A stretch of 44,216 nt of DNA from Pseudomonadota bacterium. GTDB taxonomy: Bacteria; Pseudomonadota; Gammaproteobacteria; Steroidobacterales; Woeseiaceae. A program made the position numbers and the translations under genes. The stretch is taken from positions 1-44,216 of the forward strand of contig JAQCAD010000025.1 in the NCBI GenBank assembly GCA_027621915.1, in the 5' to 3' direction. Positions 1 through 44,216 of the stretch are shown here, piece after piece (position 1 is the first letter of the stretch; the number at the start of each line of letters is the position of its first letter). A model generated the notes under the pieces. That model saw nothing but the letters and a program-made list of their open reading frames with translations, was not told the DNA's origin and did not search any database.

Positions 1-1
1 C

Positions 2-1918
2 GGCTTCGGATTCGTTGCCAGGGATGATTTGGGCGACGATATCTATCTATCCGCTCGCGAAATGCGCTCACTTTTCGATGGCGATCGGGTTGCAATCAAA
101 ATAACAGGCGAAGACCGACGCGGTCGCCCGGAAGGCAAGCTGGTAGAAGTTCTTGAAAGAGGTGTGCGCGAAATCGCAGGACAGTTTATTCGCGAACGCG
201 GCATTGGTGTCGTCATTCCCGATAATCCGAAAGTATCTCACAGAGTATTGATCGCAAAAGGCGCTGCAGGGAACGCCAAACACGGACAGATCGTTGTCGT
301 ACGGATCCTGGACTACCCGACGCATGTCGAACAAGCAACAGGAGAGATTGTCAGGATAATAGGACACCCGGACGATAAAGGGATCGCGACTGATATCGCG
401 ATTCAGTCTCACGCGATCCCGACGGACTGGCCACGTGCGGTAGTTGAACAGGCAGAGACCTTCGGGGCGAACGTTCCAAGTGCGGCGAAGAAAAATCGCG
501 TCGATCTTCGCGATACGAATCTCATGACGATCGATGGCGCAGATGCGCGCGATTTCGACGACGCGGTTTTTTGTGAACCCTCCGGAAAGGGCTTTCGTGT
601 TTTGGTAGCGATTGCAGATGTGGCTCACTACGTTGAACAGGGCACACCACTCGATAAGCAGGCGATCCGCCGGGGCACATCGGTCTACTTTCCGGATCGT
701 GTTGTACCGATGTTGCCCGAGGCTTTGTCAAACGGACTTTGCTCGTTGAATCCAAAGGTTGATCGCCTGTGCCTCGTTTGTGAGATGAGGGTTGAGCCAG
801 ACGGCAAGGTTTCGAAATCGAAGTTTTTTGAGGCGGTAATGCGTTCTGCGGCACGTCTTACTTATAGTGAAGTTGGCGATTTTTTCACCGGCGAAACGAA
901 GGATCACATCCCACTCGAGTTACGGAAAAATCTTGAACACCTGCACGAGGTGTACCAGGCATTTGCGACGAACCGGCGCAAACGCGGCGCGGTCGAACTG
1001 GACATTCCGCAAACGCAAATAGAAATGGGGAAAAATGGTTCGGTCAGGAGTATCAAGGCGGTAATTCGAAATGATGCGCACCGGCTGATCGAGGAGTGCA
1101 TGATCGCGGCAAATGTTCAGGCGGCTAAATTCCTGCGAGCGAACAAGATTCCGGGTTTGTATCGTGTACACGCCAAGCCCAACCCCGACCGGTTTGATGA
1201 CCTGCGACTTTATCTTGTAAGCCTTGGGCTGAAAGTTCCGCACCCGGATCATATTCAACCGCGGGATTTTAGCAGAATGATTGATCAGGTTCGCGATCGC
1301 CCGGATTCCGCCGCAATTTCGATGGCGATGTTGCGCTCGATGTCGCATGCGGAATATACGCCGAAAAACATTGGTCATTTCGGGCTGGCACTCGATGCCT
1401 ATGCTCATTTCACGTCACCCATTCGTCGCTATCCGGATTTGCTCGTGCATCGGGCAATTCGCCATATCGTTCGTGGCGGCAAAGCCGGCAACTACGGTTA
1501 CGACGGCAGTCTGATGGAGCACCTGGGTTCCGTTTGCTCCGCTCACGAAAGACGCGCCGAAGAAGCAACTCGCGAAGTCGAGGGCTGGCTCAAGTGTCAG
1601 TACATGGAAGACAAGGTCGGAGAGCAATTCCCGGGCGTCATCACTGGCGTGACGAGTTTTGGCGCATTCGTGCAAATTCCGGAATTGCAGATCGATGGAC
1701 TCGTACATGTAACCAGTCTCGCCAGTGACTATTATCAATTTGATGCAGGCAGTCAGTCGCTGATCGGGCAACGCACAGGCAAACGTTATCGCCTCGGTGA
1801 CCAGCTTGAGATTGTTGTTGCGAAAGTCGATCTGGACACAAAGCGCATCGACTTCAATCTCGTCGAAGAGTCGCGAGGCCACCAAAGTCCGCGACGAAGA
1901 AAGAAAAGCAAAAGATGA
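2..1918 (+). CDS. rnr: Ribonuclease R, 5'-truncated by the window edge
   Basis: RNase R is a processive 3'-to-5' exoribonuclease of the RNB (RNase II) family that degrades structured RNA and takes part in RNA quality control. The frame is open from base 2, and its first residues (GFGFVARDD) look like the RNA-binding strand of a cold-shock domain, so the N-terminal part lies outside the window; 638 residues are visible of a usual 750-850. The RNB catalytic motif DGADARDFDDAV, whose aspartates bind metal, is coded at about 530-570. A C-terminal S1 domain (FPGVITGVTSFGAFVQI) is followed by a basic tail, RRRKKSKR, as is usual for RNase R rather than RNase II. The stop overlaps the rlmB start (ATGA), so the two are translationally coupled, the common gammaproteobacterial rnr-rlmB arrangement. 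A TTG at 29 is only an internal codon. Confidence 0.95.
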   Translation, partial: GFGFVARDDLGDDIYLSAREMRSLFDGDRVAIKITGEDRRGRPEGKLVEVLERGVREIAGQFIRERGIGVVIPDNPKVSHRVLIAKGAAGNAKHGQIVVVRILDYPTHVEQATGEIVRIIGHPDDKGIATDIAIQSHAIPTDWPRAVVEQAETFGANVPSAAKKNRVDLRDTNLMTIDGADARDFDDAVFCEPSGKGFRVLVAIADVAHYVEQGTPLDKQAIRRGTSVYFPDRVVPMLPEALSNGLCSLNPKVDRLCLVCEMRVEPDGKVSKSKFFEAVMRSAARLTYSEVGDFFTGETKDHIPLELRKNLEHLHEVYQAFATNRRKRGAVELDIPQTQIEMGKNGSVRSIKAVIRNDAHRLIEECMIAANVQAAKFLRANKIPGLYRVHAKPNPDRFDDLRLYLVSLGLKVPHPDHIQPRDFSRMIDQVRDRPDSAAISMAMLRSMSHAEYTPKNIGHFGLALDAYAHFTSPIRRYPDLLVHRAIRHIVRGGKAGNYGYDGSLMEHLGSVCSAHERRAEEATREVEGWLKCQYMEDKVGEQFPGVITGVTSFGAFVQIPELQIDGLVHVTSLASDYYQFDAGSQSLIGQRTGKRYRLGDQLEIVVAKVDLDTKRIDFNLVEESRGHQSPRRRKKSKR

Positions 1919-2667
1919 GCAAAGCAAAGTATGTAACGGGTCTGCGAGCGGTGGAGCAACTGTTATCGCAACGTGCCACGGAAGTGTTGCGAATTTTTGC
2001 CGAGTATCAGACCGCCAACCCGCGGCTTGAGCAGATCCTCTCGGTGGCGAGTTCCAAAGGCATAGAGATCCAGCCAGCGAATCGCGCCCGACTTCACCAG
2101 ATCAGCGAAGAGAACCGTCACCAGGGGGTGGTGGCCGAAATACGCCGTAGCCGGACAATGGACGAAGGCGCGTTGCGGTCACTCGTCGAGGAGCGGCTGA
2201 CGCGGGACCAACCGCTGTTACTCCTGGTGCTGGACGGTATTCAGGATCCCCACAACCTTGGGGCATGCCTTCGAACGGCCGACGCTGCCGGGGTGGACGC
2301 GGTCGTAGTGCCACGCCACGGCGCTGCGGGACTTGGGCCCACGGTTAGCAAGGTGGCGGCCGGTGCTGCCGAAAATGTTCCGTTCGCCGTGGTTTCAAAC
2401 ACCGGAAAAACACTGGCGTGGGTAGGCGAATATGGTATCTCCATAGTAGGAACCAGTGACGCTGGACAAGAGAGCCTTTACGACTGTGATCTTAGCGGCT
2501 CCACAGCCCTGGTCATGGGGCAGGAGCATGCCGGGCTCCGGAAAAGTATCGCTGAGCGTTGTGACAAGCTGGTCAGCCTGCCGATGCATGGATCGGTGTC
2601 CAGCCTGAACGTGTCGGTGGCAACGGGAATCTGCCTGTACGAGGTTGTACGCCAGCGGCGAAAATAA
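1915..2667 (+). CDS. rlmB: 23S rRNA (guanosine-2'-O-)-methyltransferase RlmB
   Basis: A SPOUT-class (SpoU/TrmH) methyltransferase that, in this family, 2'-O-methylates G2251 in the peptidyl-transferase region of 23S rRNA using S-adenosylmethionine. The N-terminal 70-80 residues form the L30e-like substrate-binding domain (GLRAVEQLL onward). The knotted catalytic domain shows all three SpoU motifs: LDGIQDPHNLGACLRTADA near residue 103, VMGQEHAGL near 200, and LPMHGSVSSLNVSVA near 222. At 250 residues it has the family length. The ATG overlaps the rnr stop by four bases. An inverted repeat begins just after the stop codon. Confidence 0.95.
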   Translation: MSKAKYVTGLRAVEQLLSQRATEVLRIFAEYQTANPRLEQILSVASSKGIEIQPANRARLHQISEENRHQGVVAEIRRSRTMDEGALRSLVEERLTRDQPLLLLVLDGIQDPHNLGACLRTADAAGVDAVVVPRHGAAGLGPTVSKVAAGAAENVPFAVVSNTGKTLAWVGEYGISIVGTSDAGQESLYDCDLSGSTALVMGQEHAGLRKSIAERCDKLVSLPMHGSVSSLNVSVATGICLYEVVRQRRK

Positions 2668-2668
2668 A

Positions 2669-2742
2669 GGGGTCAGAGCCCTTTTCCCAACTGTCGCAGC
2701 GCGGCAACTTGAATTGGCGCCAAATTAAAGGGCTCTGACCCC
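2669..2742. repeat. GGGGTCAGAGCCC inverted repeat, copy 1
   Basis: A perfect inverted repeat of 16 bases (GGGGTCAGAGCCCTTT at 2669-2684 against AAAGGGCTCTGACCCC at 2727-2742) encloses 42 bases. It starts one base after the rlmB stop. The same 13-base core recurs at 7796-7838 and 17799-17863, always between genes, so this is an interspersed repeat family and not just a local hairpin. In RNA it could fold into a strong stem and end or protect the rnr-rlmB transcript. A REP-like element mobilised by a RAYT transposase is a plausible origin, but no such gene is visible here. Confidence 0.85.
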
Positions 2743-2764
2743 GATAATTAGCCGTGAATGCCGC

Positions 2765-2793
2765 TTGATTAGGGGCGCTCGCTCCGTTAGCAT
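2765..2793 (+). promoter_or_regulatory. Candidate sigma-70 promoter of the rpsF operon
   Basis: TTGATT at 2765-2770 and TAGCAT at 2788-2793 are 17 bases apart, each matching four of six consensus positions. Transcription would start near 2800, giving a leader of about 120 bases before rpsF that contains the proposed S6:S18 binding structure. The call rests only on hexamers and position. Confidence 0.45.
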
Positions 2794-2823
2794 GCGCCTC
2801 CCTGTCAATAAGGCGGGGCAACT

Positions 2824-2864
2824 CCTTGCTTCACCGGCTGTCCGGGAAGCTGTAATCCGCAAGG
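2824..2864 (+). promoter_or_regulatory. Candidate S6:S18-binding leader motif of rpsF
   Basis: The rpsF leader can form an outer stem (CCTTGC 2824-2829 with GCAAGG 2859-2864) closing on a hairpin (TTCACCGG 2830-2837 with CCGGGAA 2842-2848, one bulged A). The 3' bulge (about 2849-2858) carries TAATCC directly before the outer stem, so the reading is ...TCCGC..., with a CCG at the bulge/stem junction. Known rpsF leaders bound by the S6:S18 complex share a hairpin, a flanking stem and a conserved CCG in a bulge, and this matches that plan. It would allow feedback control of rpsF-rpsR. I judged the fold by eye. Confidence 0.5.
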
Positions 2865-2919
2865 GTATCTTGTTCCTGAGACTTGGTATCCAGCGGTATT
2901 TCAACCGAAAGAGAAGACA

Positions 2920-3501
2920 ATGAGACATTACGAAATCGTATTTCTGGTCCATCCGGACCAGAGCGAGCAAGTGCCTGCAATGGTTGAAAAATACCGGAGC
3001 ATGGTTACCGAGTCCGGGGGCGCGATTCATCGTGTTGAGGACTGGGGTCGACGCCAGCTTGCACATCCAATCAACAAGGTTCACAAAGCGCACTACGTCC
3101 TGATGAACGTCGAGGCAAATCATGACGTCATTAAAGAGATCAAAAGCGCTTTCAAGTTTAACGACGCGGTGCTGCGTGAATTGATGATCAGTCGTAAGAA
3201 CGCGATCACAGAACCGTCGCATATGGCGGTCGCTGTTGAGGAAGAAAAAGTTCGGGAAAAGGAATCGCAGCGACGCCGCGATGCCAAAGCGGCAGCTGAA
3301 TCTGCCATGTTGGCTGACGCACGGCCTGACTACGACGATGACGACGATGACGATGATTCAAATGAATTCGATGATTCGGACTACGCTGACGGCAAAGCGG
3401 CGGAGGAAGATCAAGTCGAAGAAGTTCATGCTGAGCCCGCATCTGACAACACCACCGTTGACGGAGCCGACGATTCGGCCGACGCAACGAAAAGCGCCTG
3501 A
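2920..3501 (+). CDS. rpsF: 30S ribosomal protein S6 with long acidic tail
   Basis: S6 binds 16S rRNA in the platform of the small subunit as a dimer with S18. Residues 1-100 are a typical S6 fold ([38 protein letters not shown]). The protein is 193 residues long against about 95-135 in most bacteria. The extra part is a charged helix-like stretch (residues 107-130, [14 protein letters not shown]) and then a very acidic tail containing eight consecutive Asp at 139-146 and further DD/EE clusters to the end. In some gammaproteobacteria RimK adds glutamates to the S6 C-terminus, so an encoded acidic tail may serve a similar end (inference). A purine-rich AGAGAAG lies before the ATG. The gene leads rpsR, a DUF2232 gene and rplI. 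Confidence 0.95.
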
Positions 3502-3515
3502 CGGAGAAGTAAAAA

Positions 3516-3740
3516 ATGAGTCGATATTCACGCAGACGGAAATATTGCCGCTTCACCGCAGAGGGAATAACCGAGATTGATTACAAAGATCTCAACCTGC
3601 TTAAGGCGTATGTGACGGAAACGGGCAAAATCGTACCAAGTCGAATCACGGGTACAAAGGCCAATTATCAACGCCAGCTGACTACGGCAATTAAACGGGC
3701 TCGTTTTCTGGCTCTGTTGCCGTACACCGACCGACATTGA
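3516..3740 (+). CDS. rpsR: 30S ribosomal protein S18
   Basis: S18 is the small basic partner of S6 in the 30S platform. The 74-residue protein has the family length and hallmarks: [12 protein letters not shown] at the N-terminus, [19 protein letters not shown] in the middle, and the [21 protein letters not shown] rRNA-binding segment followed by [11 protein letters not shown]. It begins 14 bases after rpsF with a GGAGAAG Shine-Dalgarno sequence seven bases before the ATG. Confidence 0.97.
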
Positions 3741-3757
3741 TATAGAAAAATAGGGCG

Positions 3758-4663
3758 ATGAGCGTGCAGCCATTAGCGGCATGGCTTGTTGCCAGACCGC
3801 GAAACGGTGGGATCGGATTGCTGGTAACAACCTTGTTGTTGCCCTTTCCGTTGTCGTTCCTGATCGGCGGTATGGTTGTGGCGCATCTGGTTTTTGCCGT
3901 TGGCCTGCCAAGGACAGCAATCATAGGGTTCGGTGCCGGAACGACAATGGCGCTGGTGGCTTTGATCCTGAATGTGTCTGTCAGCCAGATAGTGACAAAT
4001 GCAGTGGTCGCCTGGTTGCCCGTCATGGTCCTTGCCGGACTGGGTCGGCACCTGGGGTCGTTGACGCTGACATTTCAGGTATCGGTGATCATCGCAGTTG
4101 CGGTTGTTCTGGCATTTTTTGTTGTGCTCGGAAATCCAGTCGATTTCTGGAACACAGTGGTCACAGAATCGATTGCGCTGTTCCGTGAGGCAGGGGCGGG
4201 TGACTATGCAGACTGGCTGGTCGAATCCCGATCAGTCATCGTGCCGCAAATGACCATGCTGATGGTGTTTGTCGGTTGGTCGACATACACACTGGTGTTG
4301 CTGCTCGCATACGCGCTTTATCAGTACCTGCCCGGAAAAGCGGCGGTATTTGGCCGGTTTTGTGACCTGAACTTCGGTCGTGTACTGGCCGGGGTAGTGG
4401 GAGTAGCTTCAGTCCTTGCAGTCGTTACCGGTTCGGTTTTGCTGCAAAATGTCGCGTTCCTGATTCTCGTGACATTTTGGTTACAGGGACTGGCATTATT
4501 GCATTGGTTATATGCCGAAAAGAAATTGCCGGCATTTGTTTTAATAGCAACTTACGTGTTCATGTTGCCGTTGATTGGGGTCATGATGATCGCGTTTTCG
4601 GTGCTAGGATATCTGGATGCATGGTTTAATTTTCGCGCTCGTAGCGCTATGAGCCAGGCTTAA
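3758..4663 (+). CDS. DUF2232 (YybS-like) multi-pass membrane protein
   Basis: A 301-residue very hydrophobic protein with about eight predicted membrane segments (for example TLLLPFPLSFLIGGMVVAHL, VSVIIAVAVVLAFFVVLG, LLMVFVGWSTYTLVLLLAYA). Position between rpsR and rplI is where gammaproteobacteria commonly carry a DUF2232 gene, and the length and layout fit that family. The molecular function of the family is unknown; the operon position ties its expression to ribosomal proteins and DnaB but does not show its role. The ATG at 3758 has AGGG closely upstream. Confidence 0.75.
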   Translation: MSVQPLAAWLVARPRNGGIGLLVTTLLLPFPLSFLIGGMVVAHLVFAVGLPRTAIIGFGAGTTMALVALILNVSVSQIVTNAVVAWLPVMVLAGLGRHLGSLTLTFQVSVIIAVAVVLAFFVVLGNPVDFWNTVVTESIALFREAGAGDYADWLVESRSVIVPQMTMLMVFVGWSTYTLVLLLAYALYQYLPGKAAVFGRFCDLNFGRVLAGVVGVASVLAVVTGSVLLQNVAFLILVTFWLQGLALLHWLYAEKKLPAFVLIATYVFMLPLIGVMMIAFSVLGYLDAWFNFRARSAMSQA

Positions 4664-4715
4664 CTGGCCTGGATAGTAAAACAGCGAGTTCAGTCAGAAT
4701 ATTAGGGTTGATAAA

Positions 4716-5165
4716 ATGAACGTCATATTGTTGGATAAAGTGGAAAATCTCGGCGACATCGGTGATCTGGTAAATGTGAAACCGGGTTATGGTCGAAACT
4801 TTCTGTTGCCCAAGGGCAAAGCGGCACTCGCGACGAAGCAAAATCTCGCCGAATTTGAATTGCGCCGCGCGGATCTCGAAGCAGCCGCAGCGAAAGAACT
4901 GGGTGACGCGAAAGCCAGGGCAAAACTGGTCGAGGGCATGAATCTGGTGATCGCGGCGAATGTCGGCAGCGAGGGAAGGCTGTTCGGATCGATCGGCCCA
5001 ATCGATATCGCCGAAGCCTTCGAAAAAGTGGGTGTCGAAGTCGCACGTGCGGAAATTCGCATGCCAGAGGGTCCGATCCACGAAGTCGGCGACTTTGTGA
5101 TTGGGTTGCATTTGCACGCCGCGGTGAATGTTGACATCAACTTAAAGGTTGTAGCCGAAGAATAA
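4716..5165 (+). CDS. rplI: 50S ribosomal protein L9
   Basis: L9 binds 23S rRNA near the L1 stalk and extends from the large subunit; it helps keep the reading frame. The N-terminal domain shows the family signature MNVILLDKVENLGDIGDLVNV...GYGRNFLLPKGKA, followed by the long connecting helix and the C-terminal domain (LFGSIGPIDIAEAF; GDFVIGLHLHAAV). The length, 149 residues, equals that of the E. coli protein. It lies 52 bases after the DUF2232 gene, with AGGG upstream of the ATG, in the conserved rpsF-rpsR-X-rplI-dnaB order. Confidence 0.97.
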   Translation: MNVILLDKVENLGDIGDLVNVKPGYGRNFLLPKGKAALATKQNLAEFELRRADLEAAAAKELGDAKARAKLVEGMNLVIAANVGSEGRLFGSIGPIDIAEAFEKVGVEVARAEIRMPEGPIHEVGDFVIGLHLHAAVNVDINLKVVAEE

Positions 5166-5174
5166 AGCATCTGT

Positions 5175-5195
5175 GGTACGGTATACGGCCGTACC
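5175..5195 (+). terminator. Hairpin after rplI (weak terminator or mRNA end)
   Basis: GGTACGG at 5175-5181 pairs with CCGTACC at 5189-5195 around a seven-base loop, ten bases after the rplI stop. No T-run follows, so it is a poor intrinsic terminator; it may partly end, stabilise or process the ribosomal-protein mRNA before dnaB. Confidence 0.3.
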
Positions 5196-5276
5196 GATCT
5201 TGGTGCCAAACGCAATTCAAAACGCCCTTTTGTTTGTTCGTGCGACTGATGCAAATGTCCGGAGAGACAGGTCTAA

Positions 5277-6674
5277 ATGGTTCGAGCGCTGGATGATGGA
5301 CTTCCAATTGACGCCGCAGAGCGCAGGCTCAAGGTGCCGCCAAATTCCATCGAGGCAGAGCAGTCGCTGATCGGTGGCCTCATGCAGGATAACGAAGCAT
5401 GGGATAAGGTCGCTGATCTGATCGTCGCTCAGGACTTTTATCGAAAAGACCATCGGCTGATATTTGCGGCCATTGCCGATCTGGCCGAAGACGGTCATCC
5501 ATGCGATGTCGTGACAGTTTCTGAGTTCCTTGGCAATCGCAACCAGCTGAACGATGCAGGTGGCCTTGAATATCTGGCCACACTGACAAATGAAACTCCC
5601 GGGGCTGCAAACGTCAGGGCATATGCGAAGATCTTGCGGGAGCGATCGACTTTGCGATCGCTCATCTCTGCAGGCAATGTCATCAGTGGAAGCGCGTACG
5701 TAACTGATGGCAGGTCGGCTTCCCAACTGGTCGATGAGGCAGAACGACTGGTGTTCGATATCGCCGAGAAGGGCGCGCGTGGAAAGGCCGGATTCAAATC
5801 GCTTAAACAAATCCTGCCTGATGCGGTAGATCGAATCGATTTGCTGCACCAGTCCGGTGGCGATATCACCGGTATTCCTACCGGGTTTAGTGAATTTGAC
5901 AAACTGACTGCGGGTCTCCAGCCGGGTGACCTCGTTATAATCGCGGGCCGTCCATCGATGGGCAAGACAACGCTGGCGATCAATATTGCGGAAAACGCAG
6001 CGATTGGCGCGCGAATTCCGACGGCCATTTTTTCGATGGAAATGCCATCGCAGCAGCTGGCCTTCCGTATGATTTCATCACTCGGACGAGTTGATCAGAC
6101 GCACCTTCGCACAGGAAAATTTCCGGATGAGGACTGGTCGCGAATCAACACAGCCGTTCAGCTTATGTCTGACGCACCTATTTATATAGACGATTCTCCA
6201 GGATTATCGCCTACGGAAATTCGCGCCCGCGCCCGGCGTCTGAAGCGCGAATCGAATCTGGGCCTTATCGTACTGGACTACCTGCAGTTGATGCAGGTTC
6301 ACGGGAACACGGAAAATCGGGCGACTGAGATCTCGGAGATATCCCGATCGCTGAAGTCACTTGCGAAAGAGTTGAGTTTGCCGATTATTGCCCTGTCGCA
6401 GTTAAACAGAAGTGTTGAACAGCGGCAGGACAAACGCCCTGTGATGTCCGACCTGCGTGAATCAGGTGCAATCGAACAGGACGCTGACCTTATCGTTTTT
6501 ATCTACCGCGAAGAAGTTTACAAGCCGGATACGCCACGAAAGGGCATTGCCGATATCAGTATTGCCAAGCAGCGTAATGGCCCTATCGGTGAGTTTCCAC
6601 TGACATTCGTTGGCCGGTTTACGAAGTTTGAAAACTGGGTTCCAAACTCCTACGCGGACGAGACTTTTCAGTGA
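5277..6674 (+). CDS. dnaB: Replicative DNA helicase DnaB
   Basis: The hexameric 5'-to-3' helicase that unwinds DNA at the replication fork. The N-terminal DnaB domain starts at PPNSIEAEQSLIGGLM (residue 21 on) and lies before a linker near 165-190. The RecA-like ATPase has Walker A GRPSMGKTT at 225-233, a Walker B segment LGLIVLDYLQLM, and the DnaB motifs ALSQLNRSVEQRQDKRP and SDLRESGAIEQDADL. Length 465 matches the family (471 in E. coli) with no intein. The ATG at 5277 is preceded by GGAGAGACAGG. The stop overlaps the alr start by four bases. Confidence 0.97.
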   Translation: MVRALDDGLPIDAAERRLKVPPNSIEAEQSLIGGLMQDNEAWDKVADLIVAQDFYRKDHRLIFAAIADLAEDGHPCDVVTVSEFLGNRNQLNDAGGLEYLATLTNETPGAANVRAYAKILRERSTLRSLISAGNVISGSAYVTDGRSASQLVDEAERLVFDIAEKGARGKAGFKSLKQILPDAVDRIDLLHQSGGDITGIPTGFSEFDKLTAGLQPGDLVIIAGRPSMGKTTLAINIAENAAIGARIPTAIFSMEMPSQQLAFRMISSLGRVDQTHLRTGKFPDEDWSRINTAVQLMSDAPIYIDDSPGLSPTEIRARARRLKRESNLGLIVLDYLQLMQVHGNTENRATEISEISRSLKSLAKELSLPIIALSQLNRSVEQRQDKRPVMSDLRESGAIEQDADLIVFIYREEVYKPDTPRKGIADISIAKQRNGPIGEFPLTFVGRFTKFENWVPNSYADETFQ

Positions 6675-7780
6675 CGCACGGGGCTCGCGCCCGTATTCGG
6701 CTTGGCGCGATTCAACATAATTTCCGCTTGATAAAAAGCAAGGCGCCTGGCTGCCAGGCGTTGGCTGTTATCAAAGGAAATGCGTATGGCCACGGCATGC
6801 TGGCGGCCGCCGGTGCATTGGCGGACGCGGACGCATTCGGCGTAGCCCGACTTTCCGAGGCGCGTACATTGCGTGAAGGCGGTATCGAAAAACCTCTTGT
6901 TCTCCTCGGCGGAGTTGGCACGCAGACCGAACTCGATGAGGCGGTATTGCTCGATACTTCGCTCAGCGTACACAGCAACGCGCAAATAATTTTGCTGGAA
7001 AACCATGCGGGCCGGGAAGTCGCCACTTGGTTGAAAATTGATACTGGGATGAACCGCCTGGGCATTCCTGCGGGCGACGCGCCTGACGCAATTGCGCGTC
7101 TGCAGAATTGCGCGGCGGTTAGCGACCTTAAAATTATGACGCACTTCGCAAATGCGGACGATCCTGGTGACCCGAGCACGCAGTTGCAGATTGAAAAATT
7201 CTTACGGGTGATCGATGGATTCCCGGGGGAAGTGAGCATCGCAAATTCCGCAGGACTATTTGGGTCGATCCAATTGCTGCACAAATTGCACGAAATGCGC
7301 GGGCACGACCGGGTTTGGATACGTCCGGGAATCGCGCTGTATGGCGTTTCACCCATTCGCGGAAAAAGTGCATCAGAACTGGGACTAAGAGCTGCGATGC
7401 AGTTTGAGGCAACGCTGTGTGCCGTGAAGCCTATTAGCGCTGGTCAGAAGGTTGGCTATGGAGGCACCTGGCGAACTGATCGCGACACGATGCTTGGAAT
7501 TGTCGCGGCCGGATACGGCGACGGTTACACTCGATTCATTCCGAGTGGAACACCGGTCATGGTAAACGGCCGTCGTGTGCCGGTAGTCGGTGTTGTTTCC
7601 ATGGATCTCACTGCCGTTGACCTGGGTCCGGGCGCGACTGATCGGGCCGGGGATTCCGCGATTTTGTGGGGTGATGACGATTTGCCGGTCGAAGTCGTGG
7701 CCGAGTACGCGGGAACGGTTCCTTACCAACTCGTAACTGGCGTGACTCACCGGGAAGTTCCCATCTATGAAGATGAATGA
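6671..7780 (+). CDS. alr: Alanine racemase
   Basis: A PLP enzyme that interconverts L- and D-alanine, giving D-alanine for peptidoglycan. The PLP lysine is Lys35 in AVIKGNAYGHG. The second catalytic base is Tyr263 in VGYGGTW, and the C-terminal beta domain has GYGDGYTR and VVGVVSMDLTAVDLG. Length 369 is typical (359 in E. coli). The start is GTG overlapping the dnaB stop, since the N-terminal sequence ARARIRLGAIQHN begins exactly where the family does. The dnaB-alr pairing is common in gammaproteobacteria. Confidence 0.95.
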   Translation: MTHGARARIRLGAIQHNFRLIKSKAPGCQALAVIKGNAYGHGMLAAAGALADADAFGVARLSEARTLREGGIEKPLVLLGGVGTQTELDEAVLLDTSLSVHSNAQIILLENHAGREVATWLKIDTGMNRLGIPAGDAPDAIARLQNCAAVSDLKIMTHFANADDPGDPSTQLQIEKFLRVIDGFPGEVSIANSAGLFGSIQLLHKLHEMRGHDRVWIRPGIALYGVSPIRGKSASELGLRAAMQFEATLCAVKPISAGQKVGYGGTWRTDRDTMLGIVAAGYGDGYTRFIPSGTPVMVNGRRVPVVGVVSMDLTAVDLGPGATDRAGDSAILWGDDDLPVEVVAEYAGTVPYQLVTGVTHREVPIYEDE

Positions 7781-7795
7781 TTATCTCGAAGAAAC

Positions 7796-7838
7796 GGGGT
7801 CAGAGCCCTTTACTCAGAGTAAAAAGGGCTCTGACCCC
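7796..7838. repeat. GGGGTCAGAGCCC inverted repeat, copy 2 (hairpin after alr)
   Basis: GGGGTCAGAGCCC at 7796-7808 and GGGCTCTGACCCC at 7826-7838 form a compact hairpin. The flanks inside also pair (TTTACTC with GAGTAAAAA, two A unpaired) and leave a one-base tip. It lies between alr and the convergent FHA gene and could act as a two-way terminator. The core is identical to copies 1 and 3. Confidence 0.85.
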
Positions 7839-7858
7839 AATTACTTCGCGAGGGATCT

Positions 7859-8733
7859 TCAGTTCTTAAAGAATCCCATCTTGACGCCGGCCAGCTGTAC
7901 AACGTCGTTGTCGTTCAATTTACGCGCCTGGGCGCCAATTGGCTGACCGTTGACAAGCGGGTATAATCGCCTTCTTCGCCGCTCTCTACGTGCACGATGT
8001 AGTAGCCTTCAGCACGCCTGGTAATTGCCGCAACCTGCACTCCAGGGCGCCCAAGTGTTGTCAGTGCCTTCGTCAATTCAAGTTCACGCCCGGCGAATGA
8101 GCCACTCAAAACCTGCAACTTGGCCAGTGGCAAGGCAGTTGGCGCGTTGCTTGGGTCGATACCCGCCGACGTCGCCGTATGTGCCGCCGGCTCCCGAATC
8201 GGTTTCGGTTTCGGTGTCGGCGTTCGCGGCTGTTCTCGGACGTATGCCGAATCAGGATCCGGCCGCCGAGGGCTTATATCAGGCATGTCTACTTTCAGGT
8301 CATGTCGTTCCGCCTGTTCCACTTTGGCCTCGGCAGAAGCAGCTACTGCGGCAGCTCTTTCGGCAGCCGCTAACTGGTCAGCGCTCTGTTGGCCGGCAGG
8401 AATAACCATCGTTTTTTCGAATTCATCCTGCTCAGTATCGCTTGTATGCTGATCGGAGAATCGCAGCTGATGATGACCGATGGTGATCACGTCGCCATGT
8501 TGAAGCGCATGCTTCTTGATGAGTTTGCCGTTGACGTAAGTACCGTTGGTGCTATTCAGGTCTTCGAGAAACGAATCGTTGAGAATATTGATGATCAGCG
8601 AATGATGTCCGCTGACCGCAGGGTTGTCGATGCGTACGTCATTATCCGGGAGGCGGCCAACCGTGTAGCGCTCTTTGGACATGTTGTACTCAGCCAGTAC
8701 CTGGCCGTCCAGACTCAGGATTAAACGTGCCAT
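7859..8733 (-). pseudogene. FHA-domain protein with a one-base frameshift near its 3' end
   Basis: FHA domains bind phosphothreonine, so this protein is a probable target or adaptor of the adjacent kinase. From the ATG at 8733 (MARLILSLDG) the frame carries a first FHA domain (YTVGRLPDND, SGHHSLI, NSTNGTYVNG), an Ala/Gln/Pro-rich linker and the start of a second FHA-like domain (LAKLQVLSGSFAGREL). As read, the frame leaves after GEEGDY and stops at 7915 with LSTVSQLAPRRVN. In the next frame the sequence continues PLVNGQPIGAQARKL then NDNDVVQLAGVKMGFFKN to a stop at 7859, the expected end of the domain. The span is 875 bases, one short of a whole number of codons; a lost C in the CCC run at 7959-7961 would explain it. 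A sequencing error is as likely as a real mutation. An upstream in-frame start at 8778 also exists but the family starts at MARL. Confidence 0.85.
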
Positions 8734-8801
8734 ATCAGTAATATCGCTCTCTTTAAGACAGTGTTCATTGCAGGGCATCTACCTTGACGCCCGGCCTCCC
8801 T

Positions 8802-9638
8802 TTAACGGAACATGCTCGACAATCTTGCGAGCAAGCCTTTCTTCGCAGCAAACGAATCCAGTACCTCCGCCAGCATTACGGACACGTTGTCCCTTCCGCC
8901 ATTGTCGTTGGCCACCTGCACCAACTGTTGACCAACCACATCAAGGCTAGCATTAAACGTGCTGATAGTTAAGTGAATATCCTCATCTTCGACCATGTCC
9001 GGAAGCCCATCCGAGCACAAAAGATAGATATCGCCGGGCAGGACATCGTACTCCTGCACCTCTACGTCCACGGTCGGTTCGACCCCAAGCGCGCGAGTCA
9101 CGTAATTTCGGTTCGTGGATCGCTGAGCTTCCTCTTCCGAGTAAAACCCACGGTCGACGAGTTCCTGGAGCAGCGAGTGATCCATCGTCAACTGTTCGAA
9201 CTTCTCATCACGCAGGCGGTACGCACGGGAATCACCGACATGTGCAATTGATATCTTATCGTCGTAGAACATGGACGCGACGAGTGTCGTACCCATACCC
9301 TCGCAGTGGGTCTGACTCTGAGCAGTCTGGAAAATTATTTTATTGGCCCTGGCCACCGCGTCGCGCAGGACGATCGTCTGGCGCATCAATCCGGTATTCG
9401 GATCGATCTCGTTGCGTTCTTCCCGATGCGCTCCTGCAGCTGCGAGATCAGCTATGGTTTGTACCGCAATTCCGCTGGCCACTTCACCGGCATTGTAGCC
9501 GCCCATGCCATCGGCAAGAATCATCAAGCCGAGGTCCTCATTGGTGCCAATTGCGTCCTCATTGTGTTCGCGAACCATGCCGGTATCGGATAGTTCGGAA
9601 AATTTGATTTTTCCACGCAAGCTTTTTTCTTTACTCAT
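8802..9638 (-). CDS. PP2C-family serine/threonine phosphatase
   Basis: A metal-dependent (PPM/PP2C) protein phosphatase, probably cytoplasmic, that would reverse phosphorylation by the neighbouring kinase. The motifs occur in order: SDTGMVREHNEDAIG near residue 20-30, ILADGMGGYNAGEVASG with metal-binding Asp-Gly, EGMGTTLVAS, IAHVGDSRAYR, TRALGVEP, LLCSDGLPDMV, and GGRDNVSVM near the end. At 278 residues it is a slightly extended bacterial Stp/PrpC-type enzyme; the last 20 residues (FAAKKGLLARLSSMF) are an amphipathic tail. It lies 11 bases downstream of the kinase stop and 68 bases before the FHA gene start, so the three form one minus-strand operon. Confidence 0.93.
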   Translation of the reverse strand: MSKEKSLRGKIKFSELSDTGMVREHNEDAIGTNEDLGLMILADGMGGYNAGEVASGIAVQTIADLAAAGAHREERNEIDPNTGLMRQTIVLRDAVARANKIIFQTAQSQTHCEGMGTTLVASMFYDDKISIAHVGDSRAYRLRDEKFEQLTMDHSLLQELVDRGFYSEEEAQRSTNRNYVTRALGVEPTVDVEVQEYDVLPGDIYLLCSDGLPDMVEDEDIHLTISTFNASLDVVGQQLVQVANDNGGRDNVSVMLAEVLDSFAAKKGLLARLSSMFR

Positions 9639-9649
9639 TCTTGTCTTGC

Positions 9650-11746
9650 TCAGGCAGCGTACTTGGCGCAGTTGCGTAGCGCTATGGCCATTTCACCACC
9701 ATTGGTGAAGCGATTCTCGGGTCGTTTCGAGAGCGCCTTAAAGAGAACTGCATCAACACTTGGCGGAACGCCCGGCCTCCGATTCGAAACTGGAGCAGGG
9801 TCTTCCGTTGAAATTTTCGTCATTAGCACAGCTATATTCGTCGCCTTGAACGGCACCTCGCCAACCAGCAATTCATATAGCGTAACACCAAGAGAGAATA
9901 AGTCCGAGTGGCCCGTGAGGGTGTCAGCACTCAATTGTTCCGGCGACATATACATCGGCGTACCCAGAACAATCCCTGTCTTTGTTCGATTGTTGTCAGT
10001 TAGTCTTGCGACTCCGAAATCACTGATCTTCAGTAAGTCCTGGCGCATGCTGTAAAGGAGGTTCGCTGGCTTGATGTCTCGATGAATGACACCTTGATTG
10101 TGGGCGTAGTCCAGCGCGTCGGCGACTCTCGCGCAGAGCTCAAGGGCTTTGTTCGGTGCAAGCAGCCTCTTCGGGTCCGTAAACTGCGTCAGAGGTGTGC
10201 CCTGCAGATACTCCATGGCAATGTATGCGAGATGCTTGTCTTCGCCACAGTCATACACGGTGACGATATTAGGATGCGTAAGGCGACCCGCTGATTCAGC
10301 TTCGCGGAAGAATCGAAGCCGCGCCTCTTCAAGCTCCTCGTCCTCAAATTCCTTTTCGATCGGAATGACTTTCAGAGCGACGGCGCGATTAATTCGCGGG
10401 TCGCGTGCGAGGTAAACAGCCCCCATCGCGCCACGCCCAAGTTTGCGCTCGATGACATACCTGCCAAGGCGTTGCGGCGATCCATGTTTTCCGCCCAGAG
10501 AAAACTTGTTGGGCGCATGGGTACTTCCTTGAGTTCGCTTCATCCACTGAATGACGGCCTCCGCTCGCTCCGGTTTCGCCTGTTCTTCAAACGCGAGGGA
10601 GAGTTTGTACATTGCGGACGCCAGCGGTTCATTGGCCTCGCAGCGACGAAATTCTGCGAATGCGGGTTCAAGTCTTCCGGCGGCCAGGAAGTCATTTCCA
10701 CGCTTGAACGCATTAGCAGAAGCTTTTTTAACTGTGCCAGCGAGCCACCAACCCAGTGTGGATGCGCCAAGAAAAATGACCACAGCGCGCCCCAGGTCAA
10801 GTCGCATTCGGCCAATCAGAAGGAACAAACCTTCGACGAGAATAACGAGCAAAATAGTTATTGTTGCAAAAAGAAAAATATCGCGACGATTTCGTGAGGG
10901 CAGAAACAGCGAGGCAATAATGGCAAGTAGCCCGGGTACCAACCATTCCAGTGCGCGTAACCAGGTTGGTGCCACTACGGTATGCCCTTGCTCAATATCG
11001 GCGAGCAATTGCGCAGTTACTTCGGATGTCGTGACAAACTGCCCCGATGGCAGCACAGCCGAGGCTCGAACCAACGTAGGAGAAGCATCAAGAAAAATCG
11101 TTTTGCCTTTGAAGACGGTCGTATCGAATTCCGCGTCAAGAACGTCCTCCGACGAGATTCGCTCGACTGGCTCGTAATTTGTGAGATAGATCGAGAAATC
11201 GGCATGCGACACTCTCGGATCGGAGATGAAATTTTCGCCCGCCAGTGCAATTGCCAGTGGCAACGTGGGCGACATAATGTCGCCCTGGAGATGCCACAAT
11301 CTGACTTGGCGTAGTATTTCGTCGGAATCTGGATTCAGGGCCAGAATGCCTGTCCGGTCAGCCACATCGGCAAATCGGTGGCCGGCCGGAACGAAGACGG
11401 GTGTATCGCCTTCCAACAGGGCGGCCCATCCCGGCAGTTGCCCGGCTTCTCCTATCAGCGGGGGCTCGGCCAGTATCAGTCGTCCAACATTTTGATTTTG
11501 AATGACTTCTACAAGTTTCCCGTAGTCTCCCAGAATATCATCGTTGGTCTTTTTTGCAGGATTGATGCTAATGATCATCGCATTCGCCAGAGGCGCGCCG
11601 CGGACATGTGATGCGAACTGGTCAAAAAGGAAACGGTCGGCTGCGATGAACCAGGGCGCCGCCGGTCCATAGATCAGTACCAGCAGGACACTGACAAAAG
11701 TGAGGATGACCAGCCGGTCGCGATGTTCTTTTTTTCGTGCGCTCAA
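9650..11746 (-). CDS. CHASE2-domain serine/threonine protein kinase
   Basis: A transmembrane Hanks-type kinase with the sensor first and the kinase last. A membrane helix (VILTFVSVLLVLIYG, residues 13-27) leads into an extracytoplasmic CHASE2-like sensor (to about 265), then three hydrophobic helices (about 267-340), a linker and the kinase (about 427-698). Catalytic features are all present: glycine loop GRGAMGAVY, ATP lysine in VALKV (about 459), HRDIKPANLL (Asp about 557), DFG (about 576), and SPEQ for APE. It should be active. CHASE2 ligands are generally unknown. PP2C and FHA genes follow immediately. The start is a TTG with a weak ribosome site; no better start lies before the first helix. 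This topology is the reverse of PknB, where the kinase is N-terminal. Confidence 0.92.
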   Translation of the reverse strand: MSARKKEHRDRLVILTFVSVLLVLIYGPAAPWFIAADRFLFDQFASHVRGAPLANAMIISINPAKKTNDDILGDYGKLVEVIQNQNVGRLILAEPPLIGEAGQLPGWAALLEGDTPVFVPAGHRFADVADRTGILALNPDSDEILRQVRLWHLQGDIMSPTLPLAIALAGENFISDPRVSHADFSIYLTNYEPVERISSEDVLDAEFDTTVFKGKTIFLDASPTLVRASAVLPSGQFVTTSEVTAQLLADIEQGHTVVAPTWLRALEWLVPGLLAIIASLFLPSRNRRDIFLFATITILLVILVEGLFLLIGRMRLDLGRAVVIFLGASTLGWWLAGTVKKASANAFKRGNDFLAAGRLEPAFAEFRRCEANEPLASAMYKLSLAFEEQAKPERAEAVIQWMKRTQGSTHAPNKFSLGGKHGSPQRLGRYVIERKLGRGAMGAVYLARDPRINRAVALKVIPIEKEFEDEELEEARLRFFREAESAGRLTHPNIVTVYDCGEDKHLAYIAMEYLQGTPLTQFTDPKRLLAPNKALELCARVADALDYAHNQGVIHRDIKPANLLYSMRQDLLKISDFGVARLTDNNRTKTGIVLGTPMYMSPEQLSADTLTGHSDLFSLGVTLYELLVGEVPFKATNIAVLMTKISTEDPAPVSNRRPGVPPSVDAVLFKALSKRPENRFTNGGEMAIALRNCAKYAA

Positions 11747-11773
11747 AGGAATGCTTCTCTACATAACGTGGCG

Positions 11774-11797
11774 AGTATAGAAAATAGCAAGTGTTTT
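11774..11797 (-). promoter_or_regulatory. Candidate promoter (-10) of the kinase operon
   Basis: TATACT on the minus strand at 11774-11779 would start transcription about 20 bases before the kinase TTG, which gives mild support to that start. The -35 position (11797-11802 region) has no convincing match. The 206-base gap to radA is otherwise AT-rich and must also hold the radA promoter, which I cannot place. Confidence 0.3.
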
Positions 11798-11952
11798 TAA
11801 TGAGATACGGTTAGCATTTTTTGCTGACTATCGACCTTGAAAGCGGTGCTAGTATTGGGATTCCGCTACCGGATGAGACAATATCAGGCCTGAAAGACCG
11901 GTATTTCCGATTCGGTCAACAAAACCAAGATAGTGAACCGGGATTATTTTTG

Positions 11953-13296
11953 ATGGCGAGGCCAAAAACAGCCTACGTTTGCACAGACTGTGGCGCGCAT
12001 GCGGTCAAATGGCAGGGGCAGTGCCCGGACTGCGGTGTCTGGAACACCTTGACTCAGACTTCAGTACCTTCGAACACGGTGGAACGGCAGATCGGTTCTG
12101 CGCCGTCAGCGCTTGGCTCGTTAAAAGAAGATTCCGGATTCCGGTATCCGACTGGTTTCGAAGAGTTTGATCGGGTTTTGGGCGGTGGCGTGGTTCCCGG
12201 ATCCGTTGTTTTGTTAGGGGGCGATCCTGGAGTTGGAAAATCCACGTTGCTTCAACAAGTTGCTGCCAAATTGCCTGTCGATTTGCGTGCGTGTTATGCC
12301 TCGGGCGAAGAATCGCTGCGCCAGATCGCCCAACGCGCAGACCGGCTTGGGCTCAACAACCCCTCTTTGAACCTGTTGGCTGACACGTCACTCGACAACA
12401 TACTTGAGCAGGCAGACGCGATTCAATCACGTGCGTTGATCATAGACTCCATTCAGACGATGGCAACATCCGAAGTTTCGTCGGCGCCGGGATCCATATC
12501 GCAGATGCGCGAGTGTGTCAGTCGCATCGTTAACTTCGCCAAACAAAAAGAAATCGCCGTGTTCCTGATTGGTCACGTGACCAAAGAAGGAGCAATAGCG
12601 GGACCACGAGTTGTCGAACATATGGTCGATACTGTTCTGTACTTCGAAACCGATCCCGGCAGTCGTTACTCCATAGTTCGCGCCGTGAAGAATCGATTCG
12701 GTGCCAGCAGCGAAATGGGCGTGTTTGCCATGCTGGAAACCGGATTCAAGGAGGTCACAAATCCGTCTGCGATTTTCCTGTCCCGTGAAGACAGTGGTGG
12801 ACCGGGAAGTATTGTAACGACGGCGTGGGAGGGTAGCCGGCCATTACTGGTTGAAATTCAGGCGCTTGTTGCCGATGCAAGCAGCAACTATCCAAAACGG
12901 CTGGCTCAGGGCATTGATCAGAATCGACTATCGCTTCTGGTTGCAGTTCTGCAAAGGCATGGTGGCATTGCGCTTTCGGCCGAGGATGTTTTCGTTAACG
13001 TTGTCGGTGGATTGAGAATTGCCGAGACATCGGCCGACTTGCCTGCGATTCTGGCAATTGTCTCGAGCTTTCGTGACCGACCCTGTCGGGAAAAACTGGT
13101 TAGCTTCGGAGAACTCGGCCTGGCAGGCGAGGTGCGTCCGGTACGATTTGGTGGTGAGAGAATTCAAGAAGCCCGTAAACAGGGCTTCACGACGGCCATC
13201 GTGCCGGCAGCAAACGTTCCCAGAAACAGGATAGATGGCATTCAGATAGTTGGTGTTCGAAAGCTCGAGGATGCGCTTTCCGCAGCGCTAAGTTAG
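11953..13296 (+). CDS. radA: DNA repair protein RadA
   Basis: RadA (Sms) is a RecA-like ATPase that drives branch migration and processing of recombination intermediates. The order is diagnostic: a C4 zinc finger (Cys10, 13, 24, 27 in CTDCGAHAVKWQGQCPDCG), Walker A GGDPGVGKST at 89-98, the RadA motif KNRFG at 246-250, and a C-terminal Lon-protease-like domain (LVADASSNYPKRLAQGID; SFGELGLAGEVRP). From the ATG at 11953 it has 447 residues (460 in E. coli). The frame is open 44 codons further upstream, but those residues are not family-like and the zinc finger normally begins within ten residues of the start. It ends five bases from the convergent corB-like gene. Confidence 0.95.
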   Translation: MARPKTAYVCTDCGAHAVKWQGQCPDCGVWNTLTQTSVPSNTVERQIGSAPSALGSLKEDSGFRYPTGFEEFDRVLGGGVVPGSVVLLGGDPGVGKSTLLQQVAAKLPVDLRACYASGEESLRQIAQRADRLGLNNPSLNLLADTSLDNILEQADAIQSRALIIDSIQTMATSEVSSAPGSISQMRECVSRIVNFAKQKEIAVFLIGHVTKEGAIAGPRVVEHMVDTVLYFETDPGSRYSIVRAVKNRFGASSEMGVFAMLETGFKEVTNPSAIFLSREDSGGPGSIVTTAWEGSRPLLVEIQALVADASSNYPKRLAQGIDQNRLSLLVAVLQRHGGIALSAEDVFVNVVGGLRIAETSADLPAILAIVSSFRDRPCREKLVSFGELGLAGEVRPVRFGGERIQEARKQGFTTAIVPAANVPRNRIDGIQIVGVRKLEDALSAALS

Positions 13297-13301
13297 GCGA
13301 A

Positions 13302-14576
13302 TCAGGGTTTGTTGTCTGTTTCGGGCAAATAAATACGGGCAAGTTGTACGCGGTTCTCTTTGGCTTCGATAATTTCGATCGGATATTCTCCTATCTTCAG
13401 GCAGGTCCCGGACTCAGGGATAGACTCAAGATATTCAAGCACCAGTCCATTGACCGTTTTCGGACCATCGGTTGGCAAATCCCAGCCCATCACCCGGTTC
13501 ATGTCGCGGACATTTGCGGTGCCGCTGACGAGCCATGTTCGGTCCGTTTCTTTAACAATCTCATCGTCATCGTTAGCCGGGTCCGTGGTGAACTCGCCAA
13601 CGATTTCTTCGAGGATATCCTCAAGGGTGACGATGCCCTGTATATCGCCATACTCGTCGACCACCAGGGCAAATCGTCGCCGGCCCTTTTGAAACTGAAG
13701 CAGTTGCGTGCTCAGCGGCGTTCCCTCGGGAACGAAATACGGATCGTCCAACAGGCCTCTGATATCGTCTTTCGTAAACTCGTCCCGTGTCGAAATATTC
13801 GCCAGTCGACGCAAATGCAGAATTCCAAGTACGTTATCGATATCGTCGTTGTATACAGGCAGCCTCGTGTGTTGGCTATTGCTGATAATCTGTGAAATTT
13901 CAGAAATATCGTCGGTCATGTCTATGCCAATGATTTCGTTATGCGGCACCATTACGTCATCGACCGATACCTTTTCGAGGTCAAGAATGCTTAACAACAT
14001 CTGGCGATATTTGCCGGAAATGCGAGCACCGGTTTCGTACACTAGCGTTCGCAATTCTTCTCGACTCAATGCATGGCGGTCAGCATCAGTACTTCGCAGG
14101 CCTAGCAGAAGGAGTACGGTATTGGCCATCACATTCGTCGCCCAGACCAACGGGTAAAGTATCTTCAGTAACGGGTAGTAAATATAGGCAGCCGGATACG
14201 CGAAGCGCTCGGGATGCAGCGCGGCAGCAGTTTTCGGTGCCGTTTCAGCGAAAATCAGAACTATAAGCGTGAGCGCTGCTGTCCCAATTGCAAACCCGAT
14301 CTCACCGCCAAGTTGAACGGAGACAACACCGACCAATGCGGACGCTGAAATATTCACCGCATTGTTGCCCAGTAGAATTAACCCGATAAGTCGGTCGGGC
14401 CTTTGCAAGAGGGATTCAGCCAGTTTCGCGCCACGGTGACCGGCTCTCGCTTTATGTCGGAGTTTGTACCGATTCAGGCTCATCAGCGCGGTTTCCGAGC
14501 CAGAAAAGAACGCAGAAAGAATCAAAAGGACGACAAGCAGGCCGATCATGGCTGCCAGTGATATGTCATTGCCCAA
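13302..14576 (-). CDS. corB: CorB/CNNM-type transporter with CBS and CorC domains
   Basis: An inner-membrane protein of the HlyC/CorC (CNNM) family, linked in this group to magnesium and cobalt transport. Residues 1-190 form the CNNM transmembrane domain (FFSGSETALMSLNRYKLRH near 23-41; LIGLILLGNNAVNISAS; LIFAETAPKTAAALHPE). A CBS pair follows (VDDVMVPHNEIIGID; RRFALVVDEYGDIQGIVTL) and then a C-terminal CorC domain (WLVSGTANVRDMNRVMGWDL; EYPIEIIEAKENRV). Length 424 fits. The start is TTG, 10 bases after GAGGGGG; no earlier start exists in frame. With ypjD it lies beside ffh, the same grouping as ffh-ypjD-corB in E. coli. Confidence 0.9.
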   Translation of the reverse strand: MGNDISLAAMIGLLVVLLILSAFFSGSETALMSLNRYKLRHKARAGHRGAKLAESLLQRPDRLIGLILLGNNAVNISASALVGVVSVQLGGEIGFAIGTAALTLIVLIFAETAPKTAAALHPERFAYPAAYIYYPLLKILYPLVWATNVMANTVLLLLGLRSTDADRHALSREELRTLVYETGARISGKYRQMLLSILDLEKVSVDDVMVPHNEIIGIDMTDDISEISQIISNSQHTRLPVYNDDIDNVLGILHLRRLANISTRDEFTKDDIRGLLDDPYFVPEGTPLSTQLLQFQKGRRRFALVVDEYGDIQGIVTLEDILEEIVGEFTTDPANDDDEIVKETDRTWLVSGTANVRDMNRVMGWDLPTDGPKTVNGLVLEYLESIPESGTCLKIGEYPIEIIEAKENRVQLARIYLPETDNKP

Positions 14577-14667
14577 TGGATGGGCACCCCCTCAGTACAA
14601 GATACGGTGCCAGTTCATCAGTCTCCCGTGGGGCTGTCAAGAAATGCGGCCGATTTCGCTACGCGAC

Positions 14668-15480
14668 TTAGCTCCAGCTTCGGCCCAGTACTTGTTCAAG
14701 CACAAATCGACTGCCGAAATAAGCCAGGCACAGAATCAGAAACCCCCACAAGTAAAGGTAAACTGCTCGTTTTCCGCGCCAGCCTGCGAACCGACGGCCG
14801 ACCAGCAAAAGTCCAAACAATGTAAGCGCAAGCAATGACAGCGCTGTCTTGTGAACCAAGTGTTGCGCGAACAGGTTATCGACAAACGCGAATCCTGACG
14901 AGACTGCGACCAACAACACCAGGAAACCGCTTGACGTAATACCGAAAAGCAGTTTCTCGGTCGTTTCCATCGGCGCAAACAGCCGATTGACAGCTGAAAG
15001 TTGACCAGCCTGTAGTCGTCGATTCTGTATTAACGCGTAAAGGGCGACGATTGAGCCAACTGTAAGAAGTCCGTACGCAAAAAGTGATATCAGAATATGG
15101 GACTGAATTTGCCAACTCATTGAGGTGCCAGTTGCAGCCGGTAATTCCCCGCTGGTCAAAATTGCCACAAATGCGGCAAGTATAAGCAGGCCGCCTGAAA
15201 GCCCCCTCAAGGTGCTCTCAACGGCACCAATGACCGCCGTAAGTGACAGCAGCAATCCGATAAAAGACGCCGCGTTTCCAATTGAAAGCGAGATTCCGTC
15301 AGGGACGATAATTAGCGTCCAGAGCATCCATGCATGCCACAACATACCGGTTATGCCGCTCGCGACCGCAATGATCAGGAGCATGCCGCTATTCGAGGAA
15401 AAGTGTGGCAGACGTGAGAGCGCAAACATAACGCCGGCGATTATGTACAAGAAAAAAATTGTGATTTGAAACACAGACAC
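14668..15480 (-). CDS. ypjD: YpjD-like inner-membrane protein (CcsA-type cytochrome c assembly fold)
   Basis: A 270-residue integral membrane protein with about eight hydrophobic helices, from FQITIFFLYIIAGVMFAL at the N-terminus to YLYLWGFLILCLAYFGSRFVL at the end. The layout, and a segment like SWQIQSHILISLFAYGLLT carrying a conserved histidine, match the CcsA/YpjD family. CcsA itself handles haem for cytochrome c maturation; YpjD's own role is not settled and may relate to ion transport through its partner CorB. It is upstream of corB on the same strand, 91 bases apart. The family call rests on topology and position. Confidence 0.8.
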   Translation of the reverse strand: MSVFQITIFFLYIIAGVMFALSRLPHFSSNSGMLLIIAVASGITGMLWHAWMLWTLIIVPDGISLSIGNAASFIGLLLSLTAVIGAVESTLRGLSGGLLILAAFVAILTSGELPAATGTSMSWQIQSHILISLFAYGLLTVGSIVALYALIQNRRLQAGQLSAVNRLFAPMETTEKLLFGITSSGFLVLLVAVSSGFAFVDNLFAQHLVHKTALSLLALTLFGLLLVGRRFAGWRGKRAVYLYLWGFLILCLAYFGSRFVLEQVLGRSWS

Positions 15481-15597
15481 CTTGACGTCTAACCCCGTAT
15501 TTTCGACTAATCAATCATCCCATATGGTGCAGTTCAATAGAAGAACCCTGATGTCAAGGTCAGGTGTTCTATTCAGTCGCCACGAGGCCGCAATACG

Positions 15598-16365
15598 ATG
15601 CGTATCAGAACATTGGGCTGTAGCGGCGGTATAGGTGCTGGATCGCGCACTTCCGCCATGCTCATAGACAACGACGTACTAATCGATGCCGGGACTGGCA
15701 TCGGGGATCTCGGGCTCGAGGATCTGAAAGAAATTCGACATGTATTTCTTACGCATGCACATCTCGACCACATCGCCGGGCTACCTATGTTGATCGACGC
15801 CAATTTCGCCGAAGATTTTGAAATTCCAGTAACAGTTTACGCACGGGAAGAAACGCTGGCCGCTATTAAGGCACACCTGTTTAACGATGTAATCTGGCCG
15901 GATTTTGCAAAACTTCCCACTGCTGAGAATGCAATGTTGAGATACCGGGTTTGTAATCCGGGCAACACCATTACCATTGGTCACCGCGATTTTCACGCTA
16001 TTGATGTCAGTCACAGTGTTCCGTCGCTTGGTTATACGGTGCAGAATTCGGGCGGCGTTTTTGCGGTCAGCGGCGACACGAAGACGAACGAAACTTTGTG
16101 GCCGGCACTGAATGATTGCGACGACCTGAAGGTACTGGTAATCGAAGTATCATTCCCTAACGATCAGGAAGCGCTGGCGACGAAGGCGGGGCATTATTGT
16201 CCCAGGACAATGTGCAGGGACTTGCGGCGCCTGAATCACGAGCCTGAAATTTGGCTGACCGGTATGAAACCGGGGCAGGAAGAAACAATCTTGCGGGAAG
16301 TTAAACAGGCTGTTCCCGGTAAAAACATCCGTATGCTTTCTCTTGGTACCATCATCGACGTATAG
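15598..16365 (+). CDS. MBL-fold phosphodiesterase (class II cyclic-nucleotide PDE-like)
   Basis: A metallo-beta-lactamase-fold hydrolase. The zinc motif THAHLDH lies at residues 52-58; further likely ligands are His in DVSHSVPSLGYTV and Asp in AVSGDTKTNE, with a later His in AGHYCPRT. Proteins like this of about 255 residues are usually annotated as 3',5'-cyclic-nucleotide phosphodiesterases, from likeness to yeast PDE1 and CpdP. The sequence shows the fold and metal site but does not settle the substrate; a tRNase Z-like or other phosphodiester substrate is possible. GAGG lies ten bases before the ATG. It diverges from ypjD and precedes ffh, with 57 bases between. Confidence 0.8.
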   Translation: MRIRTLGCSGGIGAGSRTSAMLIDNDVLIDAGTGIGDLGLEDLKEIRHVFLTHAHLDHIAGLPMLIDANFAEDFEIPVTVYAREETLAAIKAHLFNDVIWPDFAKLPTAENAMLRYRVCNPGNTITIGHRDFHAIDVSHSVPSLGYTVQNSGGVFAVSGDTKTNETLWPALNDCDDLKVLVIEVSFPNDQEALATKAGHYCPRTMCRDLRRLNHEPEIWLTGMKPGQEETILREVKQAVPGKNIRMLSLGTIIDV

Positions 16366-16422
16366 TAGCGCATTCCAGAATTCGCACCTGAAGTGGTCCC
16401 ATACCACCGCCGCAACATATTA

Positions 16423-17784
16423 ATGTTCGAAACACTATCAACACGCCTGACACAGGCTGCCAAAAGCCTGTCCGGTAAAGGTCGGCTGACAGACGCCAAC
16501 ATAAAAGACACAGTACGGGAGGTGCGCCTAGCCTTGCTCGAAGCAGACGTCGCGCTGCCCGTCGTCAAAACGTTCATCGAACGAATTCGGGAACGCGCCA
16601 TTGGCGAGGAGGTCGGCAGGAGCCTTACTCCCGGACAGACTTTCACAAAAATCATCCACAGCGAACTGGTCAATGTTTTTGGCCGCGATACGGTGCCACT
16701 TGACCTTCGAGCCCAGCCCCCGGTTGTCATTTTCCTGGCTGGATTGCAGGGTGCGGGAAAAACAACAACCGCGGCGAAGCTGGCGCGTCGTTTAATTGAG
16801 AAAGACAAGAAACGCGTTATGCTGGTAAGCGTCGATGTGCATCGACCTGCAGCAATTCAACAGCTAAAGATTCTTGCAGACGAGGTTGGTGCTGGCCACA
16901 GCCCCAGTCGCGCGGACGAAAAACCGGAAGAGATCGTCCTCCGCTCGCTTGACGATTCCCGGCGGCAACACATGGACGTCCTAATTGTTGATACTGCCGG
17001 GCGGCTGCATATCGATGAAATAATGATGGCAGAGGCTTCGCGGGTTCACGCGATTTGCGCTCCCCACGAAACGTTGTTCATTGTTGACAGTATGGCCGGT
17101 CAGGATGCCATCAAGTCGGCGAAGGCGTTTGACGAGTTACTGCCGTTGACGGGCGTGATATTGACCAAGGCAGATGGCGACGCAAAGGGCGGTGTTGCGT
17201 TGTCCGTGCGCGAGGTTACCGGAAAATCCATTCGTTTTATCGGGACTGGTGAAAAGACAGATGCGCTGGAAGTCTTTCATCCGGATCGAATGGCATCGCG
17301 AATCCTCGGTATGGGGGATGTGCTCTCTTTAGTCGAGGAGATCGAAGACAAGGTCAGCCGGGATGACGCAGAAAAGCTTGCCAGAAAGCTCAAGAAGGGC
17401 AAGAGCTTCGACCTTTCTGACCTCAAGGCCCAGCTGGACCAAATGATAAACATGGGTGGAATGGCGGCAATGCTGGAGAAGTTACCAATGCCGGGAAATC
17501 TGAATTCCGCAGCATTGAAAAGTACTGCGAATGAAAAACAACTCAAGCGTCAGATTGCGATCATTGATTCCATGACACCTGGCGAGCGACGATTTCCCAA
17601 GATAATCAATGGCGGGAGAAAAAAACGCATCGCGGCCGGAGCAGGGATGCAGATTCAGGACGTCAACCGTCTGTTGAAACAGCATCAGCAAATGGAAAAG
17701 ATGATGAAAAAGATATCCAGAGGCGGCATCAAAAACATGCTGAGGGGCATGCCGGGGGGGCGCTTGCCGCCGGGGCTGGCTTGA
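16423..17784 (+). CDS. ffh: Signal recognition particle protein Ffh
   Basis: The SRP54-type GTPase binds 4.5S RNA and hydrophobic signal sequences, and delivers ribosomes to FtsY and the Sec machinery. From the ATG at 16423 (MFETLSTRLTQAAKSLSGKG) it has 453 residues, the same as E. coli Ffh; an in-frame GTG at 16393 adds ten non-family residues. The N domain (1-85) precedes the G domain with G1 GLQGAGKTTT at 107-116, DTAGRLH, TKADGDAKGG and a DARGG-type region. The Met-rich M domain (about 330-453) contains GMAAMLEKLPMPG and MKKISRGGIKNMLRGMPGG. The last base of the stop codon is the first base of a perfect 30-base inverted repeat. Confidence 0.97.
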   Translation: MFETLSTRLTQAAKSLSGKGRLTDANIKDTVREVRLALLEADVALPVVKTFIERIRERAIGEEVGRSLTPGQTFTKIIHSELVNVFGRDTVPLDLRAQPPVVIFLAGLQGAGKTTTAAKLARRLIEKDKKRVMLVSVDVHRPAAIQQLKILADEVGAGHSPSRADEKPEEIVLRSLDDSRRQHMDVLIVDTAGRLHIDEIMMAEASRVHAICAPHETLFIVDSMAGQDAIKSAKAFDELLPLTGVILTKADGDAKGGVALSVREVTGKSIRFIGTGEKTDALEVFHPDRMASRILGMGDVLSLVEEIEDKVSRDDAEKLARKLKKGKSFDLSDLKAQLDQMINMGGMAAMLEKLPMPGNLNSAALKSTANEKQLKRQIAIIDSMTPGERRFPKIINGGRKKRIAAGAGMQIQDVNRLLKQHQQMEKMMKKISRGGIKNMLRGMPGGRLPPGLA

Positions 17785-17880
17785 CTGCCCGAATTAAAGG
17801 GGTCAGAGCCCGTATTCATCCGTTGTAGGTAATTGAAGAACAATAATAAAACGGGCTCTGACCCCTTTAATTCGGGCAGT
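17784..17880. repeat. Perfect 30-bp inverted repeat containing the GGGGTCAGAGCCC core, copy 3
   Basis: Bases 17784-17813 are the exact reverse complement of 17851-17880, with a 37-base AT-rich loop between. Each arm is ACTGCCCGAATTAAA then GGGGTCAGAGCCCGT, so the family core (17799-17811 and 17851-17863) is extended outward by 15 bases to the last base of the ffh stop. The outward part, ACTGCCCGAATTAAA, matches the sequence right at the gene end, which suggests that one arm was copied or inverted from local sequence. It would make a very stable stem between ffh and rpsP. Confidence 0.9.
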
Positions 17881-17888
17881 TAAAAAAA

Positions 17889-17901
17889 GGGCTCCGGACC
17901 C
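17889..17901. repeat. Degenerate half-copy of the repeat (GGGCTCCGGACCC)
   Basis: Nine bases after copy 3, after a run of seven A, GGGCTCCGGACCC differs from the GGGCTCTGACCCC core mainly in the centre. A related form, ACGGGTATCCGGAGCCCGT, occurs on the opposite orientation at 43037-43055. These look like a second sequence class of the same repeat family. Confidence 0.5.
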
Positions 17902-17911
17902 GTATTTCGAC

Positions 17912-17939
17912 TTCACTTTCGCCTCGAAATGCGTACAAT
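17912..17939 (+). promoter_or_regulatory. Candidate sigma-70 promoter of the rpsP operon
   Basis: TTCACT at 17912-17917 (four of six) and TACAAT at 17934-17939 (five of six) are 16 bases apart. Transcription would start near 17946 and give a leader of about 60 bases with a small hairpin (AGGCA 17967-17971, TGCCT 17976-17980) before rpsP. Confidence 0.5.
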
Positions 17940-18007
17940 GCGCCGTTACTCGGCACGGCCGAAGACAGGCACGTCTGCCTCCTACTGGAAAAACAAGCGG
18001 AAATGTA

Positions 18008-18265
18008 ATGGTTAGTATTCGTCTTTCGCGCGCTGGCGCGAAGAAACACCCTTTTTACCACCTGGTGGTCACCGACAGTCGCAACCGTCGTGACGGCCGG
18101 TATATTGAGCGTCTTGGCTTCTTTAACCCTATTGGGAAAGAAAACGAGGAGAACTTGCGAATCAATCTGGAGCGTATTGACTACTGGCTTGGCCAGGGCG
18201 CGCAGCCATCCGATCGCGTTTCCTCAATCCTGAAAGCGCACCGGAAAGCGGCCGCTACCGGCTAA
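18008..18265 (+). CDS. rpsP: 30S ribosomal protein S16
   Basis: S16 is an early-binding 30S assembly protein. The N-terminus [20 protein letters not shown] and the segment [15 protein letters not shown] are family signatures, and the 85 residues match the usual 80-90. It heads the universal gammaproteobacterial operon rpsP-rimM-trmD-rplS, 15 bases before rimM. GCGGAAA lies upstream of the ATG. Confidence 0.97.
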
Positions 18266-18280
18266 ACCGAGTTCGCCGCA

Positions 18281-18802
18281 ATGAGAGGCGGCTTGGCACT
18301 GAACGACGACAAACCAGTTGTTCTCGGCCGAATATCCGGGCTTTTCGGGGTCAAAGGGTGGGTCAAGATCCATTCTTTTACAGATCCGAGAGATTCCATT
18401 CTCAAGTACGGCGACTGGGTCGTCGGTACAGAAGGCAATTGGAGATCCGTCGAGCTGGCAGAAGGCAAGCCGCACGGCAAAACTGTTATCGTGCGGCTGA
18501 CCGGCGTTAATGATCGGGAAGCGGCCGTCGAGTATGTTAATTCGCTCATTGGCGTACAGCGGGACAAGCTACCTGTCAATGCCGAGGGCGAGTATTACTG
18601 GTCCGACCTCGAAGGTCTGCAGGTAGTACACAAAGATGGAAGATTGTTGGGAACGGTTGCCCACCTGCTGGAGACTGGAGCGAATGACGTGCTCGTCGTG
18701 CGGGGGGATCGAGAGATCCTGGTGCCGTACATCAGGAAGGAAGTTATTGAAGAGGTTGATCTCGCCAAAGGTGTGATCAGGGTCAACTGGGACTGGGACT
18801 GA
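18281..18802 (+). CDS. rimM: Ribosome maturation factor RimM
   Basis: RimM helps late 30S assembly and binds S19 near the 3' domain of 16S rRNA. It has the N-terminal beta-barrel (VVLGRISGLFGVKGWVKIHSFTD) and the C-terminal PRC-barrel domain (EYYWSDLEGLQVVHKDG; DVLVVRGDREILVPYI). At 173 residues it has the usual length (182 in E. coli). It follows rpsP and ends four bases before trmD. Confidence 0.96.
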   Translation: MRGGLALNDDKPVVLGRISGLFGVKGWVKIHSFTDPRDSILKYGDWVVGTEGNWRSVELAEGKPHGKTVIVRLTGVNDREAAVEYVNSLIGVQRDKLPVNAEGEYYWSDLEGLQVVHKDGRLLGTVAHLLETGANDVLVVRGDREILVPYIRKEVIEEVDLAKGVIRVNWDWD

Positions 18803-18806
18803 CGAG

Positions 18807-19550
18807 ATGCACATGCAGGTCGTCACGATTTTCCCGGATATGGTCAACACGGTTGTTGAGTACGGCGTCGTTGGAAGAGCGGTGGAGCGGGGCATCTTGA
18901 CACTGCAATACCAGGATCCAAGGCGTTACACGACGGACGTGCACCGTACGGTCGACGATCGACCTTACGGCGGTGGGCCGGGTATGGTGATGAAGTACGA
19001 ACCCGCCGCTGCAGCCATACGGGCCGCCAGAGCGTCTATGCCGCCAGGTTCGCCTGTAGTCTGCCTGTCGCCCCAAGGTGCGGTGTTTGATCAGGCAGTG
19101 GCGAAAAGGTATGCCGAGTTACCCGGGATAATATTTTTGTCGGGGCGATACGAGGGCATCGACGAAAGACTGATTGAGTCTGAAGTTGATGAGGAATTAT
19201 CCCTCGGAGATTTTGTATTGAGTGGCGGCGAAATTGCTGCGATGGCTGTAATCGATGCGGTAGTAAGATTGTTGCCCGGTGTTTTGGGTGATGAATCATC
19301 AGCGGCACAGGATTCGTTCATGAGTGGGCTGCTTGATTGCCCGCACTTCACGCGTCCAGAGGAAGTCGAGGGAAAGCGTGTACCGGATATACTGCTATCT
19401 GGCGACCACGCGAAGATTGAGAGGTGGCGTTGCCGACAGGCTTTAGGTCGAAGTTATTTGAGACGACCTGACCTGGTCCGGAAATTGAATTTGAACGTTG
19501 AGCAGAAACAATTGCTTGACGAGTTTTTACGGGAAAACGACTTGGAATAG
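18807..19550 (+). CDS. trmD: tRNA (guanine-N1)-methyltransferase TrmD
   Basis: A dimeric SPOUT enzyme that makes m1G37 next to the anticodon, needed to hold the reading frame. Motifs in order: VVTIFPDMV at the N-terminus, DDRPYGGGPGMVMK, the knot segments VVCLSPQGAVFDQ and FLSGRYEGIDERL, and GDFVLSGGEIAAM, then the C-terminal helical domain. Length 247 fits (255 in E. coli). Two possible ATG codons lie at 18807 and 18813 and cannot be told apart here. Confidence 0.96.
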   Translation: MHMQVVTIFPDMVNTVVEYGVVGRAVERGILTLQYQDPRRYTTDVHRTVDDRPYGGGPGMVMKYEPAAAAIRAARASMPPGSPVVCLSPQGAVFDQAVAKRYAELPGIIFLSGRYEGIDERLIESEVDEELSLGDFVLSGGEIAAMAVIDAVVRLLPGVLGDESSAAQDSFMSGLLDCPHFTRPEEVEGKRVPDILLSGDHAKIERWRCRQALGRSYLRRPDLVRKLNLNVEQKQLLDEFLRENDLE

Positions 19551-19580
19551 CCAGTATGTGTTCTGGCAGGTGGATTGAAA

Positions 19581-19925
19581 ATGAGCAAGATAATTGATGC
19601 GATTGAACAGGAACAGATGACGAAGGAATTTCCGGATTTTTCGCCCGGGGATACCGTCGTTGTGCAGGTCAAAGTTAAGGAGGGCGAGCGTGAACGACTG
19701 CAGGCTTTCGAAGGCATGGTTATCGCGAAGCGCAACCGTGGCCTGAACTCGTCGTTCACCGTGCGCAAGATTTCTCATGGCGAAGGCGTTGAGCGTGTGT
19801 TTCAGACCTTCAGCCCCGTCGTCAGCGACATAGAGGTCAAACGGCGTGGTGACGTTCGTCGTGCCAAGCTGTACTATCTGCGGGGTCGTACCGGCAAGGC
19901 GGCCCGGATCAAGGAAAAGGTCTAG
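19581..19925 (+). CDS. rplS: 50S ribosomal protein L19
   Basis: L19 lies at the interface of the ribosomal subunits. The 114-residue protein starts [13 protein letters not shown] and carries [20 protein letters not shown], the signature [22 protein letters not shown], and the basic end [18 protein letters not shown]. The ATG at 19581 has AGGTGG seven bases upstream; an in-frame TTG two codons earlier is less likely. It ends the rpsP-rimM-trmD-rplS operon. Confidence 0.97.
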
Positions 19926-19946
19926 GCTTGACGGACTAATCGCCTT

Positions 19947-19968
19947 ATGCGGGAATTTTTCCCCGTAT
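19947..19968 (+). terminator. Hairpin after rplS
   Basis: ATGCGGG at 19947-19953 pairs with CCCGTAT at 19962-19968, seven pairs with one G-T, around an eight-base loop of mostly T. It lies 22 bases after rplS and would be in place to end the operon, but no T-run follows the stem. Confidence 0.3.
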
Positions 19969-20026
19969 GTGGTAAAGAACCACGAGTACGCCTGAACCTA
20001 ATCCCGGTTATGGGGTCTGTCGAGGC

Positions 20027-20914
20027 ATGAGCACATTGCAAGGAACGAGTGCGCGACCGGCCCGTTGGGTCGGGCTGATGGCAGTCGCAGTCGCGGTATT
20101 AATCACGCAGGGTTGTGCATCGCTGATGTCCTCAGCGGCGAGCGGCCTTGCTGATAATTTATCGGCGGCAGTACTAAACCAAAATGATCCGGAAACTGTG
20201 CGCGATGGTGCACCTGCCTACCTCTTGCTGCTGGACAGCTTCCTCGAAGGCAGCCCGGAGGACCCGGCGCTATTGTCGGCGGTGGCAAATCTCTACGCAA
20301 CCTACGGCACTGTCTTTGCAGATGATCCGGACAGGGCTTCTCGTCTGACAGCCAGGGCCCGCGACTACAGTACCAGGGCGCTTTGCAACAGCTACAAGCC
20401 GTCCTGTAACTGGTCGGGTATGCTCTTCGGCGACTATCAGGGCACATTGGCGGGTCTTACCGACAAGCATGCGGATGTCGTATTTAGTCACGGCCTGGCG
20501 TCACTTGCGTACATTCGTGCGCACAGCGCCGATTATGCAGCGATTGCACTCTTGCCTTACAGCGAAGCGTTGTTCGAGCGTTATCTGGAAATTAACGACG
20601 GTACCGACGATGGCGCAATTCACACGTATCTCGGAATACTAAATACACTGATTCCACCCGCGCTAGGCGGCAAGCCCGAAAAAGGACGAGAGCATTTCGA
20701 GCGGGCAATCAGCCTATCCGGGGGCACTGATCTCAGCGCCAAGGTTGAGTATGCGAATGGCTACGCACGGCTCTTGTACGAAAGGGAATTACATGACCGA
20801 TTGCTAACGGAAGTATTGGCCGCAGATCCGGAAGTGCCGGGGAGTACCTTGCTAAATGTGCTGGCTCAACGGCAAGCTGTCGAACTGCTGGAATCGGCCG
20901 ACGATTATTTTTGA
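20027..20914 (+). CDS. TRAP transporter T-component (TatT-like lipoprotein)
   Basis: A TatT/TapA-type protein that is thought to assist the substrate-binding subunit of some TRAP transporters; the Treponema pallidum TatT is the studied case. A signal sequence (WVGLMAVAVAVLITQGC) suggests lipidation at Cys29, though Thr at -3 and Gln at -2 make a weak lipobox. The rest is alpha-helical with TPR-like repeats (VANLYATYGTVFADDPDRA; ALFERYLEINDGTDDG; IHTYLGILNTLIPPALGGKPEKG; KVEYANGYARLLYERELHDR), as expected for a pocketed TPR protein. It stands just before dctP, dctQ and dctM homologues on the same strand, the gene order seen for T-type TRAP systems. Confidence 0.85.
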   Translation: MSTLQGTSARPARWVGLMAVAVAVLITQGCASLMSSAASGLADNLSAAVLNQNDPETVRDGAPAYLLLLDSFLEGSPEDPALLSAVANLYATYGTVFADDPDRASRLTARARDYSTRALCNSYKPSCNWSGMLFGDYQGTLAGLTDKHADVVFSHGLASLAYIRAHSADYAAIALLPYSEALFERYLEINDGTDDGAIHTYLGILNTLIPPALGGKPEKGREHFERAISLSGGTDLSAKVEYANGYARLLYERELHDRLLTEVLAADPEVPGSTLLNVLAQRQAVELLESADDYF

Positions 20915-20952
20915 ACGCTGGTGAGTGGAACTGGCCTCACTGGAGGATGATG

Positions 20953-21981
20953 ATGCGATTATCGAAAACTTTCCCTACTACATTTCTGCTCGCAGTTTGC
21001 TTGGGGCTATCTGTTGCGAATGCGGCGGAAATTAAGATTGCCACGCTGGTTCCGAACCAGTCGCAATGGATGCAGGACATGCGTGCGGCGGGCAAAGTGA
21101 TTGAAGAACGCACCGCAGGCCGGGTGATATTGAAGTTTTATGGTGGTGGAACTCAAGGCACTGAAGATAAAGTGCTGCGCAAAATCCAGATCGGGCAACT
21201 GCATGGAGGAACGTTCTCGCCAACTGACTTTATGAAGCAATATAGCGACGTCAATATTTATGGGTTGCCGTTCGTTTTCAGTTCGTGGGAAGAAATGCGC
21301 TACGTGCGCGAGAAAATGGATGCAGGGCTTGCGGCAGGTTTCGAGAACCTTAACTTCGTAACATTCGGCTTCGTAGGGTCGTTTTCAATGGTTTTGTCCA
21401 ATGAACCCATCAGCAACCATGCCGATATGAAAGGCAAGAAAGTCTGGTTACCACAGGGAGATACGATCAGTTATGAGGCGATGAGGCGTCTGCAGCTCTC
21501 ACCGGTCGCGCTGCCCGTTACTGACGTCCTGACAGGCCTGCAAACCGGACTGCTGGATATTGCTGCTATTCCTCCGGAGGTAGCGGTCGCCCTGCAATGG
21601 CATACGCGCGTCAAGTATTTTACGAATATGCCGGTACTTTTTGCGATGTCTTTTCTTGCCGTTGACAAGCGCACCATTGATAAGCTCTCTGCGGAAGATC
21701 AGGCCATACTTCGGGAAGAGCTTTCCAAGGTTTATGCAAAAATTGACCTCAACGCCTCAAATGATTCAAAAAATGCGATGGAGGCGTTGGTGAAAATTGG
21801 TATTCAGAAAGTTGAGCCAGACGAGGGACAATTCTTCGAACTGCAGCAGACCATGAGCGAAGCGAATCGCGAGATGGCGAGAAACGGAGTATTCCCGCTT
21901 TCCGTTTTCGACGAAATGCAAGGTCACTTGAATGACTTTCGCACGGCCCATCCCAACACTGCTGTGCCGAGCGGTCACTAG
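20953..21981 (+). CDS. TRAP transporter substrate-binding protein (DctP family)
   Basis: The periplasmic solute receptor of the TRAP transporter. From the ATG at 20953 (GGAGG six bases upstream; further ATG codons at 20947 and 20950) it begins MRLSKTFPTTFLLAVCLGLS and is probably cleaved after VANA. The mature part has the DctP fold: EIKIATLVPNQSQWMQDM, GRVILKFYGGGTQGTEDKVL, LHGGTFSPTDFMKQYSD, YGLPFVFSSWEEMRYV, and GLLDIAAIPPEVAVALQW. The ligand cannot be read from the sequence; TRAP receptors mostly bind carboxylates, but T-component systems have been linked to hydrophobic ligands. About 342 residues, within the usual range. Confidence 0.92.
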   Translation: MRLSKTFPTTFLLAVCLGLSVANAAEIKIATLVPNQSQWMQDMRAAGKVIEERTAGRVILKFYGGGTQGTEDKVLRKIQIGQLHGGTFSPTDFMKQYSDVNIYGLPFVFSSWEEMRYVREKMDAGLAAGFENLNFVTFGFVGSFSMVLSNEPISNHADMKGKKVWLPQGDTISYEAMRRLQLSPVALPVTDVLTGLQTGLLDIAAIPPEVAVALQWHTRVKYFTNMPVLFAMSFLAVDKRTIDKLSAEDQAILREELSKVYAKIDLNASNDSKNAMEALVKIGIQKVEPDEGQFFELQQTMSEANREMARNGVFPLSVFDEMQGHLNDFRTAHPNTAVPSGH

Positions 21982-21983
21982 AT

Positions 21984-22505
21984 TTGGCCGATTCTTCCGG
22001 TATTTCTGCTCGTCTTGACCGGTGGGGCACGGCACTCGAAAGTGCCGCATTAGTCATACTGCTGGGTGCAATGATGCTTCTGGCCGTCGGCCAGATAGTT
22101 ATGCGTGTAGTTTTTAGTTACGGATTCGTCTGGGCAGACGAACTCATCAAGCTTTTTGTGCTTTGGATAGCGTTGATCGCATCCGTCGCAGCGAGTCGCA
22201 GTAATCGCCATCTTCGAATCGACTTGGTTTCCCATTTCGTAGCGGAAAAATATGCACGATTTCCGCGAATCGTCGTCGATGCGTTTGCGGCTCTAATGTG
22301 CGGCATTCTTGCATGGCATTCATGGCGCTATGTGCAAATATCGATTGAGTTTGGAGACTCGGTCCTTGTCGATTTCCCAGCCTGGATTGCGTACTCGCTG
22401 TTGCCCCTCTCGTTTCTTCTGATGTGTTATCGATTCTTGTTGTCCTGTGGAAGTGAAGTTGTTCGAGTGTTCAAACCGGGCGATCCTGCGGGAGACAAAT
22501 TGTGA
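21984..22505 (+). CDS. TRAP transporter small permease (DctQ family)
   Basis: The four-helix small membrane subunit of the TRAP transporter. The 173 residues show four hydrophobic segments (AALVILLGAMMLLAVGQIVM; ADELIKLFVLWIALIASVAA; IVVDAFAALMCGILAWHSW; WIAYSLLPLSFLLMCYRF) and the DctQ hallmark FVWADELIKLFVLWIA with the conserved RSNRHLRIDL just after. The start is taken as TTG at 21984, two bases after the dctP stop; no ribosome site is clear, but no ATG precedes the first helix. It overlaps dctM by four bases. Confidence 0.9.
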   Translation: MADSSGISARLDRWGTALESAALVILLGAMMLLAVGQIVMRVVFSYGFVWADELIKLFVLWIALIASVAASRSNRHLRIDLVSHFVAEKYARFPRIVVDAFAALMCGILAWHSWRYVQISIEFGDSVLVDFPAWIAYSLLPLSFLLMCYRFLLSCGSEVVRVFKPGDPAGDKL

Positions 22506-23758
22506 TTCTCAGCGTCGCTCTTATTATTCTGGCTGTGTTCGGTGCGCCATTGTTCACGATCATTGCGGCGAGCGCGATGCTCGGGTATCAGAAAGAAGGT
22601 ATCGACCTGATGGCGATCTCTATCGAGGTGCTCGGCATAGCCGGTATGCCGATGCTTTCGGCCATTCCATTGTTCACTTTCGCCGGGTATTTGCTCAGCG
22701 AGAGCAATGCACCTCAGCGGCTCGTGCGATTGACAAGTGCCATGCTTGGATGGATGCCCGGCGGCCTGGCAATGGTAGCGCTCGCAGCCTGCGCTTTTTT
22801 TACCGCATTTACCGGCGCGTCCGGAGTCACCATTATTGCGCTTGGCGCCATTCTCTATCCGGCGCTGAAACAGGACGGGTACCCGGATGACTTTAACCTT
22901 GGGCTCGTTACTACATCCGGTAGCCTTGGTCTTTTGTTCGCACCGTCTTTGCCGCTTATTCTGTATGGTGTTGTAGCTGAGATATCGATCGACGAGTTGT
23001 TTCGCGCTGGAGTGCTGCCGGGCCTTTTGATGCTGGTTTTGTTATCGGGATACAGTTTCTGGATCAATCGGCACAATCGCAAACCCGTTTCGGCATTCTC
23101 GTGGCAGGAAGTCGGCGCCGCATTGTGGGCTGCTAAATGGGAATTGCCGTTACCCGTTGTGGTGCTGGGCGGCATCTATTCGGGCTACTTCGCAGTTTCT
23201 GAGGCGGCTGCGGTCACGGCATTATATGTGCTGGTCGTAGAAGTGATTATTTTACGCGAGATTCGATACCGCGATTTGCCCGGCGTTATGCGCGAGTCGA
23301 TGTTGCTGGTCGGCGGCATTCTGATAATTCTCGGTGTCTCGCTTGCTTCGACCAACTACATGATCGATGCTGGCGTGCCTCAGCAATTGCTCGGCTACAT
23401 CACTGAGTACGTGTCCAGTCAGGCCAGCTTTCTGTTCCTGTTATTCATTTTTTTGCTGATCCTTGGCGCCATTCTTGATATTTTTTCGGCGACTGTCCTG
23501 GTCGTGCCATTGATATTGCCGATTGCCGCACAATACGGTGTTAACGATTTTCACCTTGGTATCGTTTTCCTGGCCGCTATGCAGCTTGGCTATCTGACGC
23601 CACCCGTCGGATTGAACCTGTTCATAGCAAGCTACCGTTTTGAAAAGCCTATAATGAAAGTTTATTCGGCGACATTTCCGTTTCTGATCATTTTGACGAT
23701 CTCAGTACTGATGATCATGTATTGGCCGGGTCTTTCTTTGTGGCTGCTTTCCGGCTGA
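22502..23758 (+). CDS. TRAP transporter large permease (DctM family)
   Basis: The large membrane subunit that carries solute with sodium ions. The 418 residues form about 12 hydrophobic helices with typical DctM segments: GIAGMPMLSAIPLFTFAGYL, AFFTAFTGASGVTIIALGAI, GSLGLLFAPSLPLILYG, and YLTPPVGLNLFIASYRF near the end. The start is GTG at 22502 within the last codons of dctQ (GTGA overlap). With the T, P and Q genes upstream it completes a transporter; no enzyme or regulator gene beside it suggests the substrate. Confidence 0.94.
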   Translation: MILSVALIILAVFGAPLFTIIAASAMLGYQKEGIDLMAISIEVLGIAGMPMLSAIPLFTFAGYLLSESNAPQRLVRLTSAMLGWMPGGLAMVALAACAFFTAFTGASGVTIIALGAILYPALKQDGYPDDFNLGLVTTSGSLGLLFAPSLPLILYGVVAEISIDELFRAGVLPGLLMLVLLSGYSFWINRHNRKPVSAFSWQEVGAALWAAKWELPLPVVVLGGIYSGYFAVSEAAAVTALYVLVVEVIILREIRYRDLPGVMRESMLLVGGILIILGVSLASTNYMIDAGVPQQLLGYITEYVSSQASFLFLLFIFLLILGAILDIFSATVLVVPLILPIAAQYGVNDFHLGIVFLAAMQLGYLTPPVGLNLFIASYRFEKPIMKVYSATFPFLIILTISVLMIMYWPGLSLWLLSG

Positions 23759-23796
23759 GCAAGGACTGGGATTAGCACATTGGCAAAGGAAATAGT

Positions 23797-25629
23797 GTGA
23801 AGAAGTTATTTGTAGCATTGTGGGCGGGCGTTGATGGCCTGCGAAAGATCTTACACCTGCTCGTATTATTGTTTATTTTTTCCATATTCATAAGCGCATT
23901 GTCGTCATCAACCACTGCAATTCCGGCAAGCGCAGCGTTGATTATCAGGCCGGCCGGCACATTGGTTGAGCAATTGGCTGGCGATCCATTCGACCGAGCA
24001 TTAGCCGAGCTGTTTGATGAAGCTGAAGCGCAGACTTTGGTGATGGATATCGTCGACGGCTTAAGTTTTGCGAAAGACGACGTACGTATTTCCATGGTAA
24101 TTCTCGACCTGTCCGCGATGCCAGGCGGGGGCCTTAGCAAACTGCAGCGAATTGGCAATGCGATAGATGATTTTCGTCTGTCTGGTAAGCCGGTTATAGC
24201 TACAGCCGACTACTACGGGCAAGGGTCTTACTATCTTGCGTCACATGCTGACGAAGTCACCATGCATCCGGATGGAATATTGATATTGAACGGATTCGGA
24301 GCCTATCCCAGTTTCTACAAGAGCGCTTTGGACAAGCTGAAGATTGACTGGAACATATTTCGAGTCGGTACGTATAAAGCTGCGGTTGAACCTTATCTTC
24401 GTAATGATATGTCTCCGGAATATCGCGATTCGCTTAGTACGCTGCTCAATCAGCTATGGACTCAATACCTGGCCGATATCGAGGGTGCGCGGGGACTTGA
24501 AGCGGGTTCCATCGAGCTGGTGCTGAGCAACCTCGTTGAAAACGCGCGCGTCGCCGGCGGCGACCTCGCCCAGGTTGCCGTGAATGCAGGGCTCGTAGAC
24601 AAACTGACGACGCGCGACGAATTTGAGAATATGGTGATCGAGATAGCGGGCACGATTGGAGACGACGGCAACTATCCGTCAGCGTCTCTGGATGACTACC
24701 TGCAGCAAATGCGTTTATTACATGGAGACAATTCTGCGGACGAAAACGTTGCGATAATTGTAGCGTCCGGAGAAATTCTCAATGGAATCCAACCGCCCGG
24801 AACAATTGGTGGCGACTCGACCGCAAGTCTTTTGCGTAACGCCCGCGAAGACGATTCCGTTAAGGCGGTGGTGTTGCGCGTAGATAGTCCGGGCGGCAGT
24901 GCCTTCGCATCGGAAGTAATTTTGAACGAAATTGAGGCGATCAAGGCCGGCGGAAAACCCGTTGTGGTTTCGATGAGCAGTGTCGCGGCGTCGGGCGGTT
25001 ACTGGGTATCAATGGCGGCTGACCGTATCTACGCGTCTCCTTACACGATAACCGGATCGATTGGCATTTTCGGGATGTTTCCGACCTTCCAGCGGTCGCT
25101 CGAGACGCTCGGTATTACGACAGACGGAATTGGCACGACAGCGTGGGCAGGTCAGATGCGGCCTGATAGAGAGATGTCTCCGGAAATGAAGACGTTGTTC
25201 CAGATGACTATCGACAAAGGTTATGACGATTTTATCTCAGGTGTCTCGATTCACCGCGGAATGTCCAAGGAAGAAGTCGACCAGATCGCCCAGGGTCGAA
25301 TCTGGACGGCACGCGACGCCCTGGAAAACGGTTTGATCGACAGTTTGGGAGACATCCGTGATGCAGTTCTCGCAGCTGCAGAACTCGCGGGGCTTTCGAC
25401 AGATGACTTCGGCTACAAGTATTTCGAACAAGAATTGGATCCGGGAGAACAATTGCTTCTGGACCTTATGGCTGGTGCGAAGGAATATGGAGTGTCATTA
25501 CGCTCTTTCGCCAAATCAAGGCCGTCGGTCGAACGGGTCGCAGATATCCTGGACGACGCGTTGGCGCCGTTAACCCGCTTCAATGATCCGCGAGGCATCT
25601 ACTCACATTGTTTTTGCGTATTTGAGTAA
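23797..25629 (+). CDS. sppA: Signal peptide peptidase SppA (protease IV), 67 kDa type
   Basis: An inner-membrane-anchored serine protease that degrades cleaved signal peptides at the periplasmic face. The membrane anchor is at residues 17-36 (LHLLVLLFIFSIFISAL). The double-domain form (610 residues; 618 in E. coli) is present: the N-terminal half gives the general base Lys194 in VGTYKAAVEPY, and the C-terminal half gives the nucleophile Ser399 in VAASGGYW, with SPGGSAFASE and TGSIGIFG around it. The start is GTG at 23797 with AAAGGA six bases upstream. It ends two bases from the convergent tdh. The last residues (YSHCFCVFE) are not typical but nothing is missing from the fold. Confidence 0.95.
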   Translation: MKKLFVALWAGVDGLRKILHLLVLLFIFSIFISALSSSTTAIPASAALIIRPAGTLVEQLAGDPFDRALAELFDEAEAQTLVMDIVDGLSFAKDDVRISMVILDLSAMPGGGLSKLQRIGNAIDDFRLSGKPVIATADYYGQGSYYLASHADEVTMHPDGILILNGFGAYPSFYKSALDKLKIDWNIFRVGTYKAAVEPYLRNDMSPEYRDSLSTLLNQLWTQYLADIEGARGLEAGSIELVLSNLVENARVAGGDLAQVAVNAGLVDKLTTRDEFENMVIEIAGTIGDDGNYPSASLDDYLQQMRLLHGDNSADENVAIIVASGEILNGIQPPGTIGGDSTASLLRNAREDDSVKAVVLRVDSPGGSAFASEVILNEIEAIKAGGKPVVVSMSSVAASGGYWVSMAADRIYASPYTITGSIGIFGMFPTFQRSLETLGITTDGIGTTAWAGQMRPDREMSPEMKTLFQMTIDKGYDDFISGVSIHRGMSKEEVDQIAQGRIWTARDALENGLIDSLGDIRDAVLAAAELAGLSTDDFGYKYFEQELDPGEQLLLDLMAGAKEYGVSLRSFAKSRPSVERVADILDDALAPLTRFNDPRGIYSHCFCVFE

Positions 25630-25631
25630 GA

Positions 25632-26657
25632 TCAATCCCAGTTGAGGATAATCTTTCCGGACTGTCCTGATTCCATCAGATCGAATGCTTCCTGGAAATC
25701 TTCCAACGGAAAGCGGTGGGTAATGATTGGCTGAATGTTGAGTCCGCTTTGCAACATACTCGACATTTTGTACCAGGTCTCAAACATCTCGCGGCCATAT
25801 ATGCCTTTTACTTCGAGGCCCTTGAAAATGACCTGAGTCCAGTCGATTGATGTGTCCGGTGGGAGGATGCCGAGAAGAGCAATCTTGCCACCGTGGTGCA
25901 TTGTCCGCAGCATGTCGCGAAAAGCGGTTGGATTGCCCGACATTTCCATACCGACATCGAAGCCTTCTTCCATGCCAAGCGCCTTCATGGTTTCGTCGAT
26001 GGATCCTTTCGTTACATTCAGGGCGACCGAAGCACCCATATTTTTCGCCAGGTTCAGCCGGTAATCATTAATGTCAGTGATAACGATGTGACGAGCGCCC
26101 GCATAGCGAGCAATCGCTACAGCCATGATGCCGATCGGGCCGGCACCGGTAATCAGCACATCTTCGCCAACAAGATCAAACGACAGGGCGGTGTGCGTCG
26201 CATTGCCTAAAGGATCCAGAATTGACGCCATTTCGTCGCTAATGGCATCCGGTAATTTGAAGATATTGAATGCAGGAACAGCGATGTAATCGGCAAATGC
26301 ACCGGCCCGGTTTACACCAACGCCAACTGTATTCATGCATAAATGGCGCCTGCCGGCCCTGCAGTTCCGACAAAAGCCACACGTCACGTGACCCTCGGCG
26401 GAAACCCGGTCGCCGACGGCATAGCCGACCACTTCGACGCCACACTCGACGATCTCCCCGGAGAATTCATGGCCGACCGCCAGGGGTACCGGGATCGTTT
26501 TGCTCGCCCATTCATCCCATTGATAGATGTGAATGTCTGTCCCGCAAATGGCGGTGCGACGCACTTTGATCAGTACGTCGTTATGACCAACTTCCGGTTT
26601 TTTCAATGTTTCAAGCCAGATGCCTCGTTCCGGCCTCGCTTTTACCAATGCACGCAT
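25632..26657 (-). CDS. tdh: L-threonine 3-dehydrogenase
   Basis: A zinc, NAD-dependent medium-chain dehydrogenase that oxidises threonine to 2-amino-3-ketobutyrate. From the ATG at 26657 ([24 protein letters not shown] eight bases upstream) it has 341 residues, the same as E. coli Tdh. Catalytic zinc residues are Cys38 (CGTDIHIY) and His63-Glu64 (GHEFSGEI); structural zinc Cys93, 96, 99 and 107 are all present; the NAD motif is [17 protein letters not shown]. An in-frame start at 26690 would run into kbl. It lies ten bases after kbl in the kbl-tdh threonine-to-glycine operon. Confidence 0.96.
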
Positions 26658-26667
26658 AGTCACTGCC

Positions 26668-27867
26668 TCAATGTATGACGCCAAGTTCACGACCCACAGA
26701 TCCGAATGCTTCTATCGCTTTGTCGATCTGACTCTCTGATAGCCCGGCCGACATCTGGGTACGAATACGAGCCTGGCCCTGCGGTACTACCGGAAAGGAG
26801 AAACCAATAACATAAATTCCATGCTGCAAGAGGCGATCGGCCATCGTGCTTGCCAGTTTCGCGTCGCCCAGCATGACTGGAATGATCGGGTGTTCACCGG
26901 GTTTCAGGTTGAAACCGAGCCCAGTCATCCCGGCACGGAAACGCGCCGTGTTCTTGTGCAGTTTTTCCCGAAGTTCAAGATCGCTTTCCAGCAGATCCAG
27001 TACCGCGATAGAAGTGGCTGCAATGGCCGGGGCGACCGAGTTCGAGAACAGGTACGGGCGGGACCGCTGCCTCAGCCAGCCGACAATTTCTTTCCGCCCC
27101 GACGTGAAACCACCTGAGGCACCGCCAAGAGCCTTCCCGAGCGTTCCGGTGATGATATCGATGCGGCCCATTACGTCGCGGTATTCATGCGTGCCTCGGC
27201 CCGTTTCGCCCAGGAAACCGCTGGAGTGGCAGTCATCGATCATCGTCAGCGCACCGTACCGGTCCGCGAGATCGCAGATGACCCCAAGATTCGCAATTGT
27301 TCCATCCATCGAAAATACACCATCTGTAACGATCAGCTTTTCCTGGTTGCCTGACGCATTCTTCAACTGCACCTCGAGGTCGTCCATATCATTGTTCTGA
27401 TAGCGAAAACGGCTGGCCTTGCATAACCGAATACCGTCGATGATGCTCGCGTGATTCAAAGTATCGCTGATGACTGCATCCTCGCCAGACAGCAATGTTT
27501 CGAAGAGGCCGCCATTCGCGTCAAAACATGAGGGGTACAGAATTGTATCTTCGGTGCCAAGAAAGCGGCTGATGCGCGCCTCAAGTTCCTTGTGAATAGT
27601 TTGTGTGCCGCAAATAAATCGCACAGAGGCCATACCATAGCCATATTCATCCAGCGCCTTGTGTGCTGCACTGATGATTACCGGGTGATTGGCCAGTCCG
27701 AGGTAATTATTGGCACACAAATTGATCACTTCGGTTGTACCGCCATTATTGCGCACATTGATTGCAGCTTGTTGTGGACCGGCTATCAGTCTTTCCGATT
27801 TGTAAAGGCCCTGTCCTTTGAGCGCTTCGGTCTGTTCTGCCAGTGATTTTAAGTAATTGCTTGGCAC
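26668..27867 (-). CDS. kbl: 2-amino-3-ketobutyrate coenzyme A ligase
   Basis: A PLP enzyme of the alpha-oxoamine synthase family that cleaves 2-amino-3-ketobutyrate with CoA to glycine and acetyl-CoA. Signatures are [15 protein letters not shown] near the N-terminus, [19 protein letters not shown], and the PLP-lysine motif [13 protein letters not shown]. With the GTG at 27867 it has 399 residues (398 in E. coli), and AGAGAG stands before it; an in-frame TTG at 27897 would add ten residues. It diverges from hslR with 58 bases between the starts. Tdh follows, so the pair converts threonine to glycine. Confidence 0.95.
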
Positions 27868-27925
27868 GGGATTGCTCTCTGCATTGAAAGGTCGCAAAGT
27901 ATATCAGGAGAGGGCGTGGCTCCAG

Positions 27926-28330
27926 ATGCAGATAGACGAACAAACAGATCAAAGACTGCGGGTCGACAAATGGTTATGGTTCACCCGCTTCTACAAGACG
28001 CGTCTTCTGGCAAAACAGGCGGTCGTCGGTGGACATGTCAAGATAAATGGCGAACGTGCCAAGCCATCCAGTGACGTCGCACCGGGCGATATCATCGAAC
28101 TCGTTCGAAACCAGTTACCTTTCCGATTGGTGGCGACGGTGACGCCCATACGCCGAGGCCCGGCAGCTGAGGCGAGACTCAGTTACGTCGAGAACGACGC
28201 GTCAATCGAGCGTCGCCGCGCCATACAGTCAAGTATTAGGGCGGATCGCCTGCAGATGCCGACGACTGCCGGCAAACCTGACAAACATACCCGTCGACAA
28301 CTTCGGGACCGGAATCGACGATCCGGCTGA
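27926..28330 (+). CDS. hslR: Heat shock protein 15 (ribosome-associated S4-domain protein)
   Basis: Hsp15 binds free 50S subunits that carry a nascent chain and helps rescue stalled ribosomes. The S4 RNA-binding domain is at residues 10-70 (RLRVDKWLWFTRFYKTRLLA; VGGHVKINGERAKPSSDVAPGD). The tail is basic (KPDKHTRRQLRDRNRRSG). The ATG at 27926 gives 134 residues, against 133 in E. coli; the frame is open upstream but the extra residues are not family-like. It ends six bases from the convergent sixA-like gene. Confidence 0.92.
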   Translation: MQIDEQTDQRLRVDKWLWFTRFYKTRLLAKQAVVGGHVKINGERAKPSSDVAPGDIIELVRNQLPFRLVATVTPIRRGPAAEARLSYVENDASIERRRAIQSSIRADRLQMPTTAGKPDKHTRRQLRDRNRRSG

Positions 28331-28336
28331 CACGAT

Positions 28337-28831
28337 TCAGCGCCGCCGTTTAGGGTAATCGTACTTGATCAGGTCTGTTTTTCTTCGGCCACGCAAGTCC
28401 CAGGTATCAGTATCGACCGAAACAGAAACGAAACCGGCTGTTGGCAGATTGCCGGTCAGTCCCGGTACAAGCTGGTTGACGAGATCGGTCAGTCCGGGAT
28501 TGTGGCCAACAATCAGGATGCTGTTGAACCCCTCGTCCTGACGCGCGATTACGGTAAACAGTTTGTCTGACCCGGCGTGGTACAAATCGCTTTCCCGTTG
28601 CAGAAATTCGACGGGATAGGCCAGTTCGGCGGCGACCAGTTTGGCGGTCGACCAGGCTCGCGCTGCCGGGCTGCTGACGATTAGTGACGGACGAATGCCT
28701 GCGGCTTTCATCCGTTGCCCCATTTCGGGGGCATCGCGTTCTCCGCGGTCATTTAATGCGCGGTCAAAATCGGCGACACCAGCCAGGTCCCAGCTCGATT
28801 TAGCGTGACGAAGAATCGTTAATATTTTCAC
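28337..28831 (-). CDS. sixA: SixA-like phosphohistidine phosphatase
   Basis: A small histidine phosphatase of the phosphoglycerate-mutase branch, of the type that removes phosphate from phosphohistidine on phosphotransfer proteins. The catalytic histidine is His9 in LRHAKSSW, the second histidine is in IVGHNPGLTDLV, and the loop LIVSSPAARAWSTA is typical. The 164 residues match SixA (161 in E. coli) and no extra domain is present. The start is GTG at 28831. It follows sufT on the same strand, 30 bases apart, but is functionally unrelated to it as far as can be told. The substrate is inferred. Confidence 0.85.
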   Translation of the reverse strand: MKILTILRHAKSSWDLAGVADFDRALNDRGERDAPEMGQRMKAAGIRPSLIVSSPAARAWSTAKLVAAELAYPVEFLQRESDLYHAGSDKLFTVIARQDEGFNSILIVGHNPGLTDLVNQLVPGLTGNLPTAGFVSVSVDTDTWDLRGRRKTDLIKYDYPKRRR

Positions 28832-28861
28832 GGTCGATATTTTGCATGGTTGTGGGATTAC

Positions 28862-29413
28862 TTACATCAGTCCTGTTTGCAGTCTTGCTTCATCAGACAT
28901 CATCGTCTGATTCCACGGAGGGTCGAATACGAGTTCGACCCTGACATCAGCGATCGTCGGAATCACAGCGATCTTTTCCTGCGCGTCCTGCACCAGGATT
29001 TCTCCCATACCGCATCCGGGCGCCGTCAGCGTCATGTCGACATTTACTGATCGCATGCCATCCGGCCGTGCCTCTATTTCACACCGGTAGACCAAACCCA
29101 GATCGACAATATTTACCGGAATTTCAGGGTCATAGCATGTCTTGAGTTGCCGCCAGATAATGGCCTCAATGTCCTGGTCAGTTGCATTTTCGGGAATTTC
29201 CGGGGCTGGCAGCAGTTCCTTCCCGATCGCATCCGCATCTGTACCCGCGACGCGGAACAAATTGCCTTCCACGTAGACTGTAAAACTGCCGCCCAATGCC
29301 TGAGTGATAAAACCGCTGGTTCCCTCCCGCAGTATTACGGGCTCACCGGCCGGGATGATTACAACATTGACATCGCGTGTAATCGAAAAAGGTTCGTTGG
29401 TATGTCCAAACAT
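28862..29413 (-). CDS. sufT: Fe-S assembly protein SufT (MIP18/DUF59 domain)
   Basis: SufT is a DUF59 protein that supports maturation of Fe-S proteins. From the ATG at 29413 (MFGHTNEPFSITRDV) it has 183 residues. The N-terminal SufT-specific part (DVNVVIIPAGEPVILREGTS; FITQALGGSFTVYVEGNLFR) is followed by the DUF59 domain with TCYDPEIPVNIVDLGLVY and the conserved-cysteine motif MTLTAPGCGMGEIL. An earlier in-frame start at 29491 would overlap sufU by 73 bases and is rejected. It is the last gene of the suf operon, five bases after sufU. Confidence 0.92.
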   Translation of the reverse strand: MFGHTNEPFSITRDVNVVIIPAGEPVILREGTSGFITQALGGSFTVYVEGNLFRVAGTDADAIGKELLPAPEIPENATDQDIEAIIWRQLKTCYDPEIPVNIVDLGLVYRCEIEARPDGMRSVNVDMTLTAPGCGMGEILVQDAQEKIAVIPTIADVRVELVFDPPWNQTMMSDEARLQTGLM

Positions 29414-29418
29414 AAGTG

Positions 29419-29904
29419 CTACTCGGTTGAAACTGGAGCGTTCCGTTGCTGAATCGCAGAGTGGAGCCCATGCCACGCCAAAGTCGCGCACTTCACCCTG
29501 GCAGGAAACTCTCTGACGCCCTGAAGTGCTTTCAATTTACCCAGATCGACATCAGCCTTGTCTCCTGCCGCATCAGAACGGGTGCCCACGAGCAGCTCAC
29601 TGATCGCTGAGAAATAGTCCATCGCCTGGCAGGTGGTCAGGCCGATCACGGTATCGGTCAGTAGTGACGCGGAGGCGACCGAGATGGCGCAACCTGAACC
29701 TTCGAATGTCGCGTCCTCAATAACTTTGTTTTCGCCAATTCGAAAATACAGTTTTAGCTTGTCCCCGCACAGCGGGTTTATTCCTTCAGCCATATGCGAC
29801 ACATTGTTGAGTTTGCCGAAATGCCTGGGGCTTCGCGCGTGATCAAGAATCAACTCCCGGTAAAGCTCGCGTAACTCGTCCTGTGTCATTGATTGCGCGT
29901 CCAT
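29419..29904 (-). CDS. sufU: SufU-type Fe-S scaffold / sulfur-transfer protein
   Basis: A NifU-N domain protein. The three ligand cysteines are Cys46 (NPLCGD), Cys72 (GSGCAIS) and Cys139 (VKCATLAW), with Asp48 after the first. A stretch of about 20 residues between the second and third cysteine (SDAAGDKADVDLGKLKALQG region) marks it as SufU and not IscU. In Gram-positive bacteria SufU takes sulfur from SufS, as SufE does elsewhere; no sufE or sufA is present here, so SufU probably fills that role (inference). The start overlaps the sufS stop by one base. Confidence 0.92.
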   Translation of the reverse strand: MDAQSMTQDELRELYRELILDHARSPRHFGKLNNVSHMAEGINPLCGDKLKLYFRIGENKVIEDATFEGSGCAISVASASLLTDTVIGLTTCQAMDYFSAISELLVGTRSDAAGDKADVDLGKLKALQGVREFPARVKCATLAWHGLHSAIQQRNAPVSTE

Positions 29905-31160
29905 TAGCCAAAGATTGTCCTGGCGGTTTGTAACGCTTGGACCAGTCGGTCGATATCGCTCTTGCCGTTATAAATCGCCAGCGACGCTCGCGCTGTGCCG
30001 GGTATGCCAAAGAAATCCATCACCGGCATGGCACAGTGGTGTCCCGTACGAATTGCGACGCCCTGATGATCAAGTATGGTTCCAAGATCATGCGGGTGGA
30101 TATCACCGAGCATAAATGACTGCACGCTCGCTTTTTCATCCGCCGTACCAATCATTCGCACATCGTCTAGATCGGCCAGTCGGGATGTCATGTAATTCAG
30201 TGTTTCCTGCTCGTGCCTCGTCACGTTAGCCATTCCAATATTCTGCAAATAATCGACTGCGGCTCCGAGACCGACGGCGCCTGAAATGTTCGGCGTGCCC
30301 GCTTCAAATTTATACGGAAGATCGTTGAACGTTGTACCGCCAAAGCTCACCTCCAGAATCATGTCACCACCGCCCTGATACGGGGGCATCTTTTCAAGGA
30401 GTGCTTCCTTCGCGTAAAGAATCCCAATTCCGGTTGGGCCAAACATTTTGTGACCGGAGAACGCGTAGAAATCACAGTCAAGGTCCTGAACATCTACGGC
30501 CAGGTGGGGGACTGCCTGTGCGCCGTCCACAAGAACCGGAATTCCGCGGGAATGGGCCTCGCTGATCAAGGACTTAACCGGAAGTACGGAACCCAGTGCG
30601 TTTGACACGTGGGCGATCGCGAGCAGCCTTACGTTTTCGTCGAGCATGGCAAGCAATGGCAAAATTTCGACCTGGCCTTTCTCGTCAATTGGTGCGACCG
30701 TCAATTCAGCGCCGGTCTGTTCACACAACAGCTGCCAGGGCACGATGTTCGAATGATGCTCCAGGTGCGTTATGACAATTTTGTCGCCGGCACGCATTCG
30801 TGGACGGCAAAAACTTTGCGCGACAAGATTGATCGCCTGGGTCGTACCACTGGTGAATACAACTTCTCTTCGGCTGTTTGCATTGATGAACGACACGATT
30901 TTATCTCGTGCGCCTTCATAAGCTTCCGTCGCCCGGTGGCTCAGTGTATGCACGCCTCGATGCACGTTGGCATGATCATGTTTCTGGTATGACGATACTG
31001 CGTCGATTACAGACGATGGCTGTTGTGATGATGCTGCGCTATCAAGATATACCAATGGATGATCGTTGATCTTTTGATCCAGCGCCGGAAAATCTGCGCG
31101 ACACTCTGCAATTGATGTCGTGCTATCAGAGCATGTTGAATTGTTGCTCAGCTGATTCAT
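29904..31160 (-). CDS. sufS: Cysteine desulfurase SufS
   Basis: A class II (SufS/CsdA type) PLP cysteine desulfurase that supplies sulfur for Fe-S clusters. PLP is held by Lys238 in SGHKMFGPTG, and the persulfide-forming cysteine is Cys376 in RTGHHCAMP, within the short loop typical of SufS and not the longer loop of IscS. Other marks are VYLDSAASSQQPSSV, NVHRGVHTLSHRAT, and EAGTPNISGAVG. Length 418 (406 in E. coli) with a slightly longer N-terminus. It overlaps sufD by four bases. Confidence 0.96.
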   Translation of the reverse strand: MNQLSNNSTCSDSTTSIAECRADFPALDQKINDHPLVYLDSAASSQQPSSVIDAVSSYQKHDHANVHRGVHTLSHRATEAYEGARDKIVSFINANSRREVVFTSGTTQAINLVAQSFCRPRMRAGDKIVITHLEHHSNIVPWQLLCEQTGAELTVAPIDEKGQVEILPLLAMLDENVRLLAIAHVSNALGSVLPVKSLISEAHSRGIPVLVDGAQAVPHLAVDVQDLDCDFYAFSGHKMFGPTGIGILYAKEALLEKMPPYQGGGDMILEVSFGGTTFNDLPYKFEAGTPNISGAVGLGAAVDYLQNIGMANVTRHEQETLNYMTSRLADLDDVRMIGTADEKASVQSFMLGDIHPHDLGTILDHQGVAIRTGHHCAMPVMDFFGIPGTARASLAIYNGKSDIDRLVQALQTARTIFG

Positions 31161-32464
31161 AAGTGCCGGTCACTCACCAGGTCCGCCAGCCGCTCATCGA
31201 GCGTGCTAGTCAAATATTCCCGACATACTTCAACCGAAAGTTCACTCAGGAATTCAGATGCGAATGCTTGCGTTAGCAGTCGTTTGGCTTCGCCCTGATC
31301 AAGCCCGCGAGACCGCAAATAGAAGAGAGACGCCTCGTCCAGTTGCCCGACCGTCGCTCCATGGCTGCATTTGACGTCATCGGCGTAGATCTCAAGCTCG
31401 GGCTTCGTATCGATTTCTGCCTGGCTTGACAACAGCAAATTGTGATTCGACTGATTCGCGTCAGTGCCGTCTGCTCCTTTGAAGACTACCGCCTGCCCGT
31501 TAAACACTGCTCTTGATCGTCCGCTGAGAACACCGCGATACTCTTCATCGCTGACCGCCGGTCCGACACGATGCTCAACTCGCGTGTGGTTATCGATGTG
31601 CTGATTGCCCGAGGCCAGGTACAAGCCATGCAAGCGAACCTGGGCGTTAGTTCCGGCAATGATTGCAACGACGTCATTTCTCGTCAGTGAACCACCAAAA
31701 TCAAACGCGTCGTGGTGAAAACGGGCGTCGCGATCGAGTGTCGCTGTGATTCTGCTGACGCCCACATGTTCATCGCCGCGCAATTGCAGTCGAACGTGAC
31801 TGAGACATGCGTTGCTGGCAATGCTGGCCTGTATTACAGCGTTTGTGAACTGTGCGCCGTGGTTGGCCGATAAAGCGCACTCGACGATGCGCAAACTTGA
31901 CGATCTTCCGATTTCGAGCACGATGCGAACTTGTGAGGCCTGCTGAGACGGATCGTCGATCTGGAGAATTCCCAGCGGTGTGAGCGAATCGGAGTCAGGG
32001 CTGACACTGATATGCAGCCCATCCAGTAATAGTGCGGCATTGAAGGCAGACATCGGGTCGTCGACATCAATATCGCATTCGGCGGTCCGGTCAGAAAGAT
32101 GGGAGAAATTAATAACAGCACCATAGTTTTTCCTGGTTCTTTCCAGCGAGTTCATGTCGACGGACCCATTCCGGATCACTATCCAGTTTGCGTCGATCTG
32201 GCGCAGCAGTGTCGATTCCGCCTGGCCGGGTCGCGTTATTGATGCGGATGAAAAAGGAACCCCGGCATGCTCTCGTAACCAGGCGTTGCTGATCGCTGCA
32301 GCACCCGACAAATTCGTGTATTTCCAGTTTTCATTGCGAGCGGTGGGGAAGCCCAGTGACGCGAAGCGGCTTGCGGCGTCGTTTCTAACAGCCGAGAGTT
32401 CGTCTGCCGGCATTGATCCGACGGCCGCAGCGAACAAATCCTGGTCAAGCGCGCTCGTTCTCAT
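31157..32464 (-). CDS. sufD: Fe-S assembly protein SufD
   Basis: SufD joins SufB and two SufC in the SufBC2D scaffold. It is a right-handed beta-helix protein of the SufBD family: NENWKYTNLSG near the N-terminus, the helix core (HVRLQLRGDEHVGVSRITA; GLYLASGNQHIDNHTRVEH), and the closing motif DDVKCSHGATVGQLDEASLFYLRSRG. The ATG at 32464 overlaps the sufC stop (ATGA) and gives 435 residues (423 in E. coli). An in-frame start at 32488 lies inside sufC. Confidence 0.94.
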   Translation of the reverse strand: MRTSALDQDLFAAAVGSMPADELSAVRNDAASRFASLGFPTARNENWKYTNLSGAAAISNAWLREHAGVPFSSASITRPGQAESTLLRQIDANWIVIRNGSVDMNSLERTRKNYGAVINFSHLSDRTAECDIDVDDPMSAFNAALLLDGLHISVSPDSDSLTPLGILQIDDPSQQASQVRIVLEIGRSSSLRIVECALSANHGAQFTNAVIQASIASNACLSHVRLQLRGDEHVGVSRITATLDRDARFHHDAFDFGGSLTRNDVVAIIAGTNAQVRLHGLYLASGNQHIDNHTRVEHRVGPAVSDEEYRGVLSGRSRAVFNGQAVVFKGADGTDANQSNHNLLLSSQAEIDTKPELEIYADDVKCSHGATVGQLDEASLFYLRSRGLDQGEAKRLLTQAFASEFLSELSVEVCREYLTSTLDERLADLVSDRHL

Positions 32465-33222
32465 GCGTTGGCGGCCTCCTGAATCCACTCGTAACCTTTC
32501 TCTTCAAGTTCAAGTGCCAGCGATTTGTCACCCGAACGGACGATTCTGCCTTTGGACAGGACATGCACGTAGTCCGGCTCTATGTAGTCCAGCAGGCGCT
32601 GGTAATGTGTGACGAGCACGATTGCGCGTTCGGGGTCCCGCAGTGCGTTCACGCCATTTGCCACCGCTTTTAGCGCATCGATATCGAGCCCGGAATCCGT
32701 CTCGTCAAGGATAGCCAGCTTCGGCTCGAGCATCGCCATCTGGAGAATCTCATTGCGCTTTTTCTCACCACCGGAAAATCCTTCATTGACCGAGCGATTC
32801 AGGAAGCTGGCATCCATTTCCAGCAAAGACATTCGCTCGCGCGCAAGTTTGAGAAATTCAAATGCGTCGATTTCTGCCAGCCCCTGGTGCCGGCGTTTCG
32901 CATTGACGGCAGCTTTCAGCAAATAGGCGTTGTTGACGCCGGGTATTTCAACCGGGTACTGGAAGCCAAGGAATATTCCTTCACGCGCGCGGTCTTCCGG
33001 CTCGAGCGCAAGAAGATTTTCTCCCTGGTAAGTGACGGTTCCACCGAGCACCTCGTAGTCCGCGTGCCCCGCGATAACCTGCGCCAAAGTACTCTTTCCG
33101 GATCCGTTGGGACCCATAATGGCGTGCACCTCCCCAGCTTTCACTGTAAGGGTGAGACCATTCAATATCGTGTTGCCCGCGATGCGAGCCTGCAGATTTT
33201 TAATTTCCAGCATGTTACTCAT
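32461..33222 (-). CDS. sufC: Fe-S assembly ATPase SufC
   Basis: The ABC-type ATPase of the SufBC2D complex; it is soluble and not a transporter subunit. Walker A GPNGSGKST lies at about residue 37, the ABC signature is FSGGEKKRNEI (the SufC form), Walker B is LAILDETDSGLD, and the switch histidine is in VLVTHYQRLLDYI. The length, 253, is typical. It starts seven bases after the sufB stop. Confidence 0.97.
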   Translation of the reverse strand: MSNMLEIKNLQARIAGNTILNGLTLTVKAGEVHAIMGPNGSGKSTLAQVIAGHADYEVLGGTVTYQGENLLALEPEDRAREGIFLGFQYPVEIPGVNNAYLLKAAVNAKRRHQGLAEIDAFEFLKLARERMSLLEMDASFLNRSVNEGFSGGEKKRNEILQMAMLEPKLAILDETDSGLDIDALKAVANGVNALRDPERAIVLVTHYQRLLDYIEPDYVHVLSKGRIVRSGDKSLALELEEKGYEWIQEAANA

Positions 33223-33229
33223 CGTGTAT

Positions 33230-34678
33230 TCAACCTACGGCGCCTTCGAGGCTTACATTAAGGAGGGCCTGCGCTTCAACGGCGAACTCCATCGGCAACT
33301 CCTTGAATACTTCTTTGCAGAATCCGTTGACGATCATATTGACCGCATCCTCTTCCGAAATTCCGCGTTGGCGGCAGTAAAAAAGCTGGTCCGCGGAAAT
33401 CTTTGACGTAGATGCTTCATGTTCGATTTTGGCAGACGGGTTTCTGATTTCCATGTAGGGAAAAGTATGCGCGCCACATTCTTTTCCGATAAGTAGCGAG
33501 TCGCACTGCGTGTGATTCCTTGCACCACTGGCCTGCGGCATGACCTTGACGAGACCCCGGTACGACTGCTGTGCCCGACCGGCCGAAATCCCCTTCGATA
33601 CGATCGTGCTCGACGTGTTTCGACCTATGTGGATCATCTTTGTGCCGGTATCCGCCTGTTGCATGTTATTCGTGACGGCGACCGAATAGAATTCGCCGAC
33701 CGAGTTGTCGCCGCGCAGAATGCAACTTGGATATTTCCACGTAATCGCGGAACCCGTTTCCACCTGCGTCCAGGAAATCTTTGAATTGTTGCCACGACAA
33801 TCACCACGTTTAGTGACGAAATTGTAAATGCCGCCTTTGCCGTTCTCGTCGCCGGGATACCAGTTCTGCACGGTCGAGTACTTTATCCGCGCGTCTTTCA
33901 TTGCAACAAGTTCCACGACTGCAGCGTGTAGCTGGTTTTCGTCTCGCATCGGCGCGGTGCAGCCTTCCAGGTAGCTCACATGGCTTCCTTCGTCGGCAAT
34001 AATCAATGTGCGCTCGAACTGCCCGGTATTCGCAGCATTGATACGGAAATAGGTCGACAGCTCCATCGGACAACGCACACCCTTTGGGATGTAGACGAAT
34101 GATCCGTCGCTGAAAACTGCAGAGTTCAGCGCGGCATAATAGTTGTCGCGATGTGGCACAACTGAGCCCAGGTATTTTTGTACCAGCTCGGGATGCTCGG
34201 TAACCGCCTCCGAGAACGGACAGAAGATTACACCTGCGTCGCGAAGTTTCCCTTTGAATGTGGTTGCGACCGACACGCTGTCAAACACGGCGTCAACCGC
34301 GACGCCTGCGAGTTTTGCACGCTCATGTAAAGGTATACCGAGTTTGTCGTAGGTCTCGAGCAACTTTGGGTCGACTTCGTCCAGGCTCTTAGGCCGATCT
34401 TTGTCCGACTTCGGGGCCGCGAAATATGAAATATCCTGAAAATTTATCTGCGGGTAATGCAGGTGGGCCCATTCCGGTTCGGTCATCGTAAGCCAGTGAC
34501 GATATGCTTTCAGTCGCCATTCCAGCATGAATTCGGGCTCATTCTTTCGGGCCGAGATCGCACGCACAACGCCCTCGTCGAGGCCGGGCGGCAGGGAGTC
34601 CGTTTCGATATCCGTTACAAAGCCATGCTCGTAGCGACGATTGACCAGGGATTCCATATTGTTGGGATCTGTCGACAT
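33230..34678 (-). CDS. sufB: Fe-S assembly protein SufB
   Basis: The main scaffold subunit of SufBC2D. The ATG at 34678 ([20 protein letters not shown]) gives 482 residues (495 in E. coli); an in-frame start at 34726 would overlap the regulator gene. Family segments include [55 protein letters not shown], and [20 protein letters not shown], then [19 protein letters not shown] with the cysteines proposed to hold the nascent cluster. It is four bases after the regulator gene, so the regulator and sufBCDSUT form one transcript. Confidence 0.97.
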
Positions 34679-34682
34679 GTGC

Positions 34683-35144
34683 CTATGCCTTTCGTTCGAC
34701 GCTGATTGGCATGCCAGCGAATTCAAAATGGGGCACAGGTGCCCGCGCGCGCTGCAAATCGGTCAGATTGATGTCTTCCAGCGCGCGTCGGATAGCCACG
34801 TTGATCCGTTGCCAGGCGCCACCAACGCTGCAGACCGATTCATAGTCACAATGACTATCGATGGCGCTGCATTCGGTAATGGAAACCGGGCCTTCGAGCG
34901 CGTCGATGATGTCCGCGGCGCTAATCTCGCCGGCAGACCGGGACAACCGATAGCCGCCATGCGCCCCACGGGTTGAAGTGACCAGGCTCGCTTTTGCTAA
35001 TGATTTCAGTAATTTACTAACGGTCGGCAGACTGATTCCCGTTGCCGCCGCGACGTCTGCGGCGCTTAGCAACTGGGTTTCATCGCTGGGCAAATTGGCG
35101 AGTACGAGCGTGCCGTAGTCGGTTAACCGGCTGATTCGTAACAC
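34683..35144 (-). CDS. Rrf2-family SUF operon regulator (IscR-like)
   Basis: A winged-helix Rrf2 repressor with an Fe-S site, of the gammaproteobacterial SUF regulator type (TIGR02944-like). From the GTG at 35144 ([18 protein letters not shown]) it has 153 residues; GGAGGG lies seven bases upstream. The recognition helix is in [20 protein letters not shown], the wing in [12 protein letters not shown]. Cys92, Cys99 and Cys105 match, with one base-residue shift, the IscR ligands at 92, 98 and 104, so it should sense Fe-S status. It heads the suf operon, and an IscR type 1-like palindrome lies 26 bases upstream, which suggests autoregulation. A TTG 15 bases earlier would swallow the ribosome site. 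Confidence 0.92.
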
Positions 35145-35161
35145 GAAAACCCTCCACAAAA

Positions 35162-35201
35162 CCTCAAAGAGGACTATTTTAGTCCTATTTGAAATTTGAG
35201 G
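35162..35201 (-). promoter_or_regulatory. Operator and -10 region of the suf operon
   Basis: AGGACTATTTTAGTCCT at 35170-35186 is a perfect 7-3-7 palindrome. Its centre fits the E. coli IscR type 1 core GACTRWWWYAGTC exactly on both strands. On the minus strand it overlaps TAAAAT (35176-35181), a five-of-six -10 match, so bound regulator would block transcription. A second, outer inverted repeat (CCTCAAA 35162-35168 with TTTGAGG 35195-35201) encloses it. No clear -35 is seen, which is common for repressor- or activator-controlled promoters. Confidence 0.75.
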
Positions 35202-35362
35202 CTAGTGCCTGATGCTAAGTGATTGCACCGTAGCGCCTTTGGGCCTACCGTTTGTTATGCTACCGGACCGCAGGAACCACCGGTCAAATACAGGTTCAGC
35301 CGATTCGCCCGGCTGACCAATACGAAAAATAACCAGAATCGGCCGGCAATACAGGGCGCCCT

Positions 35363-36178
35363 ATGAGTGAAGTATCAGAACACCTGATCGAGATTCGCGA
35401 TCTCAACTATTCGCGTGGACATCGGCATATATTCAAAGACTTGAATGTGCAGATCCCTCGCGGTCAGGTGACCGCGATCATGGGCCCCAGCGGGACAGGC
35501 AAGACGACATTGCTGCGTCTGATTACGCGCCAACTCATACCCGACAGCGGCTGCATCCTGGTGGAGGGTATTGACATTTCCACGCTGAATCAGAAAGCGC
35601 TTTACAAATTAAGGCGACGGTTTGGCATGCTGTTTCAAAATGGCGCGTTGTTAACGGATATCTCGGTGTTCGAGAATGTGGCGTTTCCGCTGCGCGAGCA
35701 TACGCGACTCCCGAACCGCCTGATTCGTCATATTGTTCTGACAAAGCTTCATGCGGTTGGGCTCCGGGGCGCTGCAGACATGATGCCTACCGAATTGTCC
35801 GGCGGAATGGCCAGGCGCGTCGCCCTGGCGCGCGCGATGGTAATGGACCCGGATATTCTCATCTACGACGAGCCTTTTGTCGGATTGGATCCGATTTCAA
35901 TGGGGGTCATTGTTCGTTTGGTCAGAAAGATGAATGACGCATTGGGAATCTCCAGCATCCTGGTTAGCCACGACGTTCAGGAAATTGCGACTGTCGCGGA
36001 TTGCAGTTTCCTGATATCCGGCGGAAAAGTCGCAGCATCCGGGAGTCCGGACGAACTGGTCAATACCAGGTCAGAACTGGTCCGTCAGTTCATGCACGGA
36101 ATGGCTGACGGTCCTGTTCCGTTTCATTTCTCGGCACCGAACTACGCCGAGCAACTGCTCGGCAGGGATGCAGAGTAG
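35363..36178 (+). CDS. mlaF: Phospholipid transport ATPase MlaF
   Basis: The ATPase of the MlaFEDB ABC complex, which moves phospholipids between the inner membrane and periplasmic MlaC. Walker A is GPSGTGKTT, the Q-loop is MLFQNGALLTDISVFENVAF, the signature is ELSGGMARRVALARA, Walker B is ILIYDEPFVGLDP, and the switch is ILVSHDVQEI. It has 271 residues (269 in E. coli). It is the first gene of mlaFEDCB. The 161 bases upstream, shared with the suf operon, show no convincing promoter hexamers for this direction. Confidence 0.95.
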   Translation: MSEVSEHLIEIRDLNYSRGHRHIFKDLNVQIPRGQVTAIMGPSGTGKTTLLRLITRQLIPDSGCILVEGIDISTLNQKALYKLRRRFGMLFQNGALLTDISVFENVAFPLREHTRLPNRLIRHIVLTKLHAVGLRGAADMMPTELSGGMARRVALARAMVMDPDILIYDEPFVGLDPISMGVIVRLVRKMNDALGISSILVSHDVQEIATVADCSFLISGGKVAASGSPDELVNTRSELVRQFMHGMADGPVPFHFSAPNYAEQLLGRDAE

Positions 36179-36183
36179 AAAAC

Positions 36184-36951
36184 ATGATTCGCGACCTTTG
36201 GTATACATTCACGGATTTTCTGCAGACGTTCGGCAAGCTGCAATTATTTTTCGTTCGACTAATTCTAAATTCGCCATCGGTTCTGCTGCAGCGCGGCGGG
36301 TTAGTCATCAAGCAGATCTACAACGCCGGCGCGTTGTCATTGGCCATCATTATGGTCAGTGGCCTGTTTGTCGGCGGCGTATTGGGTTTGCAGGGGTTCA
36401 GCATTCTGTCGAAATTTAATGCAGAGGACTCGATAGGTACATTCGCCGCATTTTCGCTCCTGAAAGAACTTGGCCCGGTGATTACAGCCTTATTGTTTGC
36501 AGGTCGTGCTGGCACGGCGCTGGCGTCCGAGATTGGCCTCATGAAAGCGACGGACCAGCTTTCAGCGATGGAAATGATGGCGATAGATCCGCTGCAACGG
36601 GTGCTGGTGCCGCGATTCCTTGGAGGCGTGATTTCGATGCCGATGCTTGCAGCAGTGTTCAGCGTCATCGGTCTTTTCGGTGCCCACATCGTAGGCGTCA
36701 ACATGCTCGGCGTTGATCAGGGCGCGTTTTGGCAACAATTACAGGCAACGCTCGATATGTCGGATGTTTACGAAGGCATTTTCAAGAGTGTCGTATTCGG
36801 GATCGTTGCAAGCTTGCTCGCGGTCTGGGAAGGCTACAACGCAATTCCGACGGCAGAAGGTGTCGGGCGAGCTACCACTCGCACGGTCGTGATCACGGCG
36901 ATCGCGGTGTTGATTTTGGATTTTATGATTACGGCATTGTTTCTGGAGTAG
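36184..36951 (+). CDS. mlaE: Phospholipid transport permease MlaE
   Basis: The inner-membrane permease of MlaFEDB. The 255 residues (260 in E. coli) show the MlaE pattern: SLAIIMVSGLFVGGVLGLQG near 60, SLLKELGPVITALLFAGRAG, ALASEIGLMKATDQLSAMEM, and DPLQRVLVPRFLGGVISMP, with a last helix VVITAIAVLILDFMITALFL. It starts five bases after mlaF. Confidence 0.95.
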   Translation: MIRDLWYTFTDFLQTFGKLQLFFVRLILNSPSVLLQRGGLVIKQIYNAGALSLAIIMVSGLFVGGVLGLQGFSILSKFNAEDSIGTFAAFSLLKELGPVITALLFAGRAGTALASEIGLMKATDQLSAMEMMAIDPLQRVLVPRFLGGVISMPMLAAVFSVIGLFGAHIVGVNMLGVDQGAFWQQLQATLDMSDVYEGIFKSVVFGIVASLLAVWEGYNAIPTAEGVGRATTRTVVITAIAVLILDFMITALFLE

Positions 36952-36955
36952 GATC

Positions 36956-37429
36956 ATGCAACAAACACGATCAGTTGAAATTGGCACGGGCTTATTCGTG
37001 CTCCTCGGGCTGGCAGCTTTGTTTTTCCTGACGACGCAGACCACGGGTTCTGCCAGCTTCTCAGACGATGAAGCGTATTCTGTTACAGCCAGGTTCGAGA
37101 ACGTCGGTAGCCTCACGGATCGCGCGCCGGTCGCAATGTCGGGCGTAACTATAGGGCGTGTCACCTCGGTGGAATTCGATCCCGTCAGGCTCGACGCTGA
37201 AGTGACTTTTGAAATCGACAGTCGCTTCGATCAGATTCCGGAGGATTCCGACGCGAGCATACTGACGTCCGGGCTACTCGGGAGCCAGTATATCGGTCTG
37301 CAAGCGGGTGGTTCCGATATCCCTCTCGCGGAAGGTAGCGAGATTCAGTTTACGCAGTCTGCGATCGTCATTGAAAACCTGATCAGCAAGTACCTGTTCA
37401 AAAATAATTCGGACTCGAATTCCGAATAG
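36956..37429 (+). CDS. mlaD: Phospholipid-binding MCE protein MlaD
   Basis: The MCE-domain subunit that forms a periplasmic ring on MlaE and hands lipid to MlaC. One N-terminal membrane helix (GLFVLLGLAALFFLTTQTTG, residues 10-30) is followed by the MCE domain (YSVTARFENVGSLTDRAPVA; GVTIGRVTSVEFD) and LTSGLLGSQYIGLQAGGSD. Length 157 (183 in E. coli), so the C-terminal tail is short. It starts four bases after mlaE and ends 19 before mlaC. Confidence 0.94.
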   Translation: MQQTRSVEIGTGLFVLLGLAALFFLTTQTTGSASFSDDEAYSVTARFENVGSLTDRAPVAMSGVTIGRVTSVEFDPVRLDAEVTFEIDSRFDQIPEDSDASILTSGLLGSQYIGLQAGGSDIPLAEGSEIQFTQSAIVIENLISKYLFKNNSDSNSE

Positions 37430-37448
37430 TAAAGATGGAGAGACGGCA

Positions 37449-38039
37449 GTGAAACGAATAATCACAGGGTTGGCAATCATTTTCCTCGGAACAATTGCAT
37501 TCGCGGCTGATCCGAACGATGTTATCCAGTCGGCCACTGACGAGCTGGCGGTCGAGTTGGAAGGGCGAAAGGCGGAGCTGAAAGAAAACAAAGATGAGTT
37601 GTATGCTCTGATCGATAAAATTCTGTTGCCACGATTTGACCGGCGATATGCCGCACAACTGGTTCTGGGCCGCCACTGGCGCACGGCCAGCGGGGAGCAG
37701 CGCGATAATTTTATCGACGTCTTTTACCGTTCATTGTTGCGTCGATATTCAGACGGAGTACTCGAATTTGACCAGGATCGAGTTGAGTTATTGCCGTTTC
37801 GTGATGATGACACTAAAGATCGGACCGTTGTGAAGTCGATTGTCAGCCTGGAAGACGGAACGAAAGTGCCAGTGAACTATGGAATGGTTCTTCGTGACGG
37901 AGGATGGCTGATGTTTGATGTGACGATTGAGGGCATCTCATACGTACGAAATTTCCGCACAGAGCTGAATTCCGAAATCCAGTCGAGTAGTCTTGATGCT
38001 GTTATTGCCCGGCTTGAAAGTGAGACAAGGTCCAATTGA
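37449..38039 (+). CDS. mlaC: Periplasmic phospholipid shuttle MlaC
   Basis: MlaC carries phospholipid through the periplasm between MlaA and MlaFEDB. A signal peptide (MKRIITGLAIIFLGTIAFA) is probably cut before ADP. The mature part has the Tgt2/MlaC features KILLPRFDRRYAAQLVLGRHW, QRDNFIDVFYRSLLRRYSDG, and DGGWLMFDVTIEGISYVRNF. At 196 residues it is slightly shorter than E. coli (211). GTG start at 37449 with GGAGAG upstream. Its stop overlaps the mlaB start. Confidence 0.94.
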   Translation: MKRIITGLAIIFLGTIAFAADPNDVIQSATDELAVELEGRKAELKENKDELYALIDKILLPRFDRRYAAQLVLGRHWRTASGEQRDNFIDVFYRSLLRRYSDGVLEFDQDRVELLPFRDDDTKDRTVVKSIVSLEDGTKVPVNYGMVLRDGGWLMFDVTIEGISYVRNFRTELNSEIQSSSLDAVIARLESETRSN

Positions 38040-38374
38040 TGAGTGACTTCAAGCTTGAAGCTCGCGGTGAGGGCAAGTTCGCGTTGAGCGGGCATATGAC
38101 GTTTGAAACGGCAGGGCACATCCTCCGGGATAGTGAAGAAATGTTTGATGAACATACATTGATAGAAGTAGATCTATCCGGTGTGACTGATACCGATTCA
38201 GCAGGTCTTGCTTTGATGCTGGAGTGGATAACCTGGGCAAACCACACGGTTCGGGAAATTCGATTCCACGAGGCGCCGGATAAAATTGATGCCATCGCGA
38301 AAACGACCGAAGTTGATCATCTCTTAAAGCGCGGCGAGCGCTGGGTTGGATTTATCGAGGCACCGGCCGAGTAG
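38039..38374 (+). CDS. mlaB: STAS-domain protein MlaB
   Basis: MlaB is the cytoplasmic STAS subunit that stabilises and activates MlaF. The 111-residue protein has the STAS pattern: LEARGEGKFALSGHMTFETA, then the loop LIEVDLSGVTDTDSAGLALM, where the Ser/Thr lies at the MlaF interface. The ATG at 38039 overlaps the mlaC stop (TGATG); a TTG one codon earlier is unlikely. It is the last gene of the operon, 24 bases from the convergent mlaA. Confidence 0.9.
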   Translation: MSDFKLEARGEGKFALSGHMTFETAGHILRDSEEMFDEHTLIEVDLSGVTDTDSAGLALMLEWITWANHTVREIRFHEAPDKIDAIAKTTEVDHLLKRGERWVGFIEAPAE

Positions 38375-38398
38375 CAGCAGAGCAATCGACAACCATCG

Positions 38399-39178
38399 TC
38401 ATTCTTCTTCCAAATCGTCTTCGAAATCTTCTTCGAAATCTTCTTCGAAATCGTCATAAAAATCGTCATCGTCCGGTGGGTCGCCATCGTAGATCAAAAA
38501 CTGCCTGTGTTGCAGGTATGATTCTCTTATGCTCAGGTAACGATCGAACGAGTCTTCGATCAGCGTTTCAGCCGTAAATAACTGTGCCCGCAGGTCCACA
38601 GCCCGGACGACTTGAATTGTCAGTCTCGTCCTGTCGTGTTTCATGTATAGAACCGGATCGGCTGCGAAATTCAGCGGGAGCATCGTCGCGTCGCGCAAAG
38701 TGCCAGGGCCGAGAATCGGGATGACAACATAAGGTCCGTCAGGCACTCCCCACGCGGCCAGTGTCTGACCGAAATCCTCTCTATTTTGGTCCAGTCCCAT
38801 ATCTGAACCGATATCGATCAGGCCGCCGAGGCCCAATGTGCTATTCGCAAGAAAACTGCCGGTGTTGGAAAAGCTGCTCTTGATCTTCCCCTGCAGCAAA
38901 TTGTTGACGAATGACAGCGGGAGCAGCAGATTCCTGGAAAAGTTGTTGATGCCGCGCCGCGCCAGCTGGGGGAGGACAGTTTCATACGCTTTCGCGAGCG
39001 GTTTCAATGTCACATTATCGAGAGAGTCATTGAACGCGCCGACCCGCCTGTTCATTGGCTCCCAGGGATCGTATACCGCGCGCTGGTCCTTGGGTGCTGC
39101 CGGCATGCTGGTGACGCAACCAGACACGATTCCAGACACCAGGATGGTCAATAGGCATCGATTCAGAGAAACGGGCAT
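38399..39178 (-). CDS. mlaA: Outer-membrane lipoprotein MlaA (VacJ) with acidic repeat tail
   Basis: MlaA sits in the outer membrane, takes misplaced phospholipid from the outer leaflet and passes it to MlaC. The signal peptide ends in the lipobox VSGC (Cys21). Family segments are DPWEPMNRRVGAFNDSLD, LPLSFVNNLLQGKIKSS, SNTGSFLANSTLGLGGLIDI, and FGQTLAAWGVPDGPYVVIP. The protein is 259 residues (251 in E. coli) and ends in a highly acidic tail, DDDDFYDDFEEDFEEDFEDD and more, coded by a 12-base tandem repeat. It lies after bepA on the same strand and converges on mlaFEDCB, so all Mla parts are together here. Confidence 0.94.
   Translation of the reverse strand: MPVSLNRCLLTILVSGIVSGCVTSMPAAPKDQRAVYDPWEPMNRRVGAFNDSLDNVTLKPLAKAYETVLPQLARRGINNFSRNLLLPLSFVNNLLQGKIKSSFSNTGSFLANSTLGLGGLIDIGSDMGLDQNREDFGQTLAAWGVPDGPYVVIPILGPGTLRDATMLPLNFAADPVLYMKHDRTRLTIQVVRAVDLRAQLFTAETLIEDSFDRYLSIRESYLQHRQFLIYDGDPPDDDDFYDDFEEDFEEDFEDDLEEE
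38407..38454 (-). repeat. 12-base tandem repeat coding EEDF units in mlaA
   Basis: CTTCGAAATCTT is repeated at 38419-38430 and 38431-38442, with a third partial unit at 38443-38453 and a variant (CTTCCAAATCGT) at 38407-38418. Being 12 bases long it keeps the frame, so copy-number change would alter only the length of the acidic tail. Confidence 0.85.
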
Positions 39179-39252
39179 GACTTTGTTCTTGTTTTTGTTT
39201 GGACTACGAAAAGCTTAACAGACTCAATAGAGATCACGCCAGAACTCATCGA

Positions 39253-40734
39253 CTAACCGGTCGCGGCGCCACGTTGCATTTGCTGCAACTGCTCCTCGCT
39301 CATGAATTGGCGAATAAAGTCGATGCGAGCCTCGAAACGGATGCGCTGTATTTCTTCCAGATCAGGAACCTGCAGTGCGCGACGGAGGAAACTAACCCCG
39401 CCCACAAGGTCTCCGACCATGAAGTAATACTCAGCCATATAGTAATTTGCTTCGGCGGCTTCGCCAGCTGCAGTGGCGGCTCGCGCTATCAAGCGAACCT
39501 GCTCTGGCGTTGGTGGCACGTTGTTCAGGAGATCGAGCAGCATCTTGTGTGCACGATCTGGTTCGCCCACGCGCAGCAGTGCTTCTGAAAAATGAATGAC
39601 CAGCGGCAGGTTACGCGGAAAAAGTTCCAGCGCGCGTTCGAAAGCCGCCATCGATTCGCTGATCAGATCCATCTCCAGAAGCGAGTCAGCGAGGCCAATG
39701 TGATAAGCAATAACCGACGGATCTTTGCTGGCCAGTTCTTCAAATATTCTGTTGGCTTCATCGTTACGCCCGGCGCGCATGTAAGCAATGGCCCGTCCGT
39801 AACGTTCCACGTCCGATTGATACTCGTAAGCCTCGCGTTCGAAAAATCTGACGGCGTCCTCGGGCGTGTCTTTGCCGTTTACGATCATGCGCGTACGAGC
39901 AATTCCGTAGGTAATGCTGTCGGTTGTATGGACCGGAGCGTAGTCACGTGCCCGGCCCCTTGCTTCCGCGATTCGGGCGCTACTTACCGGGTGGGTCCTT
40001 AGGAATTCCGGCATACGGTACTCGTGCGGCGTGTTGCCCCGCGAGATGACCTCAAAAAACGAACCCATGCCCTGTGGGTCGAAGCCGGCCGCGGCCAATG
40101 CCGAGATGCCGACCCGATCGGCCTCATACTCGTTGGATCGCGTGAAATTTATCTGTTGTTGCGCGGCGGTTCCCTGTGCGACTGCAATTCCGCCCTGCAA
40201 AGCGTCTCCGCTTGCCCCCGCTACGCCAGCCAGGATTGCACCCAGCATAATGGCCGTACTTAATATGCTTTGCCGCTGACTTGCGTGGATACTTCGAGCG
40301 ATATGCCGCTGAGTAACGTGGGCGACTTCGTGTGACAGCACCCCGGCCAGCTCATCTTCGTTGCGCGTTGCCTCGAGTAGACCTGTATGTACTCCAATGA
40401 ATCCGCCTGGCAGGGCAAATGCGTTGACTACAGGACTATCGACAACAAAAAAGGTAAATTCATGGTTGCCATCGGTATTAGCCTGGGCTGCCAGGCGATG
40501 ACCAATTTCGTTGATATATTCCGTGACTTGAGGGTCTTCGACCAGCTCGCCACTGGCTCGAACCTGGCGCATGATCGCGCGACCAAGCTGGGCCTCATCA
40601 TTTTTGGAAAGGACCGCATCGGCGGGGCTGCCGATATCCGGCAAATTGACCTCAGCAGCCGGGGATCCGATCGCCAGCGTCAGGCACACGCACGACAGCA
40701 CAATTGCGGACTTTCGAACGGAAATTTTTCTCAC
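39253..40734 (-). CDS. bepA: BepA-like M48 metalloprotease with TPR repeats
   Basis: A periplasmic zinc protease and chaperone that watches over outer-membrane protein and LptD assembly. A signal peptide (VLSCVCLTLAIGSPA) is followed by the M48 domain: the zinc motif HEVAH at 135-139 and the third ligand region NEYEADRVG near 201-209. TPR repeats fill the C-terminal half (YGRAIAYMRAGRNDEANRIF; ESMAAFERALELFPRNLPLV). Length 493 (487 in E. coli). The start is GTG at 40734. It precedes mlaA by 74 bases on the same strand, and both act at the outer membrane. Confidence 0.93.
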   Translation of the reverse strand: MRKISVRKSAIVLSCVCLTLAIGSPAAEVNLPDIGSPADAVLSKNDEAQLGRAIMRQVRASGELVEDPQVTEYINEIGHRLAAQANTDGNHEFTFFVVDSPVVNAFALPGGFIGVHTGLLEATRNEDELAGVLSHEVAHVTQRHIARSIHASQRQSILSTAIMLGAILAGVAGASGDALQGGIAVAQGTAAQQQINFTRSNEYEADRVGISALAAAGFDPQGMGSFFEVISRGNTPHEYRMPEFLRTHPVSSARIAEARGRARDYAPVHTTDSITYGIARTRMIVNGKDTPEDAVRFFEREAYEYQSDVERYGRAIAYMRAGRNDEANRIFEELASKDPSVIAYHIGLADSLLEMDLISESMAAFERALELFPRNLPLVIHFSEALLRVGEPDRAHKMLLDLLNNVPPTPEQVRLIARAATAAGEAAEANYYMAEYYFMVGDLVGGVSFLRRALQVPDLEEIQRIRFEARIDFIRQFMSEEQLQQMQRGAATG

Positions 40735-40810
40735 GAAATCACTCTTGGTCTGCTGTCAGTGTGGGTTAACTCTGTCGGTATCAGACTGCAACGGGCAGGG
40801 ACTGTTCAGA

Positions 40811-40816
40811 ATTATA
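40811..40816 (-). promoter_or_regulatory. Candidate -10 box of bepA
   Basis: TATAAT on the minus strand, a perfect match, lies about 77 bases before the bepA GTG. The expected -35 position (40834-40839, GCTCAT) is a poor match. The 171-base gap to bcp holds nothing else I can identify. Confidence 0.4.
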
Positions 40817-40905
40817 CTCCGTGATAATGATGCATGAGCGCCTATTTCCGCGTCCCGAGTTCTCCCTTTTTCACCTAAGCCACTGATAAAAATGACAATA
40901 ATGGG

Positions 40906-41373
40906 CTAACAATTCTTAACGGAGGCTAACACCGCGGCTGCGTGACCTTTCACCCTGACCTTGCGCCATTCCTGCCTGAGTTTGCCCTTCTCATCGATAA
41001 GGAACGTGCTTCGTTCGACGCCCATGAATTTCCTTCCGTACAGGGATTTTTCCCGGATAACGTCAAACTGGCGGCAAATCGACTCGTCTTCATCCGACAA
41101 CAGGTCAAATGGAAACTGATATTTTTCTTTGAATTTTTCATGTGAGCCAATGCTGTCGCGAGATACGCCAAGGATAATCGTATTCTCGCGCCTGAATTTT
41201 GCATGCAGGTCTCGAAAATCCTGCCCCTCCGTCGTGCATCCCGGTGTCGCGTCCTTGGGATAGAAATACAGAACCACTTTCTTCCCGCGCAGAGATTTCA
41301 ATTTAATCGTCTGATCGCCGGTCGCGGCACAGGCGAAGTCTTCAACGACGTGGTTCAGGGTAGGTCCGGCCAT
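40906..41373 (-). CDS. bcp: Bcp/PrxQ-type peroxiredoxin
   Basis: A thiol peroxidase of the bacterioferritin-comigratory group. The peroxidatic site is Cys46 in YPKDATPGCTTEG, with Pro and Thr of the PxxxTxxC motif and a later conserved Arg in GVERSTFLID. Length 155 matches E. coli Bcp (156). Unlike E. coli Bcp, there is no resolving cysteine five residues on (Gln51), and the other PrxQ position in the next helix is Lys82. The remaining cysteines are 15, 100 and 155. It therefore acts as a 1-Cys enzyme or resolves through an unusual partner. It follows gcvR on the same strand, the E. coli gcvR-bcp order. Confidence 0.94.
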   Translation of the reverse strand: MAGPTLNHVVEDFACAATGDQTIKLKSLRGKKVVLYFYPKDATPGCTTEGQDFRDLHAKFRRENTIILGVSRDSIGSHEKFKEKYQFPFDLLSDEDESICRQFDVIREKSLYGRKFMGVERSTFLIDEKGKLRQEWRKVRVKGHAAAVLASVKNC

Positions 41374-41398
41374 CTGTGAGTCCGCGTATCGTGTGCCG

Positions 41399-41929
41399 TC
41401 ACGCTTTGACGGGCTCCAGGATTGAGTCCAGATTCAGTTGTTCGCAAAGGTCATGAAAGTCATCCCTCAGTTGTCCGATTGGGGTCGATGCGGGGATGCT
41501 GACTGCCATTTGTACAGAAAACATGGGTGCCCCGGTATGAGGGGCCGCGTAGCTTCGGGTTGCCAGGTCGGAAATCTCGATGTTCCGCTTCGCGAAAAAA
41601 TCGGAGAGATGAAATACGATGCCCGCCTGATCCAGGCAAACGACGTCGATGCCGTATGGGACGCAATCCTTATGATCTGACCGAAGCTCCGTCTTGGTCA
41701 GGTTGATTGTCAGACTGTGGGACTTTCCGAGCGCCTCCAACGCTTTCTCAAGTTTGGTGGGCGTATGCCAGTTGCCGGAGATCAGCATGAGTACGGCGAA
41801 TTCAGCGCCAAGAGAAGTCATGCGGCTCTCTTCTATATTTCCACCGCAATCGAGGATCGCTTTGCTCAGGTCCTTCACGACACCGGGTCGGTCAGTTCCA
41901 ATTGCTGATAAAACAATAAGTTGTGACAT
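41399..41929 (-). CDS. gcvR: Glycine cleavage system transcriptional repressor GcvR (ACT domains)
   Basis: GcvR has two ACT domains and no DNA-binding domain; in E. coli it binds GcvA and blocks activation of the glycine cleavage operon when glycine is low. The ATG at 41929 (MSQLIVLSAIGTDRPGVVKD) gives 176 residues. ACT 1 contains CGGNIEESRMTSLGAEFAVL; ACT 2 contains FAKRNIEISDLATRSY and GAPMFSVQMAVSIP. The frame is open 50 codons upstream to 42079, but those residues are not family-like. No gcvA or gcv operon is in the window. bcp follows it. Confidence 0.88.
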   Translation of the reverse strand: MSQLIVLSAIGTDRPGVVKDLSKAILDCGGNIEESRMTSLGAEFAVLMLISGNWHTPTKLEKALEALGKSHSLTINLTKTELRSDHKDCVPYGIDVVCLDQAGIVFHLSDFFAKRNIEISDLATRSYAAPHTGAPMFSVQMAVSIPASTPIGQLRDDFHDLCEQLNLDSILEPVKA

Positions 41930-42132
41930 ATTCTTAAATACTTCTTTCAATTTAGGGATGTGGCTGATTAGCTTAAGGTCAGATTGCGCCTGCGAGATAA
42001 TGCCGCTACCGAAGCCGCCTTGCCAGTAACAGCCCGGAACAGTAACATCGCGTGCCTCGTTTTGGACACGGATATTCACGGATACGCAATGAAATCGTTA
42101 TTTACAAGTAATGTCGATGCGGGAGAAAAAGC

Positions 42133-42387
42133 ATGAAGTTGACCCCGGCCATTTGTGTGCTAGCCGTCGCAATTTCACAGGGAGCCTGCAGCAGCGTAGA
42201 CACCTGCGAAGAGCCGGAATTCTATGAGTCCGCACGGGCAGGCAAACGAATCGAAACGCCGGAAGGCCTCGATGACCTGGCGGCCAGTAAAGAGTTGATT
42301 GTTCCAGATGCGTCGCCGCGTGCGGCTCGCCCACCCGGATCGGGCTGTCTGGACCGGCCACCGTCGCTTAGCCTTGAAGAGACATAG
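42133..42387 (+). CDS. Small putative lipoprotein (84 aa)
   Basis: I do not recognise this as a named protein. MKLTPAICVLAVAISQGAC looks like a signal peptide with a possible lipidation Cys19, but the -3 residue is Gln, which is unusual. The mature part is short and Pro-rich: a Cys pair flanks EPEFYESARAGKRIETPEGL, then IVPDASPRAARPPGSGCLD. The pattern Y-x-x-A followed by xxPxGL and IP resembles the N-terminal tail of BamC lipoproteins, which in many gammaproteobacteria lie with dapA beside gcvR; here dapA and a full bamC are absent. GGGAG lies before the ATG. The coding signal is good; the BamC link is a guess. Confidence 0.7.
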   Translation: MKLTPAICVLAVAISQGACSSVDTCEEPEFYESARAGKRIETPEGLDDLAASKELIVPDASPRAARPPGSGCLDRPPSLSLEET

Positions 42388-42396
42388 TTTGATGAT

Positions 42397-42414
42397 AATC
42401 GCCCGAAGGCGATT
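42397..42414 (+). terminator. Hairpin after the small lipoprotein gene
   Basis: AATCGCC and GGCGATT form a perfect seven-base stem on a CGAA loop, ten bases after the stop. No T-run follows, so termination is only possible. It separates the lipoprotein gene from the tRNA. Confidence 0.35.
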
Positions 42415-42455
42415 CGAATCTATCCCCTCAATTGGGAATAGGCAGTATCGATTTA

Positions 42456-42546
<91 letters not shown>

Positions 42547-43111
42547 AGTTATATCGGTAACGTATTGTTTTAAAACGTTATATACGGATATAGAGTTATT
42601 CAGTACCACATAATGTCCCACATTAGTTTTGCGTTACTCTGCGCAAATCAAGCTTTTCGCCTGTATCCAGAAATACGCAAGATCAGCCTTCTGGCTATCA
42701 ATCTGCCCCTCAAGAAACGCCTGCTCAATAAGATCCACCAACTCAGGATCAGGTGGCCTGGTTGCGTCCAAGATTTCGGGTAATTCACATTGAAGGCATG
42801 ACATTCATTGAGCATGCCTAGACTTAGGATTGATTGCCTTATCTGAATCTAGGCTTTTCTTGCTGAAATGGGTTTCGTCCAATGGGGGTGCCAGGGCAAA
42901 AACCATTAGTCCAAATAGGTCAATGACCCCATCTGTAGCGGTCGAGAAAAACAAAAGGGACCTTTTCCTGAAATTTTTTTGGAAAAAATAAAAAGAAGCC
43001 TATTTCCATTCTATGCAGCACGCAGAGCGGGGGCATACGGGTATCCGGAGCCCGTTTGCTGGCGGTGGCGTATAGTTAGTGTGGGTAGTCTTTTTTTTGG
43101 GAGATTCGCAG
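42547..43111. other. Gene-poor, AT-rich stretch after tRNA-Ser
   Basis: Apart from one small minus-strand frame (42634-42804) I see no gene here. The first 60 bases are AT-rich and include the palindrome GTTTTAAAAC. GCCTAGA (42816-42822) and TCTAGGC (42848-42854) form a stem followed by TTTTCT, a possible terminator with a long loop. ACGGGTATCCGGAGCCCGT at 43037-43055 is a palindromic relative of the repeat at 17889. TATAGT at 43070-43075 could be a -10 for the genes that follow, without a visible -35. No second copy of the tRNA 3' end is found in the window. Confidence 0.5.
42634..42804 (-). CDS. Small unrecognised protein with N-terminal CxxC (56 aa)
   Basis: A 56-residue frame starting at an ATG on the minus strand (MSCLQCELPEILDATRPPDP) and ending at 42634. 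It has a CLQC pair at residues 3-6, a Pro-rich turn, and an acidic amphipathic helix region (ELVDLIEQAFLEGQIDSQKA) ending in FWIQAKSLICAE. Composition looks protein-like and the third codon positions vary as in real genes, but no clear ribosome site precedes it. It could be a free-standing small protein or the tail of a decayed gene. I assign no function. Confidence 0.45.
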   Translation of the reverse strand: MSCLQCELPEILDATRPPDPELVDLIEQAFLEGQIDSQKADLAYFWIQAKSLICAE

Positions 43112-43405
43112 ATGGACAATGAATTGAGGCGATACCTCGATTTCGCTGAAAAGGAAGAGATTATGGACGGCTATCGAACGGGCGCGGCGCAGGACTATCG
43201 CACACGGGCCCTTGCCGTCGAGGTTCAGACGGCAATTGAGCGGCACAACCCTATTCTTGGCATACAACAACTCATCGGATTTCAGATTTTATCACAAGGA
43301 ATGCTCTTGCAAAGTCTGCAGGGTCTGATGGCTTCCGTAAGGATTATACTCATTGTGAACAGTGCTCTTATAGCCTTAGTTGCTTGGCTCCTCTACATCA
43401 AATAG
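43112..43405 (+). CDS. Small tail-anchored membrane protein, unknown (97 aa)
   Basis: Not recognised. From the ATG at 43112 (GGGAG eight bases upstream; an earlier in-frame GTG at 43079 lacks one) the protein starts MDNELRRYLDFAEKEEIMDG, with a charged soluble part of about 70 residues and a single C-terminal helix (IILIVNSALIALVAWLLYI). The N-terminal part would face the cytoplasm. It is the first of three small membrane-protein genes on this strand, 51 bases before the next. Confidence 0.7.
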   Translation: MDNELRRYLDFAEKEEIMDGYRTGAAQDYRTRALAVEVQTAIERHNPILGIQQLIGFQILSQGMLLQSLQGLMASVRIILIVNSALIALVAWLLYIK

Positions 43406-43456
43406 TGCCGCACTGAAAAAAGAGGATTTTTCTCGATTGATGCGGAGGCATATCTA

Positions 43457-43738
43457 TTGGTGGAAGAAATTCAACTTAGACAGATTGAGATTGCTTATGA
43501 ACGCGCTGAGGCGAAACGCGAAACGGCGAGTCCGTTCGCGTGGATCGTGGGTATTCTTGTGGGATTCAAGATTGAAGCATACGGATTCAGTCCGGCAGTA
43601 ACTATACCTTTTGGATTACTCGCCGTTGGTATTTCGTATTGGCCATTTATGAAGAATGCGAACGCGAGACTTGAGGAGTGGAATGTTGCCAAGAACGAAT
43701 TGTCTGACGGCGGAGATTTGGGCAAGAATGCGAGTTGA
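43457..43738 (+). CDS. Small membrane protein with two helices, unknown (93 aa)
   Basis: Not recognised. The start is TTG at 43457 with GGAGG eight bases upstream (a GTG follows at once). A charged N-terminal helix (EEIQLRQIEIAYERAEAKRE) is followed by two hydrophobic segments (PFAWIVGILVGFKIEAYGF and TIPFGLLAVGISYWPFM) forming a hairpin, and a polar C-terminus (NARLEEWNVAKNELSDGG). Both ends should be on the same side, probably cytoplasmic. Arrangement with its neighbours suggests co-expression. Confidence 0.65.
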   Translation: MVEEIQLRQIEIAYERAEAKRETASPFAWIVGILVGFKIEAYGFSPAVTIPFGLLAVGISYWPFMKNANARLEEWNVAKNELSDGGDLGKNAS

Positions 43739-43849
43739 ATGTTCGCCTAAACTCCAAAAATGATCGTGCATCGTTTCATCGCACAAGCCAGAAGCCTAGA
43801 TTGGGTTACGGTATACCTCACTCCGATCATAGCTCTACAGGATTGAGGA

Positions 43850-44216
43850 ATGAAGATCACACCCGTAATTGGAACGGCCGAAGCTTCAGGGTTCTTGTTT
43901 TTGGTAATAGTCGCTTTGCTCGGAATTGCAGGCTTGATTAGCGCGCTTTGGATAGGCGCGGTTAATTCTGTTTTGAATTGGCGCGTCATAATGATCGCCC
44001 CCTTGATCGCCTATCTTTTGTATCACTTCGCTAAAACCAGACTCGCTGTTTACCGGGCGATAGGAAAATCGAAAGCCGTCGTGCGGCTTGAGCTGGAACG
44101 TAATGAGGCCGAGTTAATAACTGAACTTGCCGAAATGATGATCAAAGTCCCAATTTGGCTCGGCACATTGAGTGCTCTCGGGACGTGGGGCTATCAGCTC
44201 ATTTCGTGGCTGAGGG
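43850..44216 (+). CDS. Small membrane protein, unknown, cut by the right edge (122 aa visible)
   Basis: Not recognised. From the ATG at 43850 (CAGGA eight bases upstream, GAGG nearer) the frame stays open to the end of the window. It starts MKITPVIGTAEASGF, then has two strong hydrophobic helices (FLFLVIVALLGIAGLISALW and VIMIAPLIAYLLYHFA), a charged helix (KAVVRLELERNEAELITELA) and the beginning of a third hydrophobic segment (IWLGTLSALGTWGYQLI). It lies 111 bases after the preceding small membrane protein gene on the same strand. Confidence 0.65.
   Translation, partial: MKITPVIGTAEASGFLFLVIVALLGIAGLISALWIGAVNSVLNWRVIMIAPLIAYLLYHFAKTRLAVYRAIGKSKAVVRLELERNEAELITELAEMMIKVPIWLGTLSALGTWGYQLISWLR

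Follow-up and report, generated by a model that had tools for sequence, protein, structure and literature searches.

A recurrent small gene at the tRNA end of a probable integrative island in a Woeseiaceae genome

Positions 42547-44216 of contig C20 probably represent the attL end of an integrative island, inserted between the tRNA-Ser(GGA) gene and its terminator, with a tyrosine integrase carrying an arm-binding domain at the other end, on contig C97. A 56-codon open reading frame (ORF) and its leader would form a left-end module shared with other islands, and three short plus-strand ORFs would be cargo. The island itself is of a known kind; the new feature is the recurrent left-end gene. 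The window analysed here comprises contig C20 in full (44216 bases), which belongs to a MAG of 3.56 Mb in 101 contigs, and the sequence to the left of position 42456 is mostly housekeeping. The features discussed are collected in Table 1.

Table 1. Positions of features at the right-hand end of contig C20
Feature	Position	Strand	Basis
tRNA-Ser(GGA), integration target, intact	42456-42546	+	ARAGORN; Rfam tRNA 58.1 bits
att core CCCCCTCTCCGCCA (tRNA 3′ end)	42533-42546	+	Exact repeat at C97:1732-1745
Probable island left end, running past the contig end	42547-44216		att sites, arm repeats, lower G+C, orphan genes
Arm-type direct repeats TACCACA-N5-TCCCACA	42604-42622	+	Pattern search
56-aa CxxC ORF, recurrent island left-end gene	42634-42804	-	Six genome copies; purifying selection on codons 1-44; 27 matches, 19/396 genomes
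Conserved non-coding leader of the 56-aa ORF, putative promoter region	42805-42999	-	Alignment of copies
97-aa ORF, C-terminal hydrophobic segment, orphan cargo	43112-43405	+	ATG start; an upstream GTG would give 108 aa
93-aa ORF, two moderately hydrophobic stretches, orphan cargo	43457-43738	+	TTG start; GTG at 43460 possible
Hydrophobic ORF (at least 122 aa), truncated by the contig end, orphan cargo	43850-44216	+	ORF list, hydropathy, shuffles

Results

The probable two ends of the island at tRNA-Ser(GGA)

Contig C20 terminates within the island, and the opposite end probably sits on a separate contig, C97. All 14 nucleotides of the tRNA 3′ end, CCCCCTCTCCGCCA, recur at C97:1732-1745, and the corresponding match on contig C51 extends over 12 nucleotides. 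A 25-nucleotide pattern of the tRNA 3′ end was also searched over the whole genome, allowing up to three mismatches. It was found at six places, all of them tRNA genes: four tRNA-Ser genes (the one on C12 recognised by eye), a tRNA-Asp and a tRNA-Tyr. Since the pattern occurs only in tRNA genes, no longer detached copy is seen beyond those on C97 and C51. A tyrosine integrase is encoded on the minus strand to the left of the C97 core (C97:362-1636), with an internal ATG as its likely start codon. Both this integrase and that on C51 contain Arm-DNA-bind_3, Phage_int_M and Phage_integrase domains.

To the right of the C97 core lie a hairpin and a stretch resembling the sequence directly after tRNA-Ser(GGA) in relatives G012 and G021. 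When the flanks of C20 and C97 are joined, tRNA-Ser is followed by the hairpin, as in G004, G006, G008, G012 and G021. No contig or read connects C20 with C97; judged from the att sites, rather than from reads, they appear to be the two ends of one island. The site was viewed by eye in nine relatives. The hairpin directly follows the tRNA in the five just named and is absent after it in three (G005, G017 and G020), while G007 has a run of N at this position. In G006 about 2.2 kb separate tRNA-Ser(GGA) from the gene that follows attR on the right; of the eight same-genus relatives having this gene, G006 is the only one in which the two are close together. G005 has them about 38 kb from each other on the same contig, five relatives have them on different contigs, and no tRNA-Ser(GGA) was identified in G001.

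A preliminary description of the window had suggested integration at tRNA-Ser, and noted an AT-rich gap after the tRNA. Both observations hold: arm repeats follow the tRNA, the 14-nucleotide copy of its 3′ end and an integrase are present on C97, the terminator comes directly after the tRNA in relatives, and the G+C content is 0.466 at 42547-44216 compared with 0.532 at 1-42400. The integrase and the repeated tRNA 3′ end for which a search had been advised were both located on C97, and the empty site for which relatives were to be checked was seen in five of the nine viewed.

Some further matches to RNA genes were recorded. Three Rfam matches below the gathering scores, to Plastid-psbl-rps4 and sX4 over the tRNA and to MIR6146 at 42866-42908 (E 0.66), were all read as chance or cross-hits. 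Several genomes (G003:C9:44070-44142, G004:C20:123663-123714, G006:C167:1405-1456 and G018:C28:27400-27472) have partial tRNA-Ser copies, consisting of 5′ parts, about 100-400 bp ahead of the full gene; the same is seen on C69 of the genome studied here, upstream of tRNA-Ser(CGA). G012 (L050) has two more tRNA-Ser 3′-end copies with hairpins, at 1746-1764 and 1917-1935, in an array-like arrangement downstream of the gene.

Arm-type repeats

The paired repeat that follows tRNA-Ser(GGA) on C20 was also found after tRNA-Ser(CGA) on C69, after tRNA-SeC and tRNA-Ser(GGA) in G011, after tRNA-Ser(GCT) in G002 and after tRNA-Ser(GGA) in G003. The same motif immediately precedes the start of the integrase gene on both C97 and C51; no other place in the loci compared had it. 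At other targets different repeats, recognised by eye, occupy the same position: TACCCGC pairs at radC, and GGGTAGC pairs at tRNA-Thr and tRNA-Arg. No clear arm-repeat pair was seen by eye at the tRNA-Glu copy on C3.

Distribution and conservation of the 56-aa ORF

The 56-aa ORF is present in six copies in its own genome, three of them at the paired islands. Of 396 genomes sampled from the order, 19 have it (its own included), and these belong to four of 72 genera. There were 27 matches in total, some of them weak (E up to 8e-4), and seven contained an in-frame stop codon. Fifteen copies are convergent with a tRNA gene within 450 nucleotides, four lie in radC and seven have no identified target; the remaining copy, on C75, starts beside a tRNA cut by the contig end, by eye a tRNA-Thr. 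The target tRNAs are those for Ser (GGA, CGA and GCT), Arg (ACG and TCG), Glu, Thr and SeC. Similarity between copies at different kinds of target ends near codon 44-47, and in alignments of several copies of the tRNA-Ser/SeC type it continues as far as the tRNA.

Substitutions were compared over the first 44 codons of eight copies, two of them with a stop. Pooled pS was 0.402 and pooled pN 0.089, with pairwise ratios of 0.07-0.37. Among the other frames, antisense +1 came nearest (pS 0.255, pN 0.124), and pS in the remaining four was at most 0.162. The ORF is under purifying selection, and selection on codons 1-44 rules it out as a chance frame.

The encoded protein is acidic, with a pI of 4.05. 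It had no match in Pfam, NCBIfam, PADLOC and other family libraries, and no model of the excisionase or AlpA families in these libraries matched it; a match to phrog_37793 (E 0.12) was discarded as weak. An AlphaFold model built from five sequences consists of three short helices (mean pLDDT 75.5). A search of the PDB with this model gave nothing at E 0.001 or better, the best match having E 0.75, and a known fold was therefore rejected. Searches of 72,556 plasmid records, 50,697 phage records and viral contigs did not return the ORF, so that it does not appear to be a plasmid or phage gene. No description of it was found in the titles or opening lines of abstracts of papers on circle promoters, radC and tRNA islands, Woeseia islands, tycheposons and soj, which is a weak negative since the ORF has no name.

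No island ends were paired in the relatives that carry the small ORF, which counts against the generality of the arrangement, and two of these relatives have few integrase matches. In G011 there are only two Phage_integrase matches, both scoring like Xer-type ones, and in G003 the matches are only Xer-like apart from one fragment. Together with the lack of pairing, this suggests that the islands in G011 and G003 are decayed, or incomplete in the assemblies.

Sister islands and other integrases in the genome

Two further islands of the same layout were found in the genome, one at tRNA-Ser(CGA) with its ends on C69 and C51, and one inside radC with its ends on C68 and C99. C69 and C51 have a 14-nucleotide core in common, and a partial integrase ORF runs off C51. 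The tRNA-Ser gene on C12 has this core too, and a hairpin directly follows it. C68 and C99 share a 17-nucleotide core within radC at the codons for ILAHNH (C68:3228 and C99:4566). Joining the C68 and C99 flanks restores an uninterrupted radC frame, and thus this island splits radC. The small ORF lies in radC at the same motif in three other genomes. The C97 and C51 integrases, both of the tRNA-Ser type, are 83% identical, and the radC type is 32% identical to the tRNA-Ser type.

The core test yielded four further matches of 12-15 nucleotides, between C49 (tRNA-Arg) and C47, C3 (tRNA-Glu) and C99, C75 and C97, and C75 and C25. Short matches alone are therefore weak, and the three island pairs rest on the presence of an integrase beside the core and on what is restored by joining the flanks. 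No credible partner end was found by core matching across contigs for the copies of the small ORF on C3, C49 and C75. Transposase-like ORFs were seen by eye just beyond the copies on C49 (L073), C3 (L072) and C75 (L071). With no partner integrase end and with these ORFs alongside, the three islands look decayed or rearranged. The match on C25 (L089, around position 5521) is 15 nucleotides long and corresponds to the anticodon stem of the C75 tRNA; it is near an integrase adjoining a dusA-like gene (by eye).

A second island layout was observed on C4 (L088, 4072-5527), where an integrase with an arm domain lies directly beside tRNA-Cys without the small ORF. Its identity to the radC-type integrase is 37%, above that between the radC and tRNA-Ser types. 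The small ORF thus does not simply track integrase type, since the C4 integrase is nearer to the radC type yet is not accompanied by the ORF.

The plus-strand ORFs

In the preliminary description the region was seen as a cluster in which a 56-residue CxxC frame and three short membrane proteins all read in the same direction. The frame is confirmed, but the minus strand encodes it, and it reads toward the tRNA and away from the three plus-strand ORFs. It is therefore outside any transcript of those ORFs and was rejected as a member of their cluster. The three ORFs of 97, 93 and at least 122 aa are present as described, with gaps of about 50 and 110 nucleotides between them. In 1000 dinucleotide shuffles of 43001-44216, scored for non-overlapping same-strand ORFs of at least 90 aa, three such ORFs never occurred and two occurred in 65 shuffles. 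The three ORFs are not the product of chance. Membrane character is borne out for the 97-aa product and for that of at least 122 aa, each of which has 19-residue windows with hydropathy of at least 1.6; the 93-aa product has no such window, and its membrane nature is therefore weaker.

Occurrence of these genes at a shared position in distant lineages had been named beforehand as an argument against a mobile cluster; no credible relatives of the plus-strand ORFs were found in 148 other genomes. Among the 149 genomes searched, the 97-aa ORF was matched in its own genome only. The ORF of at least 122 aa had, besides that in its own genome, one match (E 0.005), which lay within a stop-containing frame of 558 aa. 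The 93-aa ORF had, besides that in its own genome, four matches over about 50 residues (E 6e-4 to 6e-3) in frames of 605-902 aa, three of them with a stop. All five weak matches were discarded as membrane-segment noise. There was no credible match in Pfam, NCBIfam, PADLOC and other family libraries, and PADLOC-DB gave no family for any of the four proteins, the 56-aa protein included, at E up to 1. Matches of the 97-aa ORF to PRK01175 (E 0.03, far short of the cut-off) and of the ORF of at least 122 aa to phrog_13641 (E 0.11) and phrog_33422 (E 0.39) were discarded. Nothing matched the 97-aa ORF or that of at least 122 aa, the two searched, in viral contigs, nor any of the three in plasmid records. 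Codon-usage scores did not separate the frames.

The three plus-strand ORFs are thus orphan island cargo. The preliminary description saw in them the part of the window most likely to be an undescribed system, which they may be; the real signal in the region comes from the 56-aa frame. The tRNA-Ser(GGA) site is a hotspot whose cargo varies. In G003, other genes are carried behind this tRNA and arm motif, and in G011 (C260, L074, 3172-3989) their place is taken by two ORFs that resemble by eye a DUF1778 antitoxin and a GNAT toxin.

Arrangement of the ends in the predicted circular form

Each of the three paired islands has the small ORF on its target side and the integrase at the opposite end, both on the same strand. 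Excision would therefore place the module upstream of the integrase across attP. The order in the predicted circle is the same in each of the three, with the small ORF, the core and the integrase start following one another in one direction. Counting from the ATG of the small ORF, the core occupies nucleotides 259-272 and the integrase ATG is at 427-428 in the circles of the two tRNA-Ser islands; the corresponding positions for the radC island are 240-256 and 474. An in-frame fusion of the small ORF to the integrase across attP was rejected, because the small ORFs end at stop codons at nucleotides 169, 169 and 193, before the core. The ORF and leader are common to islands with different targets and different integrases, the latter of two types. 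A scan specific to sigma-70-type promoters found no such site in the leader; over the stretch it gave a single site, inside the 97-aa ORF, compared with a chance mean of 2.0.

Discussion

The island resembles several known elements. Like the tRNA islands of the Islander class (PMC4383910), it has an intact tRNA at one end, a 3′ tRNA fragment at the other and a tyrosine integrase between them. It differs in that its ends are on two contigs, that a conserved small ORF is present at the tRNA end, and that sister islands with this ORF also target radC. The Pseudomonas tmRNA islands I23, I44 and I55 (PMC12595487) likewise have a 14-bp direct repeat at the 3′ end of an RNA gene, an integrase at one end, a small gene at the other and variable cargo. 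Their integrase, as described there, is near the RNA-gene end and their small regulatory gene is alpA, whereas no alpA match was detected for the 56-aa ORF. Tycheposons, as described for Methylophilaceae in PMC10872708, are similar in occurring in marine bacteria and in having a tRNA at the border, a tyrosine recombinase and cargo. That recombinase is called xerD there, whereas the integrases described here have an arm-binding domain.

The closest parallel for the arrangement in the circle is provided by ICEclc, in which, according to PMC2704930, a strong outward promoter at the other end is put before intB13 on circularisation; Pcirc is listed for intB13 in PMC2892462. In both ICEclc and the present islands the integrase is at one end, and an element at the other end faces the junction and precedes the integrase in the circle. 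The outward element here is, in contrast, a conserved coding sequence whose promoter is only putative, the integrase is distal rather than proximal to the target gene, and conjugation genes were not seen in the stretches examined.

By analogy, we tentatively propose that the module most likely serves, in the manner of Pcirc, to control the integrase, whose expression it would drive or tune once the island is circular. Transcription from the leader would cover the small ORF and would reach the integrase only in the circle, while the small acidic protein may act on or tune the recombination step. A broader proposal, which we regard as conceivable but doubtful, is that the family of acidic CxxC proteins of about 50 residues constitutes a general island left-end module in Woeseiaceae and related Gammaproteobacteria. 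It would be exchanged among integrases of differing target specificity and, being upstream of the integrase after excision, would sense or enforce circularisation, a form of circle-dependent integrase control that is protein-coding.

Excisionases are generally known as basic DNA-binding proteins. The 56-aa protein could instead be a recombination directionality factor of the excisionase kind, situated at attL and acting on the integrase or on the arm sites so as to favour excision, in which case its reading toward attP would be incidental. Its position beside the P′ arm, at the opposite end from the integrase in all three paired islands, would suit such a factor, as would purifying selection and its occurrence with different arm types. 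We nevertheless consider this rather unlikely, given the acidic pI, the lack of a family match, and a three-helix model that is of moderate confidence and matches nothing in the PDB.

The plus-strand ORFs may have a defence or exclusion role. That the three together make up a self-contained unit of the island, whether for defence, for exclusion or as a toxin-antitoxin system, is unlikely. In its favour, they are small same-strand genes behind an att site, islands of this kind often carry defence genes (PMC12595487), and the DUF1778/GNAT-like pair recognised by eye in G011 occupies the same tRNA and arm motif. Against it, nothing in PADLOC, Pfam or NCBIfam matched them, the third gene is incomplete, the ORFs are spaced about 50 and 110 nucleotides apart, and no relatives show the genes travelling together.

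It is quite improbable that the 56-aa ORF and its leader are a non-autonomous repeat that spreads on its own to island ends and tRNA 3′ regions and has no role in the island. Six copies in one genome and a patchy occurrence would fit such a repeat, and so would the copies with in-frame stops (7 of 27) or without an identified target (also 7 of 27). Against it are selection at the protein level over 44 codons, the constant position between the arm repeats and the cargo, and the presence of copies at the target ends of the three paired islands. An ordinary, vertically inherited gene cluster without mobility is scarcely credible and was rejected, for although the genes to the left of the tRNA are kept in relatives (by eye in G003, G006 and G011), the terminator adjoins the tRNA directly in five relatives, the gene content is orphan, and the core repeat and an integrase are present on C97.

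Islands in tRNA genes are common, but where a MAG is fragmented it is difficult to locate their ends. In this group such ends can be searched for with the conserved small left-end gene as a marker, which in the present genome allowed three islands to be paired across contigs, including the one that splits radC. The orphan cargo genes may, as candidates, account for island functions that are uncharacterised. If the arrangement upstream of the integrase in the circle works as proposed, it would represent a testable form of integrase control by circularisation, one that involves a protein and is common to different integrase types.
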